Assembly (NCBI GenBank): GCA_902809985.1
Contig: CADDXC010000001.1
Location: 1,860,001 to 1,924,000 of the forward strand
Source: Clostridiaceae bacterium BL-3
GTDB lineage: Bacteria > Bacillota > Clostridia > Clostridiales > Clostridiaceae
Length of the DNA: 64,000 nt
Reading direction: 5' to 3'
This document shows positions 1 through 64,000 of this stretch, one piece after another. Position numbers and translations under genes: made by a program. The notes beneath the pieces are model-generated. The model was not told where the DNA came from. It saw only the letters and a list, made by a program, of their open reading frames with translations, and searched no databases. Every line of letters begins with the position of its first letter. Position 1 is the first letter of the stretch.

Positions 1-568
1 CAGCTTTAGGAAGCCCTACGGTCAAACTTGGATCTACTAATACAAGTTTAGGAAGTAAATACCTGCTGACCATTCCTATTTTTAATTGTTCTTCAGGAAG
101 AGTGACAATGGCATTCGGTGTTACTTCAGAACCTGTCCCGGCAGTTGTTGGGATTAACACCGTGGGAGTTCCCGGGTATTTAACCAAATTTGTACCTAAA
201 ATCTCCTTTATTGAGTCACCGTTTGTTTCAAGTACTGCCAAAATTTTGGTAGTATCCAGAACACTTCCCCCTCCTATTCCAATCAGCACATCATAATGTT
301 CTTTCTTTATATTGCTTGAAATATCTTCTATACTTTGTATGGTGGGTTCCGGAATAGTATTTGTATTAACATCAACTTTGATTCCCTTTTCATTTAACTG
401 CTTAGTTATAACATCCACAAAACCTAAATCCTTCATAGGTTTTTGAGTCACGATCAACGCTGCCTTAACTTTACCTCCTATAATATCTATATTTTCTTTT
501 AGAGTTTCAATAGAGTTTTTCCCTGCAACAATATTATCCGCCGTTTGAAATTTATAGATTTTCTGCAT
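1..568 (-). CDS. Iron-containing alcohol dehydrogenase, N-terminal part (cut by window edge)
   Basis: About 189 residues of a type III (iron-dependent) alcohol dehydrogenase are present; the C-terminal metal-binding half lies beyond the left edge. The N-terminal dinucleotide fold shows the family's GGGSVLD motif and the TAGTGSEVT signature. The start is the ATG at 568, preceded by an AGGAAGG ribosome binding site. The family oxidises alcohols or reduces aldehydes with NAD(P)H in the cytoplasm. The gene follows the DapA-family aldolase with a 27-base gap on the same strand, so the two are probably one operon in which an aldolase product or precursor is oxidised or reduced. The substrate cannot be told from the sequence. 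The family call is firm; the pathway is inference. Confidence 0.85.
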   Translation of the reverse strand, partial: MQKIYKFQTADNIVAGKNSIETLKENIDIIGGKVKAALIVTQKPMKDLGFVDVITKQLNEKGIKVDVNTNTIPEPTIQSIEDISSNIKKEHYDVLIGIGGGSVLDTTKILAVLETNGDSIKEILGTNLVKYPGTPTVLIPTTAGTGSEVTPNAIVTLPEEQLKIGMVSRYLLPKLVLVDPSLTVGLPKA

Positions 569-595
569 ATAATGGTCCCTTCCTTTCAATTATGT

Positions 596-1483
596 TTATA
601 CTTGTTTTTTATAAAACTCAACCATTTCTTCAACCTTTTCAAGTGCTTTACCTGTGGGCTCCACTGCCGGAAATCTTGGAGGTCCTACCGGTATATTGCT
701 ATACAGCTCCACAGCCTTTTTCAAAACAGAAGGAAGTGTGCCGTACTTAAAGGTATCTCTAAGAGGCTGCAGATCTTCCTGGGCTTTTTGTGCCTCCTCC
801 ATATTTCCCTTAAGCCAGTTTTGATATATGGCAACAACTATATCCGGTATCATGTTTGAAGTAGCTGCTATAGCTCCTTTCCCCCCCGCCATGAGAGTTT
901 TAAGTATCAATGAATCCGTCCCCGCCAGTACGGAGAATTTTTCATCTTTAGTGATCTCTATATACTTTTTGATATTTTCGAAACTGCCACTGCTGTCTTT
1001 TATCCCAATTATGTTGTCCATTTTTGCCAGCTCGACTACTGTTTCTGGTTCCAAAGTCATCCCCGTTCTTCCTGGTATATTGTATAAAAGTATTGGAAGC
1101 GATACGGATTCCGCTATTTTATTGTAATGTCGAATTACTTCGCTTTGACTTGGAGTTATAAAATAGGGGGTTATAATCGAAAGAGCATCCGCTCCTATTT
1201 TCTCCATTTCTTTTGACAATTTAATTACTTCTTCTGTTCCATTTCCGCCTGTACCAACAAAAACAGGAACTCTTCCATCTACTTCTTCAATGACTTTCTC
1301 AGCAAATTCCAGCTTCTCCTTATTACTCAGTAGATGAAATTCACCATTGGTTCCCAAAATAAAAATACCATCAACACTTGATCCAATAAGATAATCAACA
1401 AGTTGTTTTGTGGCAGGGTAATTTATTTTCTGCTGCTTGTCCATAGGTGTTACCATGGCAGTTATAATTCCTTTTAAATCCAT
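596..1483 (-). CDS. DapA-family (dihydrodipicolinate synthase / pyruvate aldolase) protein
   Basis: This is a 295-residue class I aldolase of the DapA/NanA superfamily, the usual family length. A GTNGE motif lies near residue 45, YNIPGRTG near 133 carries the catalytic Tyr, and GIKDSSG near 161 carries the Schiff-base Lys. An upstream in-frame start exists, but the ATG at 1483 has GGGGGA at the right distance and is preferred. Members condense or cleave pyruvate with an aldehyde in the cytosol. YNIPGRT is typical of the DHDPS branch, but the neighbours (iron alcohol dehydrogenase, PrpR-like regulator) suggest a catabolic paralogue rather than the lysine-biosynthesis enzyme. That last point is inference. 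Confidence 0.85.
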   Translation of the reverse strand: MDLKGIITAMVTPMDKQQKINYPATKQLVDYLIGSSVDGIFILGTNGEFHLLSNKEKLEFAEKVIEEVDGRVPVFVGTGGNGTEEVIKLSKEMEKIGADALSIITPYFITPSQSEVIRHYNKIAESVSLPILLYNIPGRTGMTLEPETVVELAKMDNIIGIKDSSGSFENIKKYIEITKDEKFSVLAGTDSLILKTLMAGGKGAIAATSNMIPDIVVAIYQNWLKGNMEEAQKAQEDLQPLRDTFKYGTLPSVLKKAVELYSNIPVGPPRFPAVEPTGKALEKVEEMVEFYKKQV

Positions 1484-1624
1484 TTGTATTTCCCCCTTAT
1501 CTATATAAAACATATTTATAAATATTTCAGCAAAAACGTTTTATATTAAAACATTTAAAATCGATTACAGTTTTATTATATATTTATATGTTTTAAAATG
1601 CAATAGTTTTTTATTATTTTTTGT

Positions 1625-1655
1625 ATAAAAAAAAGGCGCTATTGCAATTTGCGCC
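1625..1655 (-). terminator. Intrinsic terminator overlapping the regulator stop codon
   Basis: On the minus strand GGCGC and GCGCC pair around an 11-base loop and are followed directly by a run of eight T. The hairpin begins inside the last codons of the upstream regulator (Trp-Arg-Lys-Leu-Gln-stop), so the amber stop codon lies in the loop and stem. The regulator transcript therefore probably ends before the aldolase gene, which must then have its own promoter in 1484-1624. No -24/-12 (sigma-54) promoter was found there. Confidence 0.7.
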
Positions 1656-3378
1656 ATAAAGTGGAACGACTAATGCCCAGTTTCTTTGCTACTTTGGATT
1701 GATTCATTTGATTTTTTTTCAACATTTTCTGAATAATATTTTTTTCAATTTCCTCCAGGGTCCCATCCAGTTCCACAACATCATCTTCAAAATCACAGCT
1801 GCAGGTCATATCATCAAGTACCTGTTTTACGTCATTTAATTCTATATAATCATTTTTGCAAAACATAACTATTTGCTCCACTGTTTTCCGAAACTGAAGT
1901 GTATTTCCTTTCCATTTGTATTTTTTTAATTTTAAGAGTGCATCGTCCCTAATTCCTACAATCTGTTTCCCATAGAAGGCATTGTATTCATTTATAAAAA
2001 GTCTGGACAAACTGTCTATTTCATCAATTCTGTCCCTAAGAGGAGGAATCTTCAATGTAATTGGTGAAATTTTATAATACAAATTCGAGCTGAACCCATG
2101 CTTCTCCACAATATTGTCCAAAGAAGATATTATAATTCTGGAAGTTATATTCTTACCGCAATCCAGGAATCTATTCAATATGCTTTGACTATTTGGAGAT
2201 AGCTCCTGTACATCCTTGAAATAAACAGTTCCCATATCCATATTCAACATATTGGTAAAAAGCATTTTACTCCAATCTTCCTCTGAAATCAAACTACAAT
2301 CCAATATAATAAAGGTACCGGATTTAGTTTCATATCCAAAATGTAAAAATTCTGCCAGATCATCCTTTTCAGTTCCTCTCTCTCCCAAAATCCATATAGG
2401 TATATTGGTGTTTTTGCATTTATCCACTTTTTTCAATATGCCTTCCATATATTTGCTCTCCAAAAGCAGGGAAGATGTTTTGTCTGTACTGCTGCTTTTC
2501 ATAATAACTCCATGAGCCTTATCCTTTGAATAGTCTGATATCTTGCACAGGCAAAATACAATATAAATTCTATTTTCCTTCTTTATGCTGCTGCCTGAAA
2601 CTCTCCATATAAAATTATCAAACTCAACTGTAGTACTAAACTTCCCCTCACTTAACACTGAATACGCCCATTCTCTCTTTATGAAATGCCAATTATCCTT
2701 AAATATATTGTCCATATAAGCATTGGAATAAACATGATTAAAATTTTCATCCAGGACTATAATTCCTTCTTCAGCCTGTTCAATAATGGCAGCCGGTATC
2801 ATCTGCTCCTTTCTAGCCCTTTTCAACACTTTATAAATTTTTCTGGCATCATTAAAGGATTTCAAAACACTTTCCTTTCCAGATGTAAACAATACTGTAT
2901 TAAATCCTAGTTTTTTTGCCTTTTGAGTAGTTACTACATCTCCAATAATTATCTGATAATCTTTTTTGCTGATTTCCTGAAGCTTAGGAATTACTTCTGA
3001 TTCACTGTAAATTACATAATTTGGTATGTCTATATCAAGTAATGAGCAAACTGTGGCTGCTCCCTCGGATATTTTAGGGAACCCTACAATGATTGCTTTT
3101 CCTTTTAATCCGCTTACAAGAGTTACCACTCGCAGCATGTCATAGCCAGAAACCTCTATATCAACTACAGGAATATTTACCTCTCTCTGTATTAATTCTG
3201 CCGTACCACCTCTGCTTATAATAATATCAGCACCCATATCCTGTGCTTTCTTTGCCATATTCACTCCTAGATCCAAATCGCCTACTTCTGCCTGTAAATC
3301 AATATCCTCTTCATCTTTAGCTAACTGAAGAATCAATTCTTTCAATCCATTATAGGGAGCAATTGCAACAACCTTCAT
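1639..3378 (-). CDS. PrpR-like transcriptional regulator with degenerate AAA+ domain
   Basis: This 579-residue protein starts at an ATG with a clear AGGAGG. Residues 1-185 match the PrpR N-terminal sensor domain, 195-285 look like a PAS domain, 305-500 are an AAA+ enhancer-binding-type domain, and 535-579 are a Fis-type helix-turn-helix ending in GISRSTLWRKL. The AAA+ domain is clearly changed. The Walker A region reads GERGTEKDD (332-340) instead of GESGTGKE, the Walker B region reads GTVYFKDV (383-390) without the acidic pair, and the GAFTGA loop that contacts sigma-54 is absent. Family members activate sigma-54 promoters; this one probably cannot and may act TyrR-like at a sigma-A promoter. 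It probably controls the aldolase/dehydrogenase operon next to it. Confidence 0.8.
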   Translation of the reverse strand: MKVVAIAPYNGLKELILQLAKDEEDIDLQAEVGDLDLGVNMAKKAQDMGADIIISRGGTAELIQREVNIPVVDIEVSGYDMLRVVTLVSGLKGKAIIVGFPKISEGAATVCSLLDIDIPNYVIYSESEVIPKLQEISKKDYQIIIGDVVTTQKAKKLGFNTVLFTSGKESVLKSFNDARKIYKVLKRARKEQMIPAAIIEQAEEGIIVLDENFNHVYSNAYMDNIFKDNWHFIKREWAYSVLSEGKFSTTVEFDNFIWRVSGSSIKKENRIYIVFCLCKISDYSKDKAHGVIMKSSSTDKTSSLLLESKYMEGILKKVDKCKNTNIPIWILGERGTEKDDLAEFLHFGYETKSGTFIILDCSLISEEDWSKMLFTNMLNMDMGTVYFKDVQELSPNSQSILNRFLDCGKNITSRIIISSLDNIVEKHGFSSNLYYKISPITLKIPPLRDRIDEIDSLSRLFINEYNAFYGKQIVGIRDDALLKLKKYKWKGNTLQFRKTVEQIVMFCKNDYIELNDVKQVLDDMTCSCDFEDDVVELDGTLEEIEKNIIQKMLKKNQMNQSKVAKKLGISRSTLWRKLQ

Positions 3379-3725
3379 ATTTTTCCTCCTGTTTCAATTT
3401 AAAACACATTCTTATTATAGCAGAAAAAATAGTTATTTTACAAAAATAAATTCTAAATTGAACACATTCATTAAAATAAGCCCAATTTAGTTTTACACAA
3501 TTATAAAAAAGCACAAAAGTAACCATTTAGTATAGATTATTTTTAACAATGTTAAGTAACTTTATTCTAGAAGGATTGGCTCAGAAAATAATGAATGTGT
3601 TCTTTTTGCTTCCATACTACTCAAAGTTTTGTCCTCTATACCTTTTGTCATACTTCTTCTGCTGTTGTATATGTCTGAGTAATCAACCAGATAAAAATTA
3701 AAATTGTAAAGGTTTCCGTAGATAC

Positions 3726-3815
3726 TTATAGTATGCTGTCCGATATTGCCCTTATTTTTACATCACTGAATTTTTTCTTAAATTTTCCATGCTAGCTTTC
3801 AAGGTCAAAAAAATA
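3726..3815 (-). pseudogene. 3'-end remnant of a paralogue of the winged-helix gene at 7046-8005
   Basis: The minus strand translates to FDLES-stop-HGKFKKKF followed by SDVKIRAISDSIL-stop. This aligns with the C-terminus of the gene at 7046 (CLESQYVKFEKEF followed by SNVRIRTVPDGIL-stop), including the same stop position. An internal amber codon and the absence of any upstream homology show that it is dead. It indicates an older, second copy of this plasmid/phage-type gene, with DNA loss before or during insertion of the adjacent IS element. Confidence 0.65.
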
Positions 3816-3848
3816 AAACAGTTCAACCATTTATATTTTTTATTTAAA

Positions 3849-3884
3849 ATAAAAAAGCACCATGATTATTTCTATCAAGGTACC
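3849..3884 (-). terminator. Intrinsic terminator
   Basis: On the minus strand GTACCTTGAT pairs with ATCATGGTGC (one mismatch and one wobble) around a seven-base loop and is followed by six T. It lies downstream of the IS right end and the remnant at 3726 lies beyond it. Which transcript it ends is uncertain. Confidence 0.55.
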
Positions 3885-3963
3885 ATATATAAAATTATAT
3901 TTCACTGGACACTAATTTTCAATTAGAAAATTTTCTTCTGAAAGCAAGATTTTAATTTATCCT

Positions 3964-4081
3964 GTGAACCCTCCCCTCCTAACTAAACAGGTTAGTATAG
4001 AAGAGGCTTCTACCTTTTGACAGGCAGACTTCTCTTCCACAAATACGGTTTAGCTGAGTATTTCTTCTGTTGCCGGAAGAA
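3964..4081 (-). ncRNA. Predicted omega-RNA (TnpB guide RNA) of element 1
   Basis: TnpB proteins use an RNA made from the 3' end of tnpB and the right end of the element, with the guide read from flanking DNA. Here the minus-strand sequence after the tnpB stop forms a small hairpin (AGAAG CCT CTTCT) and other pairings, and runs to GGTTCAC at 3964. A guide would be read from 3963 downward. The RNA probably also covers the last part of tnpB. Inferred from position and shared end sequence only. Confidence 0.5.
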
Positions 4082-5449
4082 TTAAGCAGTTTCTTTTTCT
4101 ATCTGCACTACTCCTGCCAAACTAATCAATGTGGCCAGAGTGCTCTGAGTTCTTCGCAGAAGCCCCGGTTCTTTTGCCACAGCTTCCGACCATTCCTTTG
4201 CAGGTATGGATTTTTGGTACTCCCTTATAAAATATCTAGCACCTATATTGTAACTTGCAGACAAGTCACAATTATACTGCTTTCCCGTGCTGAAAGTACA
4301 CAGACTAAAGTTGTCCTTATTCCTTTTAACACTGCCACTCCCGTCATAGGCCAACAAAGATGTATTTTTAGGCGTTACCCTGCTGAACCTCATGCCGGCA
4401 CTGTGGGCTTTGTGCTTCACTTTGTTCTGTATTGCAATTTTTGTCCAAAGCTGCAGTTTCATTCTTATTCTCTTGTTTCTGCTGCCCTTGATTTTAGGAA
4501 ACCGGTCCAGGTACTCGAATACTACGGTATCCGCATTTACTTTCTCCGCAAAACTGACTATTTCATGGACTGTCCTGTTGGTTATTTCTCTTTTCAGGTT
4601 GTTTATCTTATTCCATGCCCTGGTCAATTTTGCCTTTTTCCCGCTCTGTTTCTGTTTTCTGCACAATCTGCCTACCAGGTGATTCATCAGGTCTTTTTCT
4701 TCCGGCTGGTTTATAAACTTCCTGCCAGTGACAGTTCCTTTTGAATCAACTGCACTGCATACTGCGGAGTGATTTATACCAAGATCTACGGATACCACTA
4801 CCCTATCTTTAAGGGATGTTTCCCTGAACTCTACTTTGTTTTCATATGCAAACTGCAGGTAATAGTTTCTGCCTTTCCTGACAAGTATCGGCGAAAACTT
4901 TCTGCCTCTGCAGTTTTTTTCTATATACTTTATGTCCTGCTTCCTTAGAGATACCCTGAGCCACACCCAGTCATTGTTTTTATATATCTTTATCTGGGCA
5001 TGGTTTCTGTCCAGCATTTTAAACATATTACCCCTGTAAAGGGCAGGACATTTATAGTGCTTTACCTGTAATTTGGGTGCTTTTTTCTTAAACTTTTTAC
5101 CACTAGATACCTGGGTATGTCTTTCTTCCTTATAATTTTCTAGATTGCTATAGTAGGAAGAGACTATTCCCATGGCATCCATAATTGCACTTCTCCTCAA
5201 ATATGAAGGGAATTTATAGAACTATCTGTCAAAACCATCATACTCTGGATGTGGATTATCTTTTGTTGTGTGTGTCAGATGCTCTATGAGATTTACCCTA
5301 TATTTAGAGCTTAACTTTTCCAAGAGCTCCCTCTCTGAGGTAACCACATTTATAAAGTAAGATACTACCTTCCTGTAAATTTCTATAGTTTCTTTTAAAC
5401 AATCATTCATGTTTACTATTTTTACTTTATATGAATTTACCACCTGCAT
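4082..5449 (-). pseudogene. tnpB: TnpB (RNA-guided nuclease) interrupted by one in-frame amber codon
   Basis: Read through, this is a 455-codon TnpB starting at the ATG at 5449 after AGGAGG. After about 75 codons, following Gly-Phe-Asp-Arg, there is a single TAG (5222-5224); the frame then continues without a shift into FYKFPSYLRRSAI and the rest of TnpB. The RuvC-like residues are present (SVDLGINHS, VFEYLD, NCDLSASYNIGAR), but the C-terminal zinc finger is reduced. One base change would turn TAG into CAG or another sense codon. Reinitiation at the TTG at 5200 would give 372 residues lacking the N-terminus. Probably a recently inactivated nuclease; readthrough or a sequencing error cannot be excluded. 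Confidence 0.8.
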
Positions 5450-5538
5450 AATCCACACCTCCTTTGTTGATTTTATACCGTTTGTATACTATAATTATAT
5501 TATTCCTAATTTTAGTTGTAAAGGAGTTATACTATCCT

Positions 5539-5952
5539 ATGAATATAGAATATAAAAGAAACAGACATAGTTGCTACAGTCTGAAATATCATTTGGTTGT
5601 TGTAACTAAATACAGACATAAATGTATAAACAGAGATATTTTAAACCGCTTGATTGAAATATCCAATAACACTTTTAATAAATGGAACTGCAGTATTTTA
5701 GAGATTAACGGAGAAGCTGACCATCTGCATATTTTATTTGAAGCCCCTCCACAGGTACAGCTGTCTAAACTTATAAATAATTTTAAAACAGTAACTTCCA
5801 GGCTGATTAGAAGAGACTATGCCGGTTACCTGGCTAATTTCTACTGGAAACCTTTCTTCTGGAGTGAAAGTTACCTTGTTCTTTCTACAGGTGGTGCCAC
5901 CATTGATATTATCGAACAGTACATTGAGAACCAGTCTACTCCTTCTGAGTAG
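5539..5952 (+). CDS. tnpA: TnpA, IS200/IS605 HUH (Y1) transposase
   Basis: This 137-residue protein is of normal length for Y1 transposases, starting at the ATG at 5539 with AAGGAG upstream. The HUH motif is in DHLHILF and the catalytic tyrosine is in IEQYIENQ. It cuts and rejoins single-stranded DNA at the element ends without target duplication. It looks intact, so element 1 may still move even though its tnpB is broken. A 3' fragment of a very close relative lies at 33232-33523. Confidence 0.88.
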   Translation: MNIEYKRNRHSCYSLKYHLVVVTKYRHKCINRDILNRLIEISNNTFNKWNCSILEINGEADHLHILFEAPPQVQLSKLINNFKTVTSRLIRRDYAGYLANFYWKPFFWSESYLVLSTGGATIDIIEQYIENQSTPSE

Positions 5953-6050
5953 GAAAAACTAACCCCTCCTAAGCCTTCCCTTATAGAAGGAGATTGCGTT
6001 TTTCAGTTTTGTTCAATTAAGAAGATTTCCATAGATTATAAAGAGAATAA

Positions 6051-6242
6051 CTACCGCTTTATTGAATTATAAAAAATTATAAAGAGAATAACTAAAATTA
6101 TATAAGTAAAAATGAAAATAATTGAACTTTTAGTTATCTCAAAATTATAAGCTTTATATAAAATCACTAAAAAAGGAATAAAAGAAAATGCTACTTGTTC
6201 GATAATTCTTTTTGTTCTATTTGTTCTATTAGTTTTATCCAT
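6051..6242 (-). CDS. Small membrane protein, possible immunity protein for the adjacent secreted protein
   Basis: This 63-residue protein starts at the ATG at 6242, with AAGGAG correctly placed. After a basic start (MDKTNRTNRTKRIIEQ) two hydrophobic segments of about 15-20 residues follow, with a short charged tail. No family was recognised. It lies 16 bases after the secreted 161-residue protein, on the same strand and surely co-transcribed. Small two-helix membrane proteins in this position are typical bacteriocin immunity proteins; that role is inference from context only. Confidence 0.55.
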   Translation of the reverse strand: MDKTNRTNRTKRIIEQVAFSFIPFLVILYKAYNFEITKSSIIFIFTYIILVILFIIFYNSIKR

Positions 6243-6258
6243 TAATAAACTCCTTAAT

Positions 6259-6744
6259 TTATGCAAAAATTATCATTTTTTCACCACTAGCGGGTCTGTA
6301 ATACTCTATAACTTTTAATCTAACACTTCCGCCCTTACCATAAGCTGATGCTATTACATTTGCACTACTTTGAATTTTAGAAAAATAGGTTTGCCCAAAA
6401 AGACTTATATAGCTAGCGGCAACTGCACCAGATTTACCCATAAAACCAAGAGCTACAACTGAGACATTATATGCATATTGTCCAGCAACATAAGTAGACG
6501 ACCTTATTGTAGATTGATACTTGTTATTTAATGTTCTTAGTTGATTATGTGTAAAAGTATGATAATAGGAAGTTCTGTAAGTCCATGCGGCACTTGGGCT
6601 TGGACCTCCACCTAACATAGGTACAAATTTTGCCGATTCTGAATTAACTATACTACTAGCCGAAACTGAACTAAATGTTGTAACCGAAAAAACAGTAGTT
6701 AAAAGTAAAAGCGATAATGCTTTTTTTAATTTATGTCTTGTCAT
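6259..6744 (-). CDS. Secreted 161-residue protein, possible antimicrobial protein
   Basis: A signal peptide is clear: basic start (MTRHKLKK), hydrophobic core, and likely cleavage after VSA at about residue 29. The mature protein of about 130 residues has a GGGPSPSAAW stretch, is rich in Tyr, Ser, Ala and Thr, has no cysteine, and has a Gly/Ala-rich central segment (VVALGFMGKSGAVAASYISLFG) that could insert into a membrane. No catalytic motif was seen. Together with the small membrane protein downstream it looks like a bacteriocin/immunity pair, but no known family was recognised. A strong GGGG-type ribosome binding site precedes the ATG at 6744. Confidence 0.6.
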   Translation of the reverse strand: MTRHKLKKALSLLLLTTVFSVTTFSSVSASSIVNSESAKFVPMLGGGPSPSAAWTYRTSYYHTFTHNQLRTLNNKYQSTIRSSTYVAGQYAYNVSVVALGFMGKSGAVAASYISLFGQTYFSKIQSSANVIASAYGKGGSVRLKVIEYYRPASGEKMIIFA

Positions 6745-7045
6745 TTTTCATACCCCCTTATTTTTCTTATATATAGAAACATAAGTATATTATTCTATAT
6801 TTGTTTTAAATTTCCTTCAAAATATTATTAGTTTATATAATTTATAAATTTGATTAGTTAAACTTATCATTATATAAAATATTCACGTAAATATATGCCA
6901 CTATAATAGTAGGTTGATTTTTAATTTTCGGTTCGTAACAAACTTTTTTTCATAACTGTTTACTGAACCATATCGTTTTGACATTTTCAGTTCCTCCCTA
7001 TATTTTTTAAAATTTACGGTTAATGCATGTTGCATAAGTAAAACC
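6745..7045. other. AT-rich intergenic region
   Basis: These roughly 300 bases between two minus-strand genes must carry the promoter of the secreted-protein gene. No repeat, RNA structure or gene fragment was recognised. Confidence 0.5.
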
Positions 7046-8005
7046 CTACAGTATACCGTCCGGTACTGTCCTTATCCTTACATTACTAAACTCCTTGAAC
7101 TCCTTCTCAAACTTTACGTACTGGCTCTCAAGGCATACAACAATCAGCTTAAACTTATTTGTCCTATTGTAGCGGTTTATTATCTCACTCTGCTTTACCT
7201 TAACTATTTTTTCTCCATCATTGGTTACCAGTACAACAACCTGTCCATCACTGGTTGTATAATCTGCATAGGCCCAATCAGGATCGTCGTAATCCTTATA
7301 GAGATATCTTACAACCTTCTCCTCTATGTTTTCACTCCCAATCTTTCCAATCAGATTGAAGCCTGCTTCCTGCCATGGAATTATAAGCTGTTCCTTTACA
7401 TTCAAAGACATCAAACTTTCGTTATATAGAGCCATTACCGTCTTATCTTCGGCCAGCAGTATTACACGTTCCATTTTCCCATTGGAGGCTTTGTTCATTA
7501 TTTCCTGTCTTACCTCCTGTATATATCTTTTTTTCAAACTTATAGCTCTGCTTACATATTTTGTACTATCTATTTTTCCAAGGTTATATATGAAATAGGA
7601 CTTACCACTTGTTTTGCTTATTATTTCCCCGTAGTATTTGTCCTTTCTCTCACTTACAATATCCCTATTCTTCAGTTTCCAGCTGGGATATGTATAATAC
7701 ATCTTTTCAATAGCCATCAGTATTTCAGCTACCTTCCCGATACGTGTTCTTATATACTTTCCTGATGCTACTTCTCTTATATTTTCCATTCCCAGTTCTT
7801 CTTCAAGGTACCTTCTACCGTTTGCACCAAGACTACAGTATTTATTGTTCTTAACTATATACTTTTCATCAGCCAGCTTTTTTCTCCTTCGTACAGGATA
7901 CTGAACTGCACCACCATATATTTTATCTATTGTTCTATTGTTTAGAATTCCATATTCTCCTATCTTTTTAAGCAGATATTCATCCCGCTTTTGAATCCTA
8001 ATCAT
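7046..8005 (-). CDS. Winged-helix protein of plasmid/phage type, function unknown
   Basis: This protein is about 319 residues, starting at the ATG at 8005 (AAAGGG upstream); an ATG at 8026 is also possible. The first 75 residues look like a winged helix-turn-helix (RIQKRDEYLLKKIGEYG ... RRRKKLADEKYI). The rest is an alpha/beta domain with a C-terminal half resembling the nuclease-like fold of replication-relaxation-type proteins, but no catalytic triad is certain. A dead fragment of a second copy lies at 3726-3815. It may be involved in plasmid mobilisation or replication control; that is inferred only from the general type and from the ParM/RusA neighbours. Confidence 0.55.
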   Translation of the reverse strand: MIRIQKRDEYLLKKIGEYGILNNRTIDKIYGGAVQYPVRRRKKLADEKYIVKNNKYCSLGANGRRYLEEELGMENIREVASGKYIRTRIGKVAEILMAIEKMYYTYPSWKLKNRDIVSERKDKYYGEIISKTSGKSYFIYNLGKIDSTKYVSRAISLKKRYIQEVRQEIMNKASNGKMERVILLAEDKTVMALYNESLMSLNVKEQLIIPWQEAGFNLIGKIGSENIEEKVVRYLYKDYDDPDWAYADYTTSDGQVVVLVTNDGEKIVKVKQSEIINRYNRTNKFKLIVVCLESQYVKFEKEFKEFSNVRIRTVPDGIL

Positions 8006-8139
8006 AACCAGTTCCCTTTCATTCATTTCATGTTTTTTATAAAAAATGATATATTTTTTTCCATTATTTTCTGCCTTATCTGGCTTTGTTTTATATATTG
8101 AAAATGCCTTGAATTTAAGATGGTGATAAAAATCAATTG

Positions 8140-8158
8140 AGTGCCGTAAAGCACTCTA
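8140..8158. terminator. Hairpin, probable bidirectional terminator
   Basis: GAGTGC and GCACTC pair around a six-base loop. T-rich sequence follows on both strands (TTTTGTTTTTT on plus, ATTGATTTTT on minus). It separates the RusA-like operon from the winged-helix gene. Confidence 0.55.
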
Positions 8159-8238
8159 CTTTTGTTTTTTGAAAACCAGTAAATTCAACGGCTACATGTG
8201 TTTTTTGTATATACATATTTCACTTAGCAATTTTTAGG

Positions 8239-8320
8239 TCATTTCTGTACACCTTTTTGAGCCCGCAAACCCGCATTCCTAGGTAGTGATTTTCAAGTGA
8301 TTTCTGTATACCTTTTTTGG
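8239..8320. repeat. Two direct repeats downstream of the RusA-like gene
   Basis: ATTTCTGTAYACCTTTTT occurs twice (about 8241-8258 and 8300-8317), 59 bases apart and in the same orientation. The second copy touches the 3' end of the RusA-like gene. This could be a protein-binding site or the result of a local duplication; no function is known. Confidence 0.5.
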
Positions 8321-8321
8321 A

Positions 8322-8924
8322 TCAAAAAATACCCTTTTTTATAAACTCGGGAATACTGTCATCTCCAAATATATACAGCTCCATATGTGGATTTTCCCTG
8401 TCAAGTAATCCTTCCATTCCATACTTTACAATCTTAAAATTATCATCTTTTATAATTCCTGACTGTCTTATACCATCCAAAAAAGGCTTTATAAATTTGT
8501 TATCAACATCGTAAGAACTTACAGGGTTATAGCATTTGAGCCAAACAAACACCTTTTCAAAATGAATGTCATACCCTTTTAAAACATTTCTGGTTTTAGC
8601 TTTCCATAATTCCATAAAATAGCCTACTGCCTCATTCCTGGTCTTTATATATATAGTTGGCGGTACTTCAGGTACATATATTTTTATACGAATACCATCA
8701 TATTCTGAAGTCCAGTTATTTTTCAAAGCATCTCTAAATTTCTTTTCATATTCCGGACTTAATGTTAAAGAACTCACTAATTTCACGTGCTCAGCAGCAT
8801 TTTTATATAAAAACATTCTGAATCGTTCCAGTGATTTAATCATATCTATCATTTCCCTGGTCTCAACATCACTATTTAACTCAAAAAAAGTATCTATATA
8901 TTCAATCCTTTCCTCTTTGCTCAT
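8322..8924 (-). CDS. RusA-like Holliday junction resolvase
   Basis: This is a 200-residue protein. The C-terminal 110 residues hold the RusA pattern: VPPTIYIK near the fold start, then YDVDNKFIKPFLDGIRQSG with the paired Asp residues, then IIKDDNF. RusA enzymes resolve four-way DNA junctions and are common in phages and mobile elements. The N-terminal 90 residues are an unassigned helical extension not found in short RusA proteins. The gene lies 23 bases after the ParR-like gene and probably belongs to the same operon. Confidence 0.65.
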   Translation of the reverse strand: MSKEERIEYIDTFFELNSDVETREMIDMIKSLERFRMFLYKNAAEHVKLVSSLTLSPEYEKKFRDALKNNWTSEYDGIRIKIYVPEVPPTIYIKTRNEAVGYFMELWKAKTRNVLKGYDIHFEKVFVWLKCYNPVSSYDVDNKFIKPFLDGIRQSGIIKDDNFKIVKYGMEGLLDRENPHMELYIFGDDSIPEFIKKGIF

Positions 8925-8947
8925 AACTCATATCTCCCCCTGTAAAA

Positions 8948-9292
8948 TTAGAACTTAAACATGTCTTCAACCGCACTTGACCACTTGTCCCTGGCATCTT
9001 CGGACTCTTTATCCTTATTATCTAAATTGGATTTATCATTATTGTTTTTTATTTTTATTTCAATACCTGAAGATTTTAACTCATCTATTTCTGAAAGAAT
9101 TTCTTTTATATCCTGCTTCATATCATTCAAATCATTAATTTTATCTTTATTTTGCACATAGAAATTAAGTGCACTTTTAGTTAAATCTGCTCTTTCTTTA
9201 TTTGTTTTACATTCTGAAAACAGTTTTCTAATTTCATCATCCTCGTGACTTTTTTTTATTCTAAAACTAATCAGAACATCACCTGTATCCAT
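8948..9292 (-). CDS. ParR-like DNA-binding partner of the ParM-like ATPase
   Basis: This 114-residue protein starts at the ATG at 9292 (GGGGAG upstream). Residues 7-55 resemble a ribbon-helix-helix domain as in ParR/StbB adaptors (VLISFRIKK followed by helices ending in SALNFYVQNK). The middle is charged and the C-terminus ends in hydrophobic SAVEDMFKF, which could be the filament-binding tail. It lies downstream of a ParM-like actin, separated by a 256-base region with GTTACAT repeats. The ParR role is inferred from this arrangement; sequence similarity alone would not prove it. Confidence 0.6.
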   Translation of the reverse strand: MDTGDVLISFRIKKSHEDDEIRKLFSECKTNKERADLTKSALNFYVQNKDKINDLNDMKQDIKEILSEIDELKSSGIEIKIKNNNDKSNLDNKDKESEDARDKWSSAVEDMFKF

Positions 9293-9318
9293 CACCAACT
9301 CCCCTTTTTTCTGAAAAT

Positions 9319-9484
9319 GTTACATAGTAAAATCTTTATTATACAAAGTTCAGATACCCAATTTATATTTTTTGTTACATAATACTATAGACAATTTACT
9401 TATATCGTTACATTTTCATCAATTAAACTCTGTAGAATCCTTTAAATCCCGGTATTACAGATATGTTACATCATTTTGTTACAT
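9319..9484. repeat. Five GTTACAT iterons, candidate centromere (parC)
   Basis: GTTACAT occurs at 9319-9325, 9374-9380, 9407-9413, 9465-9471 and 9478-9484, all in the same orientation, between the ParM-like and ParR-like genes. A sixth GTTACA lies in the hairpin arm at 9536-9541. Arrays of short direct repeats beside parM/parR are the usual ParR-binding centromere and autoregulatory operator. Here the array lies between the two genes instead of upstream of parM. Confidence 0.6.
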
Positions 9485-9505
9485 TTTTCATTTCAAGTAT
9501 ATTAA

Positions 9506-9539
9506 TAACGGCTGTGATTACATGCAATTACAGCCGTTA
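9506..9539 (-). terminator. Strong hairpin directly after the ParM-like gene
   Basis: TAACGGCTGT and ACAGCCGTTA pair perfectly over ten bases around a 14-base loop, starting ten bases after the ParM-like stop codon. The minus-strand tail is only weakly T-rich (ATTAATATAC), so it may slow rather than end transcription, or protect the 3' end of the parM message. Confidence 0.5.
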
Positions 9540-9548
9540 CAATTCATA

Positions 9549-10610
9549 TTAATGTCCAGCTTTGGATTTGACCTCAGCAAGCTCTGCAATTTTATGGTAT
9601 CCAAGTGCATTTCCCATCTGAGAATCCTTGGCCAGCTCCAATTTTAATACTTCGGAAACAGCTTTCAAATAGTCATACATGTCTATACTGCCGCCACCAG
9701 ATGCAAAAACAGTATTGAAATATGCAATTATATCAGTCCACTTTTTAGTAATTTCATTAAGTACCTTCTCTGCTCTGTCTTTCTTGATATCTTCAATATC
9801 CCTGGAAAAATCAAGCTGCTGCCTGTTAAAATATATCTTTCCGGTTTCAATTAATCTAAGCAAGCTGCTGTATATAAGTTCAGTACCATATTTTTCTTTA
9901 AATAGAGTACTAACATCATTTTCTATCTGAAACATTCCCCCATCAATAGTACCTGAAAATTCAGGTACATATTGTGGAAATCCATTATCATCTATTCTGA
10001 AGACAGCATAATCTACAGTTTTTCCTCCCCAGTCTATAAGCCCAATATAGCTTCCTGGAATGGAATACTTTTTTATATTCTCCCATACGGCTGCATAGAT
10101 AGCTGCAAGGCCTTGTGGTACAAGTTCAACTCGTTGAAATTTTATATGTTTTTTTATATTATATTTAGGTACTTCAACGGTCAGGTCGTAATTCAAAAGC
10201 ATATTTTTAAATATGTCTTTTTGTTGGCTGAAGCTTGAAATTGGCAATCCTGATACCAGAAATATATCTCCTTCTTTTTCAGGAAGTAATATGGAAGATG
10301 CTGCTGCCAGACATATTTTATTTTCTATACTATTACATTTATTATCCAGAAAAGTTGATCTGACATTTCTTTCATTTATTGCAGCATTACCAACTTTGAA
10401 TTTCTCCTTGTACTTACCATTTGAAATAGTTATATAGAGGTTATTTTCAATACCACTATTCCCAGTCTGATTCGAAAAAAATTTTCTGATATCATCATCT
10501 ACTTCTGCAGATTTATCCTGAGCTATAACCGAGGGAAAGCATACTTTCTTTCCGTTGTCGGCTACACCCTTTGTATATTTATATCCCAGATCCAATCCTA
10601 TCTTATACAT
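9549..10610 (-). CDS. ParM/StbA-like actin-family ATPase
   Basis: This 353-residue protein starts at the ATG at 10610 after AAGGAGGA. Actin-fold motifs are visible: phosphate-1 GLDLGYKYTKG at residues 4-14, phosphate-2 LIDWGGKTVDYAVF near 195, and the adenosine motif FASGGGSIDMYDYL near 310. Length and motif order fit plasmid-segregation actins, which form filaments that push sister plasmids apart after binding ParR on the centromere. The neighbours are a ParR-like gene and iterons downstream and a small unknown gene 14 bases upstream. This is a strong sign of plasmid-derived DNA in this part of the window. Confidence 0.82.
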   Translation of the reverse strand: MYKIGLDLGYKYTKGVADNGKKVCFPSVIAQDKSAEVDDDIRKFFSNQTGNSGIENNLYITISNGKYKEKFKVGNAAINERNVRSTFLDNKCNSIENKICLAAASSILLPEKEGDIFLVSGLPISSFSQQKDIFKNMLLNYDLTVEVPKYNIKKHIKFQRVELVPQGLAAIYAAVWENIKKYSIPGSYIGLIDWGGKTVDYAVFRIDDNGFPQYVPEFSGTIDGGMFQIENDVSTLFKEKYGTELIYSSLLRLIETGKIYFNRQQLDFSRDIEDIKKDRAEKVLNEITKKWTDIIAYFNTVFASGGGSIDMYDYLKAVSEVLKLELAKDSQMGNALGYHKIAELAEVKSKAGH

Positions 10611-10624
10611 ACATGTCCTCCTTC

Positions 10625-10984
10625 TTAAAATATATTTTCTCTTTTTGAAAGTTCTGAAATTATATGAATTGAATTTAGCATTATATCCTCCTGCATAAAA
10701 CTAGGAAAAGATATATACTGCCTGAAATAATTATAAATTGGATGATCCTCTTTAAGGTTTTGTATATATTGAAGGGCATTATCTGCCATTTCAATATCAT
10801 CCGGCTCATTTATAATTTCTTTAAATTTCTTATCTCCAATCAATACCAAACCTGAAAACCCTCTTATAAAATTCAAATAGAACTGTTCAAAATTAGTAGT
10901 ACCATGTGATTGCAAATACAGGTGTGTCCTTTGAATTGCCTTGTCAAGAATGACTTGATTCTTCTTCGATAATTCTGTTTTCAT
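10625..10984 (-). CDS. Hypothetical 119-residue protein, first gene of the ParM operon
   Basis: The protein is helical and acidic at its centre (NEPDDIEMADNALQYIQ), with no recognised motif or membrane segment. The ATG at 10984 has GGAAGG upstream. It lies 14 bases before the ParM-like gene on the same strand and is probably the first gene of that operon. No function is proposed. Confidence 0.6.
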   Translation of the reverse strand: MKTELSKKNQVILDKAIQRTHLYLQSHGTTNFEQFYLNFIRGFSGLVLIGDKKFKEIINEPDDIEMADNALQYIQNLKEDHPIYNYFRQYISFPSFMQEDIMLNSIHIISELSKRENIF

Positions 10985-11147
10985 GATATGTTTACCTTCC
11001 TACAGATATTTTTCTCTTTAACATAATATCCGTATACATATATTATACCAGCCTTGCTGTTTTAAATCTAACCAAAACAAGCCAAAACCGGTTTATGTAT
11101 ACAAAAATTTATGGGACTTTTATAAGAAAGCCCCATAAATATACTTC

Positions 11148-11444
11148 CTATTTAGTTAGGCTTGTTACAGATACATCTTCTCCCCTATACTTTGACATTA
11201 CAGCATTGGTTATAGCTGCTCTTGCCTCCCTTGAAATAGGATATACAACATTTTTTCTTGAACCATTTTTCCTTAGCCTGGTTGGAAATCCAAGGAAAAT
11301 CCCATTGTCTCCATTAACAATCCTTATATCATCTAGTCTTATACTATTGTCCAGAGTAACTGCCACATAAGCAAGTATTCTGTTATTGGGATTGTCCTTT
11401 AAAAGAGAACCCGATTTTGATATTCTAATATTTGATATTTCCAA
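11148..11444 (-). CDS. spoVG: SpoVG-family RNA/DNA-binding regulator
   Basis: This 98-residue protein is slightly longer than typical SpoVG (84-97). It has the family pattern: ILAYVAVTLDNSIRLDDIRIVNGDNGIFLGFPTR, then PISREARAAITNAVMSKY. It probably starts at the TTG at 11444 with AAGGAG upstream. SpoVG is a small nucleic-acid-binding protein that affects sporulation septation and virulence genes in Firmicutes. The conserved chromosomal copy is normally near purR/glmU; this copy sits among plasmid-type genes, so it is probably a mobile paralogue that could modulate host sporulation. Confidence 0.85.
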   Translation of the reverse strand: MEISNIRISKSGSLLKDNPNNRILAYVAVTLDNSIRLDDIRIVNGDNGIFLGFPTRLRKNGSRKNVVYPISREARAAITNAVMSKYRGEDVSVTSLTK

Positions 11445-11590
11445 AATTCTACCACTCCTTATATAAGCTTTTATGTTCTTATACAGAATAGCATATATAA
11501 GGCATATAAATTATGCTTCATAATTTATATATTCTTTGGGTAATTTCTTGGTATTTTTCTCGGTACTTTTTTGAAAAAAATTTTAAAAAA

Positions 11591-11620
11591 ATAAGACCTG
11601 CCATTACAAGCAGATCTTAT
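11591..11620 (-). terminator. Intrinsic terminator
   Basis: ATAAGA-C-CTGC pairs with GCAG-A-TCTTAT (one mismatch) around an eight-base loop, followed on the minus strand by a T-rich tract. It lies four bases after the Rpn fragment stop codon. Confidence 0.65.
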
Positions 11621-11623
11621 TTT

Positions 11624-11863
11624 CTAGTTTAATTTTCTCTGTTTCAATTTTTCTTTAAATTCTTCAATGGAGTTACTCTTAATCACATCCTCAAATAAAA
11701 AATTTAAAGTATCTTCATCTTCTATTTTTTTTATTCTGGACATATAAGACGTATCAGAAAATTTAATCCCAAGCAATTTTTCCAATCCTTGTAATAATCC
11801 TTCTTTGCGTCCTTTTTCAATTCCTTTTTGCTCTACTGCCGGGTCATAGAAAGTTTTAAGCAT
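11624..11863 (-). pseudogene. C-terminal fragment of an Rpn/YhgA-family (PD-(D/E)XK) recombination-promoting nuclease
   Basis: These 79 residues (MLKTFYDPAVEQKGIEKGRKEG onward, ending EEFKEKLKQRKLN) match the helical C-terminal tail of Rpn-family putative transposases. The nuclease domain of about 200 residues that should precede it is missing. A GTG/ATG with a fair ribosome binding site exists, so a short protein may still be made. It is followed by a terminator. Called a remnant because the catalytic domain is absent. Confidence 0.6.
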
Positions 11864-12026
11864 CCTACTCACCTCTTCACTATAATTTTTAGGTGGAAAT
11901 TTTTATAATCCAATTTGTAGTCTTTGCCAATAAGTATAATCATAACTATAAACCATATAATTATATTTAATATAATAAGAAATTTTAACATATTTTTTCA
12001 TCTCCATGTTTATTTCTTTTATTTTT

Positions 12027-12131
12027 TGATATAATAAATATAAATAAGAATAAGGAAGTCATTGACTTTTAGAAATAGTAGATAATTAATTTAAGTAGAT
12101 AGACAGTGGCAGCTGTCTATTTTCTTTTATC
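12027..12131 (+). ncRNA. Antisense RNA of type-I-toxin-like locus 1 (with its promoter)
   Basis: An extended -10 (TGATATAAT, 12027-12035) should start a plus-strand RNA near 12042. It ends at a hairpin (ATAGACAG / CTGTCTAT, 12099-12120) followed by TTTTCTTTT. The RNA of about 85-90 bases is antisense to the 3' end of the small ORF at 12117-12260, and the terminator's descending arm contains the complement of the ORF's stop codon. This matches the convergent layout of txpA/ratA-type systems. No ORF is present in the RNA. Confidence 0.6.
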
Positions 12132-12260
12132 TGTAGTATTTATTTTTATATGGAAATTACCAATCTGTACATCCACTTCGATTGATCGTTTGCCATTACA
12201 TATTATAAATAAGCCTATCACTATTGTTATAGACAGGATTATCTTATCTATATAATTCAC
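12117..12260 (-). CDS. Small membrane peptide, type-I-toxin-like (locus 1)
   Basis: This 47-residue peptide starts at the GTG at 12260 with GGGGGTG seven bases upstream. Residues 6-21 form one hydrophobic helix (KIILSITIVIGLFIIC), followed by a charged tail (NGKRSIEVDVQIG ... TTDKRK). This is the usual form of type I toxins in Firmicutes: one membrane helix plus a polar C-terminus. The -10 of its own promoter is extended (TGATATACT, minus, 12339-12347). The mRNA leader and the 3' overlap region carry inverted GGAAGTCATTG (12054-12064 / 12289-12299), so the message could fold 5' to 3' as hok/txpA-type messages do. Toxicity is inference. Confidence 0.6.
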   Translation of the reverse strand: MNYIDKIILSITIVIGLFIICNGKRSIEVDVQIGNFHIKINTTDKRK

Positions 12261-12459
12261 ATTCGATCACCCCCTCATTAGTTAAAACCAATGACTTCCC
12301 ACGTATTTTAATGAGAGGGAATTATCTACTACATATAAAGTATATCACAGAAAAGGAGCATATGAATAGCTACCTTTTCTATGATTTTTGCCATATAAAA
12401 CTTAAAAAAGGGTTAAATCTCTAGGTTTATCTTTTCGTTGTATATATAACTTTTACCAG

Positions 12460-12712
12460 TTACATTTCCCAATACCATTCTTTGACAAATATATACTTGC
12501 CTTTTTCAGGTAAATAAAATACATATAGTGATTCAGCCTTAGCTCCACAATCTGTACCCCACGTATCACAATTACTGTTAATCTTATGTCCTCTTACAGT
12601 AAATGTATCACTTATCTCATATTCTCCACAGTCACATTCAGGTTTTGCTATGTTATTTAAATTTTCACCTTCAATAAACTCATATTCTTGTCCATAATCA
12701 TCATAATCATTA
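12460..12712 (-). pseudogene. C-terminal part of a gene split by IS605 element 2
   Basis: About 84 codons remain open up to the IS boundary, ending EWYWEM-stop. The reading frame has a Cys-containing segment (PECDCGEYEI ... NSNCDTWGTDCGAKA) that looks like a metal-binding ribbon. The frame enters the IS end without a start codon. If the element is removed between 12712 and 14460, the frame joins exactly with the coiled-coil ORF at 14460-14632, giving one protein of about 140 residues. The family was not recognised. Confidence 0.6.
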
Positions 12713-12820
12713 GTGAACTACCACCACTTATAGAAGTGGATGGCTTCTTAGCCAATATTCCTAACGGAACAAGTTTACCTAAGCTCTAAAGGTCGAACCA
12801 ACCTCAGCGTATTACCAAAA
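12713..12820 (-). ncRNA. Predicted omega-RNA of element 2
   Basis: The stretch between the tnpB stop and the right end carries several pairings, ending with the CCACTT/AAGTGG hairpin, ten bases before GTTCAC. This is the usual scaffold position for TnpB guide RNAs. The guide would begin at 12712, inside the interrupted gene. Inferred from position. Confidence 0.5.
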
Positions 12821-13909
12821 TTATATGGCTAATTTCAGCAGATTTTTACTGGCGTTTATATCCCTGTCATGGTGTGTGCCGCATTTAGGGCAAATCCATT
12901 CCCTGAGTGCCAGATTTTTCACCTCTCTATTCTTATATCCACAAACTGAACATAATTGACTACTTGCATAATTACCGGGTGCTACTATTATTTTTCTGCC
13001 GTACCACTCGGCTTTGTATTCCAGCATTCTTCTGAATTCACTCCAGCTTGCTTCGCTTATTGCCTTTGCCAGCCTGTGATTCTGCTGCATATTTTTAACT
13101 TTTAAGTCCTCAATAACTATAGATTGGTTCTCTCTGATTAGTTTTATTGATAACTTATTTAAGAAGTCTGCCCTTTGATTCATTATCTTCTCGTGTAATT
13201 TAGATAATTTTAATCTAGCTTTTTTTCTGTTATTACTGTCTTTTTTCTTCCTTGATAAGTCCCTTTGAAGCCTGACAAGTCTTCTTTCTGATTTTCTCAG
13301 ATATTTTGGGTTGGCCTCTCTATATCCATCTGAACATATTGCAAATTCTTTTAGCCCCATATCTATTCCTATTTTTTTACTGACTTCAGGCAGCTTTTTA
13401 ATCCCACAATCAACCAGTATAGATATAAAATATTTACCACTCGGCACCTGGGATACAGTACAGGATTTAATTATTCCGCTGAATTCCCTGTGCTGTTTTA
13501 TCTTAATCATAGACTTTAATTTAGGTACTTTGATACGTTTGTTTTGAATATACACAGTACCATTTTGATTATTGGTTGTATAGCTGTTATAGTTACTTTT
13601 CTTACTTTTGAATTTAGGAAAACCTATTGATTTATCTCTAAAGAAATTTTTATATGCTTTATTTAGATCCATTTGAGCATTTGCCAGAGCAAGACTGTCA
13701 ACTTTTTTAAGCCACTCAAATTCTTTTTTATACTGTGCTGGGGTAGGATACTTGATTTTTTTAATATCCGAATCTTTGTTTTCTTTATAAGATTTAATTC
13801 TATCAGACAGCATTTGGTTATATATAAATCTGACACAGCCAAAAGTTCCAGCAAAATACACTTTTTGTTCTTTGTTCGGGTAAATCCTGTATTTATAAGC
13901 TTTTAACAT
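12821..13909 (-). CDS. tnpB: TnpB, RNA-guided nuclease of element 2
   Basis: This 362-residue protein is of normal length. It has the N-terminal Cas12-like helix-turn-helix part ([15 protein letters not shown]). The RuvC residues are in [16 protein letters not shown] and [11 protein letters not shown], and there is a complete C-terminal zinc finger (CSVCGYK ... CPKCGTH). All catalytic positions are present. TnpB cuts the empty donor site under guide-RNA control and so helps the element persist. It starts nine bases after tnpA on the same strand. Confidence 0.9.
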
Positions 13910-13918
13910 ATTTTCACC

Positions 13919-14317
13919 TCATTTCATTCCTTGATTTTCAATGTACTCCCTAACTATATCAATTGGAGCACCACCAGTTGTTATAAGGCAATAACTTTTA
14001 CTCCAGAAGTACTCTTTCCATAATTGTTTTTTTATTGATGGGAACTCCTTTTTTATAAGTCTGCTGCTGGCACTCTTATAAGAATTTATAAATTTTGATA
14101 TATTTGTATTTGGTGATCCTCTAAACAAAAGGTGTACATGGTCTTTATCATGATTCCATTCGCATAAAGTAATATTGTATTTAGGGCATATATACTCAAA
14201 TATTCCCTTTAGCCTATTTGATATTTTATCATTTATTACTTTTCTCCTATATTTAACAACCAATACCAAATGATAATTTAGCAAAAATACTGAATGATTA
14301 TTTGTATCTAAATCCAT
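13919..14317 (-). CDS. tnpA: TnpA, IS200/IS605 HUH (Y1) transposase of element 2
   Basis: This 132-residue protein has its HUH motif in DHVHLLF and its catalytic tyrosine in VREYIENQG. Length and motifs are complete. It performs single-strand excision and insertion. It differs clearly from the TnpA of element 1 and is transcribed together with tnpB. Confidence 0.88.
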   Translation of the reverse strand: MDLDTNNHSVFLLNYHLVLVVKYRRKVINDKISNRLKGIFEYICPKYNITLCEWNHDKDHVHLLFRGSPNTNISKFINSYKSASSRLIKKEFPSIKKQLWKEYFWSKSYCLITTGGAPIDIVREYIENQGMK

Positions 14318-14459
14318 TTATTTTACCTCATTTATATATTTACCACTGATTTTAGAATACATCATATATAATAATTCGTCAAGTAGTTATTATTTTAGGA
14401 ATCGAACCTAAAATAACAAGGACTATTCATCTCCCACTTATAGAAGATAAGAGAATTAC

Positions 14460-14632
14460 GTCCTTTTTGTTAAAATATCTGAATTTAATTCTGAAATCTT
14501 AGTATTTTGGAATTTCAAAAGCTCATTTTGTAACTCTATTTTCCTATTTTTCTCTTTTATCTGGGATGATAAATTTAACATATACAAACCATTCTGTTCT
14601 TTCTTTAATTTTGACAACAATGCATTTAACAT
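14460..14632 (-). pseudogene. N-terminal part of the gene split by element 2
   Basis: It starts at the ATG at 14632 after AAAGGTGG. The first 55-58 residues are a charged coiled coil (LLSKLKKEQNGLYML ... LQNELLKFQNTKI). The ORF now runs a few codons into the IS end before a stop at 14456. It joins in frame with the Cys-containing fragment at 12460-12712. No function is known for the whole protein. Confidence 0.55.
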
Positions 14633-14865
14633 AAAAAATTCCACCTTTCATTTTTTGTCGGCCACACGGCCAATACTAATCGTTACCTTTACAGGGTATT
14701 TGCTAATTCTCTATATACTTAATATGTGGTATTTTAAGGCATAAAAATAAGGAACTACTTGTTTTTAAGTAATCCCCTGTTTTTTCTCTTGCACGTTAAC
14801 AGTATTAAAAAATTACCTTATATACCTTATAGATGGAACATAGTATATACAACTATTTTTCTCAA

Positions 14866-16884
14866 TTATTTAAAAAGTTTATCAAATAATATTCGATTTC
14901 TTTTTTTTGCATCTTCTAATAATTTTTCATATGAAATTATTTCTATATATGCATTTAAATTTTTCGAATCATTATATCCAAAGAACCCCATTCCATCTGG
15001 CGTTTTTGTTAATGTAGCATTTTCTGCTTGTTCTACAAGGTTAGGGGTTATATCCGCAATAATATATAAATAAAAAGGTGAATTTTCAGCGATGATTATA
15101 TTCCTACCATTTTTATCTTTGGCATTTCCTTTTCTTATATTTCTTGTATATTTTAAAACTTGATTTATTGGATTTTCTTCATCTGTATAATCATCTCTCA
15201 TAGGCCTTTTAAATTCTATAATTGTCAAAGCATTATACGGTTTACTATCTTCATCACTTAAAGCAACTGCATTATCAATTACTAAAATATCTGCACGATC
15301 ATCTGTATTTACACTAATATTCTCAATATCTTTCATCTTTATATCAGAAGCCAAATAATAATGATATGCTAAACGCTCATCTATCAACCATAAATTATGA
15401 TTTTCATAATCAATATCATCCGATATAGTTTTCATAGGAAAAATCAAATTATGAATATAAGATTCCAATACATACTTACGATCGGCGTTTATATTCAAGG
15501 ATTTTTCTAATAAATCTATTACTATTTTTCGATGTATTATATACTCTGCTAATGTAGATTTACCTAACTCATTTTCCTTTTCTACATATTCTTCATATTT
15601 TCTTTTATATTCATCTATATTTTTTATATTTTTGACTTTATTTTTACTTAAAAATTCCTCTCCTTGCTTTTTAACTTCATATTTAAACTTTTGTTGAATT
15701 TTAAATAATTCCAAATCCAAATCTTCTTTTTTTATATTACGCTTAATATTAGATATTTCTTTTTGCTTATGTTTTAATAAAGGTCTATATTCCGGTCTTT
15801 CTCTTTTTATATAAGCCTCTATATATTCTCTTTTTTCTTTTTTTATAGGATCTAAATACTGTTTCAAATGATTCGATATAGTACTTACAACTTCAGTTTC
15901 TATATCCTTCTTTGTTATTTCATATTTATTTAATAAATTTGCTTCCAGTAAACTATAATTAAAATTAGTTCTTTCATCGTTAACTATATTGTCAAATAAT
16001 TTTCCAGATACATATGCAGAATATACAAAATCTCTATCACCGTCATTTATCTTTCCATTTAGATCTGGTATTAATTCATTTAGAGGCTCAGTTTTAACTT
16101 CCCTAGAATTAGCACAATAATGAACTCTATTTTTATTATCATCAGATTCAAATAACTTGATATGATATATATGAAACTTATTGTTTTTAACTTCAAAATT
16201 TTCTTCTTCCATATTTATAGATAAACTTTCTTTAAACTTCTTTTTTAAATCAATCATTCCAAAGTTATCCTGAATAATTACCCTAGGTGAATTTTTTTGA
16301 ATAAAATATGCTAGACAATGCTCTATTATTTTCATGCCTATTTTATCCTTAGTCTTGGGAAGCTTACTGCTATACTCATCTTTCATATTTTCTAGCCTAA
16401 CTTCTGTAAATAACTCATCTTGCGTATATTCATCTTTCAAATTTTTAATAGGATCACTATCTAAAACAAAAGAAAAAGATCTAATTTTCCTTTTATTATT
16501 TTTATCAACATATACACTTCTTACACTTATATCGGTAAAAGTCTTTAACCAAGTAAATCTTCCTATTCCTTTTCCACCTTTTTGCTTTTTATAAGTAGAA
16601 TCTGAAGTTAAAAAAGAATCATAATTTTTATCATTGAATCCTATTCCATTGTCTCTAATTATGAAACCAATTATTGGATAATTCTCTTCTTTATCCTTAT
16701 TTTCAAGTGGTTCTTGTCTCATATCTCTTAAAATATTAATAGCGATCTGTTTATCATCATTGATCTCATTTAGTTCTTCAATTGACTGAAATGAATTCAC
16801 TATAGCCTCATATAATGGTAATAATATATCATTTTTAGTTATTCTCATTTTATCTACTCTGCCTATAATATCAACTTTAAACAT
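14866..16884 (-). CDS. GHKL-ATPase (MORC/paraMORC-like) with C-terminal PD-(D/E)XK-type nuclease domain, candidate defence protein
   Basis: This is a 672-residue protein. The N-terminal GHKL (HSP90/MutL-type) ATPase is complete: the N box has E26 and N30 (LYEAIVNSF), the G1 box is DNGIGF (78-83) and the G2 box is GGKGIGRF (103-110). A transducer-like region and a long charged helical middle (about 340-450) follow. The last 150 residues contain ADILV followed by LTIIEFKRP, the spacing of a PD-(D/E)XK nuclease core. ATPases of this class (MORC, paraMORC) are known from prokaryotic restriction-like systems. The gene stands alone among mobile elements and surface genes. A DNA-targeting defence role is likely but unproven. 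Confidence 0.7.
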   Translation of the reverse strand: MFKVDIIGRVDKMRITKNDILLPLYEAIVNSFQSIEELNEINDDKQIAINILRDMRQEPLENKDKEENYPIIGFIIRDNGIGFNDKNYDSFLTSDSTYKKQKGGKGIGRFTWLKTFTDISVRSVYVDKNNKRKIRSFSFVLDSDPIKNLKDEYTQDELFTEVRLENMKDEYSSKLPKTKDKIGMKIIEHCLAYFIQKNSPRVIIQDNFGMIDLKKKFKESLSINMEEENFEVKNNKFHIYHIKLFESDDNKNRVHYCANSREVKTEPLNELIPDLNGKINDGDRDFVYSAYVSGKLFDNIVNDERTNFNYSLLEANLLNKYEITKKDIETEVVSTISNHLKQYLDPIKKEKREYIEAYIKRERPEYRPLLKHKQKEISNIKRNIKKEDLDLELFKIQQKFKYEVKKQGEEFLSKNKVKNIKNIDEYKRKYEEYVEKENELGKSTLAEYIIHRKIVIDLLEKSLNINADRKYVLESYIHNLIFPMKTISDDIDYENHNLWLIDERLAYHYYLASDIKMKDIENISVNTDDRADILVIDNAVALSDEDSKPYNALTIIEFKRPMRDDYTDEENPINQVLKYTRNIRKGNAKDKNGRNIIIAENSPFYLYIIADITPNLVEQAENATLTKTPDGMGFFGYNDSKNLNAYIEIISYEKLLEDAKKRNRILFDKLFK

Positions 16885-16913
16885 ACTATAACCTCTCTTA
16901 TTTTCTGTTTAAA

Positions 16914-16942
16914 TTAAAAATCGGATACATTATGCACCCGAT
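16914..16942 (-). promoter_or_regulatory. Terminator-like hairpin in the leader of the GHKL gene
   Basis: On the minus strand ATCGGGT pairs with ATCCGAT (one G-T pair) and is followed by five T, 30 bases before the ATG of the GHKL gene. The gene further upstream already has its own terminator at 17084-17119. This one may be an attenuator or a second stop for readthrough. Confidence 0.4.
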
Positions 16943-17083
16943 AATAACATATTGACGAAAAAGTTTATCATTCATAAATTGTGAATTACGTAACTTAACC
17001 AAACAGGCTGAACTTATAATCCACTTTTTTATTACCAATATTATACCATAGAATTTAAAAATTATACAGATAAAATTTTACAT

Positions 17084-17119
17084 AAAAAAGGAATTGCTTA
17101 AAATAAACAATTCCTTTTT
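17084..17119. terminator. Intrinsic terminator of the 761-residue surface-protein gene
   Basis: AAAAAGGAATTG and CAATTCCTTTTT pair perfectly around a short loop. A run of T follows on either strand. It lies ten bases after the stop codon of the gene at 17130. Confidence 0.75.
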
Positions 17120-17129
17120 GCTTATATCT

Positions 17130-19415
17130 CTATCCTATAGGTGTCGTATATATACCCTGATATATGTTTCCCCTTATATCAAGCTTAACCGTAGTATCTG
17201 CTGTAATATAGCCATTTGTCTCAATAGCATGGATTTTAATTATATATGGATCTCTTATCCTAACACCGTTGTCCTTTATAGTTACCGGAGTGGTAAGAGG
17301 TACATCAAAATCCACTTTTTCAGTATTATATTTCCATATCTGCCCATCAGTATACCTTGACGAAAATGTTGGAGTTGACTGAATATACCATTCCATATAA
17401 GGTGTAATAGGGACTAAATTCGTATTGTCCTTTAAGGCGCTGTTAAGTCCTTTTCCTGTTGTATGGCTGATTTCATCCGGGAATATAAATTGCAGCCTCT
17501 GTGCTGAAAAATATTGTACTGGTTTTCTGTATATGGTACCCTTGTAATCCTGGCGGTACTTCCAGTGGGACACCCAGTAATCATCATCTCTGTGATGCAC
17601 CCAGTGCCCAAAATCGTGAGATTCCTCTCCCCGGCCATATAAAATACCATAGAATCCGTCTCTATTGTAAATAACAGTGCTTGGCGTATGATCATCCTGC
17701 CATCCCCGGCTGTCGGTTATAGGATATCTAAAATCATCTGAAGATGTATTTACAGTGAAGGTAACACGTTGACCTTCCTTGGCTATTGTTGCACCCGTAT
17801 CCGATGCCTTGTGGGGTTCATTCTTTCTATACCATGCAGCATCAACGGTAGCTTTAACTGTAAGTACAGAGCTTTCATCACCATAGATTTTATCCTTTGC
17901 GTCGGAAATAAGCTTGTAATAGGCAACTAATGTTGTACTTTTGCTTATTGCTACATTTCCACTATTATCTGGCGTCACATTATCCCCATCTAGGACACCC
18001 CAGTGGTCAAATTCCCAGTGGCTTTGCTGTGGTGCTTGTGTACTAGGAGTCTGTGTAACCTTAAAGTTAGCTTTCCCATTTACAAGTTGCTTATTTTCCG
18101 TTACACTACCATCTTGACTTGCCTTTCCATCAAGAGTGACTGTGCCCGCATCCTTTGGACTTACCCTTACGGTGAGGTTTACTAAGCCATTTCCTGTTGT
18201 CGATGGCACAAATTTAAAACCTGCTGTGAAATATTGAAAAACTATCTGACCTGTCGATGGATCGCAAAGATAAATCTTTAAATATTTCTCTTTTTGCTTA
18301 TCTTTCTCATCTCCAGTTGGTGGATTATCTTTGTCAAAACCGCCTATAACTAAAGCTGGCATACCAGACTGTACATTTGTCTCTGCCCGTGGATTAGAAT
18401 TGCCTATTTTATTGGATAAGGCTAATTTTACAGCACCGGTGAAATCATTACTCTGCAGCTTCTGGGATATAGAACTTACAACACTCGCACTCACAGAATT
18501 ATCAGCACTTAAAGAATAATATTTGCTTAGATTATTCTCAGGTTGCTCTGGGAAGTCATAGACATTACTTGGCAATTGTGCTACAAACCTGGCAGTTTGG
18601 GCATAGTTTGTACCACCTATTCTCACCATATCGGTGCCGGTAGTACCTATACCTGTCAAATTATCAAATGCTGCAGGCCCCTGATTGGTGCCTGTCCCCC
18701 CGAGGAAGATTGCATGTTTTGCTTTCATATTAGACAATTTTCCAGCTAAACTAGAATCTTGCGAACTAGATAACAGAATTGGATATTTAGAGCCATATAA
18801 AGTGGCAATAGCTTTAGCGTCTCTGAGATGATATACAGATTCCGTGGATATAACATATGCTCTATCGTTTCCTTCAGGAAACAGCAAATTAGTAAAATCA
18901 ACCGAATCTTCCTCCTGTGATGCCTCGCTGGAATTGCCTACCTCTGAATCGATAAACGGTCCGTATGTGCTGTTGTACCAGGCTGATACCTTCTTTTGTC
19001 CATTAGAATCTGTAAACATTGTGTTGTCTAGATATAACTCTTTGTTAGGAATTTGGGGATCTGAAGGAACTTCCGGAATTGCACTATCTCCTATAGGCTT
19101 ACCATCTGAAAGAGAATTGACTACAGTGTAGGAATTGTATGTTTGATCGTACAAATCCATGTATGTTTTTACAGTATGTTTTGGAGCACTATCGGCTTGG
19201 TTTTCTGGGTTATTTTTAACGGTACGATCCTGACTTTTTTTTAAATTGTTTGAATTCAAAAATGCGTCACTTTTATATATATCCCAATTTCCATTACGAC
19301 CGTAGGCAGCCGTTCTAGTATTTACTACATTGACAACTGCTATACTTGCAATACCTACACATACGAAAAATGCCAGGAGTTTTTTCCTTACATTTTTTAC
19401 TTTCAATTTTAGCAT
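17130..19415 (-). CDS. Secreted surface protein with a CWB2-like repeat and Ig-/InlB-type repeat domains
   Basis: This 761-residue protein starts at the ATG at 19415, seven bases after AGGAGG. The signal peptide is KKLLAFFVCVGIASIAVVNVV. Residues 180-290 contain one degenerate cell-wall-binding-2 repeat (RAYVISTESVYHLRDAKAIATLYG ... HAIFLGGTGT ... VRIGGTNYAQTARFVA). Residues 400-510 contain a beta-repeat with FDHWGVLDGDN, as in InlB-type B repeats. The C-terminal 250 residues are Tyr- and Trp-rich and unassigned. It is probably a cell-surface protein; a single weak repeat would bind the wall less firmly than the usual three. Confidence 0.65.
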   Translation of the reverse strand: MLKLKVKNVRKKLLAFFVCVGIASIAVVNVVNTRTAAYGRNGNWDIYKSDAFLNSNNLKKSQDRTVKNNPENQADSAPKHTVKTYMDLYDQTYNSYTVVNSLSDGKPIGDSAIPEVPSDPQIPNKELYLDNTMFTDSNGQKKVSAWYNSTYGPFIDSEVGNSSEASQEEDSVDFTNLLFPEGNDRAYVISTESVYHLRDAKAIATLYGSKYPILLSSSQDSSLAGKLSNMKAKHAIFLGGTGTNQGPAAFDNLTGIGTTGTDMVRIGGTNYAQTARFVAQLPSNVYDFPEQPENNLSKYYSLSADNSVSASVVSSISQKLQSNDFTGAVKLALSNKIGNSNPRAETNVQSGMPALVIGGFDKDNPPTGDEKDKQKEKYLKIYLCDPSTGQIVFQYFTAGFKFVPSTTGNGLVNLTVRVSPKDAGTVTLDGKASQDGSVTENKQLVNGKANFKVTQTPSTQAPQQSHWEFDHWGVLDGDNVTPDNSGNVAISKSTTLVAYYKLISDAKDKIYGDESSVLTVKATVDAAWYRKNEPHKASDTGATIAKEGQRVTFTVNTSSDDFRYPITDSRGWQDDHTPSTVIYNRDGFYGILYGRGEESHDFGHWVHHRDDDYWVSHWKYRQDYKGTIYRKPVQYFSAQRLQFIFPDEISHTTGKGLNSALKDNTNLVPITPYMEWYIQSTPTFSSRYTDGQIWKYNTEKVDFDVPLTTPVTIKDNGVRIRDPYIIKIHAIETNGYITADTTVKLDIRGNIYQGIYTTPIG

Positions 19416-19623
19416 TTGCATGCCTCCTTTCTTCATTTATAATTTCACTGTAACTCAAATTTACTAGTACAAAATTTATCTATTTCTTGTTTATTTTCAT
19501 GGTGAAAATTTGGATTATAATTTATTTTTTAAAAAATAATTGGGGGACATACAAAACTTATGTAAGAAATAAACATTTACTACCTATTTAAAAAGTTTTA
19601 TAATTTATAAGGGAGATGGAAAA

Positions 19624-20019
19624 GTGAGAAATACAAATGATAAACTAATTCAAGTTGGAAATTTCTATCAGGAATTAAATGATATGACTGGCACAAATTT
19701 ACCATTGCAAAAAATATATCGCTCAAAAGGACTTCCATCTCATTTAATAAAAGAAAAACACTTTCACTGCTTAAAACACATAGATGATATACCAGATATT
19801 ATAAAAAATCCCGATTATGTAGGAATAAATCCAAATGAAAAGGGAGATACTATAGAGTTGATTAAAATACTTGATAAAAATATCCTAATTGGAATAAAAT
19901 TAGATACTGATGAAAATTATTTGTATGTTTCCACGATGTATAACATTCAGGAACCAAAAATTCAACGAAGGTTGCATAGTGGAAGAATAAAGAAATTTAT
20001 TATTGACAAAAATAAATGA
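19624..20019 (+). CDS. PBECR-like (phage barnase-EndoU-colicin E5/D-RelE type) nuclease domain protein
   Basis: This 131-residue protein starts at the GTG at 19624 with GGGAGATG upstream. The pattern LPSHLIKEKH ... IPDIIKNPDYVGINPNEKG ... IGIKLDTDENYLYVSTMY ... RRLHSGRIKKF fits the PBECR group of RNase-like domains, usually found at the C-terminus of phage polyvalent proteins. Here the domain is almost the whole protein, with no delivery domain and no obvious protein antitoxin. A strong promoter starts inside its 3' end and drives the RNA at 20038-20183. Family assignment is from memory of the pattern. Confidence 0.5.
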   Translation: MRNTNDKLIQVGNFYQELNDMTGTNLPLQKIYRSKGLPSHLIKEKHFHCLKHIDDIPDIIKNPDYVGINPNEKGDTIELIKILDKNILIGIKLDTDENYLYVSTMYNIQEPKIQRRLHSGRIKKFIIDKNK

Positions 20020-20031
20020 TAGGTGTATCAT
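20003..20031 (+). promoter_or_regulatory. Strong sigma-A promoter inside the 3' end of the PBECR-like gene
   Basis: A perfect -35 (TTGACA, 20003-20008), a 17-base spacer and a -10 of TATCAT (20026-20031, one mismatch) predict a start near 20038. The -35 lies in the last codons (Ile-Asp-Lys) of the gene. There is no ORF downstream on this strand, so it drives a non-coding RNA. Confidence 0.7.
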
Positions 20032-20037
20032 AATTAC

Positions 20038-20183
20038 AATAAATGAATATGATAATTATAGGATTATTGAGGTCGGAAATGGTTCCCGACGCACTCGAAA
20101 GAGTACCTGAGATGATGGATACACCGCCCATCCAATAATCCAAATGTATATAAGATTCCTTGTCGATTTCAGGGATCTTTTAT
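20038..20183 (+). ncRNA. Free-standing structured RNA, family unknown
   Basis: It is bounded by a consensus promoter (20003-20031) and an intrinsic terminator (AAGATTCC/GGGATCTT, 20152-20179, then T). A perfect nine-pair closing stem (GGATTATTG 20061-20069 with CAATAATCC 20133-20141) encloses three hairpins: GTCGG/CCGAC (20072-20090), ACTC-GAAA-GAGT with a GNRA tetraloop (20093-20104), and GATGG/CCATC (20114-20132). It does not match tRNA, 6S, SRP RNA, hammerhead or the common riboswitches as I know them. Nothing is encoded downstream on this strand, so it is probably a trans-acting RNA, possibly linked to the PBECR-like gene. Confidence 0.65.
20152..20183 (+). terminator. Terminator of the structured RNA
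   Basis: AAGATTCC pairs with GGGATCTT (one G-T pair) around a 12-base loop, followed by TTTATT. Confidence 0.65.
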
Positions 20184-20288
20184 TATGTCCAGAATTTTTT
20201 TGATCAACCTATATAATTTTAACAGAACCACAAAAAAATAGGGAACCAAAGTTTTTAACAGTTCCCTGTTTACCAATTTCTACAATTT

Positions 20289-21728
20289 CTAATTTATGTG
20301 TTTACCATCTGCTACAATTCTTATATTTGAGGATATTGTAGAAATATCCGATTGATTAAAAGTACACTTCTCTAAATAAAAACCTTCAAGTTTATAAAGA
20401 GAATTTATTGTGCTGACATTTCGTGGAAGCTTTCCGCCTTCCAGATCCAAATCATATATACCACTGAAATATTTAATATCGGATAAATCATTTATTTGAT
20501 ATCCTCCATCGCTACCACTTTGATATAAAGTTAAAGATGTAGCTTTTTTAGCGTCAGCCAGAGTTATATTAGTTTTACCTAGTGCTTTCTCAGCATCTTT
20601 TTTAAATCCCTCGTCAGTGAAAGGTATCACATCTGAATCTTTCAGACCATTAGGGTTAGATGGAATGTCCTTGTTAAATATTGCAGATATTTTTCCAGGC
20701 AAACCATCAGAGATTACTCCAGTACCGCCGAAAATCAGCCCGCCCGACAACCAGTTTTGAGATTGGAGGTCAAAGTTATACGTTAAGTCCGTCCCATCGG
20801 ACAGGATTAATTTATACCCGAGTTTAGCGGCCAGGGCACTGCCCGAGAGTGCGTCAGGGAAAATAGTGTCGCTCGCCACGGCCACGCCGGTATACAGATC
20901 CATGTACCCTTCTTTTTTCTCCAATTCCGGTATTGTATTTGCATCATCTATATAAAACAATGAAGGGTTTCCATTATATAAACTTCCTTTTACGCCTAGA
21001 ATCTTGCTTCCACCTATAACTTGTATGCTCTGCAAATTTTTATCCTGGGATAAAAGTTTTGAAACAGAAGAATTTAATGTATCTCCATCGCTAAATAAAA
21101 TTGCAGTTTTACCTGCAGTGGCCGCCAAACTCATTGCATATTGAAACTGCTGGCCCGTTGTTACTATAACACCCGCATCTGAACCGAGTTTTTCTTTTGT
21201 CGTGGAATATTTGGCCCACAATTGTTTTGCTATCTCAATTGCAGTTTCATACCTGTCCTTTCCTGCTATTCTGGTAACAGTGTAACCTTTAGCTTTTAAA
21301 CCATTCTCTATATTTGATGAAACAACACCCGTACCACCAAGTATATATACATTTTTAGGTGAAAGCCTTGTTATTTCCTCACTTATGTTGTCTGGCAGTG
21401 CGGCTGCTCTGGTTAAAAGTATTGGTGCATCATAGCTATGTGCAAGTGGTGTCCCTGCTATAGCATCTGCAAAGTCAGCATCGTGTTCTGCACCAGCTAT
21501 AAATACCGTATCAGCCTGTCTCCACCCATATTGGGATATCTTTACGGAAGTGTCATACCTATCCGTTCCTCCAAGCCTTATTACATTACTGCTGTTTGAA
21601 GCTTGTACCGTTTGTGTAGTCTGTGTATTCGCCTTTGCAACATTATTTCCCGCAAATTTAGCCGTTCCCAGAAATGACACACATACGGCTGCTGCTACCA
21701 CTATTGACATTAATTTTTTACTTTTCAT
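20289..21728 (-). CDS. CWB2 cell-wall-binding surface protein
   Basis: This is a 479-residue protein. A signal peptide (KKLMSIVVAAAVCVSFLGTAKFAG) is followed by three cell-wall-binding-2 repeats at about 50-145, 150-245 and 250-350, each opening with an RLGGTDRYDT- or RIAGKDRYETA-type motif or ending with an ILGGTGV-type motif. CWB2 repeats hold proteins non-covalently to the clostridial wall polymer. The C-terminal 100 residues resemble a short leucine-rich repeat (LYDLDLEGGKL, LEGFYLEKCTF) and are probably the functional part. A good AGGT-type ribosome binding site precedes the ATG. It is typical of Clostridium surface proteins. Confidence 0.85.
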   Translation of the reverse strand: MKSKKLMSIVVAAAVCVSFLGTAKFAGNNVAKANTQTTQTVQASNSSNVIRLGGTDRYDTSVKISQYGWRQADTVFIAGAEHDADFADAIAGTPLAHSYDAPILLTRAAALPDNISEEITRLSPKNVYILGGTGVVSSNIENGLKAKGYTVTRIAGKDRYETAIEIAKQLWAKYSTTKEKLGSDAGVIVTTGQQFQYAMSLAATAGKTAILFSDGDTLNSSVSKLLSQDKNLQSIQVIGGSKILGVKGSLYNGNPSLFYIDDANTIPELEKKEGYMDLYTGVAVASDTIFPDALSGSALAAKLGYKLILSDGTDLTYNFDLQSQNWLSGGLIFGGTGVISDGLPGKISAIFNKDIPSNPNGLKDSDVIPFTDEGFKKDAEKALGKTNITLADAKKATSLTLYQSGSDGGYQINDLSDIKYFSGIYDLDLEGGKLPRNVSTINSLYKLEGFYLEKCTFNQSDISTISSNIRIVADGKHIN

Positions 21729-21992
21729 ATCTTACCTCCAAAATAGTCACCACTTGATGCTATTATTTTCCGTCACCCTATGATTTTATTATACTATCCT
21801 GCTCTGACCGTATCAAATGAAAACAGGATACTACAACACATTTTTATTTTATTACAGAAAGAGTTTTAGAAAATTTGATAATAATTTGGCTTTTTCCATG
21901 GTTAAAATTCGGGTTGTTTTTTGCAATATAAAAAGACCTGAGATTTTTCTCTCTAAGTCTATATTAATTTTAACCTAATATACGAATTTTCT

Positions 21993-22493
21993 TTATCTTC
22001 GCATCATATTTATAAAATTATTCGGATTATATATCTCTATTTGTTTTCCAGTACAAGTCTTTATTTGTTTATGATACACACACTCAAAATGCCTATCATT
22101 TTTTGTAATTATGATAGGACAATCCGAATCTATCGCCAAATTTATAATTTTATTATCTTCTGGATCTTCAATACAGAATTTACCTCTTGAACTAACATTA
22201 ACAATCTTTGAATTATTTATAATCATTTCACATACATCACTATAACAATCATATAGAGTTGCCATAAGTTCCTCGACTACTGAATCAATAAATCCTTTTT
22301 GGTTTAATGTTTTTATCAAAGCATTTATTACAACTTTAGAAGGTATAAAAATATATTCCTTCAATAATCCCTTAGACATAATAGGAGTTATATCCTTTTT
22401 ACGAATCAAATGTAATATTTCCCAGCAATCCTCACAATTTAATTGATCAAATATTGCATCTATTAATATATTGGTATCAACTATTACTTCCAT
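21993..22493 (-). CDS. PIN-domain ribonuclease, likely toxin of a toxin-antitoxin pair
   Basis: This 166-residue protein starts MEVIVDTNILIDA with the first PIN acidic residue, continues with EDPEDNKIINLAI, and ends with TKNDRHF. The acidic residues needed for Mg-dependent RNA cleavage are all present. It overlaps the upstream small gene by ten bases, as toxin and antitoxin genes often do. It resembles the COG1569 (VapC-like) branch. The role as a toxin is inferred from family and arrangement. Confidence 0.75.
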   Translation of the reverse strand: MEVIVDTNILIDAIFDQLNCEDCWEILHLIRKKDITPIMSKGLLKEYIFIPSKVVINALIKTLNQKGFIDSVVEELMATLYDCYSDVCEMIINNSKIVNVSSRGKFCIEDPEDNKIINLAIDSDCPIIITKNDRHFECVYHKQIKTCTGKQIEIYNPNNFINMMRR

Positions 22494-22804
22494 TCACTAC
22501 GCATTTCCTTTATTGCTTTATTTATATCTTCCTGATCAATATTTAATAAATCTTTTAAACTCTTTCCCACTTTTTTTAATTTTAGCATTTGATTATATTC
22601 ATCATTTATATTTTTTTCTCTGTCAATTACATTTTCCATATGCTTATCCCCCTTGTTTTTTTGTCGCTCATTATTGAGCATATCACTATTAATTGTCTTA
22701 TTACTCTTAATATTATTTCCTTCATTAAGTAGTATTTTTTGTTTATTTTCTTTGGATTTATTTTTTTTGTTGCTATTATTAGATAGCATATTTTTTTTAT
22801 CCAT
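22484..22804 (-). CDS. Likely antitoxin for the PIN protein
   Basis: This 106-residue protein starts at the ATG at 22804 (AAGGAG nine bases upstream). The N-terminal half is very rich in Asn and Lys and is probably disordered. The C-terminal half (NQMLKLKKVGKSLKDLLNID ... INKAIKEMRSEWK) has two short helices, of a kind that could wrap around a PIN toxin. An internal ATG (MENVIDREK) may give a shorter form. The antitoxin role is inferred from the overlap with the PIN gene; no DNA-binding motif is certain. Confidence 0.55.
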   Translation of the reverse strand: MDKKNMLSNNSNKKNKSKENKQKILLNEGNNIKSNKTINSDMLNNERQKNKGDKHMENVIDREKNINDEYNQMLKLKKVGKSLKDLLNIDQEDINKAIKEMRSEWK

Positions 22805-22940
22805 TAAATACATCTCCTTATATTATATTTGACCATAATATAATTATAAAACATTTGGGAAATATATCCAATGAATTTTATAACAAAATATATTCTACTT
22901 TCTTTTATTAAAACACATTTTTGGGACAAGTTCAATAAAA

Positions 22941-23692
22941 TCAAATATATTTTTTAGCACTTTCTATCCAATTTTTTATTTGATTATTACTTTCATTTTT
23001 TATCTCCAAAATTATTTTATTTTCTAAATTCTTTTGTCCATCAATAGAATTATCTTTAAAATTATCACTATTTTCATTTTCTAATTTCATAGAAAATGAA
23101 ATATTACTATATGTTTCTGAATTATCAAATTTAATAACATAAGATGAATTAATATTATCTATCTTAATAATCTTGCCAGCACCAAAAGATTTATGAATTA
23201 TCCTATCACCCACATTGAACTGAATATTATTGTTTCTATTGAGAATATTTTCAGAGTTAGTTATAAAATCATTTGCATTATCAATAAAATTTTCTTCTAA
23301 TTCTACCACATAATTTAGATACTTTTTATCTATATTGAAAATGAATCTTGATGGATATTTATAACTTCCGTCACGATTAATACCTTCCGCATCGCTTAGA
23401 AATAATGCATTTTCTGCTCTAGTAAATCCTACATATGCCAATCTACGTTCTTCTTCCATCTTTTCTTTTATATTTGTTTTCCTACTTGGAAATATTCCTT
23501 CATTAAATCCACAAATAAAGACATATGGAAATTCCAATCCTTTTGCTGTATGAATTGTCATCATTTTTACCTTATCCCTATTTTCCTGAATATCTTCGTT
23601 AGTATACAATGATACCTGTTGTAAATACTCCTCTAATTTAGTTTCTTCACCCGCACTATTTTCATATTCAGTAATTGAATTTTTTAATTCAG
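22941..23692 (-). pseudogene. C-terminal part of a PcrA/UvrD-like helicase
   Basis: About 250 residues remain, starting at the IS boundary. Motif V ([17 protein letters not shown]) and motif VI ([20 protein letters not shown]) are present. The Tudor-like C-terminal domain typical of PcrA follows ([16 protein letters not shown]). It has no start codon of its own outside the IS. Together with 25442-25981 it represents one helicase gene broken by IS605 element 3, with the middle of the gene missing. Confidence 0.85.
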
Positions 23693-23697
23693 GTGAA

Positions 23698-24906
23698 CTA
23701 CATCTCCATTGAAATGGAGAGCTTCGGATTCCCAATAAACCCCATGATAGAGCTCCACCGATACATCTCCGGGGTATCCAAACCCACTACTGCTGGTATA
23801 GATTTCTCTATCCTACACAGATACTTTTTTAATATGTTGTAAGCTCCTACACAGTCTGCATTGTATATTTTGTTATTTTCCTTATATAAGCCCCTGTATT
23901 TTCTATTAGATCTTTCGGCATATTCCTTTGATACTTCTTTTACATTTGGACTGCACTGACTTGAAAAGCTTTCTTCCTGCTTTTCTATAGAAATACCTCT
24001 ATCTTCAGCTTTATAGGTTATTTTATCTGTCAGCCTTTTGTAGAACCATTTATGAAACTTTTGATTATTGACTTTTCCAAAGCTTTTATTTTCACGTATG
24101 TTTGTTATATCACCTACAATGATTTTGCATACATTATGTTTTTCAGCTGTTTCTACTACTTTCTTTGCTGCTGTATGCAGTACGTGATTTACCTGCTTAG
24201 CTCTTTTCTCATAAAGTTTTCTTACTCTCTTACTTTTCTTCGGGTGTTTTATACCTTTAGAACTTTGCTGTGCATCTGAAATTGACTGATAATAAGATAT
24301 TTTTTTATCGAAGTACCTATTTATACTTAAAAGCTGTCTTCCTGATATGATGAAGGTTTTTCCTGTTGATATATATGCTGTAACAAGGTTGTTCACCCCC
24401 AGGTCGATACCCATGTAAATATCATTGTTCTCTTTTAATTTGACATCCTGTTTCTCTACTATGATATTTAAACTATATTTTTTGTTATTTGGCAGGGGTA
24501 TGATTTCCACTATCTTTGGTGCGCCTGCAATTTCTTTGCCGGCAGGCATTTTTAAAAACAGATACCTGTCTGTAATGCTGTACTTTTCTTTCAGGTATAT
24601 TCTCAGTTTTTTAGGCAGCGACAGCCTTAAAGTTCCGTCCTGCAGTACAAAACCTTTATTGAGATATCTTATATTGAAATTTGAGTGTTTGAATTTAGGA
24701 GGTTTAGGATTTTCTATGACTCCTGTTTTCTTCAGTGCGTAGAAGGACTTCCAGCTGTCACCCAGCTGTTTCAATACTTCCTGTGCCGTCTGAGAAGGGA
24801 GGCTTTTATACCAAAAATGATCCTTTAAAGCTTTTTTCTGCCTGTACCAACTTGGATATTCCAGACCACTTTCTTTAGTCCAGTTTTTTCTCTCATAGTT
24901 TGCCAC
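23698..24906 (-). CDS. tnpB: TnpB of element 3, start codon uncertain
   Basis: The ORF from the GTG at 24906 codes for 402 residues, but homologous-looking sequence (FILNPTKKEK ... LTYAASKLWN) continues in frame upstream to about 24999. At that point an ATA stands eight bases after GGGGGT, where an ATG would be expected. The start codon may therefore have mutated from ATG to ATA. RuvC residues: [14 protein letters not shown] and [10 protein letters not shown]. The zinc finger is reduced to a single SQC. It ends only five bases before the element end, so the guide-RNA scaffold must overlap the gene. Confidence 0.75.
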
Positions 24907-25004
24907 ATTCCACAGTTTTGAGGCCGCATATGTTAAACATCCAATGATTATTTTTTCTTTTTTAGTTGGATTTAATATGAAGTTAACTACTCTTTTTATT
25001 TTGC

Positions 25005-25415
25005 TTACCCCCTTTCTTTTTGAAGTTCAATATATTTTCTTACAGCTTCTTCTGATATAGAACCTACTGTTTCTATATAAAAAGAACTGTTCCATAAATG
25101 CCCTTTATATAATTGTTTCTGCAGCTCAGGATATTTTATAAAAAGTTTTCTGGCACTTATGCCCTTTAACATTTTAACTATATATGAAGGCTCTATTTTA
25201 GGAGGTGCTGTTGCAAATATATGAACATGATCTTCCATGACTTCCATTGTTTGAATTGCAAATCCCTTTTCTTCTGCTATCTTTTTAAACAATGTTTTTA
25301 AGTATTCATCAACTCCATTTTTTAATATTTTCTTTCGATATTTTACACTCCAAACAATATGATAATTTACATTGTATACACAGGTTCTTGCATGTATTAT
25401 ATTATTTTTACTCAT
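25005..25415 (-). CDS. tnpA: TnpA, IS200/IS605 HUH (Y1) transposase of element 3
   Basis: This 136-residue protein has its HUH motif in DHVHIF and its catalytic tyrosine in VRKYIELQ. It is complete. It belongs to a different branch from the TnpA proteins of elements 1 and 2 (it starts with ARTCVYNVNYHIVWSVKYR). It is followed by tnpB on the same strand. Confidence 0.88.
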   Translation of the reverse strand: MSKNNIIHARTCVYNVNYHIVWSVKYRKKILKNGVDEYLKTLFKKIAEEKGFAIQTMEVMEDHVHIFATAPPKIEPSYIVKMLKGISARKLFIKYPELQKQLYKGHLWNSSFYIETVGSISEEAVRKYIELQKERG

Positions 25416-25441
25416 ACATATAGTATATTATATATTACTCT

Positions 25442-25981
25442 ATAATCCAAAAGAATAAAGGCTTTCAACATATACATATAGTAACTTTGATAGCAGCCTT
25501 TCATCTCCCCTTTGAAAATGGGAGGATTCTCGGCTATTTTCCTAAATCCAATCATTTCCTTAGCTTTTGAAAATGTAAGTTGCCTTGATGTTATGTTTGC
25601 TTGTTCATAAACAATCTTTAATATTGATTCTACATCCTCAGTATCCATTACTATAAAATCATCTGGATAATACATTGTATGTATATCTTCTTTTAATAAA
25701 AGTCTACAAAAGCCATGAAAAGTTGATATTAATCCCGTATCATTATCACCTATCACTGTTCTTATACGTTTTTTCATCTCCTGTGCAGCTTTATTTGTAA
25801 AAGTTACACATAAAATATTAGCAGTAGAAATACCTAATTCATTTACTAAATAAACGTATCTGCTTGTTAATGCTTTAGTCTTTCCACTCCCAGCTCCTGC
25901 TATTACACGTATATATCCTTCTGTTGTTGTAACAGCTTCTTTCTGTGCCTCATTAAGTCCTTTAAGAATATTTATGCTCAT
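25442..25981 (-). pseudogene. N-terminal part of a PcrA/UvrD-like helicase
   Basis: About 180 residues remain, starting with MSINILKGLNEAQKEAV (Q motif), then GAGSGKTKALTSRY (Walker A), TFTNKAAQEMKKRI (motif Ia) and STFHGFCRLLL (motif Ib). The sequence stops at LLDY, where LDYDDL would be expected, and runs into the IS. Motifs II, III and IV (about 300 residues) are not found in either fragment, so a deletion accompanied or followed the insertion. The gene cannot give a working helicase. Confidence 0.88.
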
Positions 25982-26197
25982 ATAAGATCCCCACCCGACA
26001 TAATATATACATTAGCTATATAATTAATTATTTTAATCTATTTATGATAATATTATAAGATTTTTGTTGACAATTTAATTCCCATGAAATAAATATGTTC
26101 CTTTTTATTAACATAGGCTTTATAAGACTAGGAATTTAACATTTATATAGGTACTTTAACGATATAAATTTTTCTACTGTATAATTTTAAAATTCTA

Positions 26198-26312
26198 TGA
26201 TATAATATTAGTAATAAGAGGGTGGATTATGAATTTAGTCTGCTTTATAATTGTATATGGTATTATAAATAATAGATAGGACTTTGGAGAGACTATCTAT
26301 TATTCTTTTTGG
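26198..26312 (+). ncRNA. Antisense RNA of type-I-toxin-like locus 2 (with its promoter)
   Basis: The extended -10 TGATATAAT (26198-26206) is identical to that of locus 1. The RNA would start near 26213 and end at a hairpin (AATAGATAG 26271-26279 / CTATCTATT 26293-26301) followed by ATTCTTTTT, a length of about 95-100 bases. The descending arm holds the complement of the stop codon of the small ORF at 26293-26472, as in locus 1. No ORF with a good start is present in the RNA. Confidence 0.6.
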
Positions 26313-26472
26313 AATTATTTATGTTTACTTTGGTATCAGATGATATTTCATCAGGTCTCAAAGTAATTTTATTTTCGATTTTAATATCTGACTTTTTATT
26401 AGATAATGCCACTATACAAATAGCAGTTATTGAAAATAAACTGAAGAATAATATTAAATATCCTTCTGCCAT
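26293..26472 (-). CDS. Small membrane peptide, type-I-toxin-like (locus 2)
   Basis: This 59-residue peptide starts at the ATG at 26472 with GAGGTGA upstream. Residues 5-23 form a hydrophobic helix (YLILFFSLFSITAICIVAL), followed by a polar, charged tail (SNKKSDIKIENKI ... NNSKKNNR). The mRNA promoter has an extended -10 TGATATAAT (minus, 26572-26580). The leader and the antisense region share an inverted GGGTGGATTATGA (26220-26232 / 26511-26523), which would let the message fold end to end. Form and layout repeat those of locus 1, but the peptide sequences differ. Confidence 0.6.
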   Translation of the reverse strand: MAEGYLILFFSLFSITAICIVALSNKKSDIKIENKITLRPDEISSDTKVNINNSKKNNR

Positions 26473-26616
26473 AAACGCATCACCTCTTCTTCATACGCAG
26501 ACATTATCAATCATAATCCACCCACAAATAAAGAAGAGGCAACCTTATACAATTTTCTTATTACATGTTAAATTATATCATACTCTGAAACTCTATTAAA
26601 GCCAGAAAAACAGAAC

Positions 26617-26648
26617 AGCTGGCAGGATATGTATTATTCCTGCCAGCT
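26617..26648. terminator. Strong bidirectional terminator after the penicillin-binding protein gene
   Basis: AGCTGGCAGG and CCTGCCAGCT pair perfectly around a 12-base loop. A T-rich tail follows on both strands. It begins close to the stop codon of the gene at 26651 and insulates it from toxin-like locus 2. Confidence 0.8.
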
Positions 26649-26650
26649 TT

Positions 26651-29329
26651 CTATTTGAGTAATAAAATTTTATCTTGAACTGCCTGTTTAAGTACTGAGG
26701 CAAGTTTTTGATTGTCAACTTTTGAAATCTTGGAAACAGCATCGTTCACTGCATTTTGAAAGTCGGAATCATTTTTATTGGTGTCAGCTGAAAAAGACTG
26801 TACTTTCTGAACCGATCCTGCCGCTTCTTTTTCTTTCTCAAGAATATCGGCCTGTTCCTGTTTTTGCTGCTGTTCTTTCTGCTTCTGCAATTCCTGCTGC
26901 TCCCTCAGAAGCTCTTTCTGATTGTTTAGTTTCTCTGCCTCAGAATTGTTTCTTTCTATTTCCAGCTGCTGCTGTTTTTCCTGATCTTTTTTTACATTTT
27001 CCCATTTGTCCCTGCTTGGTCTAAGCTGGGCAGTCCTTTTGTCAAGTCTGTCTTTATATAAATTTGCCTTATCAATATCAATAATCTGTCCTATCAGGTA
27101 ATTTATACTATCTCGCAGGCTATCTATAGCTTGTATGCTATCAACACTTGTATAAGACTGAGATTCATATTTCTCAAGTAACTTTTCAACTTCCTTTTCC
27201 CTTTGAGGTTCAGATTCCCTGTAAGCAGCTTCCTTTTGTGCCCTGGATGCAGCTTCGGCCTTTCTCTTTTCCTCTTCTATTTCATCAAGTATTGGCTTTG
27301 AAAACATATCCTGTAGTCCGCTGTTATAATCAACCTTTTCACCTGTTTGCGGATTTATATATTTATAAACCACCGTATCAGGCTTTTTAAATTCTATAGG
27401 TTTCAAATTCTGGTGAATCTTATCCATGTAATCTTTCCATATATGTCCGGGATACACGGCTCCATATAAATTGCTTATTTCCTCCGGCATGTCCGCCCCT
27501 ACCCAAACAACAGTCGTATAATATTTCGTGTATCCGCAGAACCATCCATCCTTGTTGCTCGAAGTCGTTCCTGTCTTGCCTGCTGCTATCTGTCCGTTTG
27601 CAAGGGCAAGCTTATGGCCGGTAGCGTAATCTTCAGTAAGTACTCCTTTCAAAATATCCGTCATCATATAGGCGGATTCTCTGGTATATATTTTTTTCCT
27701 GCCAAGAGTTTTCTGATCTTTTACAATAATGGATCCATCCTGATATGTCATTTTTCTTACACAAGTAGTTTCCGCATATCCCCCACCATGTTCAAGTGTG
27801 GAATAAGCCCCTGCCATCTCCACCGGAGAAGTACCTTTTGTAAAACCACCTATTGCTGCTATTGAATTATAATCTTCCTTGTAGATTCCAGTGAAGTGCA
27901 TATTTAGAAGATACGACATTAATTTATTAGGACCAAGCCTTGTCATCAATATATACGGTATTGTATTCAATGACATTTCAGTTGCATACCTTAAAGTTAC
28001 GCTTCCAAAATAAGTTCTTTCATCATTCTGTGGTCCGCCTGGAATATATTGATCAACAACCCTTGATAATGGATGGTACTTATTATCAAAAGCTGGTGTA
28101 TACACAAGAATAGGTTTTATTGCAGAACCCGGCTGTCTATAGGAAAGAAACGCCCTGTTGAACTCGTCATCTGTTCCTCTTCCCCCAACTATGGCGGCCA
28201 CATACCCTGTAGCATTGTCAATACTTACGGCAGCTCCCTGTACATTATATTTATTTGTCTTCGAGTCTTTTCCTGTAAATCCTGAAAGCCCCGAATCCAC
28301 ACTATTCTGCAGCTGTTTCTGTTTTGACATTTCTATAGATGTGTAAATAGAATAACCTCCTGCCCTGACACGTTTGTCATAATCAGAATATGTGTAGCTG
28401 TATTTTTTCTGATACTTGGTCTTATCTACGTCGCTTTTAAATTCATATTTGAATTTAAATCCATCATATTTCATAAGATCTTTTACTGCATTGTCTATTG
28501 CAAAAGAAGTTACATAATTGTCCTTTGGCAGTTCTGGCTGTGATAGTTTTAATACAATCTCCTCTTTTACTGCACTGTCATATTTAACCTTATTTATATA
28601 TTTCTCATCAAGCATTGCCTTTAAAATCAAATTTCTTCTTTTCAGTGTATTGGTTTTATTGGTTATGGGATCATATAGAGATGGATTATTGGGAATTGCA
28701 GCTAGAAAAGCTGTTTCAGACAAGGTTAAATCTTTGATGTCTTTCTGGAAATATCCCTTTGCAGCTGTCTCCACACCATAATTGCCCCTGCCAAAATATA
28801 CGTTGTTCAAGTAGAATTCCAGTATCTTGTCTTTCGAATATTTGTGTTCAACATCCATTGCAAGCAAGGCTTCTTCTATTTTTCTATCCAAAGTTTTTTT
28901 ATTTGATAAGAATACGTTCTTGACAAGCTGCTGGGTTATGGTGCTGCCGCCCTGTACGGCTTCCCCTTTATTTCTAAATATCTGTACAAGTGCTCTTGTC
29001 GTTCCCTTTATACTTATTGCACCATGTTTTCTAAAATCTTTATCTTCTATAGCTACAAAAGCATTTTGAATATTAGACGGAATGTTTTCAAGTGAAGTAT
29101 AAGTATAATTTTGTGAAATGAGTTTGCTTATAACTTTATTATCCTTATCATAAATTGTGGTATACCCTTTTCTTTCAAAAGTGGAATCAATAACAAGTTG
29201 CTTTTTCTGATTTACATCAGCAATAATGGAATCTATTTCACCCTTATGGGTTCCATATGTAATTCCTGCACCTGCAGCCATCAATCCAAATATCACTGCA
29301 GATACAATAATTACTCTTTTATGTTTCAC
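26651..29329 (-). CDS. Class A penicillin-binding protein (PBP1A type)
   Basis: This is an 892-residue protein. Residues 6-26 are the membrane anchor. The GT51 transglycosylase domain is at about 70-240, with catalytic Glu in AIEDKDFRKHG (E95) and QGGSTITQQLVKN. The transpeptidase domain is at about 340-640, with SAIK (Ser402) and the KTGT motif (AAGKTGTTSSNKDGW). The C-terminal 200 residues are a long Gln/Glu/Lys-rich coiled coil, unusual in length. It polymerises and cross-links peptidoglycan outside the membrane. It follows two small genes on the same strand and ends at a strong terminator. All catalytic residues are present. Confidence 0.93.
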   Translation of the reverse strand: MKHKRVIIVSAVIFGLMAAGAGITYGTHKGEIDSIIADVNQKKQLVIDSTFERKGYTTIYDKDNKVISKLISQNYTYTSLENIPSNIQNAFVAIEDKDFRKHGAISIKGTTRALVQIFRNKGEAVQGGSTITQQLVKNVFLSNKKTLDRKIEEALLAMDVEHKYSKDKILEFYLNNVYFGRGNYGVETAAKGYFQKDIKDLTLSETAFLAAIPNNPSLYDPITNKTNTLKRRNLILKAMLDEKYINKVKYDSAVKEEIVLKLSQPELPKDNYVTSFAIDNAVKDLMKYDGFKFKYEFKSDVDKTKYQKKYSYTYSDYDKRVRAGGYSIYTSIEMSKQKQLQNSVDSGLSGFTGKDSKTNKYNVQGAAVSIDNATGYVAAIVGGRGTDDEFNRAFLSYRQPGSAIKPILVYTPAFDNKYHPLSRVVDQYIPGGPQNDERTYFGSVTLRYATEMSLNTIPYILMTRLGPNKLMSYLLNMHFTGIYKEDYNSIAAIGGFTKGTSPVEMAGAYSTLEHGGGYAETTCVRKMTYQDGSIIVKDQKTLGRKKIYTRESAYMMTDILKGVLTEDYATGHKLALANGQIAAGKTGTTSSNKDGWFCGYTKYYTTVVWVGADMPEEISNLYGAVYPGHIWKDYMDKIHQNLKPIEFKKPDTVVYKYINPQTGEKVDYNSGLQDMFSKPILDEIEEEKRKAEAASRAQKEAAYRESEPQREKEVEKLLEKYESQSYTSVDSIQAIDSLRDSINYLIGQIIDIDKANLYKDRLDKRTAQLRPSRDKWENVKKDQEKQQQLEIERNNSEAEKLNNQKELLREQQELQKQKEQQQKQEQADILEKEKEAAGSVQKVQSFSADTNKNDSDFQNAVNDAVSKISKVDNQKLASVLKQAVQDKILLLK

Positions 29330-29349
29330 AGAGATTACCTCCTTGACAT

Positions 29350-29757
29350 TTAATTATGATTACTTGATTTATGAAATATTATTTCTTCAGTTTGTAAGGT
29401 TCTAGGTATGAATTCCAGTCTGTTGCAGCAGGCAAGGGCATATTTGAAAAACAGATAAGCTTTTCTGAATTGAAGGGTTTTGTAATAACATAAGCCTATA
29501 TTATAGATAAAATATGAATAGTAGCTGTCGTAGCCATTGTAGCCAAGTTGCAACAGTTTTCTAAACCCTTTAAGTGCTATATCAAAACGACTGAGCCTGG
29601 CATAAGAAAAATACATAAAATACATTTCATCAAGACAATTCGTTGAATCACCATCAATATTCTGCAGAATTGATATAACTTCAGAATACTTTCCTCCATC
29701 AAATAGTTCCTTTATCTTTTTAAAATTAAGATCCACTACTACTAACACCCCTATCAA
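29350..29757 (-). CDS. TPR-like protein of unknown role
   Basis: This 135-residue protein has two or three helical-repeat units with the spacing of tetratricopeptide repeats (FDGGKYSEVISIL, ALKGFRKLLQLGY, LQFRKAYLFFKYALACC). No signal peptide is certain. A GTG/ATG choice exists at the start; the GTG four residues before LNFKKI has AGGGGTG upstream. It lies 20 bases before the penicillin-binding protein gene, so the two are probably co-transcribed and it could be a scaffold for cell-wall work; that is inference. Confidence 0.55.
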   Translation of the reverse strand: MIGVLVVVDLNFKKIKELFDGGKYSEVISILQNIDGDSTNCLDEMYFMYFSYARLSRFDIALKGFRKLLQLGYNGYDSYYSYFIYNIGLCYYKTLQFRKAYLFFKYALACCNRLEFIPRTLQTEEIIFHKSSNHN

Positions 29758-29777
29758 CTTTTTCTCTAATCATCCCA

Positions 29778-30137
29778 TTATATGGAAAAATATTCATTTC
29801 CCTTAAGGATCATTATTTTATTTTTACTTTCTAAATCTGGAATTTTGTATTTGATAAATTCGAGAATTTCCTTTTTGGTTCCTATGATTGATATGGCTTG
29901 AGATTTGAAATTCGGATTATTTAGACATCCTGAAGAGAGTATTTTCAAATAGTACTCTATGGAATTGAGATTTTTAACATTAACAGTTACTGTGTCCATA
30001 CCTTTTAGAAAATCTATGCTGATACTGCTTTTATCAGTGGACTTCTGTACATATATAACAAGTTTACATAGTAACTTTTCTATTTTCCTTTTGTCTTTTT
30101 CATTTTTATAGCATATGGCCATAATGATGTTTCGCAT
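29778..30137 (-). CDS. Hypothetical 119-residue protein
   Basis: It is an alpha/beta protein with no recognised family, no membrane segment and a CLNNPNFKSQAISIIGTKKEIL stretch of unclear meaning. It is the first gene of the operon with the TPR-like protein and the penicillin-binding protein (20-base gaps). No function is proposed. Confidence 0.55.
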   Translation of the reverse strand: MRNIIMAICYKNEKDKRKIEKLLCKLVIYVQKSTDKSSISIDFLKGMDTVTVNVKNLNSIEYYLKILSSGCLNNPNFKSQAISIIGTKKEILEFIKYKIPDLESKNKIMILKGNEYFSI

Positions 30138-30505
30138 CTAAGCACCCCCAGTATCAGGCCAGTATTTATTTCATATTAAATACTACTACAACATAAGGTA
30201 CTTAAACTTTATTCATTATTGTAAAATTTTTATGGTCAAAAGTGGTTGAAAATTTAGTTGTTTTTTACATATGTTTTTGTTTTGATTATTTTTTTACAAA
30301 AAACAAACACCCTAAATGACGGGTGCTTGTTTTACAATATAAAACTTGATAGGAGATCTAGTTTAAATATCTTATGGTGGTTGCATTTAAGTTTATCGTG
30401 CCCTGCAACCACAGACACTAATTTACACTCACGGATTATTTTAATATGAAAATAGACACTAATCTAACAGTGTCTATTTCTCAATATGTAAAATGGTATA
30501 GTACT
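30138..30505. other. Intergenic region with three hairpins
   Basis: These 368 bases contain no gene. AAACAAACACCC/GGGTGCTTGTTT (30301-30332, one mismatch) has T-runs on the minus side and acts as a terminator. GTGGTTGCA/TGCAACCAC (30377-30412) is a hairpin without a T-run. AATAGACACT/AGTGTCTATT (30451-30478) has TTTTC on the minus side and ends the restriction-enzyme transcript. Confidence 0.65.
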
Positions 30506-31816
30506 TTAGCTTTCACTAATAGCTATAACATCAAGAATCCAATTTAACCAGCTTCTTACAGTTCTGGCTCTTCTTCCACGCGTATCATTATTCACTCTTT
30601 TTATATTACATTTTTCCATTATGGCAACTATATCTGATACGGATGGAACATTAAGGGTATTTAAATAAATTTTCATTGCATAGTTAAATACATTATGGGA
30701 CAATATTAATTTAAACAAACTTAAATATTTTTCCGTACTCCTCATTTCCATAATTTTTCTACCTTTATCGGAAATACTTATTGTACCTTTCCTCAATTGT
30801 CTATTTGCTAATCCCAAATAGGCACAAGCATTTGAATAATAATCAGCCTGTCTACTTACTATTCCAAAGTCTACAGTTATTTCCTCTTTTGAAATAAATT
30901 CTTTTTCTTCATATAATTTATTAATTATCCCGATAATATTTTCAAATGTATCTGCCTGGGGAAAAGGAATATCCAATGGTTCTTCTAATACCCTATTAGT
31001 CTTAATAATTTTAATAACATCATCAACAGTTATATTAAAATCATCTATCATAAACTTTCTAATCTTTTTCAATTTCAATGAATTATAATTTTCATCTTGT
31101 TCTACGTCATATATATAAAATGAAAATACATTATTTGAATATGTAAGGTAACATGGAATAACCGTCTTATTCACTTTATTGCTTATTAGTCTATATGGGT
31201 AATATAACTGTCTGGTTATAAAGTCTTTAAATATACTGTTTTTAGCTTCTAGTAGTAAAATTTTATCTCTGCCTTCAAAAGCAGCATCAACTTCGCATTG
31301 TGCTCTGTCTACCGATATTTTAAATTGATTATTTGAGATATCATTTATATAAAAATCAAATTTTCCGGAACTCATTCTGCCATTAAAAGTTAAATATACT
31401 TCTTCATCCTCCAATATATTATTGAAAATTTTTGATATGTATGCACAATTTATTGCATTAGCTTCTGAGTATATATTTTTGTAGTCAATGCCTTCTATCC
31501 ATTCTGGAAAATTAATTTTTTCTATTTTTGTTTTTCTCTCATCATTAAAGTCTTGGTAAGCTCTAAATCTTCCTATTATATAATTCCCTCTAGTAACAGG
31601 TAATATGGATAATTTATTTTCGACAAATATACTCGGCAAGCTATCCTTATAATCAAATTTAGTCATCAACCTAGGTTCATAGTATTTTTTTATTTGTTCA
31701 GCACTAATGAAATATTGATTTTCTTTGTCTATATTTTCTAATATCCTAAGTTCTTCAAACAATTTCTCCCACTTTTTATCTATCTTTCTGTCCTTATTAT
31801 CATTTCCCTTCCCCAT
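30506..31816 (-). CDS. Type II restriction endonuclease, recognition site unknown
   Basis: This is a 436-residue protein. The core CEVDAAFEGRDKILLLEAKNS (about residues 178-198) has the Glu-Asp ... Glu-Ala-Lys spacing of a PD-(D/E)XK nuclease. The C-terminal half contains winged-helix-like segments. The ATG lies 11 bases after the stop of an adenine methyltransferase gene on the same strand, so together they form a type II restriction-modification operon. The recognition sequence cannot be read from the proteins; the Dam-like methylase makes an adenine-containing site likely. A terminator follows (30451-30478). Confidence 0.72.
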   Translation of the reverse strand: MGKGNDNKDRKIDKKWEKLFEELRILENIDKENQYFISAEQIKKYYEPRLMTKFDYKDSLPSIFVENKLSILPVTRGNYIIGRFRAYQDFNDERKTKIEKINFPEWIEGIDYKNIYSEANAINCAYISKIFNNILEDEEVYLTFNGRMSSGKFDFYINDISNNQFKISVDRAQCEVDAAFEGRDKILLLEAKNSIFKDFITRQLYYPYRLISNKVNKTVIPCYLTYSNNVFSFYIYDVEQDENYNSLKLKKIRKFMIDDFNITVDDVIKIIKTNRVLEEPLDIPFPQADTFENIIGIINKLYEEKEFISKEEITVDFGIVSRQADYYSNACAYLGLANRQLRKGTISISDKGRKIMEMRSTEKYLSLFKLILSHNVFNYAMKIYLNTLNVPSVSDIVAIMEKCNIKRVNNDTRGRRARTVRSWLNWILDVIAISES

Positions 31817-31827
31817 AATTATCCCAC

Positions 31828-32661
31828 CTATATATCATAGTTTCTAACCAATACTTCTTCGACTTCTCCTCTTTTAGATGCAATACTATTGATTGATCTA
31901 TTGGCATTAACTATTTCAATATTATAATTATTATAAAGATTTCTAATAAATTCAGTGTTACTGTTTGATAAAAGAAATTTTATTTTCTTTTTATTTAATT
32001 CATCACAGACCTCTTTTAATTCAATCTGCTGATCTTTTCCAAACCCTCCCATAGTGTATCCTGTAAAATTGGAACTATGACTTACAGGATCATATGGAGG
32101 ATCAAGATACACAAATGAATTTTTTTTAATTCCTTTTAGAACTTCTTTATAATCACCAGATTTTATTACAATATTATTTTCATTTAGAAATTTACTTACC
32201 GCTTTCAGAACTACATCGTTAACAATATTGGGGTTCTTGTATCGTCCAAAAGGGGTATTAAAATATCCTGCCTGGTTTACCCTATATAATCCATTGTAAC
32301 ATGTTTTATTCAAGTATATAAATCTACTGGCTTTTTTTATTTCCGACCAGTTTTCATATTCTTTTTTTCTGTCAGATTCTCTCATATTATAATAGAATTC
32401 TTCATCATTTGGATAAGTTTTTAGATATTCAATTAACTCTTCAACATTATTCTTTATAACATTATATGTATTTATTAATTCAGAATTATAATCATTTATA
32501 ACAGCATTTTTAGGCTGCAGATCAAAGAAAATAGCTCCTCCACCCACAAATGGTTCATAATATTTATAATTACCTTTAGGTATATATTTACTTATTTCTT
32601 TAATTAACTGACGCTTTCCACCAACCCATTTTACAAAAGGTTGAACCAGTTTATTTTTCAC
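31828..32661 (-). CDS. DNA adenine methyltransferase (D12 class, Dam-like)
   Basis: This is a 277-residue protein. Motif X/I is PFVKWVGGKRQL and YYEPFVGGGAIFF, NDYNSELINTY follows, and motif IV is the catalytic DPPY in YLDPPYDPVS. All parts are present. A GTG at 32661 (AGGTGA five bases upstream) is the preferred start, with a GTG at 32670 as the alternative. It methylates the N6 position of adenine to protect the host from the adjacent endonuclease. Confidence 0.88.
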   Translation of the reverse strand: MKNKLVQPFVKWVGGKRQLIKEISKYIPKGNYKYYEPFVGGGAIFFDLQPKNAVINDYNSELINTYNVIKNNVEELIEYLKTYPNDEEFYYNMRESDRKKEYENWSEIKKASRFIYLNKTCYNGLYRVNQAGYFNTPFGRYKNPNIVNDVVLKAVSKFLNENNIVIKSGDYKEVLKGIKKNSFVYLDPPYDPVSHSSNFTGYTMGGFGKDQQIELKEVCDELNKKKIKFLLSNSNTEFIRNLYNNYNIEIVNANRSINSIASKRGEVEEVLVRNYDI

Positions 32662-32809
32662 AATAATCACCTACTTTTTTCTTTAATTAGCATACCTTCT
32701 TGAATATTATTTTACAATTAAAAAAGATATATTTCAAGAACATCTGTTTCTAATATAATTTTATATTAAGTATTTTCTTTTTATGCTTTTACCAAAATAT
32801 TTTTTAGAA

Positions 32810-32980
32810 TTATTTTGTTCCATGATAATTTTTCCAGCATCTATCACAAGTCAAGCAGCAGCGAGTGGCAAAATTAGGGCAGTGACCAGAAGCTGTATAC
32901 CCACTGTTAGTTGCCTTGGAATCATAGGCTATATTTTTTAGCCAATTAATCATATTTCTTTTTATTGTTATTAATTTCAA
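32810..32980 (-). CDS. Cys-rich micro-protein
   Basis: This 56-residue protein starts at a TTG (32980) with AAGGTGA upstream; an internal ATG at 32953 would give 47 residues. The end of the protein reads GHCPNFATRCCLTCDRCWKNYHGTK, with five Cys and two His close together. This could be a small zinc ribbon or a disulphide-rich secreted peptide, but no signal sequence is evident. No family was recognised. It is the first ORF upstream of the restriction-modification pair, 149 bases away and on the same strand. Confidence 0.45.
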   Translation of the reverse strand: MKLITIKRNMINWLKNIAYDSKATNSGYTASGHCPNFATRCCLTCDRCWKNYHGTK

Positions 32981-33231
32981 GAAATCACCTTCATTATAAT
33001 ATTAAAGTCAAGTTTTATAGTTATTATAGCATTTCACATCAATAAATTCGGTAACATATGATATAAATTCTTTAAATTGTGAACTAACCTTATTTTACGT
33101 TGTCAAATTAATGCGTTTTTCTCCTCTACGTTGCTTTAATATTTTTGTCTTTGTTTTACAAATTAATTAGCATTCTAACAAAACAGTTTCATCTGACTTT
33201 CCCTGCTCAACTTTACCTGAAATACTAAAAT

Positions 33232-33587
33232 ATCCAATAACACTTTTAATAAATGGAACTGCAGTATTTTAGAGATTAACGGAGAAGCTGACCATCTGCA
33301 TATTTTATTTGAAGCCCCTCCACAGGTACAGCTGTCTAAACTTATAAATAATTTTAAAACAGTAACTTCCAGGCTGATTAGAAGATACTACGCCGGTTAC
33401 CTGGCCAATTTCTACTGGAAACCTTTCTTCTGGAGTGAAAGTTACCTTGTTCTTTCTACAGGTGGTGCCACCATTGATATTATCGAACAGTACATTGAGA
33501 ACCAGTCTACTCCTTTTGAGTAGGAAAAACTAACTCCTCCTAAGCCTTCCCCTATAGAAGGGGATTGCGTTTTTCAGTTTTGTTCAA
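33232..33587 (+). mobile_element. Truncated copy of IS605 element 1 (3' part of tnpA plus element end)
   Basis: From 33232 the sequence is almost identical to 5660-6016: the last 97 or so codons of tnpA (including HLHIL and IEQYIENQ), the stop and the hairpin-bearing element end. Only scattered base changes are seen (for example Asp to Tyr in RRDYAGY). The 5' half and tnpB are missing. The matching ends define the tnpA-side terminus of element 1 as GTTCAA. Confidence 0.85.
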
Positions 33588-33699
33588 CCATCCCATTAAT
33601 TTTCATCTGTCACAAAGAATAAACCTTGTTGAGCCAGGTATAACATCCTCTGGGCATAATAAATTATAAGTTTTCTTTGCTTTTTAAACGATACTAGCA

Positions 33700-34155
33700 T
33701 TAACTCTGGATAAGATATTGACTATAATTAAAATTCCATAATCTCTGCTGGCCTCTTACAGATATTGGTTCTTTGAATTTTTCTAAATCAGTTAATTCCC
33801 ATACATAACGACCCGCTGTATAATCTCCAAATTCATATTCATTCCCTTCTATCGTTATTCCATCCCAGCCAATTTCAGCACTATCCTCCAAATCCTTAGA
33901 AATGTATATACAGCATCTTAAACATACTTTTGCAATTATCTTCCCCATAGGTAAATTATTCTTATTATTATATCCATGCTTTTTTAAAATACTTTTAAAA
34001 GGTTCTCTATCGCAAAGATCCATATAAACCTTCCCTTTTCCTGCATGGATAAGTAAATCTACTCTATAACTTGTTTTCCAACCTCTAGTTTCAAAATTTT
34101 TTTCTCCAATAGCTATAAGCGTAGCAAAAGGTTGTAGTATCGTTAAAACTTTCAA
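33700..34155 (-). CDS. ASCH-domain protein
   Basis: This 151-residue protein opens with the ASCH pattern: MKVLTILQPFATLIAIGEKNFETRGWKT, then LLIHAGKG, and ends with a tryptophan-containing beta strand (GRYVWELTD). ASCH domains are PUA-like folds thought to bind RNA and are common on phages and mobile elements. A good AGGAGG-type site lies upstream. It lies beside phage-type genes (methylase-helicase chimera). Confidence 0.8.
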   Translation of the reverse strand: MKVLTILQPFATLIAIGEKNFETRGWKTSYRVDLLIHAGKGKVYMDLCDREPFKSILKKHGYNNKNNLPMGKIIAKVCLRCCIYISKDLEDSAEIGWDGITIEGNEYEFGDYTAGRYVWELTDLEKFKEPISVRGQQRLWNFNYSQYLIQS

Positions 34156-34202
34156 TTTATTTATCCCTCCTAATTAATTCCTGTCACTATTTGCTATTTT
34201 TC

Positions 34203-34415
34203 TTATTTAAAATACATTTCTTGTTTTCTTTTAGGTAACTCAGGCTTTTGAAAGTTAACTACTTCCTGCTGTGAAAGAGGTCTTAAACTTATCCATACTT
34301 TTTGGATCTTATTCCAATAAAACAACCAGGCTTCATCTTTTTTTATTGCGCATCTGTAGGGTCTACTTAGAATATCTAGAAACACAAATCCCTTAGAATC
34401 CAATTCCTTCATCAT
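34203..34415 (-). CDS. Hypothetical 70-residue protein
   Basis: The start at the ATG at 34415 has AAGGAG nine bases upstream. The small protein is beta-rich and aromatic (EAWLFYWNKIQKVWISLRPL) and ends with a basic tail (ELPKRKQEMYFK). No family was recognised. It sits between the chimera and the ASCH protein on the same strand, as phage accessory genes do. Confidence 0.55.
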   Translation of the reverse strand: MMKELDSKGFVFLDILSRPYRCAIKKDEAWLFYWNKIQKVWISLRPLSQQEVVNFQKPELPKRKQEMYFK

Positions 34416-34460
34416 AATATTCATCTCCTTTTCATACATGCAAAAACCTTTAATGGTATA

Positions 34461-35726
34461 TCAAGCACTGAATTTCATGTTCTTCAATTTCTCAATAATT
34501 TTGTTCATATGTTCTGCTGCCACATTTTGAGCGATATTTCTATCTTCCTCGGTTTCAGCTTTATCACCCATAATTCCAACAAATTGCGATACCTTCAGGC
34601 CCAAATGTTCTTGTATTTCTTCATCCGTTCCTTCCGGAGCAACTAGGTAGTAACAAAGCAATGAATCTTTTTTCCCTATCCTATGTGCTCTATCTTCACA
34701 CTGGCTGTGAACGGCAGGCGACCAGTCAAGTTCTCCAAATACTACACATGTAGCTTTTTGCAAGTTTAATCCTGAACCTGCTCTAAGTGAAATAATCAAT
34801 ATATTTGTTTCATCATTCATAAAGGCTTCAACTGATTTATCTTTTTGATTACTTGTTTCCAGACCCGTTATCTTCATAGGATTGTATTTTTTTAATTCAT
34901 CCTCATATATTTTATATACTTCATGATGGTAAGCAAATAGCAATACCTTCTCACCTGCATCTAAAAGCATTTTTACAAACGCTGCTACATAAGGAGCCTT
35001 TGCAATTCCTATAGCTTGTCTGCCTTCATTGACAGCCTCTCTGGTCAACCTTCCTTTATCGAAATATTTTTTTACTGTATCAATTGTTTTGGCTTTTTCG
35101 ACAGCGTCTTGAATTAATTCACTATACTTTCCAGTATCAAAATCTATTGTCTGGACAACTCTTCTCTTAGAAGGCAATTCTGCTAAAACCTGTTTTTTTG
35201 TTCTTCTTAACATCAAACCTTCCCTTTTTAAATAATCATTAAGTAGATCCGGCTTTCTTACAATGTCACTTCCATATCCGTAACACCACTCTCTAGTAAA
35301 GCTATCCCAATCTCCTACAACTCTCTGCCTATATGTTGTGCTCAGTATAGGACCTGCGTGCCGCCAACCTGAAGAATAATATTGCATTCCTGCTCTGGCC
35401 ATATTGGATCTAACTAAGAATTGCCTTGCTTTTTCTATATCAGTCTCGGAATCGGAACGACTATAGGATTTTTTATACTCCTCCCTGCTATATGGAGTAA
35501 AATAAACTTCTTGAGCCAATTCTTCAGGATTATCTCTTACACACTTAAAAAGATTTGTAATTTCGCCGTCCAAATCATTCAATATTTCCGTATTACTCGG
35601 AGCTTTTGAAAAGAATACTGCCCCGAATCCAAAGAAAGGTTCTAAATAAATTTTATGTTTAGGCATCAGCTCAATTATTCTGTCTGCTATATTCCATTTT
35701 GAGCCCGGCCATTTTAATACTTTCAA
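34461..35726 (-). CDS. Chimera: N-terminal half of a D12 adenine methylase fused to C-terminal half of a SNF2 helicase
   Basis: This is a 421-residue protein. Residues 1-138 are the start of a D12 methyltransferase (KWPGSKW, IYLEPFFGFGAVFF, NDLDGEITNLF, WRHAGPILS), but the catalytic DPPY motif is missing. From about 145 on the sequence is the C-terminal half of a phage-type SNF2 helicase (YGYGSDIVRKPDLLNDYL, LMLRRTKKQVLAELPSKRR), with motif V (LRAGSGLNLQKAT) and motif VI (QCEDRAHRIGKKD) but no Walker A or B. The simplest view is an in-frame deletion that joined two neighbouring genes near position 35300. Neither activity should remain. Confidence 0.8.
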   Translation of the reverse strand: MKVLKWPGSKWNIADRIIELMPKHKIYLEPFFGFGAVFFSKAPSNTEILNDLDGEITNLFKCVRDNPEELAQEVYFTPYSREEYKKSYSRSDSETDIEKARQFLVRSNMARAGMQYYSSGWRHAGPILSTTYRQRVVGDWDSFTREWCYGYGSDIVRKPDLLNDYLKREGLMLRRTKKQVLAELPSKRRVVQTIDFDTGKYSELIQDAVEKAKTIDTVKKYFDKGRLTREAVNEGRQAIGIAKAPYVAAFVKMLLDAGEKVLLFAYHHEVYKIYEDELKKYNPMKITGLETSNQKDKSVEAFMNDETNILIISLRAGSGLNLQKATCVVFGELDWSPAVHSQCEDRAHRIGKKDSLLCYYLVAPEGTDEEIQEHLGLKVSQFVGIMGDKAETEEDRNIAQNVAAEHMNKIIEKLKNMKFSA

Positions 35727-35751
35727 AATTTCTACCTCCTGACATTTGCTT

Positions 35752-36063
35752 TTATTTCAAATTGTCATCATAAATCAATGGCTTTCCATCTTTATCTACA
35801 AGAACCTGCAGACCTATAGCATATCCATCACTATATTTCTCAGTCTGCAAATACATTACTCTTGTGCTTTTATCCACTAATGTTGAAATAGTCATTCCAT
35901 TTATTGATCCATCATTAATTTCTTCTACTGATACAATCTTGAATTTACTATTGGAATCATATTTATAAGTAGATGGTTTATATTGATTAGTTGACGAATC
36001 ACAACCAGCTAACATAACAATTACCAAGCACATTAAAATAACATCTATAATTTTCTTGTTCAT
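35752..36063 (-). CDS. Lipoprotein with DUF6440-like domain
   Basis: This 103-residue protein starts at the ATG at 36063 (GAGGAG upstream). The lipobox is VMLAGC, cleaved before Cys at about residue 21. The mature part (NSKFKIVSVEEIN ... TLVDKSTRVMYLQTEKYSDGYAIGLQVLVDKDGKPLIYD) fits the DUF6440 type found in Firmicutes and their phages. It is anchored outside the membrane; function unknown. Confidence 0.7.
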   Translation of the reverse strand: MNKKIIDVILMCLVIVMLAGCDSSTNQYKPSTYKYDSNSKFKIVSVEEINDGSINGMTISTLVDKSTRVMYLQTEKYSDGYAIGLQVLVDKDGKPLIYDDNLK

Positions 36064-36081
36064 ATAATATCTCCTCATATA

Positions 36082-36561
36082 TTAGAAAGACACCGGAATT
36101 GGTAAAGGAATTACATCTGTATCGTGTGTTCTGCTATCAACAGCTTTTCTTTCCACACTTACAAACTGGCTTTCATATTTCATTAATGTGTTATATATTC
36201 CATCTTTAGATATTTCTTTTTCCATTTCTTTACCTAGCTTAACAGCCTCTGTATCACTATCTTGTCCTACAACCTTTACCTCTTTACTATCGACGCCACA
36301 ATAAACCTTAATTCCTTTATTAGAGTAGTCTATATCTTTCGGCAACTCATCATATATAAAGAATCCTACACAGTAATCACCGACAGCACCATTTATTGAT
36401 TTTAGCTCTTCTTTAGTTAATGTATTTGTATAATCTTTGCTTTCAAATATTCTGGCATTATTTGCTTTTGCATGTTCTATTACACCTATCGGTATAACCA
36501 AAGATATCGTAATAATAGCAATTGCAATAATAAACCCAAAACTAAAGCTAGTGTCTTTCAT
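36082..36561 (-). CDS. Membrane-anchored protein of unknown function
   Basis: This is a 159-residue protein. Residues 7-27 form one membrane helix (FGFIIAIAIITISLVIPIGV), followed by an extracellular domain of about 125 residues with DYCVGFFIYDELP and GIKVYCGVDSKEV (two Cys). No family was recognised. It lies 18 bases before the lipoprotein gene, so the two are likely produced together at the cell surface. Confidence 0.6.
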   Translation of the reverse strand: MKDTSFSFGFIIAIAIITISLVIPIGVIEHAKANNARIFESKDYTNTLTKEELKSINGAVGDYCVGFFIYDELPKDIDYSNKGIKVYCGVDSKEVKVVGQDSDTEAVKLGKEMEKEISKDGIYNTLMKYESQFVSVERKAVDSRTHDTDVIPLPIPVSF

Positions 36562-36594
36562 TTTGACCCTCCTTTTTGCAATAATAAGCTATCG

Positions 36595-36861
36595 TCATAG
36601 ATTCTCCAAAACTATAAAAGATACAGTAAGAGCAATACCTGTAAGTATAATTCCAATAATAGAAAGTATTACTCTCATAACTGCTGAAGCCCATAAAACA
36701 TCTATAACTATTATTATCAACGGTAGTAGTATAGGTACGTAAATCACAAGCAAAGCTAATATAAAAAGTATTATAAAGATAGTTTTCTTACGTCTTAATT
36801 TAGATATCAGTACTTTATCATCATTTGCCTTTCTAATTTGAATATCTACTTTCTTGATAAT
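36595..36861 (-). CDS. Small two-helix membrane protein, start codon unclear
   Basis: The frame is open for 88 codons: a basic start (KKVDIQIRKANDDKVLISKLRRKK), then two hydrophobic helices (TIFIILFILALLVIYVPILL and VILSIIGIILTGIALTVSFIV). No ATG, GTG or TTG is found before the first helix; CTG or ATT would be needed. An AGAAAGG followed by ATG lies in another frame, so one lost or gained base near 36810-36820 may have broken the gene. It is the third of four small membrane or surface genes in a row. Confidence 0.4.
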   Translation of the reverse strand: MIKKVDIQIRKANDDKVLISKLRRKKTIFIILFILALLVIYVPILLPLIIIVIDVLWASAVMRVILSIIGIILTGIALTVSFIVLENL

Positions 36862-37042
36862 TTTTTATAAAAGACAATCGGCAGTGCAATTATTGCAATA
36901 ACAGCTGCAACTATCAACAAGAACGAAATTATTACCAGCATGGAGCATAAAACGACTTGAATGTATTCTGTAAAAGAAGTTAGCTCCGGATGAAATAAAT
37001 TTGTGTTGTGTTCATAACAAATTTTTTATAAGTTTCAAACAT
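36846..37042 (-). pseudogene. Small membrane protein gene shifted by a 5-bp tandem duplication
   Basis: The ATG at 37042 has GGAG seven bases upstream and reads MFETYKKFVMNT. The pentamer AACAC then occurs twice in a row, and the frame ends at a stop soon after. Removing one AACAC restores a single 63-residue frame that ends in a membrane helix (LVIISFLLIVAAVIAIIALPIV) and YKKLSRK-stop. The change may be a real mutation, a reversible slip (phase variation) or an assembly error. Confidence 0.5.
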
Positions 37043-37089
37043 TTCTTACTCTCCAATCTTTATCTTATTTATTTTTGTCTCTTATCAAT

Positions 37090-37338
37090 CTAACTGGCAT
37101 CATCGGGATTATATTCCTTCAAAGTGAATAATTTTTCGATACCGTATATTTTTCTTATGTCAACAATGCTATTATGCTTGTTCTCCATCAACTGTCTTAC
37201 CTTCTCCGCCGCAACACTTGAACTGCAGGCTTCAACCTTGGAAATTTCGTCAATAATCTCCGAAAGTTCTGCTCTCTGTTTCGGATCAAGGTTGAATCTG
37301 ATTGTTAACCTGTGAATTGCCTCTTTCTTTAGAGTCAT
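37090..37338 (-). CDS. Hypothetical 82-residue protein
   Basis: The start MTLKKEAIHRLTIRFNLDPKQRAELSEIIDEIS suggests a small helical DNA-binding protein (a short beta strand then helices, as in ribbon-helix-helix proteins), but the match is weak. The C-terminal part (NSIVDIRKIYGIEKLFTLKEYNPDD) is unassigned. AGGAGG precedes the ATG. It lies 43 bases after topB on the same strand. Confidence 0.5.
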   Translation of the reverse strand: MTLKKEAIHRLTIRFNLDPKQRAELSEIIDEISKVEACSSSVAAEKVRQLMENKHNSIVDIRKIYGIEKLFTLKEYNPDDAS

Positions 37339-37381
37339 ACTGCCTCCTCCTCATTAAAAATAATTTATATTTTTATAAGAA

Positions 37382-39481
37382 TTACTTTTTAAGTACCATC
37401 TTCCATCTGTATGGATATTTGTTTTCCTTGTCATCGCTTTTTATATACATGAAGTAAGCATCAAATAAAATACCTTTCCTACTTTTAAGATCCCTTATCC
37501 TCACCTTCCCATTTTTTAAAAGTTCCTTTACTATTGACTTGGTGGCTTTCTTGCCCATAGAGGCTAAATATTTGTCATCCTTCCATATGGCAAACCTGCA
37601 CCCTGCTTTCCAGTTGCTGCATTCAAAGGCTTTTCTGCCCTCTATGACATCGTGACCACATTCGGGACACTTGCCCAATATCTTTGAAAGTTCACCTTTT
37701 TTGAGCACCATATCCGGAGCATTTTTGATTAAATCAACAGCCTCTCTTGTAAAATCATAAATGAGGCTTAAATATTGATCTTTTTTTATCTTGTTGTACT
37801 CTATATCAGACAATATCTTTTCAAGATGTCCCGTATAATTCAAATTAAACAAGCTTTTGACAGGAAAATTCTCAACCATCTTTCTCCCAAGGTCAGATAT
37901 ATAAAGGTATCTGCCCTTTTTGGTTATATAACCAGCACTTTTCAATTTTTCAATGGTATCGGCTCTGGTAGCAGCAGTACCGATTTTAAAGCCACTCAAA
38001 ACATCTCCTAAAACAGATTCATTATTCTTCCGTGTGACTTTTTTACCACAGGACATCATGAGAACAATTAGTGATTTTTCAGTGTGGTGAAATGGAGGAC
38101 TTGTAAAGTTTTCTTTTATCTCCGCATTTTCCATGGTAACTTTATCCAATACAGCTAAAGGCGGAAGTATACTATCTTTTGAATTAACATACTCAAGAAT
38201 TTTCCAACCCTTATCCACTTCAATCCTTCCTTTTACATAAAAATCACCCCGTAATCCTTCAACACATACAATGATTCTGGTTTCCTCGTATCTGGCAGGC
38301 TTTAGAAACTGCATTAAAAATCTGTTTTTTATGGCATTATATACGATTTTTTCATCCCTAGTAAGATTTTCAGGCACTATATAAGTAGGTGTCAAAGCAC
38401 TATGTCCTGATACCTTGCTGCTATCAAATATTCTCCTGGAATCATCAAATTTTGCATCAAGACTGCCTTTTAAAAGTTCAAATACTTTTCTCATTTTATC
38501 TACAAGACTCTCCTCCAGATACATACTTTCGGTACGTGGATACGTAATGAATGATTTTTCATAAAGTGACTGTGCTGTTTTTAAAACCTTGTCGGATGTC
38601 CAGGCTGGATTCTTAGATGTAATATATCCCTGTAAAGTCGATAAATTAAACAGATGCGGTGAATTCTCCGTCTTGCTGGTAGTCTTTTTATTTTTTATTA
38701 CACCCTTTCTGTTTACAATTGACAAAATTTCAGGAAGTTCCTTTTCATTTTTAAACTTATCCTGCTTGTCCTTAAAATAAACAGCTGAAAATCTTTCACC
38801 ATTTTCATTTATAAAAATTGCCATCAGCTTGAAATATTTTTCAGGCACAAACTTCTTTATGACCATATCCCTGTCATAAACAAGCTTGAGAGTTGGCATC
38901 AGCACTCTTCCAACATTAAGTACGCCTTTTCCAGCTACATATTTAAGGGTAGCTACACTTGTGAGATTTATCCCTATAAGCCAGTCTGACCACTGCCTGC
39001 ATACAGCCGCATCCTTAAGTGATTTCATTTCACTGTTGAGTATGGGATTTTCAAATCCTTTTTTTACATCTTCAGGTGTCCATTCATTTCTGAGCACCCT
39101 GTACACAGGCTTATTGACTTTTAAAAAGTCAATTATTGTGTCCCCTATAAGTTGCCCTTCCCTGTCTGCATCAGTAGCAACAATGAAATTTTCTATGTCA
39201 TTTCTCTGTACAAGCCTTTTTATTATGCTCAATTGTTTTTCATAGCTTTTGATTTTTTTGTATCTGAACTTTTGCGGTATGAAAGGGAAATTGTCCATGT
39301 CCCATCTTGCCATTTCCGGTTCATAGTCCCTGGCATCATATAACTTCAGAAGATGTCCGGATGCCCAGGTTATCACATATTTTTCACCTTCCATGTATCC
39401 ATTTTGTTTGATTTTACATTCAAGTGCCTGTGCTATCTTTTGGGCCACATTCGGCTTTTCGGCTAATACCAGCTGTTTCAA
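37382..39481 (-). CDS. topB: DNA topoisomerase III (type IA), mobile-element type
   Basis: This is a 699-residue protein. The TOPRIM domain is at the start (LVLAEKPNVAQKIA ... FIVATDADREGQLIG). The catalytic tyrosine is in SFITYPRTESMYL, and a C-terminal zinc ribbon follows (CPECGHDVIEGRKAFECSN). The start is the TTG at 39481, placed ten bases after AAAGGAG; an upstream TTG (39508) is less likely. The enzyme relaxes and decatenates DNA by single-strand passage. Such TopB proteins are common on conjugative elements and large plasmids of Firmicutes. It follows the sigma-factor gene by about 48 bases. Confidence 0.92.
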   Translation of the reverse strand: MKQLVLAEKPNVAQKIAQALECKIKQNGYMEGEKYVITWASGHLLKLYDARDYEPEMARWDMDNFPFIPQKFRYKKIKSYEKQLSIIKRLVQRNDIENFIVATDADREGQLIGDTIIDFLKVNKPVYRVLRNEWTPEDVKKGFENPILNSEMKSLKDAAVCRQWSDWLIGINLTSVATLKYVAGKGVLNVGRVLMPTLKLVYDRDMVIKKFVPEKYFKLMAIFINENGERFSAVYFKDKQDKFKNEKELPEILSIVNRKGVIKNKKTTSKTENSPHLFNLSTLQGYITSKNPAWTSDKVLKTAQSLYEKSFITYPRTESMYLEESLVDKMRKVFELLKGSLDAKFDDSRRIFDSSKVSGHSALTPTYIVPENLTRDEKIVYNAIKNRFLMQFLKPARYEETRIIVCVEGLRGDFYVKGRIEVDKGWKILEYVNSKDSILPPLAVLDKVTMENAEIKENFTSPPFHHTEKSLIVLMMSCGKKVTRKNNESVLGDVLSGFKIGTAATRADTIEKLKSAGYITKKGRYLYISDLGRKMVENFPVKSLFNLNYTGHLEKILSDIEYNKIKKDQYLSLIYDFTREAVDLIKNAPDMVLKKGELSKILGKCPECGHDVIEGRKAFECSNWKAGCRFAIWKDDKYLASMGKKATKSIVKELLKNGKVRIRDLKSRKGILFDAYFMYIKSDDKENKYPYRWKMVLKK

Positions 39482-39529
39482 AGTATTTCCTGCTCCTTTC
39501 AACGTCAATTTTGTTTACAATATATATAT

Positions 39530-40123
39530 TTACATAATATTACAAATGTAATCTGACAGATATTTTCTGACTTTCCTGCATGCATTTCTATAGTATCTAC
39601 TGACAGAATTCTGAGAAATTCCAATGATTTGTGCTATTTCTCTCTGTTTAAACCCCTCTGATTTTAATACAAGTATCTTTTGATACATTTGGGGAAGCTT
39701 ATCTATACAATTTTTTATATCAAGTCTCAGTGATATATATTCTTCCAAATTGAAATTATCTGAAATAATTTCAGAAAAAACCACCTGTTTTTTTACACTG
39801 GAGTCCTTAATGACATAGTCCAGTGACAAAGGATACGTGATTTTGTGTACATCTGAAATTTGCTTGAAAACATTATTATCAGAATCAAAAAATTTAGTTC
39901 TACTTCTCAGAAATAATAATATTTCTCCCTTGATTTTTATATACGCATATGTTGAAAACTTGTATCCTTTATGTACATCAAAATTTCGGGCCGCTTTTAT
40001 AAGCCCTATGCATCCGACTTGAAAAATATCATCATATCCAAAATTTGAACACTTTGAATACTTTTTACTTATATCTCCAACTAACCCCATATTATCCTCT
40101 ACAACTTTTTTCAAATCATTCAC
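39530..40123 (-). CDS. Sigma-70-family RNA polymerase sigma factor on mobile DNA
   Basis: This 197-residue protein starts at the GTG at 40123 (AAAGGAG upstream). Region 2 is clear (YDDIFQVGCIGLIKAARNFDVHKGYKFSTYAYIKIKGEILLFLR), and region 4 is a helix-turn-helix (LPQMYQKILVLKSEGFKQREIAQIIGISQNSVSRYYRNACRKVRKYL). Region 3 is short. It resembles sporulation-type and phage-type sigma factors of about 200 residues. Placed between the replication gene and topB, it may direct transcription of the element or redirect host polymerase. The target promoters are unknown. Confidence 0.8.
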   Translation of the reverse strand: MNDLKKVVEDNMGLVGDISKKYSKCSNFGYDDIFQVGCIGLIKAARNFDVHKGYKFSTYAYIKIKGEILLFLRSRTKFFDSDNNVFKQISDVHKITYPLSLDYVIKDSSVKKQVVFSEIISDNFNLEEYISLRLDIKNCIDKLPQMYQKILVLKSEGFKQREIAQIIGISQNSVSRYYRNACRKVRKYLSDYICNIM

Positions 40124-40154
40124 TGTCCAATTTCTCCTTTGCAAAATTTATTTA

Positions 40155-41117
40155 TCATCCATCTCCTGCTTTATTCTTTATCCTTTCCATAATGCTCCTG
40201 TTATCTAAATTTTCATCAAATTCAATATCATCTTTTTCTCTAAGTAATCTTTGCTGCATTTCGCTCTCAAGTTTGCTGTAACATTGTACGGCATTATTCC
40301 TATTTTTAAAATTATTTAATCCCTGTGCATTTCTATAATTCCCTTCCAGTACCTGAATAAATTTATTTTTCCGCATGAGCCAGTCAAAGTTACACCCCGC
40401 CCATTTATTGTTCCTACCGGATAGGAAATCACTTTCTTCAACCATTTTAAACACTGTAATAAATGGCTTCATGGATTTATACTCTTTCCATCTGGCCTTT
40501 AAATTCGTACATCTATCGGAAGTACGCTTGATTACTTTAGGAAGAGATACACATATACTGTTAAAAGCATTGAATATCTCATCATAAGGGATTTTATCCC
40601 GTGATGCGTTTTTTTCATCAAGCAGACTTTGCTGCTCCTGCTCAACGGGTATATCTATATCTTTTGAAATCTCTGTGTTAATCTCTGTAGAAGTCTCTGG
40701 TAATGGTTGGGGCAAATTGCCCTTATGCATTGGTGCATTCTGCACTTTTCCATTGGTGCATTTTGCACTAATGCATTGGCTGATACCCTCCAATTTTTCG
40801 AAATTTATAGTGTACCATTTTGTCCTGTCTCTGGCTTCCTTGTTGTAATTTCCAGTTATTATCAGTTCCTTGTTTTCAAGGGACTTAAAAGCTCTTTTAA
40901 GAGTATCAAGACTCCAGAAATCAAAAGCATCCTCATGCCATTTTTTCATGCTGTTATATGTCCAGTAATGACCGTCATGAAAGTTTATGCCTTTTTTCTT
41001 ATTGTTCTCAATCCAATAGTTAAGCTGTTGTAGTACTATACTTTCATTCAATCCGATTATCTTTGCTAAAGCTCTGTTTATTACTATTGGGTACTCATTA
41101 AATACAAGTGCGTTCAT
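40155..41117 (-). CDS. Replication initiator / replisome-organiser-like protein
   Basis: This is a 320-residue protein. Residues 5-110 are a winged-helix domain with the pattern YPIVINRALAKIIGLNESIVLQQLNYWIE ... GHYWTYNSMKKWH ... LKRAFKSLENKELIITGNYNK ... DRTKWYTI, as found in phage and plasmid replication proteins. The middle (about 115-165) is variable, and its DNA carries GTGCAT repeats. The C-terminal part resembles DnaD-like helical domains, with WAGCNFDWLMRKNKFIQVLEGNY. It probably opens the element's replication origin. Confidence 0.75.
   Translation of the reverse strand: MNALVFNEYPIVINRALAKIIGLNESIVLQQLNYWIENNKKKGINFHDGHYWTYNSMKKWHEDAFDFWSLDTLKRAFKSLENKELIITGNYNKEARDRTKWYTINFEKLEGISQCISAKCTNGKVQNAPMHKGNLPQPLPETSTEINTEISKDIDIPVEQEQQSLLDEKNASRDKIPYDEIFNAFNSICVSLPKVIKRTSDRCTNLKARWKEYKSMKPFITVFKMVEESDFLSGRNNKWAGCNFDWLMRKNKFIQVLEGNYRNAQGLNNFKNRNNAVQCYSKLESEMQQRLLREKDDIEFDENLDNRSIMERIKNKAGDG
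40725..40782. repeat. Iteron-like repeats inside the replication gene, candidate origin
   Basis: Two near-identical partial palindromes, GTGCATTCTGCAC (40733-40745) and GTGCATTTTGCAC (40756-40768), lie 23 bases apart, and ATGCATTGG flanks them on both sides. Replication genes of several Firmicute plasmid families carry their origin iterons in the variable middle of the coding sequence, which is where these lie. The candidate is inferred from pattern and position. Confidence 0.5.
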
Positions 41118-41157
41118 AGTTACTCCTCCGTTAGACGCGGCTTGATATTTTAGCAGT

Positions 41158-41415
41158 CTACAAGCCTGACAGCAACAGATATTTCTCTCTTACTGCTTGT
41201 CCTCCTCTTATGCCTCTCTCACTTTTGTTAAAATCCAGCACTTCCCGTACTTCTTTGGCAAGTACATTGTCCAGAGCTGGTAATCTCATGGTACAATCGT
41301 TGAATATAGTACTCTTGGAAACATGAAATACCTTTGCGGCATCTCTCACAGTTACCTTGCTTGATATTAAATATTTGCCTACATTCACTGCCCTGTCTTT
41401 TACACAATCTCTCAT
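41158..41415 (-). CDS. SpoIIID-family transcription regulator
   Basis: This 85-residue protein starts at the ATG at 41415 (AGGAGG eight bases upstream). It has the SpoIIID signature: VKDRAVNVGKYLISSKVTVRDAAKVFHVSKSTIFNDCTMRLPALDNVLAKEVREVLDFNKSERGIRGGQAVREKY. SpoIIID normally controls mother-cell genes during sporulation. This copy lies next to a replication gene on an integrative element, so it is probably a paralogue used to regulate the element or interfere with host sporulation. Confidence 0.85.
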   Translation of the reverse strand: MRDCVKDRAVNVGKYLISSKVTVRDAAKVFHVSKSTIFNDCTMRLPALDNVLAKEVREVLDFNKSERGIRGGQAVREKYLLLSGL

Positions 41416-41435
41416 GCTATACACCTCCTGCTAAA

Positions 41436-41774
41436 TCAGTTGTCTGAATTTTTATAATCCAAATAAGCTTTTTCAAACATGGATCTGAATGATGGTTCTT
41501 CCGGACATCTATGTAAAAGCTCCAATTGATTTAAAACCTTTGAAGCAAGCTTATTTCCATTTTTATCATCCTGAATTATCTTTTCATATTCACCTTCATT
41601 CAGCTTTTTCACAATATCATAACTGCTCATATGCACATCCGTTTCCTCCTCATGAACATCTATGTCTACAGTAATATCTTTGCCGTTATTAACAGATACG
41701 GCCAATCCCAGTGACTGGATATAAATACATCTTTCCAACGTAACATATTGAGTAATATTCAAACTTCTCAGCAC
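41436..41774 (-). CDS. Hypothetical 112-residue protein
   Basis: The N-terminal half is a beta-rich segment (TLERCIYIQSLGLAVSVNNGKDITVDIDVHEEETDVHM). The C-terminal half is helical and acidic. No family was recognised. It lies 20 bases before the SpoIIID-like gene and shares its direction. Confidence 0.5.
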   Translation of the reverse strand: MLRSLNITQYVTLERCIYIQSLGLAVSVNNGKDITVDIDVHEEETDVHMSSYDIVKKLNEGEYEKIIQDDKNGNKLASKVLNQLELLHRCPEEPSFRSMFEKAYLDYKNSDN

Positions 41775-41846
41775 AATAAAATCCTCTATTCTCTTTGTTT
41801 GTTCTGTAATTCCAAAATTTGGGTTTCTGAGTAAATCATTTTAAGA

Positions 41847-42269
41847 TTATTTGACTACTATATCCCTTGTTTGGCCACAACCTTCAGGAAAATTTTCCTT
41901 AAGGTTATCTTGTTTTACTCCTGCTAACATCCTTTCTCTAACCTTAACCCTCTCTATCTCTTCAAGTTTTCTTGCGTATTCAATCCGTTCACTGAATGTG
42001 AATTCCTTTCGGTTCTCATTTTCAGATATTTCAAGTTTGAGCTGGTGCTCATAATCTTTTACAGTCATCACCCTTACTTCTACCTGTTTATATCTAAGAT
42101 ATTTCATGGCCTTGATTCTTCTCTCACCGGCTATGAGCTGAAACTCCGGAGTAACAACTGGCGGGTTTATAAGTCCACTTTCCTTAATGTCCTCCGCTAG
42201 TTCGACAATATTGCCGAAATCCTTTCTTATCCTTTTTCCAACTTTTATCTTGTTAATATCAATCAACAT
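41847..42269 (-). CDS. ParB-like (ParB N-terminal domain) protein, apparently truncated
   Basis: This is a 140-residue protein. The ParB/Srx CTP-binding core is present: IKVGKRIRKDFGNIVELAEDIKESGLINPPVV, then LIAGERRIKAMKYL (the GERR motif), then VKDYEHQLKLEISENENRKEFTFSERIEYA. In related phage and plasmid proteins the sequence continues after GQTRDIVA into a helix-turn-helix; here it stops at DIVVK. The DNA-binding half is therefore missing, either by mutation or as a short natural form. Confidence 0.7.
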   Translation of the reverse strand: MLIDINKIKVGKRIRKDFGNIVELAEDIKESGLINPPVVTPEFQLIAGERRIKAMKYLRYKQVEVRVMTVKDYEHQLKLEISENENRKEFTFSERIEYARKLEEIERVKVRERMLAGVKQDNLKENFPEGCGQTRDIVVK

Positions 42270-42319
42270 CTAAAAAACTTCCTTTACAATGTATTCAAAT
42301 AAGTCAACCGTGCTTGTTC

Positions 42320-42454
42320 CTACACAGCCAACAAAAATACAAGCATTAATAATCCATACATAATCAGCCCTGAAAATACAACATATACAATGCTCCAATT
42401 GATAAAGTACTTGTTTTTTGATTCCTCAGATTCCTCATTTTCTGTATTTTCCAT
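42320..42454 (-). CDS. Micro-protein with one membrane helix
   Basis: This 44-residue protein has an acidic start (MENTENEESEESKNKY), then a single hydrophobic helix to the end (WSIVYVVFSGLIMYGLLMLVFLLAV). The ribosome binding site is weak. It lies eight bases after the next gene of the cluster. No family was recognised. Confidence 0.45.
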   Translation of the reverse strand: MENTENEESEESKNKYFINWSIVYVVFSGLIMYGLLMLVFLLAV

Positions 42455-42462
42455 ATGTAATC

Positions 42463-42675
42463 TCATATCCGTACCCGGCTCCTTTTCAAAATTGTTATTT
42501 TACCTGAGACTCTATTTGAAATATCCTTACTTCTATTTGTAATGCTCAAGTTATACATGTGTTCCCAATAACCAGCTTCATCCCTGTAACCATCTATAAA
42601 TCCCAGTGCTTCTCTTAAAAGTTCTTTAAGATATTCATTTTCTTTTTCCAGTTTCTCAAACTCTTTATTTTCCAT
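42463..42675 (-). CDS. Small coiled-coil protein
   Basis: This is a 70-residue protein. The first 40 residues form a charged coiled coil (EFEKLEKENEYLKELLREALGFIDGY) and the end is basic (KITILKRSRVRI). No family was recognised; it is typical of small phage or ICE proteins. Confidence 0.5.
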   Translation of the reverse strand: MENKEFEKLEKENEYLKELLREALGFIDGYRDEAGYWEHMYNLSITNRSKDISNRVSGKITILKRSRVRI

Positions 42676-42709
42676 ATATCTCCCTTCAGTTCTTTAAAAT
42701 ACTTTATCT

Positions 42710-43066
42710 TTAACAATATTTGAGAAATTCTTTTAATTCCATATTTGTCATAGCCTCTATATCAATTACAGTTTCTCCCGTGTTAGGATTATACAACTCA
42801 CCATTATGATCCATTTTGCAATCTTTAACCAACTTTGTAACTTCTTTGGCATCTGAATTTTCATTTCGGTTAAGATTTACTTTTACTTTGCCATCGTAGT
42901 TATATCCTATCATCATGGCCGTAACCATATCAGTTAGTTTAATGTCATTTTCTTTAGCAAAATTTCCTAAAATAGAAACCGCCGTTATAAATTTATCTTC
43001 ATCCATGTTTTTACCAGAAAATTCCATGCCATTATCATTAAATTCCAACTTCATATAACTTTTCAT
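42710..43066 (-). CDS. Hypothetical 118-residue protein
   Basis: It opens with beta-rich MKSYMKLEFNDNGMEFSGKN, then helical. No family was recognised. It overlaps the upstream gene by four bases (ATGA), which shows translational coupling within a polycistronic message. Confidence 0.55.
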   Translation of the reverse strand: MKSYMKLEFNDNGMEFSGKNMDEDKFITAVSILGNFAKENDIKLTDMVTAMMIGYNYDGKVKVNLNRNENSDAKEVTKLVKDCKMDHNGELYNPNTGETVIDIEAMTNMELKEFLKYC

Positions 43067-43338
43067 ATTTCATCCTTTAATCTTTTAAGGTACTCTGCAA
43101 ATCCAGACGTATTTCCTTTAAACCCGGCTGCAATATACTTAATAGGGATATCGGAAATATCATCAATAGCCGTTTTTACTTTTTCCTGTGGTTTTTGTGG
43201 TTTTTCAGTCATCTCAATATGCTCTTTAAACTTATTAAGGTTTATCAGGATTTCCATATATATGTTTTTCTCTTCCCCCGTAGACTTATCAAGTTTTCTT
43301 TGATACTGGTCGATTAAACATTGTAAATATCCATTCAT
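43063..43338 (-). CDS. Hypothetical 91-residue protein
   Basis: A helical start (LQCLIDQYQRKLDKS) is followed by a Lys/Pro/Gln linker (TEKPQKPQEKVK) and a short C-terminal domain. Its ATG overlaps the stop of the Spo0E-like gene (ATGA). No family was recognised. Confidence 0.55.
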   Translation of the reverse strand: MNGYLQCLIDQYQRKLDKSTGEEKNIYMEILINLNKFKEHIEMTEKPQKPQEKVKTAIDDISDIPIKYIAAGFKGNTSGFAEYLKRLKDEI

Positions 43339-43466
43339 TGCTCCTCGTCCTCCTTCAGTTTTTGAACAATCAGCTCGTCCAGCTTCTGGCTGATTTTAAT
43401 TGTCCTTTCATCAAGCAATCCATACAAGGAAATACATCTATTTAATTCTTCTTTCAAATCTTCCAT
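43335..43466 (-). CDS. Spo0E-like aspartyl-phosphate phosphatase micro-protein
   Basis: This 43-residue protein reads as two short helices joined by a turn, with the Spo0E signature SQKLDELIVQ in the second helix (the SQxLDxLI motif). Spo0E-type proteins dephosphorylate Spo0A~P or related response regulators and so delay sporulation. Length and motif both fit. The start is the ATG at 43466, one base after the stop of the preceding gene, and its stop overlaps the next start. It lies in the element's small-gene cluster near the SpoIIID-like gene. Confidence 0.65.
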   Translation of the reverse strand: MEDLKEELNRCISLYGLLDERTIKISQKLDELIVQKLKEDEEQ

Positions 43467-43467
43467 G

Positions 43468-43677
43468 TTAGTACCAGTCTCCATTGGCCATCACATGCAA
43501 CCAGTCGCCATCACTCAGCATCACTTTCAGATAATTTTCTTTCCCTTCCACCTTTATTGGTATGTGTTTTTCAGGGTATTCCCATACCTCGTAAAATCTC
43601 TTGCAAAACTTTGTAAAAAGTTCTTTATCTAAAATATTAAGTTTGTTATATCCCTCGATGCTCTCTGCTCTAAACAT
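43468..43677 (-). CDS. Hypothetical 69-residue protein
   Basis: The start at the ATG at 43677 (GGAGG six bases upstream) overlaps the stop of the previous gene. The protein is aromatic and beta-rich (FYEVWEYPEKHIPIKV ... VMLSDGDWLHVMANGDWY). No family was recognised. Confidence 0.55.
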   Translation of the reverse strand: MFRAESIEGYNKLNILDKELFTKFCKRFYEVWEYPEKHIPIKVEGKENYLKVMLSDGDWLHVMANGDWY

Positions 43678-44071
43678 CCTTGCCCTCCTCCATGAACCAC
43701 TTGCCGTATAAAATTTCTTCAATCGAAACTGGTTTATAAAATTGATTTTCAAAAACAGTCAGCTTTCCAGATGATTCAGGTTTGTAATAATACCTAATTC
43801 CTCTGCAGTCACAATAAATTGTTTTACCTTCATGAAATGCTCTAAAGGCTGCCATCCTGTCAACCGAGGCATTGACCAACCTGAACCTACTCCTTAATGT
43901 AAAATCTGACAGCACAGGTTGTCCTTCTTGATTTACAACCCTTCCATCTCCATCCAGGGCAATCACTATTCCTCTAACTGATTTGTAAGCTTCCTCCGCA
44001 ACAAATTGAAATTTTAACTTCGGATTTCTCCCAAGTTTGTCTATTACCTGTCCCAACGTATATTCAACCAT
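43670..44071 (-). CDS. Hypothetical 133-residue phage/ICE-type protein
   Basis: It starts MVEYTLGQVIDKLGRNPKLKFQ and has a beta-rich centre (DCRGIRYYYKPESSGKLTVFENQFYKPVSIEEIL). No family was recognised. It overlaps genes on both sides by eight bases, so it is part of a tightly packed operon (42.3-44.3 kb). Confidence 0.6.
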   Translation of the reverse strand: MVEYTLGQVIDKLGRNPKLKFQFVAEEAYKSVRGIVIALDGDGRVVNQEGQPVLSDFTLRSRFRLVNASVDRMAAFRAFHEGKTIYCDCRGIRYYYKPESSGKLTVFENQFYKPVSIEEILYGKWFMEEGKDV

Positions 44072-44285
44072 TAGCTTTTCCTCCCTTTTTCACAAATCCA
44101 TATAATCCAGCCCATTCTAAAAACTCTCTTTTAGGAATTCTTATAGGTTTACTTACAGGCAATTTAGGAAAATCCTTATGCCTAGCAATTTCATAAGACT
44201 TGCTTTTCCCTATCCTTAAAATCTTCTGCACTTCCTTAATTGTTATTACTTCAGGAAGAGAATTTATATATTCATCCAATGTCAA
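44064..44285 (-). CDS. Helix-turn-helix excisionase-like protein
   Basis: This is a 73-residue protein. The segment VITIKEVQKILRIGKSKSYEIARHKDFPKLPVSKPIRIPKREFLEWAGL is the winged-helix pattern of the MerR/Xis-like excisionase family. Such proteins bend DNA next to tyrosine integrases to favour excision. The gene lies 2.3 kb from the integrase, as first gene of the leftward operon, on the side repressed by the Xre switch. An Xis role is likely but not certain. Confidence 0.65.
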   Translation of the reverse strand: MTLDEYINSLPEVITIKEVQKILRIGKSKSYEIARHKDFPKLPVSKPIRIPKREFLEWAGLYGFVKKGGKANG

Positions 44286-44403
44286 AACCCCCCTTATATA
44301 TTTTTGTGAACTACATCATTTCGTAGAATTATCAATTAGAAGGTAGTAATGTCAATGATATCCGAATTTAATCTTTATTAAACTATTAGTTTTTCATCCT
44401 CAT

Positions 44404-44594
44404 TCATTTTTCATCTAGTTTCCAGCCAATATTGCCTTTGTCATCACTCATAACTATCGCAGTTTTCTCATATTGATCGGTTAAAGTAATTACATTTTTA
44501 TGTGTCATTTCCAATGTAATGTAGTTCATGTCAAAACGCTTTTCTATTTCCTTCAAGATGTAAAACTGATCAATAGTTTGTACCTTTATTTCAT
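44404..44594 (-). pseudogene. Small protein gene with one base lost just after the start codon
   Basis: AGGTGAT precedes an ATG at 44594 that reads ATG AAA TAA. One additional A in the A-run would give ATG AAA ATA AAG and then an open frame of 63 residues (KIKVQTIDQFYILKEIEKRF ... NIGWKLDEK-stop). The gene therefore looks dead through a one-base slip in a homopolymer. No family was recognised. Confidence 0.45.
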
Positions 44595-44639
44595 ATCACC
44601 TGACTTTATATTGACTAAAAATTGACCAGATCGGATTAT

Positions 44640-44798
44640 TCAGCTTTTTTCAAACCTTAAATTTCCCTTATCTACTTTCTTCCACAATATATGTAAAACC
44701 AATGAATTTTTACTTACACCTATTTCCTTAGCTCTATTAGAAAGTTCTATATTTAACTTTTTAGGAATTCTTATTGTAATTCTTTGTTTTGCCGTCAA
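44640..44798 (-). CDS. Ribbon-helix-helix micro-protein A
   Basis: This 52-residue protein starts at the TTG at 44798; the ribosome binding site is distant. It reads QRITIRIPKKLNIELSNRAKEIGVSKNSLVLHIL, the strand-helix-helix of Arc/CopG-type repressors. It is one of three such micro-proteins in the 44.6-45.2 kb control region. Confidence 0.5.
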   Translation of the reverse strand: MTAKQRITIRIPKKLNIELSNRAKEIGVSKNSLVLHILWKKVDKGNLRFEKS

Positions 44799-44864
44799 GT
44801 ATTTATTTTTTTCCCTTCTTATGTTATAGTTATGATGTCATTTTGATGGCAAGGAGGTATTTTT

Positions 44865-45014
44865 GTGGCTTCTGAATTATCAAAATTTACTCTGAGAATT
44901 CCAACTGAATTATTACAGAAACTACGTATTATAGCCGAAAATCACGGTCGTTCTGTCAATAAAGAAATTGAAATGGTTATAAAAGAGTATATTAAGCAAA
45001 ACATAGAAATTTAA
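44865..45014 (+). CDS. Ribbon-helix-helix micro-protein B (Arc-like)
   Basis: This 49-residue protein starts at the GTG at 44865 with AAGGAGG seven bases upstream. It reads LSKFTLRIPTELLQKLRIIAENHGRSVNKEIEMVIKEYI, a clear Arc-family domain. It faces micro-protein C, and their stop codons share one TTAA (45011-45014). Probably an additional repressor in the element's control circuit. Confidence 0.7.
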   Translation: MASELSKFTLRIPTELLQKLRIIAENHGRSVNKEIEMVIKEYIKQNIEI

Positions 45015-45145
45015 TTGTTATTCACATCTTGGCTAATCACTAAAAGAATGTATTCACTAACAGACATTCCTTTTCTATTAGCCATTTCTTTTATTTGTTC
45101 CAATAGCTCTGAAGATATAGTTAACGTGAACTTTTTCTTCTCCAT
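45011..45145 (-). CDS. Ribbon-helix-helix micro-protein C
   Basis: This 44-residue protein starts at the ATG at 45145 with GGAGGG upstream. It reads KKFTLTISSELLEQIKEMANRKGMSVSEYILLVI, a ribbon-helix-helix domain. It lies 49 bases downstream of the leftward Xre gene and is probably transcribed with it. Confidence 0.65.
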   Translation of the reverse strand: MEKKKFTLTISSELLEQIKEMANRKGMSVSEYILLVISQDVNNN

Positions 45146-45193
45146 TTCCACCCTCCTTTCTAAATTCTTAAATTTTCTTTGAAGATATGTTTA

Positions 45194-45385
45194 TTAATTA
45201 AGCTTAAACACTTCCTCAACTTTTTTGCCCAGCGTTGAGGATATCTTTTGCATTACTTCTAAACTTGGATTAGTTCTTCTTCCATGCTCTAAATTAGAAA
45301 TATAACTTGGTGCTAATCCTGTACGCTTAGCAATGTCATAAATCGATATTCCAAGTTTTTGTCTTAAAGCTTTTATTTTATTCAA
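45194..45385 (-). CDS. Xre-family helix-turn-helix regulator (leftward)
   Basis: This is a 63-residue protein. KALRQKLGISIYDIAKRTGLAPSYISNLEHGRRTNPSLEVMQKISSTLGKKVEEVF is a typical Xre domain and nearly the entire protein. It is divergent from the ImmR-like gene across the operator region at 45404-45573. The pair resembles a phage-type decision switch, with this protein in the position of Cro/Xis-side regulators. Confidence 0.85.
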   Translation of the reverse strand: MNKIKALRQKLGISIYDIAKRTGLAPSYISNLEHGRRTNPSLEVMQKISSTLGKKVEEVFKLN

Positions 45386-45403
45386 TTGTTTTGCCTCCTC
45401 ATT

Positions 45404-45573
45404 TTCTATAAGAGTATAGTATCATATTCTATTAGAGAACATCAAATTTAAAATACTCCTATAGAGAATGATTTTAAGAATTAATCATATTCTATCAGAG
45501 AATTACTTTATAAATCTTTAAATTCCTATTGACTTTAATTTTCTGTCAGAATATAATGTATTCTATAAGAAAA
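45404..45573. promoter_or_regulatory. Array of six operator-like sites between the divergent Xre genes
   Basis: The partial palindrome TTCTATNAGAGAA or a close variant occurs at 45404-45416, 45427-45439, 45457-45468, 45490-45502, 45541-45553 and 45561-45573. Copies overlap promoter elements on both sides. Multiple copies between divergent repressor genes are the expected layout for an Xre/CI-type switch. Confidence 0.7.
45529..45557 (+). promoter_or_regulatory. Promoter of the ImmR-like repressor gene
   Basis: TTGACT, a 17-base spacer and TATAAT (45552-45557) form a near-consensus sigma-A promoter, 33 bases before the ATG. One operator copy (45541-45553) fills the spacer and another lies just downstream, so the repressor probably regulates itself. 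Confidence 0.8.
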
Positions 45574-45590
45574 CATTAAGGAGATAAAAA

Positions 45591-46040
45591 ATGATTGGTG
45601 ATAATATTAGAAAAATAAGAGAAGCTAACAAATTAGGACTGAACGAAACCGCAAGAAGAGCTGGAATAAGTGCTGGCTACCTTAGTTCTCTAGAAAGAGG
45701 AGAAAAAAAGAACCCCTCCATGGACTCATTAAAAAAAATAGCAGATGCTTTAGGTGTTTCAGTAAACGATTTTTTTGACGATAAATATAATATCAATGAA
45801 GACAACGAATTTAATCCGACTCTTTCCGTGAAGGAACAGAAAAAATTAGATAAACAGGCCCAGGATATAGTAAATAATTTGTCTGTCTCATTATCAAAAA
45901 ATAAAAATTCACTTGAAGATGAGGATTATGAAATACTTCAGGCAAGTATAAGTGCGGCATTACAATCTCTTACTTTAAAAAATAAAAAGAAATTCACTCC
46001 TAAAAAATACAGAGTGAACAAAAAGAAAAAAGATGAGTAA
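45591..46040 (+). CDS. ImmR-like Xre repressor of the element
   Basis: This is a 149-residue protein. The helix-turn-helix is at residues 4-62 (IRKIREANKLGLNETARRAGISAGYLSSLERGEKKNPSMDSLKKIADAL), followed by a longer C-terminal region. AAGGAG precedes the ATG. The order repressor, ImmA-type protease, integrase is the same as in ICEBs1, where the repressor keeps excision and transfer genes off until the protease cuts it. Confidence 0.82.
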   Translation: MIGDNIRKIREANKLGLNETARRAGISAGYLSSLERGEKKNPSMDSLKKIADALGVSVNDFFDDKYNINEDNEFNPTLSVKEQKKLDKQAQDIVNNLSVSLSKNKNSLEDEDYEILQASISAALQSLTLKNKKKFTPKKYRVNKKKKDE

Positions 46041-46064
46041 ATTTCATTTTGGGGGATGGGATAA

Positions 46065-46502
46065 TTGTTTATTGAAAATTATATTCAAAGAAAAGTAAAT
46101 AAGTTAATAAAAAAATCAGCTACTTCAAATCCTGAAATAATTATGAGAACTACATTGAAACATATAGATTTTAATTACGCACCTCTTTCTAAAAACTTAA
46201 ATGGATATTATTTGTATTTATCAAAAAACAAAAGGGTAATAAGAGTAAATTCTTCACTTGATGAAATTAAGAAACAATTTGTATTATTCCATGAAACCGG
46301 TCACTGTGTACTGGAGCATGAAGATCAAGTTCTATTGGACAGAGCAGATTCAATGGATTCAGTGGATAAATTAAGAAATGAATATGATGCCAACTTATTT
46401 GCTTCATATTTTTTTAAGATACATAACAATATAGATAAAAATAATTTAAATGGTATTTGTCTCCCAGAATATATTAAATATTTAATATCTAAATTCTTAT
46501 AA
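46065..46502 (+). CDS. ImmA/IrrE-family metalloprotease (anti-repressor)
   Basis: This is a 145-residue protein. The zinc motif is HETGH (in LFHETGHCVLEH), with a downstream acidic residue in EYDANLFASYFF. It probably starts at the TTG at 46065 with GGGATGGG upstream. ImmA proteins cleave the ImmR repressor after DNA damage or a signal and so induce the element. It lies 24 bases after the repressor gene. Confidence 0.85.
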   Translation: MFIENYIQRKVNKLIKKSATSNPEIIMRTTLKHIDFNYAPLSKNLNGYYLYLSKNKRVIRVNSSLDEIKKQFVLFHETGHCVLEHEDQVLLDRADSMDSVDKLRNEYDANLFASYFFKIHNNIDKNNLNGICLPEYIKYLISKFL

Positions 46503-46591
46503 ATTATCTTTAAAGGAGGTGGTATACGTGTAAGGATATTATTATTTTTTAATTTTATACCAAACATTAGTTTGCTAAGGAGGTAATTTAA

Positions 46592-47746
46592 TTGAAAGGA
46601 AGTATTATTAAGCGAAATAATTCTTATTCCATAGTTATTGACGTAGGTAGGGACGCCTTTGGCAGACGTAAGCAACGATGGTTTAGTGGATTTAAGAATA
46701 AAGATGAAGCTGAAAAACAATTACCAAGAATACTTGTCAAACTTGAAGATGGGGAATTAATTGACAACAACAATATTACCCTTGGTAATTTTTTAGATGA
46801 CTGGTTAAAAGGTAAAATCAAAAAAGATAACTTGTCGCCTACTACAATAGACGGATATAACAATATTATATACAATCATGTAATACCTGTCATCGGTAAA
46901 TTAAAATTACAAAACATTAAGCCTTATAATCTGCAAAAATATTTTGATTTAAAAAGTGAATCTTTATCACCTAGGACATTGTCAAATCATAAAAGAGTCT
47001 TGAGTTCTGCTCTTTTATATGCATTAGACATGGATCTCATAGGAAAAAATCCATTGGCTAAAGTAAAATTACCACGACAGAAAAAAGAAGAAACCAAAAT
47101 TTTAAGTGCGGATCAATGTAACCTGCTTTTAGAAGAAGTCCAAGGCAATCTAACATTAAAAATGCCTGTTACATTAGCATTGCTTTTAGGTATGCGTCGT
47201 GGTGAAGTTTTGGGACTCAGCTGGGATGCCGTAAACTTAGATAATAAAACAATAAGTGTAATACAAAATTTAGAGTATATAAGTGGCAAATATTATTTTA
47301 AGGAACCAAAAACTTTAAAAAGCAAAAGAACTATAGCTATTCCAAAATCACTAGTTCCTATATTAAGAGAACACTACAGATGGCAATGTGAGATGAAAGT
47401 AAGAAGCAGAAATACCTGGGGTACAGATAAAAATTTAGTATGTACCAGAAAAGTAAATGGTCTTCCTATAACCCCACATGTGCTATCTTTCATGTTCAGT
47501 AATTTTTTAAAGACTCATAACTTCCCTCATATAAGATTTCACGATTTAAGGCATACAAATGCAAGTTTAATGCTAACAGCTGGAGTTAGTACTAAAGTTG
47601 CCAGTAGTAGGTTGGGACATAGTAAAGCATCTATAACTTTAGATTTGTATTCACATGTAATGGAATCTATCGACCGTGAAGCTGCTGAAAAAATAGCTAT
47701 GTTAATTAAAAGCAGTAAAAATACACATAAAAAAACACAGGCTTAA
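46592..47746 (+). CDS. int: Tyrosine-family integrase of the element
   Basis: This is a 384-residue protein. The N-terminal arm-binding domain is KGSIIKRNNSYSIVIDVGRDAFGRRKQRWFSGFKNKDEAEK, followed by a SAM-like core-binding domain (FLDDWLKGK ... LSPTTIDGYNNII). The catalytic domain has Arg in LGMRRGEVLGL, His-x-x-Arg in HDLRHTNASLM, His in LGHSKASITL and Tyr in LYSHVM. All catalytic residues are present. It integrates and, with Xis, excises the element; the right attachment site should lie just downstream. A TTG/ATG choice exists at the start; AAGGAGG stands upstream. Confidence 0.92.
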   Translation: MKGSIIKRNNSYSIVIDVGRDAFGRRKQRWFSGFKNKDEAEKQLPRILVKLEDGELIDNNNITLGNFLDDWLKGKIKKDNLSPTTIDGYNNIIYNHVIPVIGKLKLQNIKPYNLQKYFDLKSESLSPRTLSNHKRVLSSALLYALDMDLIGKNPLAKVKLPRQKKEETKILSADQCNLLLEEVQGNLTLKMPVTLALLLGMRRGEVLGLSWDAVNLDNKTISVIQNLEYISGKYYFKEPKTLKSKRTIAIPKSLVPILREHYRWQCEMKVRSRNTWGTDKNLVCTRKVNGLPITPHVLSFMFSNFLKTHNFPHIRFHDLRHTNASLMLTAGVSTKVASSRLGHSKASITLDLYSHVMESIDREAAEKIAMLIKSSKNTHKKTQA

Positions 47747-48057
47747 ATGTATAATAATACATAGCTCATAGATTGTCTGTTTAAATTCCATGTTTGCAAA
47801 TATGTTTGCAAATGGATTTTCTATTTCTGTAACTATTGATATAACTGGCCTTACGCCACTTATAGACAGGATGGTTTCGAACTGTCTTATACAGTTTTTA
47901 CTCTATCATTATATGCCATAAAGTTAGGAAAATCAAGGTTTTTGATAAATATCATTATAACAATCAATTGTAATCATTGACACTACAAACAGCTCATGTT
48001 ATCGTTGTAGTGTAAGTTGCTATAAACAAAATTTGGTGGCATGAAAGGATGGTATTT
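47747..48057. other. Right-hand boundary region of the integrative element
   Basis: These 311 bases between the integrase and the nitroreductase should contain the attachment site. An exact tandem repeat is listed separately (47791-47814). ACTGT/ACAGT followed by TTTTT (47881-47900) may be a weak terminator. A TTCGAA-containing stretch at 47865-47886 recalls a tRNA T-arm, but no tRNA can be folded around it. Confidence 0.5.
47791..47814. repeat. Exact 12-bp tandem repeat beside the integrase, candidate att/arm site
   Basis: ATGTTTGCAAAT occurs twice without a gap, 44 bases after the integrase stop codon, flanked by AAATTCC and GGATTTT, which make the whole block partly palindromic. Integrase arm or core sites often look like this. 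No second copy was found on the left side of the window, so the element's other end stays unknown. Confidence 0.5.
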
Positions 48058-48645
48058 ATGGATTACTTTGAATTACTGCGCTATAGAAAATCTACCAGAA
48101 AGTTTACGCAGGAACAAATATCTCAGGACAATTTAGCCGACATACTAGCCGCTGCAAGTAGCGCCCCAGTAGGTAGTAATCAGTATAAGGACATACATTT
48201 GACCGTCGTACAGAGCAGATATATACTTGATAAGCTATCAGAAGCTTCCGCTAAACGCTGGGAGGATAAAGCTAAGATGAAAAAGATCATAGGCGATACC
48301 TCTAATGTTGAACTAAACCAGAAAGCTTTCGATCCATTTTACGGCGCTCCGACAGTAATTTTTGTATCTCACAGGAAACAGGATTTACAACCAGGCATTG
48401 AGTTTTCAAATGTCGCATGCATTACCTACTCTATGCACTTGGCTGCCACAAATCTTGGCTTGGGCAGCGTATTTATGTGGGGTTCCCTTGAAGCAATGCG
48501 CGAAATTCCTGAACTTGACAATACAGCGATATTGAACCTCCCCGATGACTTTGAACCACTGTTAGGCATTGCCATCGGCCATCCGGAACAGAAACTTAGC
48601 GCACGGGATATAAAAACAGATAAAATAACAATTAATTACCTATGA
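48058..48645 (+). CDS. Nitroreductase-family flavoprotein
   Basis: This 195-residue protein starts at the ATG at 48058 with AAAGGATGG upstream. ELLRYRKSTRKFTQEQIS is the typical N-terminal FMN-binding motif, AAASSAPVGSNQY follows, and GLGSVFMWGSLEAMREIPEL and LLGIAIGHPEQK complete the fold. The family reduces nitro compounds, quinones or flavins with NAD(P)H. It is the first clearly chromosomal gene to the right of the integrase. Confidence 0.88.
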   Translation: MDYFELLRYRKSTRKFTQEQISQDNLADILAAASSAPVGSNQYKDIHLTVVQSRYILDKLSEASAKRWEDKAKMKKIIGDTSNVELNQKAFDPFYGAPTVIFVSHRKQDLQPGIEFSNVACITYSMHLAATNLGLGSVFMWGSLEAMREIPELDNTAILNLPDDFEPLLGIAIGHPEQKLSARDIKTDKITINYL

Positions 48646-48676
48646 CAATATAAATAAAAAACATTAAAAAGTTTCC

Positions 48677-48856
48677 TCATTTAAACATTATATGTGTATC
48701 ATCTTCTATACTACTTTTACCTTTACAGAACAATGCAATGAACTCTGTATTAGTTATTCTATTTTCATGCATAACTACATCAATTGCACTCGAGATGCTA
48801 CAATTTTCCATTAAACAAATTTCTTCCACCTTTTTTATGAACTCTAACTTTGTCAT
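48677..48856 (-). CDS. Hypothetical 59-residue protein
   Basis: The ATG at 48856 has GGGGGTAA upstream, a strong ribosome binding site. The protein is helical (MTKLEFIKKVEEICLMENCSISSAIDVVMHENRITNTEFIALF) with three Cys and no membrane segment. No family was recognised; the strong start signal supports a real gene. Confidence 0.55.
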   Translation of the reverse strand: MTKLEFIKKVEEICLMENCSISSAIDVVMHENRITNTEFIALFCKGKSSIEDDTHIMFK

Positions 48857-49286
48857 TATACTTACCCCCTTAAGATTTATTAATTATTTATAACAATCTC
48901 TACATTCATATTCAATTTTAGTTTTATTTGAATATTTAAATATGTAAAATAATAATAGGTAAGATATAAATAAACATGCAATTATTTTTTAATAAGTCTA
49001 ATTTTAATTTTACGCCTTTAATTCTTTCATCCATGATTTTATTAAAATAAACAGATTAAATTTTGAATAACTTATGTCTTTTAAATAAATCATGATTAAA
49101 TTTTCTAAATATATGATCACGATCTATTTAATATTATAATATCTCATTTTAGTGTTTATTTCAATAATTTTTTATTGGCATATCATTTGTATTAGATATC
49201 GATCAAATATGCATCTTTTAAATCTGATCTATGAACAGTAAAAAAGTAACTTAACTAAAATAATCATTAAAATTCATGCCTTATAG
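48857..49286. other. AT-rich intergenic region
   Basis: These 430 bases contain no gene, repeat or strong hairpin that I could recognise. Confidence 0.5.
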
Positions 49287-49949
49287 CTAATTGTTAGGTA
49301 ATTGATAAGCCTTAACAACTCTTCTAATATATTTCATTACTTTTTTCAAAGCTTCTTCTGAACTATATGGTGGATTCTTCTTTAGTAGATTTGACAATAC
49401 GCTTTGATATATTAAAATAGTGATTTCATTTAATTCTACTATATCCTCTTCATTGAAATACCCTTCCTCAACACAACCTTCAAATGAATATAATGTTCTT
49501 GAATAAATATCATTCCCTATTAACATAGAATTAAGACGAAGTGACGAATCAGCCAATTCTTCGGGAAATATTCTATAATACTCACTAATAGTGTTATTCA
49601 ATGAATTACTATGGCCTGAAAAAAAAATAAGATTGTAAATTTCAGGTCTTTCAAATGAATAAGCACAAAAGCACTTCCATATTAAAATATATCTTTCAAA
49701 ACTATTCTTAGCATTTTTTATATAATTCTTTAAGCCCTGAGTATAATCTCTTAAATATCTTATACATGCAAATAAAACAAGATGATCTAAATCCTCAAAA
49801 TAATTATACAAGGTAGAGCTGCTATATCCTGCAATACTTGATACCTTTCTTATCGTAACGTTCCCCACACCTTCAGTATCAATTATCATAAATGTAGCAT
49901 CTATAAATTTATTCATTATCTTTCTTTTAATTAAAGTTTTTCTATCCAT
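49287..49949 (-). CDS. TetR-family transcription regulator
   Basis: This 220-residue protein starts at the ATG at 49949 (GGGTGAT upstream). The N-terminal helix-turn-helix is typical: IMNKFIDATFMIIDTEGVGNVTIRKVSSIAGYSSSTLYNYFEDLDHLVLFACIRYL. The C-terminal ligand-binding helices are divergent. It represses a neighbouring or distant gene until a ligand binds; the target is not evident because the nearest genes face away. Confidence 0.85.
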   Translation of the reverse strand: MDRKTLIKRKIMNKFIDATFMIIDTEGVGNVTIRKVSSIAGYSSSTLYNYFEDLDHLVLFACIRYLRDYTQGLKNYIKNAKNSFERYILIWKCFCAYSFERPEIYNLIFFSGHSNSLNNTISEYYRIFPEELADSSLRLNSMLIGNDIYSRTLYSFEGCVEEGYFNEEDIVELNEITILIYQSVLSNLLKKNPPYSSEEALKKVMKYIRRVVKAYQLPNN

Positions 49950-50489
49950 TTTATCACCCATTCTCAAATAATTTCTTTAAAATAAATTATTCAAACCTTA
50001 ATTTACTCAGTACCATTTTATAGAAAACCAATTGTCAACATTATTAATTATACCATCAAAAAATCAGATTGACCTTTATAAATTGTAAACGGTTGAGAAA
50101 ATAGCATATTTTAAAACAAGGGTTATTGTTGTAAAGATGAAAAATAAATACATGAAATTGATATTAACATTTGTACTGATAAGCTAATGTATCAAAATTA
50201 AAAAGAAAACCTAAAGATATGAATGTAAAGAAAGCAGATCGTGAATTTAGTGATTATGTTATTTTTAATGATAATGGGATACCATCGTAAGTTCATTACC
50301 TAATTAGACTTTAAAATAATTAATACTGTGAAAAAATATAAAATATATTTTTTCAGAGCGCCAACAAAGTCGACACTCTGAAACTAGAGAAATTCTAATC
50401 TTTTTTTATCCGACCGCTACCATTACCCCAATATACTGAGGTATCACCCATTATCCCATAAGAAAATATTTTTCTTAAACATTCTTTAA
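49950..50489. other. Intergenic region, possibly with a trace of a restriction gene
   Basis: No intact gene is present in these 540 bases. On the plus strand 50219-50290 reads KKADREFSDYVIFNDNGIPS-stop, which recalls the D-Y-V-x-F-x-x-N-G-x-P motif of type I restriction R subunits. It is too short to be sure. Confidence 0.35.
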
Positions 50490-51032
50490 TTACATCACTA
50501 CTCTAATAACACCGCAAGCTAACCTTCTACCAGACGCTCCAGAAGGCTGAGTTCTATAATCATCTGGGCTCTCATGTATGATCACTGATTTTCCAATAAT
50601 CTGAGCAACATTAAATTTATTTGTAAAAAAAGTCATTCTAGAGTAACCATTATTAGAAAAGAGAACAGGAAAATCTCCTGCATGATTGCCATGGGGCTGG
50701 TTAGTTGGATTCCAATGTTCTCCGGCAGAACTGAATGGTTCAGCAGAATCACCTACAGCACATGTACCATTTTGGTGTATATGAAATCCATGAGGCCCAA
50801 TTTGAGGATTTCCATCCATGGCAGGTCTATAAGTAGGTAATCCATTAACTTCTACAGAAACCTCAGTCCCCCCAGGTACTTGAGTAAAGACAGCAGTACC
50901 TCTTATGTTAGGATCCAAAGGGCCTCCCGCTATATGGGCCACAGCTTTTCTGGCAGGTACATTCATATTATCATTTCTATACCCATAGTCATTATGACTT
51001 AAAAAAGGGCATTCATATTTGTCAAAATACAT
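50490..51032 (-). CDS. sodC: Cu-Zn superoxide dismutase
   Basis: This 180-residue protein starts at the ATG at 51032 with GGAGG five bases upstream. Copper and zinc ligands are visible in HGFHIHQNGTC, SSAGEHWNPTNQPHGNHAGDFP and VIIHESPDDY. The two cysteines of the conserved disulphide are present (GTCAV and RLACGVI). There is no signal peptide: the N-terminus is polar (MYFDKYECPFLSHNDYG). The enzyme converts superoxide to oxygen and peroxide; it protects an anaerobe from brief oxygen exposure. Confidence 0.9.
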   Translation of the reverse strand: MYFDKYECPFLSHNDYGYRNDNMNVPARKAVAHIAGGPLDPNIRGTAVFTQVPGGTEVSVEVNGLPTYRPAMDGNPQIGPHGFHIHQNGTCAVGDSAEPFSSAGEHWNPTNQPHGNHAGDFPVLFSNNGYSRMTFFTNKFNVAQIIGKSVIIHESPDDYRTQPSGASGRRLACGVIRVVM

Positions 51033-51215
51033 AACATCCTCCAAATTAAACACTTCAATTTATGCTATGTAAAACTTTTAAAATAGTTACAATTGTTTCG
51101 CTTGTTACATACATTTTATACGTCTCCTGAATATTCATAATTTTTCTCTTAAATCTTTAACTATTTTAACGAATTGCCTGTACCTGTAAAACAACTCTTT
51201 TATCATATACTCAGT

Positions 51216-52349
51216 TCATTTGATCACGATCATTTCATAGTCTCGAGTACCTAAACCAATTTTCTCTGCATGTTCCAAGCAGCTACGCCATTCGGATCCA
51301 GGTGTAGAATTGGTAAAATGGTCATGATGGTCAATGAAACTCGGCTTTGACATATTATCAAATAGTTGGCTTCCTGGAAGTGGTGTGGCTTTCAAACAGG
51401 CGTCTGCACAGGCTTGATCTAATGCCAGCGGGTCAAAGGATGCAAACATACCCAAATTAGGCAGAATAGGCACGTCGTTTTCTCCGTGGCAGTCACAATT
51501 TGGAGACACATCCACCACAAGTGAAATATGGAAACTAGGGCGGCCATCTACTACAGCCTTAGCATACTCCGCCATACGGCAGTTTAGCAGCTCGTTGGCA
51601 GCATTGTTGTCGAATACAATAGCATCAAAATTGCACGCACCCAGACATCTGCCGCAGCCAACACAATTTTCGTGATTAACCATCATCTTCTTGCTGACTG
51701 CATCAAACTCCAGTCCATCGTTGGCACATTCCCGCTGACATCTCCTACAGCCCCGGCACAGTGCTTGGTCGATGTGTGGCTTGCCACTGCTGTGCTGATC
51801 TGTTTTTCCAGCATGAGAACCGCAGCCCATACCGATATTTTTGATGGTGCCGCCAAAACCAGTCATCTCGTGCCCCTTGAAATGTGTCAGACTGATGAAC
51901 ACATCCGCGTCCATAATGGCACGTCCAATTCTGGCTTCTTTTACATATTCACCTCCTGATACAGGTACTGCAATATCGTCTGTACCCTTCAATCCATCCC
52001 CGATCAGAACAGGACATCCCACAGTCATTGGTGTAAAGCCATTCTCCCATGCACATTCTAAATGTTCAAGAGCATTTTTTCTGCTGCCAGGGTACATAGT
52101 ATTACAATCAGTTAAAAAAGGCCTTCCACCTAGCTCCTTTACTACGTCAGCCACAGCCTTGGCATAATTGGGGCGAAGGTAGCTTATGTTCCCCAATTCA
52201 CCAAAATGCATCTTAATAGCAACAAACTTGCCATCCATATCGATCTGTCCAATACCAGCCCTTTTGATTAATTTTTTAAGTTTAGTTGGCAGTCCATCTC
52301 CAAAAGCCACCGTGTGAAAATCCGTAAAATAAACTTTTGCTTTTTCCAT
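51216..52349 (-). CDS. DUF362 iron-sulfur protein with two 4Fe-4S clusters
   Basis: This is a 377-residue protein. The DUF362 part is at residues 1-190 (VAIKMHFGELGNISYLRPNYAKAVAD ... ISLTHFKGHEMTGFGGTIKNIGMG). Two ferredoxin-type motifs follow: CRGCRRCQRECA and CVGCGRCLGACN. The C-terminal 130 residues continue the DUF362 fold. Probably an electron-transfer or redox enzyme of the cytoplasm; substrate unknown. A MerR-type promoter (52422-52452) stands upstream, which points to induction by a metal, aldehyde or redox signal. Confidence 0.85.
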   Translation of the reverse strand: MEKAKVYFTDFHTVAFGDGLPTKLKKLIKRAGIGQIDMDGKFVAIKMHFGELGNISYLRPNYAKAVADVVKELGGRPFLTDCNTMYPGSRKNALEHLECAWENGFTPMTVGCPVLIGDGLKGTDDIAVPVSGGEYVKEARIGRAIMDADVFISLTHFKGHEMTGFGGTIKNIGMGCGSHAGKTDQHSSGKPHIDQALCRGCRRCQRECANDGLEFDAVSKKMMVNHENCVGCGRCLGACNFDAIVFDNNAANELLNCRMAEYAKAVVDGRPSFHISLVVDVSPNCDCHGENDVPILPNLGMFASFDPLALDQACADACLKATPLPGSQLFDNMSKPSFIDHHDHFTNSTPGSEWRSCLEHAEKIGLGTRDYEMIVIK

Positions 52350-52421
52350 TTTTCATTCACTCCCATTTCGAAATTGTTATATGCATAAAAGGAGCGTTGT
52401 AATCATCGTTCCTTAAATAAC

Positions 52422-52452
52422 ATTATACTCGCTAGAGTTAACTCTAGGTCAA
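52422..52452 (-). promoter_or_regulatory. MerR-type promoter (19-bp spacer with a perfect 16-bp palindrome)
   Basis: On the minus strand the -35 TTGACC (52447-52452) and the -10 TATAAT (52422-52427) are 19 bases apart, two more than normal. The spacer holds CTAGAGTTAACTCTAG (52432-52447), a perfect palindrome. This is the hallmark of MerR-family activated promoters, close to sites known for NmlR/AdhR-type regulators. It drives the DUF362 gene 73 bases away. No MerR gene lies in the window. Confidence 0.78.
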
Positions 52453-52793
52453 TAGTTTAATAAATTTAATTTCGTAATAGGAAATGAAAACCTTTATAAA
52501 GGTTTTCAAAACTATATCGCTGAATATTCTGATATGAACGTGGTTGAATTGTACACGGTTCATGGCTTCAACCACAAAAGAAAGCAATTAATCTATAGAT
52601 ATACTTTAATCGTATACAATATTCATAACTCTCTCAAATAAAATTATAGGATTCTGGATATACTACTAATATATTTTTTAACATTTTAATTATAAAAAAT
52701 TAAAAATAACATTATAATATACATACAGCTACATACACTTATTTAGCTTATAGATTTAAATTTTTCCATTTAATTATTGAATTCTATATACTA
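52453..52793. other. Intergenic region with a palindromic hairpin
   Basis: A perfect 22-base palindrome at 52486-52507 (GAAAACCTTTA and its complement) could form a hairpin or bind a dimeric protein. Nothing else was recognised in this 340-base stretch. Confidence 0.5.
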
Positions 52794-52821
52794 ATGAAAC
52801 AATTTGTTAATTTTGTTTCAT
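52794..52821. repeat. Left inverted repeat of the invertible segment
   Basis: 28 bases made of two 9-base arms (ATGAAACAA and its complement TTGTTTCAT) around a 10-base spacer TTTGTTAATT. This is the form of a tyrosine-recombinase core site. It is the exact reverse complement of the repeat at 53603-53630. Confidence 0.85.
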
Positions 52822-52905
52822 AACATATATATAGCATATAATACCACATATGTCTATATGTTTTGTCATTTTAATACAAATTTCTAGTACAATTTTCAGC
52901 ATATA

Positions 52906-53466
52906 TTAAAATTGAACAAGAGAATACAATTCATCTTTTTGATCCTGATTTATTCCTATATATCGAAGTGTTATATATTGAGAACTATGGTTAAAAGTAT
53001 CCATTATCAATCCTATATTATATTTAGACATTTTATATGTCCAATACCCCCAGGTTTTTCTTAAACTATGTGTTCCAAAATTCTCAATTCCACATATATT
53101 AGCACCTTCTTTTAATACTCTATAGGCCTGAATCCTTTTTATATGCCCACCTTTACGACTTGGGAACAAATATGATTCCAACACAACGTTTCTTTGTTTT
53201 ACATAATTATTTATTTCTTTTCTAATTGCATTATTTAACTTAATTTTTTTCTCTTTTCCAGTTTTCTTTTCATTTAATATCAAATAATCTTTATATTCCC
53301 AAGAAACAGTAAAAATATCTTTGATTTTTAGCGGCAATATGTCACTTATTCTGAGACCCGTATTTAACCCGAACTTCAGCATTAATCCATACTTTAAATC
53401 TTTCCCTTTTAAATAATAATAAATCTGTTTTATTTTATGTTTATCTCTTATTGGCTCAACTGTCAT
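52906..53466 (-). CDS. Small tyrosine recombinase (FimB/FimE/RecV-like), probable DNA invertase
   Basis: This 186-residue protein consists of the catalytic domain only, as in FimB, FimE and RecV (about 180-200 residues). Catalytic residues: Arg in LNTGLRISDILPLKI, Lys region in EKKTGKEKKI, His-x-x-Arg in HSLRKTWGYW, His in DTFNHSSQYITL and Tyr in RYIG. The start at the ATG at 53466 is preferred, with GGGGG upstream. It lies inside the two inverted repeats and is transcribed away from the HD-GYP gene. It probably inverts the segment that carries it. Confidence 0.82.
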   Translation of the reverse strand: MTVEPIRDKHKIKQIYYYLKGKDLKYGLMLKFGLNTGLRISDILPLKIKDIFTVSWEYKDYLILNEKKTGKEKKIKLNNAIRKEINNYVKQRNVVLESYLFPSRKGGHIKRIQAYRVLKEGANICGIENFGTHSLRKTWGYWTYKMSKYNIGLIMDTFNHSSQYITLRYIGINQDQKDELYSLVQF

Positions 53467-53602
53467 ATATAAATAAACCCCCAAATATAATTTTTATTAA
53501 TTTAACATAAAAAACGTTTCATAATATTTTTTGTCATTTAAATAATTCTTTAAATAAAATCTTTAAAGATCTTTGTAATTTATACTTTCAATATCATATT
53601 TA

Positions 53603-53630
53603 ATGAAACAAAATTAACAAATTGTTTCAT
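53603..53630. repeat. Right inverted repeat of the invertible segment
   Basis: Exact reverse complement of 52794-52821 over all 28 bases. It ends nine bases before the ribosome binding site of the HD-GYP gene (GGAGG, 53640-53644). Confidence 0.85.
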
Positions 53631-53652
53631 TAAATATATGGAGGTAGTCAAA

Positions 53653-55317
53653 ATGATTAAATCTTATAAATCTATCTTTAATAGCAATAATATTAATACT
53701 TTATTAAAAAATATAGGAGACTGTTTTAATTGTGATACAATATCAATACTTAATTTTAACATAGATAAAAATTTTGTTACATTGGATAAAATTTTAGACA
53801 TTAAAAATAATCCTTTTAAAGCTCTACCTAAATTGTCAAAAATAAATATAACTAATTTTGGCAAAAGCAAATTAAAACTATTATTTTACAATAAGGAGAT
53901 AATTTTTGTAAAAAACAATTGTACAACAAATTTTCCCATTATTTTAGAAAATGCAGAAGAGGAATTACTTATACCTATAAAAAGTAAAAATAATTTAACA
54001 ACATTCATATACATGTGTTCACTAGATACAAATGATAACCACATTAATATCGATTTTATTAATAATGACAATTTCAAATATCTTTTATACTCAATTATAA
54101 ATACATATGAGATGTATTTTCTATCCCATGAAAAAAACGAGCTTATATTTGAACTTATTTATATAATGACTGAAATACTCAAAGAAAAAGAGCCTCTTAT
54201 GGTTTTTCACCCATATAACGTAGCTGATATTTCAAAGAAAATAGCTATACAATTAAAATTAAACTATAGTTCAATAGATAAAATTTATCTCGCAGGATTA
54301 CTGCATGACATGGGAAAATTATGTATAAATAAAAATATCTTAAATAAAACAGATAACCTCACGGAAAATGAATATATAATATTAAAAGAGCATAGTATAT
54401 ACGGCTACAATCTATTAAAAAATATATATTATGACATAGCGGTATATATTAAATACCATCATGAAAAAATAGATGGGACTGGATACCCTGATAACTTGAA
54501 AGGCGATGAAATTCCTTTAGAAAGTAAAATAATTTCTGTTGCAGATGCCATAGATGCAATGTATGCAGCCAGAAGTTACAATACTTCTAAAAGTTTAGAC
54601 TCTTTAGTTACAGAGCTTCTCCATTCCGCTGATAAAAAGTTCGATAGTACAGTTGTAGATGCGGCAATAAAAGTAATAATAAAGTCTAAAAACAATAGCA
54701 TATATAAATTAGATAATAAAGTCGAATGGAGTACTCTTACAATAAAAACCTCAAAAGCATCATACTCAATAGACGGAATTCTAAGAAAAACAGATTCAGA
54801 ATATATATTTAAATCTAATGAATTTATTTTTTTAAATGATATAAACATTGCCGATATACAATGTATGCATTTATATATATGTAAAAATACAATCGATATT
54901 TATCAATATAAAATTGCTTTTAATTTCTTCAAAGAAAATACTTTACATATAAAAGAAATTCATCAAATTGAGTTTAACAACTACTTTAATCTATCATGGA
55001 ATTTACAGGGAGAACTTATATTTTGTAAATTTCCTATTAGTAGTATTGCAATATTTAAACTTGGAGGTGATTCTCTAATGTTCTACTGTCATATTAATAT
55101 AAAGGAATCTTTAACTAAACAATTTTTCAATATAAAAATTAATTTTGAGAATGATGACGAACTAATTGTTTCAGGTGCATTAATCCAGCTATTTAAATCA
55201 GGTTCAAACTATTATTATGAACTAAAATATGTAAATATACTTGAAACTGTAAGGGAAGAAATATTTTCAAGAATTTTTAAAAAACAAGCAGAACTGAATA
55301 TCGGCTTTAAATGGTAA
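53653..55317 (+). CDS. HD-GYP cyclic-di-GMP phosphodiesterase with PilZ-like C-terminus
   Basis: This 554-residue protein starts at the ATG at 53653 (GGAGG eight bases upstream). Residues 5-165 resemble a GAF-type sensor. The HD-GYP domain is at 170-345, with the HD pair in GLLHDMGKLCI and the GYP motif in YHHEKIDGTGYPDNLKGDEIP. The C-terminal 190 residues end in REEIFSRIFKKQAELN, which resembles the last helix of PilZ domains. The protein should degrade c-di-GMP and may also sense it, thereby affecting motility, adhesion or surface proteins. Its promoter must come from the invertible segment upstream. Confidence 0.83.
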   Translation: MIKSYKSIFNSNNINTLLKNIGDCFNCDTISILNFNIDKNFVTLDKILDIKNNPFKALPKLSKINITNFGKSKLKLLFYNKEIIFVKNNCTTNFPIILENAEEELLIPIKSKNNLTTFIYMCSLDTNDNHINIDFINNDNFKYLLYSIINTYEMYFLSHEKNELIFELIYIMTEILKEKEPLMVFHPYNVADISKKIAIQLKLNYSSIDKIYLAGLLHDMGKLCINKNILNKTDNLTENEYIILKEHSIYGYNLLKNIYYDIAVYIKYHHEKIDGTGYPDNLKGDEIPLESKIISVADAIDAMYAARSYNTSKSLDSLVTELLHSADKKFDSTVVDAAIKVIIKSKNNSIYKLDNKVEWSTLTIKTSKASYSIDGILRKTDSEYIFKSNEFIFLNDINIADIQCMHLYICKNTIDIYQYKIAFNFFKENTLHIKEIHQIEFNNYFNLSWNLQGELIFCKFPISSIAIFKLGGDSLMFYCHINIKESLTKQFFNIKINFENDDELIVSGALIQLFKSGSNYYYELKYVNILETVREEIFSRIFKKQAELNIGFKW

Positions 55318-55351
55318 TTAAAAATTCTAAAATAAATTAGAAAGGTGAGTT

Positions 55352-55495
55352 ATGATGGATTGTTTCGATTTGCTTTTTAAAGATATATATAAAAACGCGG
55401 TAGTATTATTAAATAAATATAATACCAAATTTTTTTATGATAAAAGAGTATTCAATGAACTTGTACAAACTTTTGATAATGAAAAAATAGAGTAG
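55352..55495 (+). CDS. Short ORF, probably the cut N-terminus of a gene
   Basis: This 47-codon ORF starts at the ATG at 55352 with AAAGGTGA upstream and follows the HD-GYP gene by 34 bases. It reads MMDCFDLLFKDIYKNAVVLLNKYNTKFFYDKRVFNE and stops exactly where IS256-type sequence begins (55496). It may be the remaining start of a second gene of the phase-variable operon. No family was recognised. Confidence 0.45.
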   Translation: MMDCFDLLFKDIYKNAVVLLNKYNTKFFYDKRVFNELVQTFDNEKIE

Positions 55496-56498
55496 TATAG
55501 ATAACTTTCCTGACATCCGTTGAAAACTTGAATATAGGGCTTATGGCATCCCAGTTTTTTGACCAGCTGTTCATTGTTCCCGGATATTTATCCTGCCATT
55601 TTTCAGCTACTACTTCCATATTCCTATGACCTATTTCTTCTGACGGGGCCTGATATATGGTCTTTAAGTCTGAGGCAAAGGCTTTTTTGTCTTTATATGA
55701 CACATACTTCAATGTATTACGTATCTGATGTACAATGCACCTCTTGTATTCTGTTTTTGGAAATGCCGTAGATATTGATTCCTTTATACCAGAAAGCCCG
55801 TCAGCACAGAGAATAAGTATGTCTTTTACACCCCTGTTCTTGAGTTCGTTTAGGACACTGAGCCAGTATTTACTGCTTTCATTTTCGCCAATCTGGATAG
55901 ACAGAACTTCTTTCTTTCCTTCATCATTGATACCGAGAATGATATATGCGGCAAGTTTTCGTATTATACCATTATCTCTAACCGAAAAATGTACGGCATC
56001 TATAAAAACAATTGGATATATGCTTGATAGCGGGCGCTGCTGCCACTGTTCAATTTCAGATAGTAAACGATCGGTGATGTTTGATATCATTCCTTCACTT
56101 GCCTCAAAGCCATAAATATCCTCAATAATTTCAGATATCTGCCTTGTTGTCATACCCTTGGCATACATGGAAATTATTTTGTCTTCAATAGTTGAAATAT
56201 CTTTTTGACGTTTTTTTACTGTCTGTGGCTGAAAGGTACTCTGTCGGTCCTGGGGAACATTTATGTCCATTTCACCGTATTTACTTCGTATTTTCTTTGG
56301 CTTTATGCCGTTTCTACAGTTTGTTTCATCACAACGATCATATTTTTTGTATCCCAGGTGATCATCCATTTCTGCCTCCAGCATTTCCTGGAGAGTACCT
56401 CCAAGCAGGTCTTTCAATGCTTCCTGAACATCTTCTGCTGATTTGATATCGTACTCGTTGAGAAGATCCGAAATAATATTTTTCTTACCTTCAGTCAT
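55496..56498 (-). pseudogene. IS256-family (Mutator) transposase, 3' end lost
   Basis: 334 codons of transposase are present: EALKDLLGGTLQEMLEAEMDDHLGYKKYDR, first catalytic Asp in PIVFIDAVHF, second in ILCADGLSGI, and CIVHQIRNTLKYVS. It ends at DVRKVIYTT, directly before the part with the catalytic Glu (normally NAIE), and then runs into other DNA. The left end is also unusual: the ATG overlaps the stop of the kinase gene (ATGA), with no terminal repeat between. Inactive. Confidence 0.85.
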
Positions 56499-57871
56499 AA
56501 GAGTGGATATTTAATAATAAAGCTCACACCTTTTTCTCTATTTACTGCCTCAATAGTTCCATTATAAAAATCTATTATTTTTTTCGAGATAGCCAGGCCC
56601 AGTCCAAAATTACCTGTCTTATCTTTATACATATGATTGAATATCAATTTTATACTGTCCTCATCAATATGTTTTCCATCATCATATATTTCCATTACAG
56701 CAAAATTATCATTTCTTTCTAGTCTGATTTTTATAATACTTTCGGCATACCTCAACGCATTGTCCAATATATTTTCTAGACACACCTTTATTTTTTCCTC
56801 ATTTGCAAAGATAATGCTGCTGCTTGTCTCTAATTCCCATTTAATATCATCACTGACTACTTTAAACTTATCCACCATATCACTGACAACATCCCTCAAA
56901 TCCATGCTTTTATTCTTTTCACTCTCAAGGTTATTCTCCAATGTATATTCCAACGTGTTGAGATAGAGTATCTGTTTTACCTTTTTCTCAAGTCCAATTG
57001 ACTCATCCTTTATTATTTCTGCTGTTCTTTCAGGAGAATCTATATAAACACCATCTATAATTGCCTGGGCATGGCTCATAATAACCATGACTGTTGTTTT
57101 TAAACTGTGGGATATACTTTGGAGAAATATCTTTTCGTTTTCATCGGCATATTTTAGTTTCTTCTGCATGATATTCATTGACCTGGCAAGTTTGCCAATC
57201 TCATCATCATTGTCAATTTTAATGGGTTCAACCCAATTCTTGTCTGCTATTTCTCTTGTATAATTTTCTAATTTTTTAAGAGGCTTTGATATATATGTCG
57301 CAACAAGTTTTGAGGTAATAAAAGCTATAATGATAAATATCATCCCTATCAATATTACCTCATATAAAAACTTATTATCTACATAATATGGCATATATGT
57401 CACAAAGTATGATTTCAATGAGTCCGTATTTTTTATTGGACTTATTATGATTAAATATTCTACTTTATCGTAATAGGCTCTAAATTGTGTTTCTGATTTT
57501 ATATTTTTTGCAAAGGAACTTATCCAATCTATTCTTTTAGCTCCTGGACTTCCATTCATAGGTAAAGAATTATTGGTAGGATTGTTTACATATTGTATTT
57601 CTTTTTCCCCATGGTTAAAATTGACAATAAAGTTTTCAACATTAATAAGATTTCTCATTTTAGTAAAGTCTGGCGGATGATTAAAATCATCGTCTTTTAA
57701 AATTATATCATGATATGCTTTCATATCTTTGATATGATTATTTTTATCAATATACCTAAAACTATATAAATATAATAATGAAATAAGAAATATTATAATA
57801 ATTATTATAAATGTAAATATCAGCCATATTCTTATGGTCATAGATTTTATCCTGAATTTAAATATTTTCAT
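56495..57871 (-). CDS. Sensor histidine kinase 1 (orphan)
   Basis: This is a 458-residue protein with two membrane helices (about 10-34 and 175-195), an extracellular sensor of about 140 residues, a HAMP domain (KPLKKLENYTREIADKNWVEPI), phosphoacceptor His in FLQSISHSLKTTV and HATPase motifs (LDNALRYAES, GNFGLGLAISKKII). The kinase core is almost identical to that of the kinase at 61043, also at DNA level, while the sensors differ. No response regulator lies beside it, so it may signal through the regulator at 62512. Its last codons are joined to an IS256 remnant. Confidence 0.88.
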   Translation of the reverse strand: MKIFKFRIKSMTIRIWLIFTFIIIIIIFLISLLYLYSFRYIDKNNHIKDMKAYHDIILKDDDFNHPPDFTKMRNLINVENFIVNFNHGEKEIQYVNNPTNNSLPMNGSPGAKRIDWISSFAKNIKSETQFRAYYDKVEYLIIISPIKNTDSLKSYFVTYMPYYVDNKFLYEVILIGMIFIIIAFITSKLVATYISKPLKKLENYTREIADKNWVEPIKIDNDDEIGKLARSMNIMQKKLKYADENEKIFLQSISHSLKTTVMVIMSHAQAIIDGVYIDSPERTAEIIKDESIGLEKKVKQILYLNTLEYTLENNLESEKNKSMDLRDVVSDMVDKFKVVSDDIKWELETSSSIIFANEEKIKVCLENILDNALRYAESIIKIRLERNDNFAVMEIYDDGKHIDEDSIKLIFNHMYKDKTGNFGLGLAISKKIIDFYNGTIEAVNREKGVSFIIKYPLL

Positions 57872-58337
57872 AAACTAATACCCAATAAAGCATTTACGTT
57901 AACCTGATATTGGATTTTTTACATCCTTTCTGTAAATTAATAATTTTATATCTTTCATTTGATTTTTATAATATTTACCCTTTTATATAGTATAAGAATA
58001 CTTGAAAAAAATATCAACAGCATAAATACTGGTAAAAGAAATATAAAGCATAAGACAAATAAAAGCTCGCCTAAAATTATAAATAATTAGGTGAGCTTTT
58101 ACCCTGTTACATTGCTTTGTTCCCGAGTGTGAGAGAACATAAGATTGATATTTATCTCATGTTTTATTGTACATATTGAATGTCAAAACAATATGTGATT
58201 AACAGTTATCAGCACAATAATAGTTTTTATCACATGAAAATTACAATATTACAATATATTTTAACCATAGTAGTTATATATACTATATTTAAAGTTAAAT
58301 TTAACTTTAAATAATTTAATTCAGGAGGTACAAGAAA
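57872..58337. other. Divergent intergenic region
   Basis: These 466 bases lie between the orphan kinase and the cationic secreted peptide. The hairpin AAAAGCTCGCCTAA/TTAGGTGAGCTTTT (58061-58100, one wobble) is listed separately. Otherwise promoters for the peptide gene are expected near 58270-58320; nothing else was recognised. Confidence 0.5.
58061..58100. terminator. Bidirectional terminator-like hairpin
   Basis: AAAAGCTCGCCTAA pairs with TTAGGTGAGCTTTT (one G-T pair) around a 12-base loop. It stands alone between two divergent genes, so it may be left from a lost gene, such as the missing response regulator of kinase 1. Confidence 0.55.
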
Positions 58338-58595
58338 ATGTTAAAGATGAAATACAAAGTAATATCAGCTGCTATGGTTATTGCACCATTATTTTTAAGT
58401 ACAGGATTTGCTACAACGGTTCAAGCGTGTCCTTCTAAGGCACCTGTAGCAGTCCATAAGGTGGTACGTAAAGCAGCACCCAAACCAGTTCGCAAGACAG
58501 TAGTAAAACCAATAAATAAGTCAAAGCATAAAGTGGCACCAAAAGTAGGGCATAAAGCAGCACCAAAACCAATTACTCAAGTACAGCATAGATAA
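58338..58595 (+). CDS. Secreted cationic Lys/Pro-rich peptide
   Basis: This 85-residue protein has a strong AGGAGG. The signal peptide MLKMKYKVISAAMVIAPLFLSTG and cleavage after VQA are nearly the same as in the protein at 63490. The mature 55 residues are repetitive and very basic (VRKAAPKPVRKTVVKPI ... KVAPKVGHKAAPKPI), of low complexity and with one Cys. Such peptides can bind wall polymers or act against membranes; no known family was recognised. It is divergent from kinase 1. Confidence 0.6.
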   Translation: MLKMKYKVISAAMVIAPLFLSTGFATTVQACPSKAPVAVHKVVRKAAPKPVRKTVVKPINKSKHKVAPKVGHKAAPKPITQVQHR

Positions 58596-58612
58596 AGTAG
58601 TAATAGTCATTG

Positions 58613-58638
58613 CCCCGGGAAACCGGGGTTTTATTTTT
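58613..58638 (+). terminator. Intrinsic terminator of the cationic-peptide gene
   Basis: CCCCGG-GAAA-CCGGGG, a GNRA-capped GC hairpin, is followed by TTTTATTTTTTT. A second hairpin (ATAAAAGCTCC/GGAGCTTTTAT, 58643-58678) follows at once. Confidence 0.9.
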
Positions 58639-58678
58639 TTACATAAAAGCTCCAGCCTAATCTAACCGGAGCTTTTAT

Positions 58679-58925
58679 TAAGGAGACCATAAAAAAATAA
58701 TTTAAATGAAATACTCTGTGAATAGTATATCCATAAGATATCAATTTATTCGTTATTTTTATCAAAATATCCGGATTGTGCCAATAACTTGTGAAAATGT
58801 AATTTCTTTATGTTATACATATTTATTATTATCCCAAATTATCCTCTTTATAGATAACCTGTTGAAATAAATCCAAAAAAAGATTAAACTAAATATGTGA
58901 CAAGAAAATGGAAGGAAGGTCTAAT
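58679..58925. other. Promoter region of the secreted Ig-like/hydrolase-like gene
   Basis: About 250 AT-rich bases with no gene. AAGGAAGG at 58910-58917 is the ribosome binding site for the next gene. Confidence 0.5.
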
Positions 58926-60269
58926 ATGAAAAACTTCACAAAAAATTTTATAATGCTTTGTGGAATATATGCACTTACACAAATACCGGTGCATAGTACA
59001 GTATTTGCGGCATCCAATACAGTGGACAAGTCTTCTGTGGAATCTTCAATTACACAAGTACAACAAAATAAGTCCGCAGATAACAATACAAGCATTTTAA
59101 AGAACGTTTCAAATGTAGATAATACATCTCAAAATACATATGCTAACAGTAATATTAGCGTCAATACTAATGATAACTCTCAAACAACAGTTACAAATAA
59201 AGCGCAAAAGGCTACTTCAGAAAACTTGAGTGCTAAAACAATTGACAATGTTATTACAAGGGATAATGTAGCTGTAACTAAGTCATGGAACATAAAATTT
59301 AGTGAACCTGTTGATATTAATACATTAACTGATAAAATAAAATTAACCAATGTAAAAACTGGTGAAGAAATTCCAATTGAGATGACCGCTGATAAATTAT
59401 GTGAGACTATTACAGTAACATCCTCTGTGAAGTTGGATCCTCAAACAGAATACTCTTTATCTATATCACAGGATATAGTTTCAAAATTTGGGAGACAGCT
59501 TTCAAACCCTACTGTTCTTAATTTTAAAACTGCTGCAATTATATCTTCAATAAGCAATATAACTAAAACTATAAGCCAGGGAGATAGTTTTACTCTACCT
59601 GATAAAGTGACTGCAGTTATGTCAGATGGTACAACCTCTCAGGTAAGCGTTTCCTGGGACAAGTCCTCTGTCAATATAAATGTAGCTGGAAACTACACTT
59701 TTAATGGTACTGTTAAAGATTATGGAACTGTAACATTAAACTTGACTGTAAAACCGCTTCAATCAGCAAATACTATATCAAACGGCAAGAGAACTCAATC
59801 AAGCATAGGTGTTAAATTGTATAATTACCTCATAAACTATACAAACAGGAATGCTGTTTTGACAAGAGCCATACAAATACATGCAGCTCAAGGTTACGGT
59901 GATGATCCATATAGCAACAATTGTGCATTCTACCAAAGTGAAGCCCTGAGAAGTGTCGGTGTGAATGTACCAAATAGTACAGCAAATACTGCTACTTTAA
60001 CTAATGTACTTTTAGGTATGGGGTGGGTAAAATCTTCAGATTTGTCTCTTTTACTACCTGGCGATATATGTTTTACAATAGGATATGGAAATGGGCCAAC
60101 TCACACTTATACTTTTATGAAATGGGTAGATCCTAAGGATTTTCACTATGCATACGTATGTGATAACCAAGGCGATGAATATGCAGGTGATGCATATCAT
60201 GAAAGGAATATAGATTTTCAAACATCCACTAAAGATAAAATATCATATTTCATGTATCTTCCAGTATAA
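58926..60269 (+). CDS. Secreted protein with Ig-like domains and CHAP/NlpC-like C-terminus
   Basis: This 447-residue protein starts at the ATG at 58926. The signal peptide is NFIMLCGIYALTQIPVHSTVFA. A Ser/Asn/Thr-rich linker follows, then an SbsA-type Ig-like domain (about 115-205, DNVAVTKSWNIKFSEPVDINTLTDKI ... VLNFKTA), then a Big-type domain (about 210-280, SWDKSSVNINVAGNYTFNGTVKDYG). The C-terminal 160 residues carry NNCAFYQSEAL and GPTHTYTFMKW, a Cys-His pair as in papain-like peptidoglycan amidases. It is probably a wall-active enzyme or surface protein; catalysis is likely but unproven. Confidence 0.7.
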   Translation: MKNFTKNFIMLCGIYALTQIPVHSTVFAASNTVDKSSVESSITQVQQNKSADNNTSILKNVSNVDNTSQNTYANSNISVNTNDNSQTTVTNKAQKATSENLSAKTIDNVITRDNVAVTKSWNIKFSEPVDINTLTDKIKLTNVKTGEEIPIEMTADKLCETITVTSSVKLDPQTEYSLSISQDIVSKFGRQLSNPTVLNFKTAAIISSISNITKTISQGDSFTLPDKVTAVMSDGTTSQVSVSWDKSSVNINVAGNYTFNGTVKDYGTVTLNLTVKPLQSANTISNGKRTQSSIGVKLYNYLINYTNRNAVLTRAIQIHAAQGYGDDPYSNNCAFYQSEALRSVGVNVPNSTANTATLTNVLLGMGWVKSSDLSLLLPGDICFTIGYGNGPTHTYTFMKWVDPKDFHYAYVCDNQGDEYAGDAYHERNIDFQTSTKDKISYFMYLPV

Positions 60270-60360
60270 AAAATAATTTACACTTTTTTGAAGCTAAGTC
60301 AATAAAGTGGGAGACAAACACTGACAGCCATTATAATTACTCGACTGATGTATTTTAAAT

Positions 60361-60443
60361 AGAGTTAAAAAGTAAACTTTTTAACTCTATAATGTAAATT
60401 TATAATCTTAAAGTTATAATTATAAACATTATAACTTTAAGAC
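60361..60443. terminator. Two strong hairpins between convergent genes
   Basis: AGAGTTAAAAAGT pairs with ACTTTTTAACTCT (about 60361-60388), and CTTAAAGTTATAAT pairs with ATTATAACTTTAAG (about 60409-60442). They separate the plus-strand secreted-protein gene from the minus-strand signal peptidase gene and probably end both transcripts. Confidence 0.65.
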
Positions 60444-60973
60444 TAAAATATCTTTATTTCACTAAATGGATAAATTCTTATAACAACATGTCCTGTTATA
60501 TCTCTTACACTTATAGGCCCAAGTATCCTACTGTCAGTGCTATTACCTCTGTTATCACCAAGTACAAAAACATACCCATTAGGTACAATATACTCTGTAT
60601 TAATAGAATTGGATTCAGTATCTGTACCCTTCGGGAGATAATCTTCTGAAAGAAGCTTTCCATTTAAATAGACCTTTGAATTTTTTATTCTAATCTTATC
60701 TCCAGCTATGCCTATTACTCTTTTTATATAGTTACTATTGCTTTCACGATGTGAATTAAATACAATAATTTCACCTCTATTTATGTAGCCAATTTCTGTA
60801 CTCACTTTTTCTATAAATATTACATCATTATTATTAAATGTCGGTTGCATAGAAGGACCCGACACGACAACTCTTGAAAAAACATAAGATTGCAATATAA
60901 ATGCAAGTCCAAAAATTATCAAAATATAAATTATATATAATCTTATCTTTTTAATAGTTTTTTTATCTTTCAT
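60443..60973 (-). CDS. lepB: Signal peptidase I
   Basis: This is a 176-residue protein with one N-terminal membrane helix (LYIIYILIIFGLAFILQSYVF). The catalytic Ser is in VSGPSMQPTF and the catalytic Lys in NYIKRVIGIAGD; the conserved box VFVLGDNRGNSTDSR follows. All key residues are present. It cleaves signal peptides outside the membrane. It lies 69 bases after kinase 2 on the same strand and may be part of the same transcript; several secreted proteins are encoded nearby. Confidence 0.93.
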   Translation of the reverse strand: MKDKKTIKKIRLYIIYILIIFGLAFILQSYVFSRVVVSGPSMQPTFNNNDVIFIEKVSTEIGYINRGEIIVFNSHRESNSNYIKRVIGIAGDKIRIKNSKVYLNGKLLSEDYLPKGTDTESNSINTEYIVPNGYVFVLGDNRGNSTDSRILGPISVRDITGHVVIRIYPFSEIKIF

Positions 60974-61042
60974 AATATATACTTCCTTGTACTAAAATAT
61001 TATATTTTTATTAAATTTATCTTTTGGGAAATAGGCAGCATT

Positions 61043-62515
61043 CTAATTTGAATTACAACGTAAGAGCGGATGTTTAATAATAAAGCTCACACCTTTTTCT
61101 CTATTTACTGCCTCAATAGTTCCATTATAAAAATCTATTATTTTTTTCGAGATAGCCAGGCCCAGTCCAAAATTACCTGTCTTATCTTTATACATATGAT
61201 TGAATATCAATTTTATACTGTCCTCATCAATATGTTTTCCATCATCATATATTTCTACTACAGCAAAATCACCCTCTTTTTTCAACTTGATTTTTATAAT
61301 GCTTTCGGCATACCTCAACGCATTGTCCAATATATTTTCTAGACACACCTTTATTTTTTCCTCATTTGCAAAGATAATGCTGCTGCTTGTCTCTAATTCC
61401 CATTTAATATCATCACTGACTACTTTAAACTTATCCACCATATCACTGACAACATCCCTCAAATCCATGCTTTTATTCTTTTCACTCTCAAGGTTATTCT
61501 CCAATGTATATTCCAACGTGTTGAGATAGAGTATCTGTTTTACCTTTTTCTCAAGTCCAATTGACTCATCCTTTATTATTTCTGCTGTTCTTTCAGGAGA
61601 ATCTATATAAACACCATCTATAATTGCCTGGGCATGGCTCATAATAACCATGACTGTTGTTTTTAAACTGTGGGATATACTTTGGAGAAATATCTTCTCG
61701 TTTTCATCGGCATATTTTAGTTTCTTCTGCATGATATTCATTGACCTGGCAAGTTTGCCAATTTCATCATCACTGCTAATTTTAATAGGTTCAACCCAAT
61801 TCTTGTCTGCTATTTCTTTTGTATAGTTTTCTAATTTTTTAAGGGGTTTTGATATATATACTGCAACAAATTTTGAAGTAAAAAAAGCTATGACAATAAA
61901 TATAAATCCTATAACAATAGCATAGTATAAAAATCTATTATCTGTAAAATACGGCATATACGTTACTAAACATAATTTTTCCTTATGGCTGTTTTTTATT
62001 GGACTCATAATAATCAAATACTTTTTATTATTATGGTACGATTTAAATTCCTTTTCAATCTTTAAATGCTTCGTATAACTTACCATCCACTGTACATCTT
62101 TATTATTTTCAGGCCTTTCATTATCTCGAGGTTCTACAGTTTTTCTTTGATTTCCATTTTCTTTATATGTAGGAATAGCTTTATTCTTTCCGTTTTTAAC
62201 TTCTTGACGCAAAGGTGGCATATTATTAGGAAGATTATTCAAATAGGTTATTTCATTTCTGTTATTTATATTAACTACAAAACTTTTAACCATTTTAAGA
62301 TTTCTTAGTTTATCAAATCTAACGGGCTCCTTAAAATTATTACTTTTGAGTAACATTTCATGAACTACTTTCATATCTTTCATATGAATATTCTCATCAA
62401 ATGTTTTAAAGTTAAATAGGTATAAAAGTGAAATGCACAATATTATGATAATACTGGTAGTTGTGAAAGTTATCCATATCCTCATCATCAATGATTTTAT
62501 CTTAAATATCTTCAT
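61043..62515 (-). CDS. Sensor histidine kinase 2
   Basis: This is a 490-residue protein with membrane helices at about 10-34 and 205-228. The extracellular sensor is larger than that of kinase 1 and contains a charged insert (GKNKAIPTYKENGNQRKT). HAMP, His box (FLQSISHSLKTTV) and ATPase motifs are as in kinase 1, with only a few differences over the last 265 residues. It overlaps the response-regulator gene by four bases (ATGA), so they are a translationally coupled two-component system. Confidence 0.92.
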   Translation of the reverse strand: MKIFKIKSLMMRIWITFTTTSIIIILCISLLYLFNFKTFDENIHMKDMKVVHEMLLKSNNFKEPVRFDKLRNLKMVKSFVVNINNRNEITYLNNLPNNMPPLRQEVKNGKNKAIPTYKENGNQRKTVEPRDNERPENNKDVQWMVSYTKHLKIEKEFKSYHNNKKYLIIMSPIKNSHKEKLCLVTYMPYFTDNRFLYYAIVIGFIFIVIAFFTSKFVAVYISKPLKKLENYTKEIADKNWVEPIKISSDDEIGKLARSMNIMQKKLKYADENEKIFLQSISHSLKTTVMVIMSHAQAIIDGVYIDSPERTAEIIKDESIGLEKKVKQILYLNTLEYTLENNLESEKNKSMDLRDVVSDMVDKFKVVSDDIKWELETSSSIIFANEEKIKVCLENILDNALRYAESIIKIKLKKEGDFAVVEIYDDGKHIDEDSIKLIFNHMYKDKTGNFGLGLAISKKIIDFYNGTIEAVNREKGVSFIIKHPLLRCNSN

Positions 62516-63201
62516 ACATTATCAACTAGCTTATATCCATATCCATATACTGTTTCTATAGTTAATTCGCTAACTTTTTTTCTGAGCCTTCTTATAGTAT
62601 CATCCACTACCCTATCAGATCCAAAATAATCAATACCCCATACACTTGTTAAAATTTGCTCTCTGGATATTAGATTATTCTTATTTTCAGCAAGGTAATT
62701 TAACAATTCAAATTCTCTATTTGTAAGCTGAATATCTTGATTTTCAAATGAAACAGTTCTTTGATTTTTATTGATAAAGTAGCTCCCCACTTTTAAAATT
62801 ATATCTTTTGGACTGTTATCTTTACTGATTACCACCCTATTTAGAAGCCTATTAGTTCTTATAACCAATTCTCTTGGTAAAAACGGTTTAGACAAATAAT
62901 CATCACTTCCCAGCTCTAAGCCCACAACCCTGTCAAATTCTTCATTCCTTGCTGACATAAATATGACAGGAGTATTTTTATTGTTTGCCTTTATGCACTT
63001 AATAAGCTCATAACCACTTATATCTGGAAGCATTATATCCAATATCCAAAGATCCGGTGTATCAGGTACTTTTTCCTTTGCACAACTACCATTTGAAAAA
63101 GTAGTTACATCATATCCTTCATTTTTAAGATACTTTTGTAATAAAATTCTTAAGCTATTTTCATCCTCAACTAAATATATTCTTTTAGCCAATTTTATCA
63201 C
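62512..63201 (-). CDS. OmpR-family response regulator
   Basis: This is a 229-residue protein. Receiver domain 1-120: acidic pocket VEDEN, phosphoacceptor Asp in LWILDIMLPDISG, Thr/Ser in VIFMSARNE, Lys in YLSKPF. The winged-helix DNA-binding domain at 130-229 has DIQLTNREFELLNYLAENKNNLISREQIL and VVDDTIRRLRKKV. It controls genes in response to kinase 2, and possibly to kinase 1, which has no regulator of its own. Likely targets are the nearby secreted-protein genes; that is inference. Confidence 0.93.
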   Translation of the reverse strand: MIKLAKRIYLVEDENSLRILLQKYLKNEGYDVTTFSNGSCAKEKVPDTPDLWILDIMLPDISGYELIKCIKANNKNTPVIFMSARNEEFDRVVGLELGSDDYLSKPFLPRELVIRTNRLLNRVVISKDNSPKDIILKVGSYFINKNQRTVSFENQDIQLTNREFELLNYLAENKNNLISREQILTSVWGIDYFGSDRVVDDTIRRLRKKVSELTIETVYGYGYKLVDNV

Positions 63202-63489
63202 CTCAATCCAAACTAAAGTATTTTTGATAATGATGATAAATAGAAATTTATTATCAAATTTTTATTTACTTGATATTTTAATATCAAGTGGAAATCACAA
63301 TTTTAATTAATCTATAAAAAGTTAGAGAAAAGCTATACTCTCTCCTCTCACTTTTTATAAACTAATTACTGATATAGATAAATCTATAAATAAAATACTT
63401 TCTATTTATAGATTTATCTGAAATTTTAATTATATACTAACTACTTGTCCTCTATTTTTCTGTAAATATTATTTTGTATCTATATCAAC
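63202..63489. other. Intergenic region with a long hairpin
   Basis: AGATAAATCTATAAATA pairs perfectly with TATTTATAGATTTATCT (63376-63419) around a ten-base loop; it probably ends the transcript of the secreted protein at 63490 (minus). The promoter of the two-component operon must lie in the part next to 63202. Confidence 0.55.
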
Positions 63490-63861
63490 TTATTTGACAT
63501 GCGCTTGCTTTGCAGGAGTTGATTTCACATTAGCAGCTGAACCGTTAAAGATCCCTATCACTTTTGATTCCTGTGAACTGTTTATAATATGAGCTGCTAC
63601 CAACCTGTCTAATCCAGTTTTAAAATCTCCCTGAGATTTAAACACATTCAATATTTTCGACTCCTGGTAATTATTTATAATTCTTGCTTTTACCAGTTTA
63701 TCAAGTTGAGCTTTAAAATTTCCATAAGAGTATTTGGTTTTATAAACTATTCCTGATTTTGTATTAGCAGGCTTAGCCTGAACCGTCGTGGTAACTCCTG
63801 TACTTACCAATGGTGCTAAAACCATTATAGCTGAAATTAACCTATACTTCATTTTTAACAT
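63490..63861 (-). CDS. Secreted protein with two helical repeats
   Basis: This is a 123-residue protein. The signal peptide (MLKMKYRLISAIMVLAPLVSTG, cleavage after VQA) is nearly the same as in the protein at 58338. The mature part has two repeats of about 30 residues: FKAQLDKLVKARIINNYQESKILNVFKSQG and FKTGLDRLVAAHIINSSQESKVIGIFNGS. Each looks like a short three-helix unit. No family is certain. It lies upstream of the two-component genes on the same strand and is a likely partner or target of that system. Confidence 0.65.
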   Translation of the reverse strand: MLKMKYRLISAIMVLAPLVSTGVTTTVQAKPANTKSGIVYKTKYSYGNFKAQLDKLVKARIINNYQESKILNVFKSQGDFKTGLDRLVAAHIINSSQESKVIGIFNGSAANVKSTPAKQAHVK

Positions 63862-64000
63862 TTTCCTTACCTCCTAAATTTAATATTTATTTGTTTTGGA
63901 TTTATTTCAATAATAACTATTAAATCTATGTCTAATATGTAGAAATTGTGTGATTTTTATGTGATATAGAACCTAACATAAATTTAACACTACTTTTTTG

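Follow-up and report, generated by a model that had tools for sequence, protein, structure and literature searches.

How is a c-di-GMP phosphodiesterase-type gene controlled when a recombinase gene between two inverted repeats abuts its start? This question is raised by a locus in a 64,000-nucleotide stretch of DNA from Clostridiaceae bacterium BL-3 (hereafter the window), for which a first-pass annotation had proposed an invertible promoter switch. The features concerned, in window positions, are the following.

52792..52821, no strand: distal recombination site, matching the proximal site as an exact inverted repeat over 30 bp
52828..52856, minus strand: candidate promoter TAGACA-N17-TATATA, pointing outward through the distal site, conserved in the relative G008
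52838..52846, minus strand: extended -10 TGGTATTAT of the first-pass annotation
52906..53484, minus strand: small catalytic-domain-only tyrosine recombinase with a Phage_integrase domain, likely start 53466
53531..53560, plus strand: promoter-like TTGTCA-N18-TAAAAT, facing the HD-GYP gene at present, not conserved in G008
53603..53632, no strand: proximal recombination site, adjoining the HD-GYP gene; its palindrome reaches 53596-53637
53638..55317, plus strand: target HD-GYP phosphodiesterase-type gene, likely start the ATG at 53653 behind a GGAGG

The two sites had been described as exact reverse complements of 28 bp and proved slightly longer, the exact inverted repeat covering 30 bp (52792-52821 and 53603-53632). 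They matched in 28 of 28 columns, crossover sequence included. Every copy of the site was palindromic with the structure TGAAACAA-N10-TTGTTTCA, that is, with the 9-bp arms around a 10-bp spacer reported at first. A chance origin of the repeats was ruled out by 20 first-order Markov simulations of the window, none of which gave an exact inverted pair of at least 18 bp within 3 kb. Without mismatch, the site pattern occurred at exactly two places in the 3.86-Mb genome, ruling out a recombinase that serves many copies of the exact window site, and one match to the window-type recombinase was found in this genome at E<=1e-40.

The recombinase was the sole ORF of at least 60 aa between the sites and at this length cut-off is, as claimed, the only gene there. 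Its product matched Phage_integrase (E 1.2e-21) and carried, together with this domain, the R, H-x-x-R, H and Y residues of tyrosine recombinases; R45, H139, R142, H166 and Y175 were invariant across the 69 recombinase loci described below. The start was placed at 53466, probably, because relatives begin at MTVEPI. The best NCBIfam match was XerA-like, with 57.6 bits against a cut-off of 220. Small and consisting of the catalytic domain only, the enzyme is like the FimB/FimE-type invertases, but the match to their model was weak (PRK09871, 29.6 bits against a curated cut-off of 222), and of the initial label 'FimB/RecV type' the size was retained and the family was not. FimB and FimE genes sit outside their switch, unlike the window recombinase.

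On the other side of the proximal site, the protein encoded at 53638-55317 matched Pfam HD_5 (E 2.2e-29) and HD, and HDMGK and HHEKIDGTGYP were legible in its translation; the latter fits HHExxDGxGYP, which we take to be the HD-GYP phosphodiesterase motif. The HD domain and the motif, the latter read from the translation, support a c-di-GMP phosphodiesterase-type protein, an assignment that comparison with relatives bore out. The proximal site ends at 53632, the frame opens with an ATG at 53638, GGAGG occupies 53640-53644 and the likelier start is the ATG at 53653. The gap, 5 bp to the frame or 20 bp to the ATG behind GGAGG, is too short to accommodate a promoter, in keeping with the first-pass argument that the promoter lies within the segment.

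In relatives, the C-terminal part of the HD-GYP protein appears to decay: the orthologue in G011 (L156 5472-7141) was split into frames of 414 and 125 aa, and that of G008 was shorter (462 aa). Just 3' of the gene in the window, a short remnant ORF (about 55355-55495) is abutted by a Mutator-family transposase gene (55452-56498). Elsewhere in the window, two sensor-kinase-like genes (56495-57871 and 61043-62515) share a long near-identical C-terminal part and have different N-terminal parts (by eye), as if duplication and gene conversion had taken place. The region 45591-47746 holds in a row an XRE-like regulator, a metalloprotease-like ORF (both by eye) and a phage integrase, and is probably the end of an integrated element.

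Which promoter could serve the HD-GYP gene? The first-pass annotation had pointed to the extended -10 at the far end, next to the recombinase 3' end. The motif was present at 52838-52846 on the minus strand, and its absence from G008, the nearest relative, whose recombinase is 90-92% identical to that of the window, ruled it out as a conserved promoter. Conserved in G008 beside it was the TAGACA-N17-TATATA element, which is weak, 25 of 40 shuffles scoring as well. Neither strong promoter type, sigma-A-like or sigma-H-like, was found on the recombinase 3' side of the window. At the other end of the segment, TTGTCA-N18-TAAAAT outscored the far-end element, being equalled by no more than 1 in 100 shuffles. 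With a weak far-end promoter and a better-scoring promoter-like sequence that faces the gene now, ON and OFF could therefore be reversed. The more general claim, a far-end promoter that would face the target after inversion, was supported by comparison with relatives.

In G002, a genome of the same genus, the HD-GYP orthologue was present (57%) and no such recombinase was found at E<=1e-40. Directly upstream of this orthologue and facing it, a stretch was 82% identical over 57 bp to the far end of the window segment (52.7 bits; the best of 100 shuffles reached 39.2). This statistic alone is modest, because a second match, inside the gene, also exceeded the shuffles with 42.8 bits. The arrangement is as would be expected after inversion and then loss of the enzyme. 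In G011, a single site preceded the HD-GYP orthologue, with no second site within 3 mismatches across the genome. The G002 relic and the solitary G011 site point to a cassette that was inherited and later lost.

A search of other genomes for the same cassette, one of the checks proposed initially, gave 69 recombinase loci, 52 of them with a recognised site pair. Sequence comparison places the window cassette in a clostridial family of self-contained cassettes. The search took in genomes at the ranks of genus, family, order, class and phylum, as well as named genome contigs (31 loci). The 69 loci, window included, matched nearly full length at about 54% identity or more; weaker matches, partial matches (L031, L053 and L054), L055, G331 and nine exact duplicates, one of them the second copy in the L049 contig, were left out. 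L143 and L144 were counted as two of the 69 and are probably one locus. Distant loci (54-60%; for example G003, G005, G006 and G010, with a 460-aa gene downstream) were kept. Five distant recombinases of the same genus (L064-L068, 54-57%) had no site pair, and all five had a 460-aa gene downstream.

Site pairs were recognised in 47 of 52 loci with at least 66% identity, in 4 of 8 between 60 and 66% and in 1 of 9 below 60%, and were missing in 17 of the 69; L147, whose contig starts beside the gene and which fitted poorly, was left out of the site counts. Five loci of at least 66% identity lacked a pair; gaps in the assembly affect one of them, L031, and a single exact-pattern site is present in each of L114 and L032. 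In L114 (5467-8786), the recombinase has this site to its left, and a candidate partner with 3 mismatches in 24 was seen about 2.6 kb beyond; if real, it would also enclose a chemoreceptor-cluster gene. The site consensus (by eye) was ATGYAACAAT-N8-ATTGTTRCAT. As regards a viral origin, two related loci were present in a viral collection, the first possessing a site pair and the second lacking it. The four cassettes of G475 and the two of G714 each had a centre different from any other in the same genome, and should therefore not recombine with each other.

Tyrosine recombinases need matching overlap sequences. When sites were sought by their arms, blind to the centre, they were present on both sides in 50 of the 69 loci, or 41 after dereplication. 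The central 5 bp were identical in inverted orientation in 40 of these 41 loci and in direct orientation in none, and they agreed between different loci in 29 of 1640 pairs. The sole exception, L032, had unlike centres in its two arm-defined sites. We prefer 40/41 to the result of an earlier within-locus comparison (41/41), which was partly true by construction, pairs having been picked as the best inverted repeat; 38 different central 8-mers were present across the 41 loci of this earlier, less neutral set. The 41-locus sets used for central 8-mers, promoters and arms-only sites are not exactly identical. Centres that match in inverted orientation within loci are as inversion by strand exchange would require.

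Both orientations were present in the assembly of a relative, G931. The same cassette is present in two of its contigs, with 99% identity over 881 bp, and both contigs end inside the distal site. In one contig the cassette is joined to the HD-domain target gene; in the other it adjoins the gene found across from that target in the closed relative G969 (presumably Desulfitobacterium dehalogenans ATCC 51507), and the alignment breaks at the site. A population of mixed orientation would give such contigs; two separate copies or a misassembly could also do so, though less simply. For Clostridia, PMC5903667 (2018) describes inversion signatures in sequencing reads close to chemotaxis and signalling genes, and an inversion signature beside an HD-type phosphodiesterase gene in Desulfitobacterium dehalogenans ATCC 51507, and we infer that the G969 cassette locus is this inversion locus. 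Comparison with relatives supports an inverting segment with its own recombinase, as first suggested, and the segment of the window would likewise invert.

Of the 52 loci with a site pair, 45 were used for choosing a neighbour gene, which could lie as much as about 0.9 kb from the site, and seven were left out: five near relatives (L026, L028, L037, L043 and L046), a contig end (L039) and L144. At L125, L119, L120, L124 and L127 the second ORF was taken, the first being antisense or short (that of L124, 249 aa, clusters with chemoreceptors). Chemotaxis, c-di-GMP turnover or FapA genes accounted for 43 of the 45 neighbours: 13 of HD-GYP type, 5 EAL, 8 chemoreceptors plus 1 truncated, 4 CheW, 2 CheA, 6 CheY-like and 4 FapA. 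The remaining two matched a transporter and a transposase. In 40 of these 43 loci, target and recombinase were oriented divergently, with the target beyond the recombinase 5' end, and flipping, if free, would therefore be strongly biased or rare in sequenced cultures. In L034, L132 and L142, the target lay on the recombinase 3' side and the recombinase leader was unusually short (25-42 bp); the enzyme promoter would there be outside the segment, so that flipping might silence the recombinase.

Of 41 loci, 26 had an outward promoter on the 3' side of the recombinase; it was sigma-A-like in 13 and sigma-H-like in a separate 13. In the other 15, window included, no strong one was found there. Sigma-A-like promoters, called when at most 1 of 100 dinucleotide shuffles equalled the score, occurred on the 3' side in 13/41 loci and on the 5' side in 2/41 (the window and L034). 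The sigma-H-like pattern GGA-N15-TCG(A/T)A occurred in 13/41 and 0/41, respectively; of the spacings from 8 to 23, 15 gave 13 loci, 18 gave 2 and the others none. It had 26 copies in 942 kb of loci on both strands, and therefore half of all copies fall in the short 3'-side regions. The pattern equals AGGA and GAAT 17 nt apart, and the SigH motif of Sporomusa is given, in the available part of PMC12456013, as these two elements 17-18 nt apart. In G475, three of six strict genome-wide sigma-H matches were in cassettes; the genes behind the other three, judged by eye, appear to encode a sensor, an HD-type protein and an actin-like ATPase. Chemotaxis targets had sigma-H-type over sigma-A-type promoters by 11 to 1, and phosphodiesterase targets sigma-A over sigma-H by 9 to 0 (Fisher p 3.4e-5, for a post hoc grouping that leaves out FapA and unidentified targets). 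Because the target is on the side opposite to these promoters at 40 of the 43 loci, the assembled state is probably OFF.

We propose, with a probability of roughly 0.75, that 52792-53632 is a self-contained invertible promoter cassette, flipped by its own recombinase, whose far-end promoter would drive the HD-GYP gene after inversion. The proposal builds on the anatomy of the locus, its conservation, the inverted match of crossover sequences within loci and the two orientations in the assembly of a relative. In this strain, the enclosed tyrosine recombinase would recombine both flanking sites, flipping the segment and its own gene. A promoter located past the recombinase 3' end and before the distal site would point outward, in the assembled orientation away from the HD-GYP gene (presumed OFF), and after inversion it would transcribe this gene and c-di-GMP would be lowered. 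Speaking against the proposal are the weak far-end promoter, the better-scoring sequence that faces the gene now, the one-sided position of the targets, the 15 of 41 loci lacking a strong outward promoter on the 3' side, the 17 of 69 lacking a recognised site pair and the unlike centres of L032.

The segment might also invert and be ON as assembled, a 5'-side promoter driving the HD-GYP gene and inversion switching it off. We consider this unlikely: TTGTCA-N18-TAAAAT (53531-53560) faces the gene and scores well against shuffles, but it is not conserved in G008, strong outward promoters occurred on the 5' side in 2/41 loci (window, L034) versus 26/41 on the 3' side, and the far-end element faces the gene in G002. 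Much less probable would be a small mobile element, consisting of a tyrosine recombinase and terminal inverted repeats, that inserts near signalling genes and inverts incidentally. Its patchy distribution (at E<=1e-60, 15/391 genomes of the class and 14/398 of the phylum, counting the BL-3 genome) would suit such an element, as would the four G475 copies and the two identical copies in the L049 contig, whereas neighbour genes of the same functions in 43/45 loci, the four different centres of the G475 copies and, at the HD-GYP locus of the one genus compared, the G002 relic beside the same gene together with the lone G011 site argue against it. We give least credence to palindromes acting in RNA or as operators, such as a hairpin or attenuator before the HD-GYP ribosome site, with no recombination. 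The proximal site does form a 16-bp perfect hairpin immediately 5' of GGAGG, and in C. difficile the flg and cwpV switches exert their effect once transcription has initiated (PMC9286219). However, the identical inverted far-end copy, the centres that vary between loci yet match inverted within them, and the two orientations in G931 would be left unexplained.

The invertible promoter cassette that we favour shares its layout with Hin of Salmonella, in which the recombinase gene is inside the invertible segment together with an outward promoter. Hin is of serine type, unlike the tyrosine recombinase of the window, and its sites and target differ too. Inversions near signalling genes in Clostridia are already known, in print since 2018 (PMC5903667, PLoS Genet). 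The window cassette resembles the clostridial sites in the available part of that paper, some beside chemotaxis genes in C. thermocellum, in belonging to Clostridia and having chemotaxis or signalling neighbours, and inversion there was seen in reads. Unlike for the window, this part describes no enclosed recombinase family, sites or promoters for those loci; it mentions an enclosed recombinase for a Providencia segment only, and it names the Hin invertase.

Phase-variable c-di-GMP breakdown is also in print for C. difficile, where, in the portion of PMC9286219 at hand, an invertible promoter lies upstream of a c-di-GMP phosphodiesterase in the pdcB and pdcC switches, with pdcB in OFF orientation in the reference genome. 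The pdcB switch differs in that its recombinase is stated by the paper not to be identified and in that the PdcB domain is EAL, not HD-GYP. The RecV/flg switch of C. difficile similarly combines a tyrosine recombinase with inverted repeats, there of 21 bp; unlike the window enzyme, RecV acts on several switches located elsewhere in the genome, the 154-bp flg switch among them, and the flg repeat AAGTT(A/G)CTAT(A/T)TTACAAAAAA is unlike TGYAACA-N12-TGTTRCA (compared by eye, sites only; PMC5386303, as excerpted). Inverton group 139 of Clostridia is alike, by description only, in that gut Clostridia invertons are statistically linked to a tyrosine-type recombinase group; in the text available from PMC11892184, its example measures about 250 bp and 'chemotaxis' is absent from the main text. 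A literature search reaching few subscription journals and no preprints returned no account of the enclosed-recombinase family, the site code or the two promoter classes.

For the family as a whole, we would lay even odds on self-carrying inversion cassettes being, across Clostridia, private bet-hedging switches for chemotaxis and c-di-GMP operons. Each would have its own crossover sequence, allowing several per genome without cross-recombination, and a promoter suited to its target (sigma-H, of transition phase, for chemotaxis; sigma-A for phosphodiesterases), and most would be OFF. It could be tested which members of a clone respond chemotactically or degrade c-di-GMP, and how closely related enzymes share one genome. 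Because each recombinase comes with its own sites, such cassettes can be found easily, and they are candidate parts for genetic switches. The best-known invertible promoters belong to surface structures; in the present family, a compact module of recombinase, promoter and sites appears to have been fitted repeatedly to the circuits by which cells move or settle.
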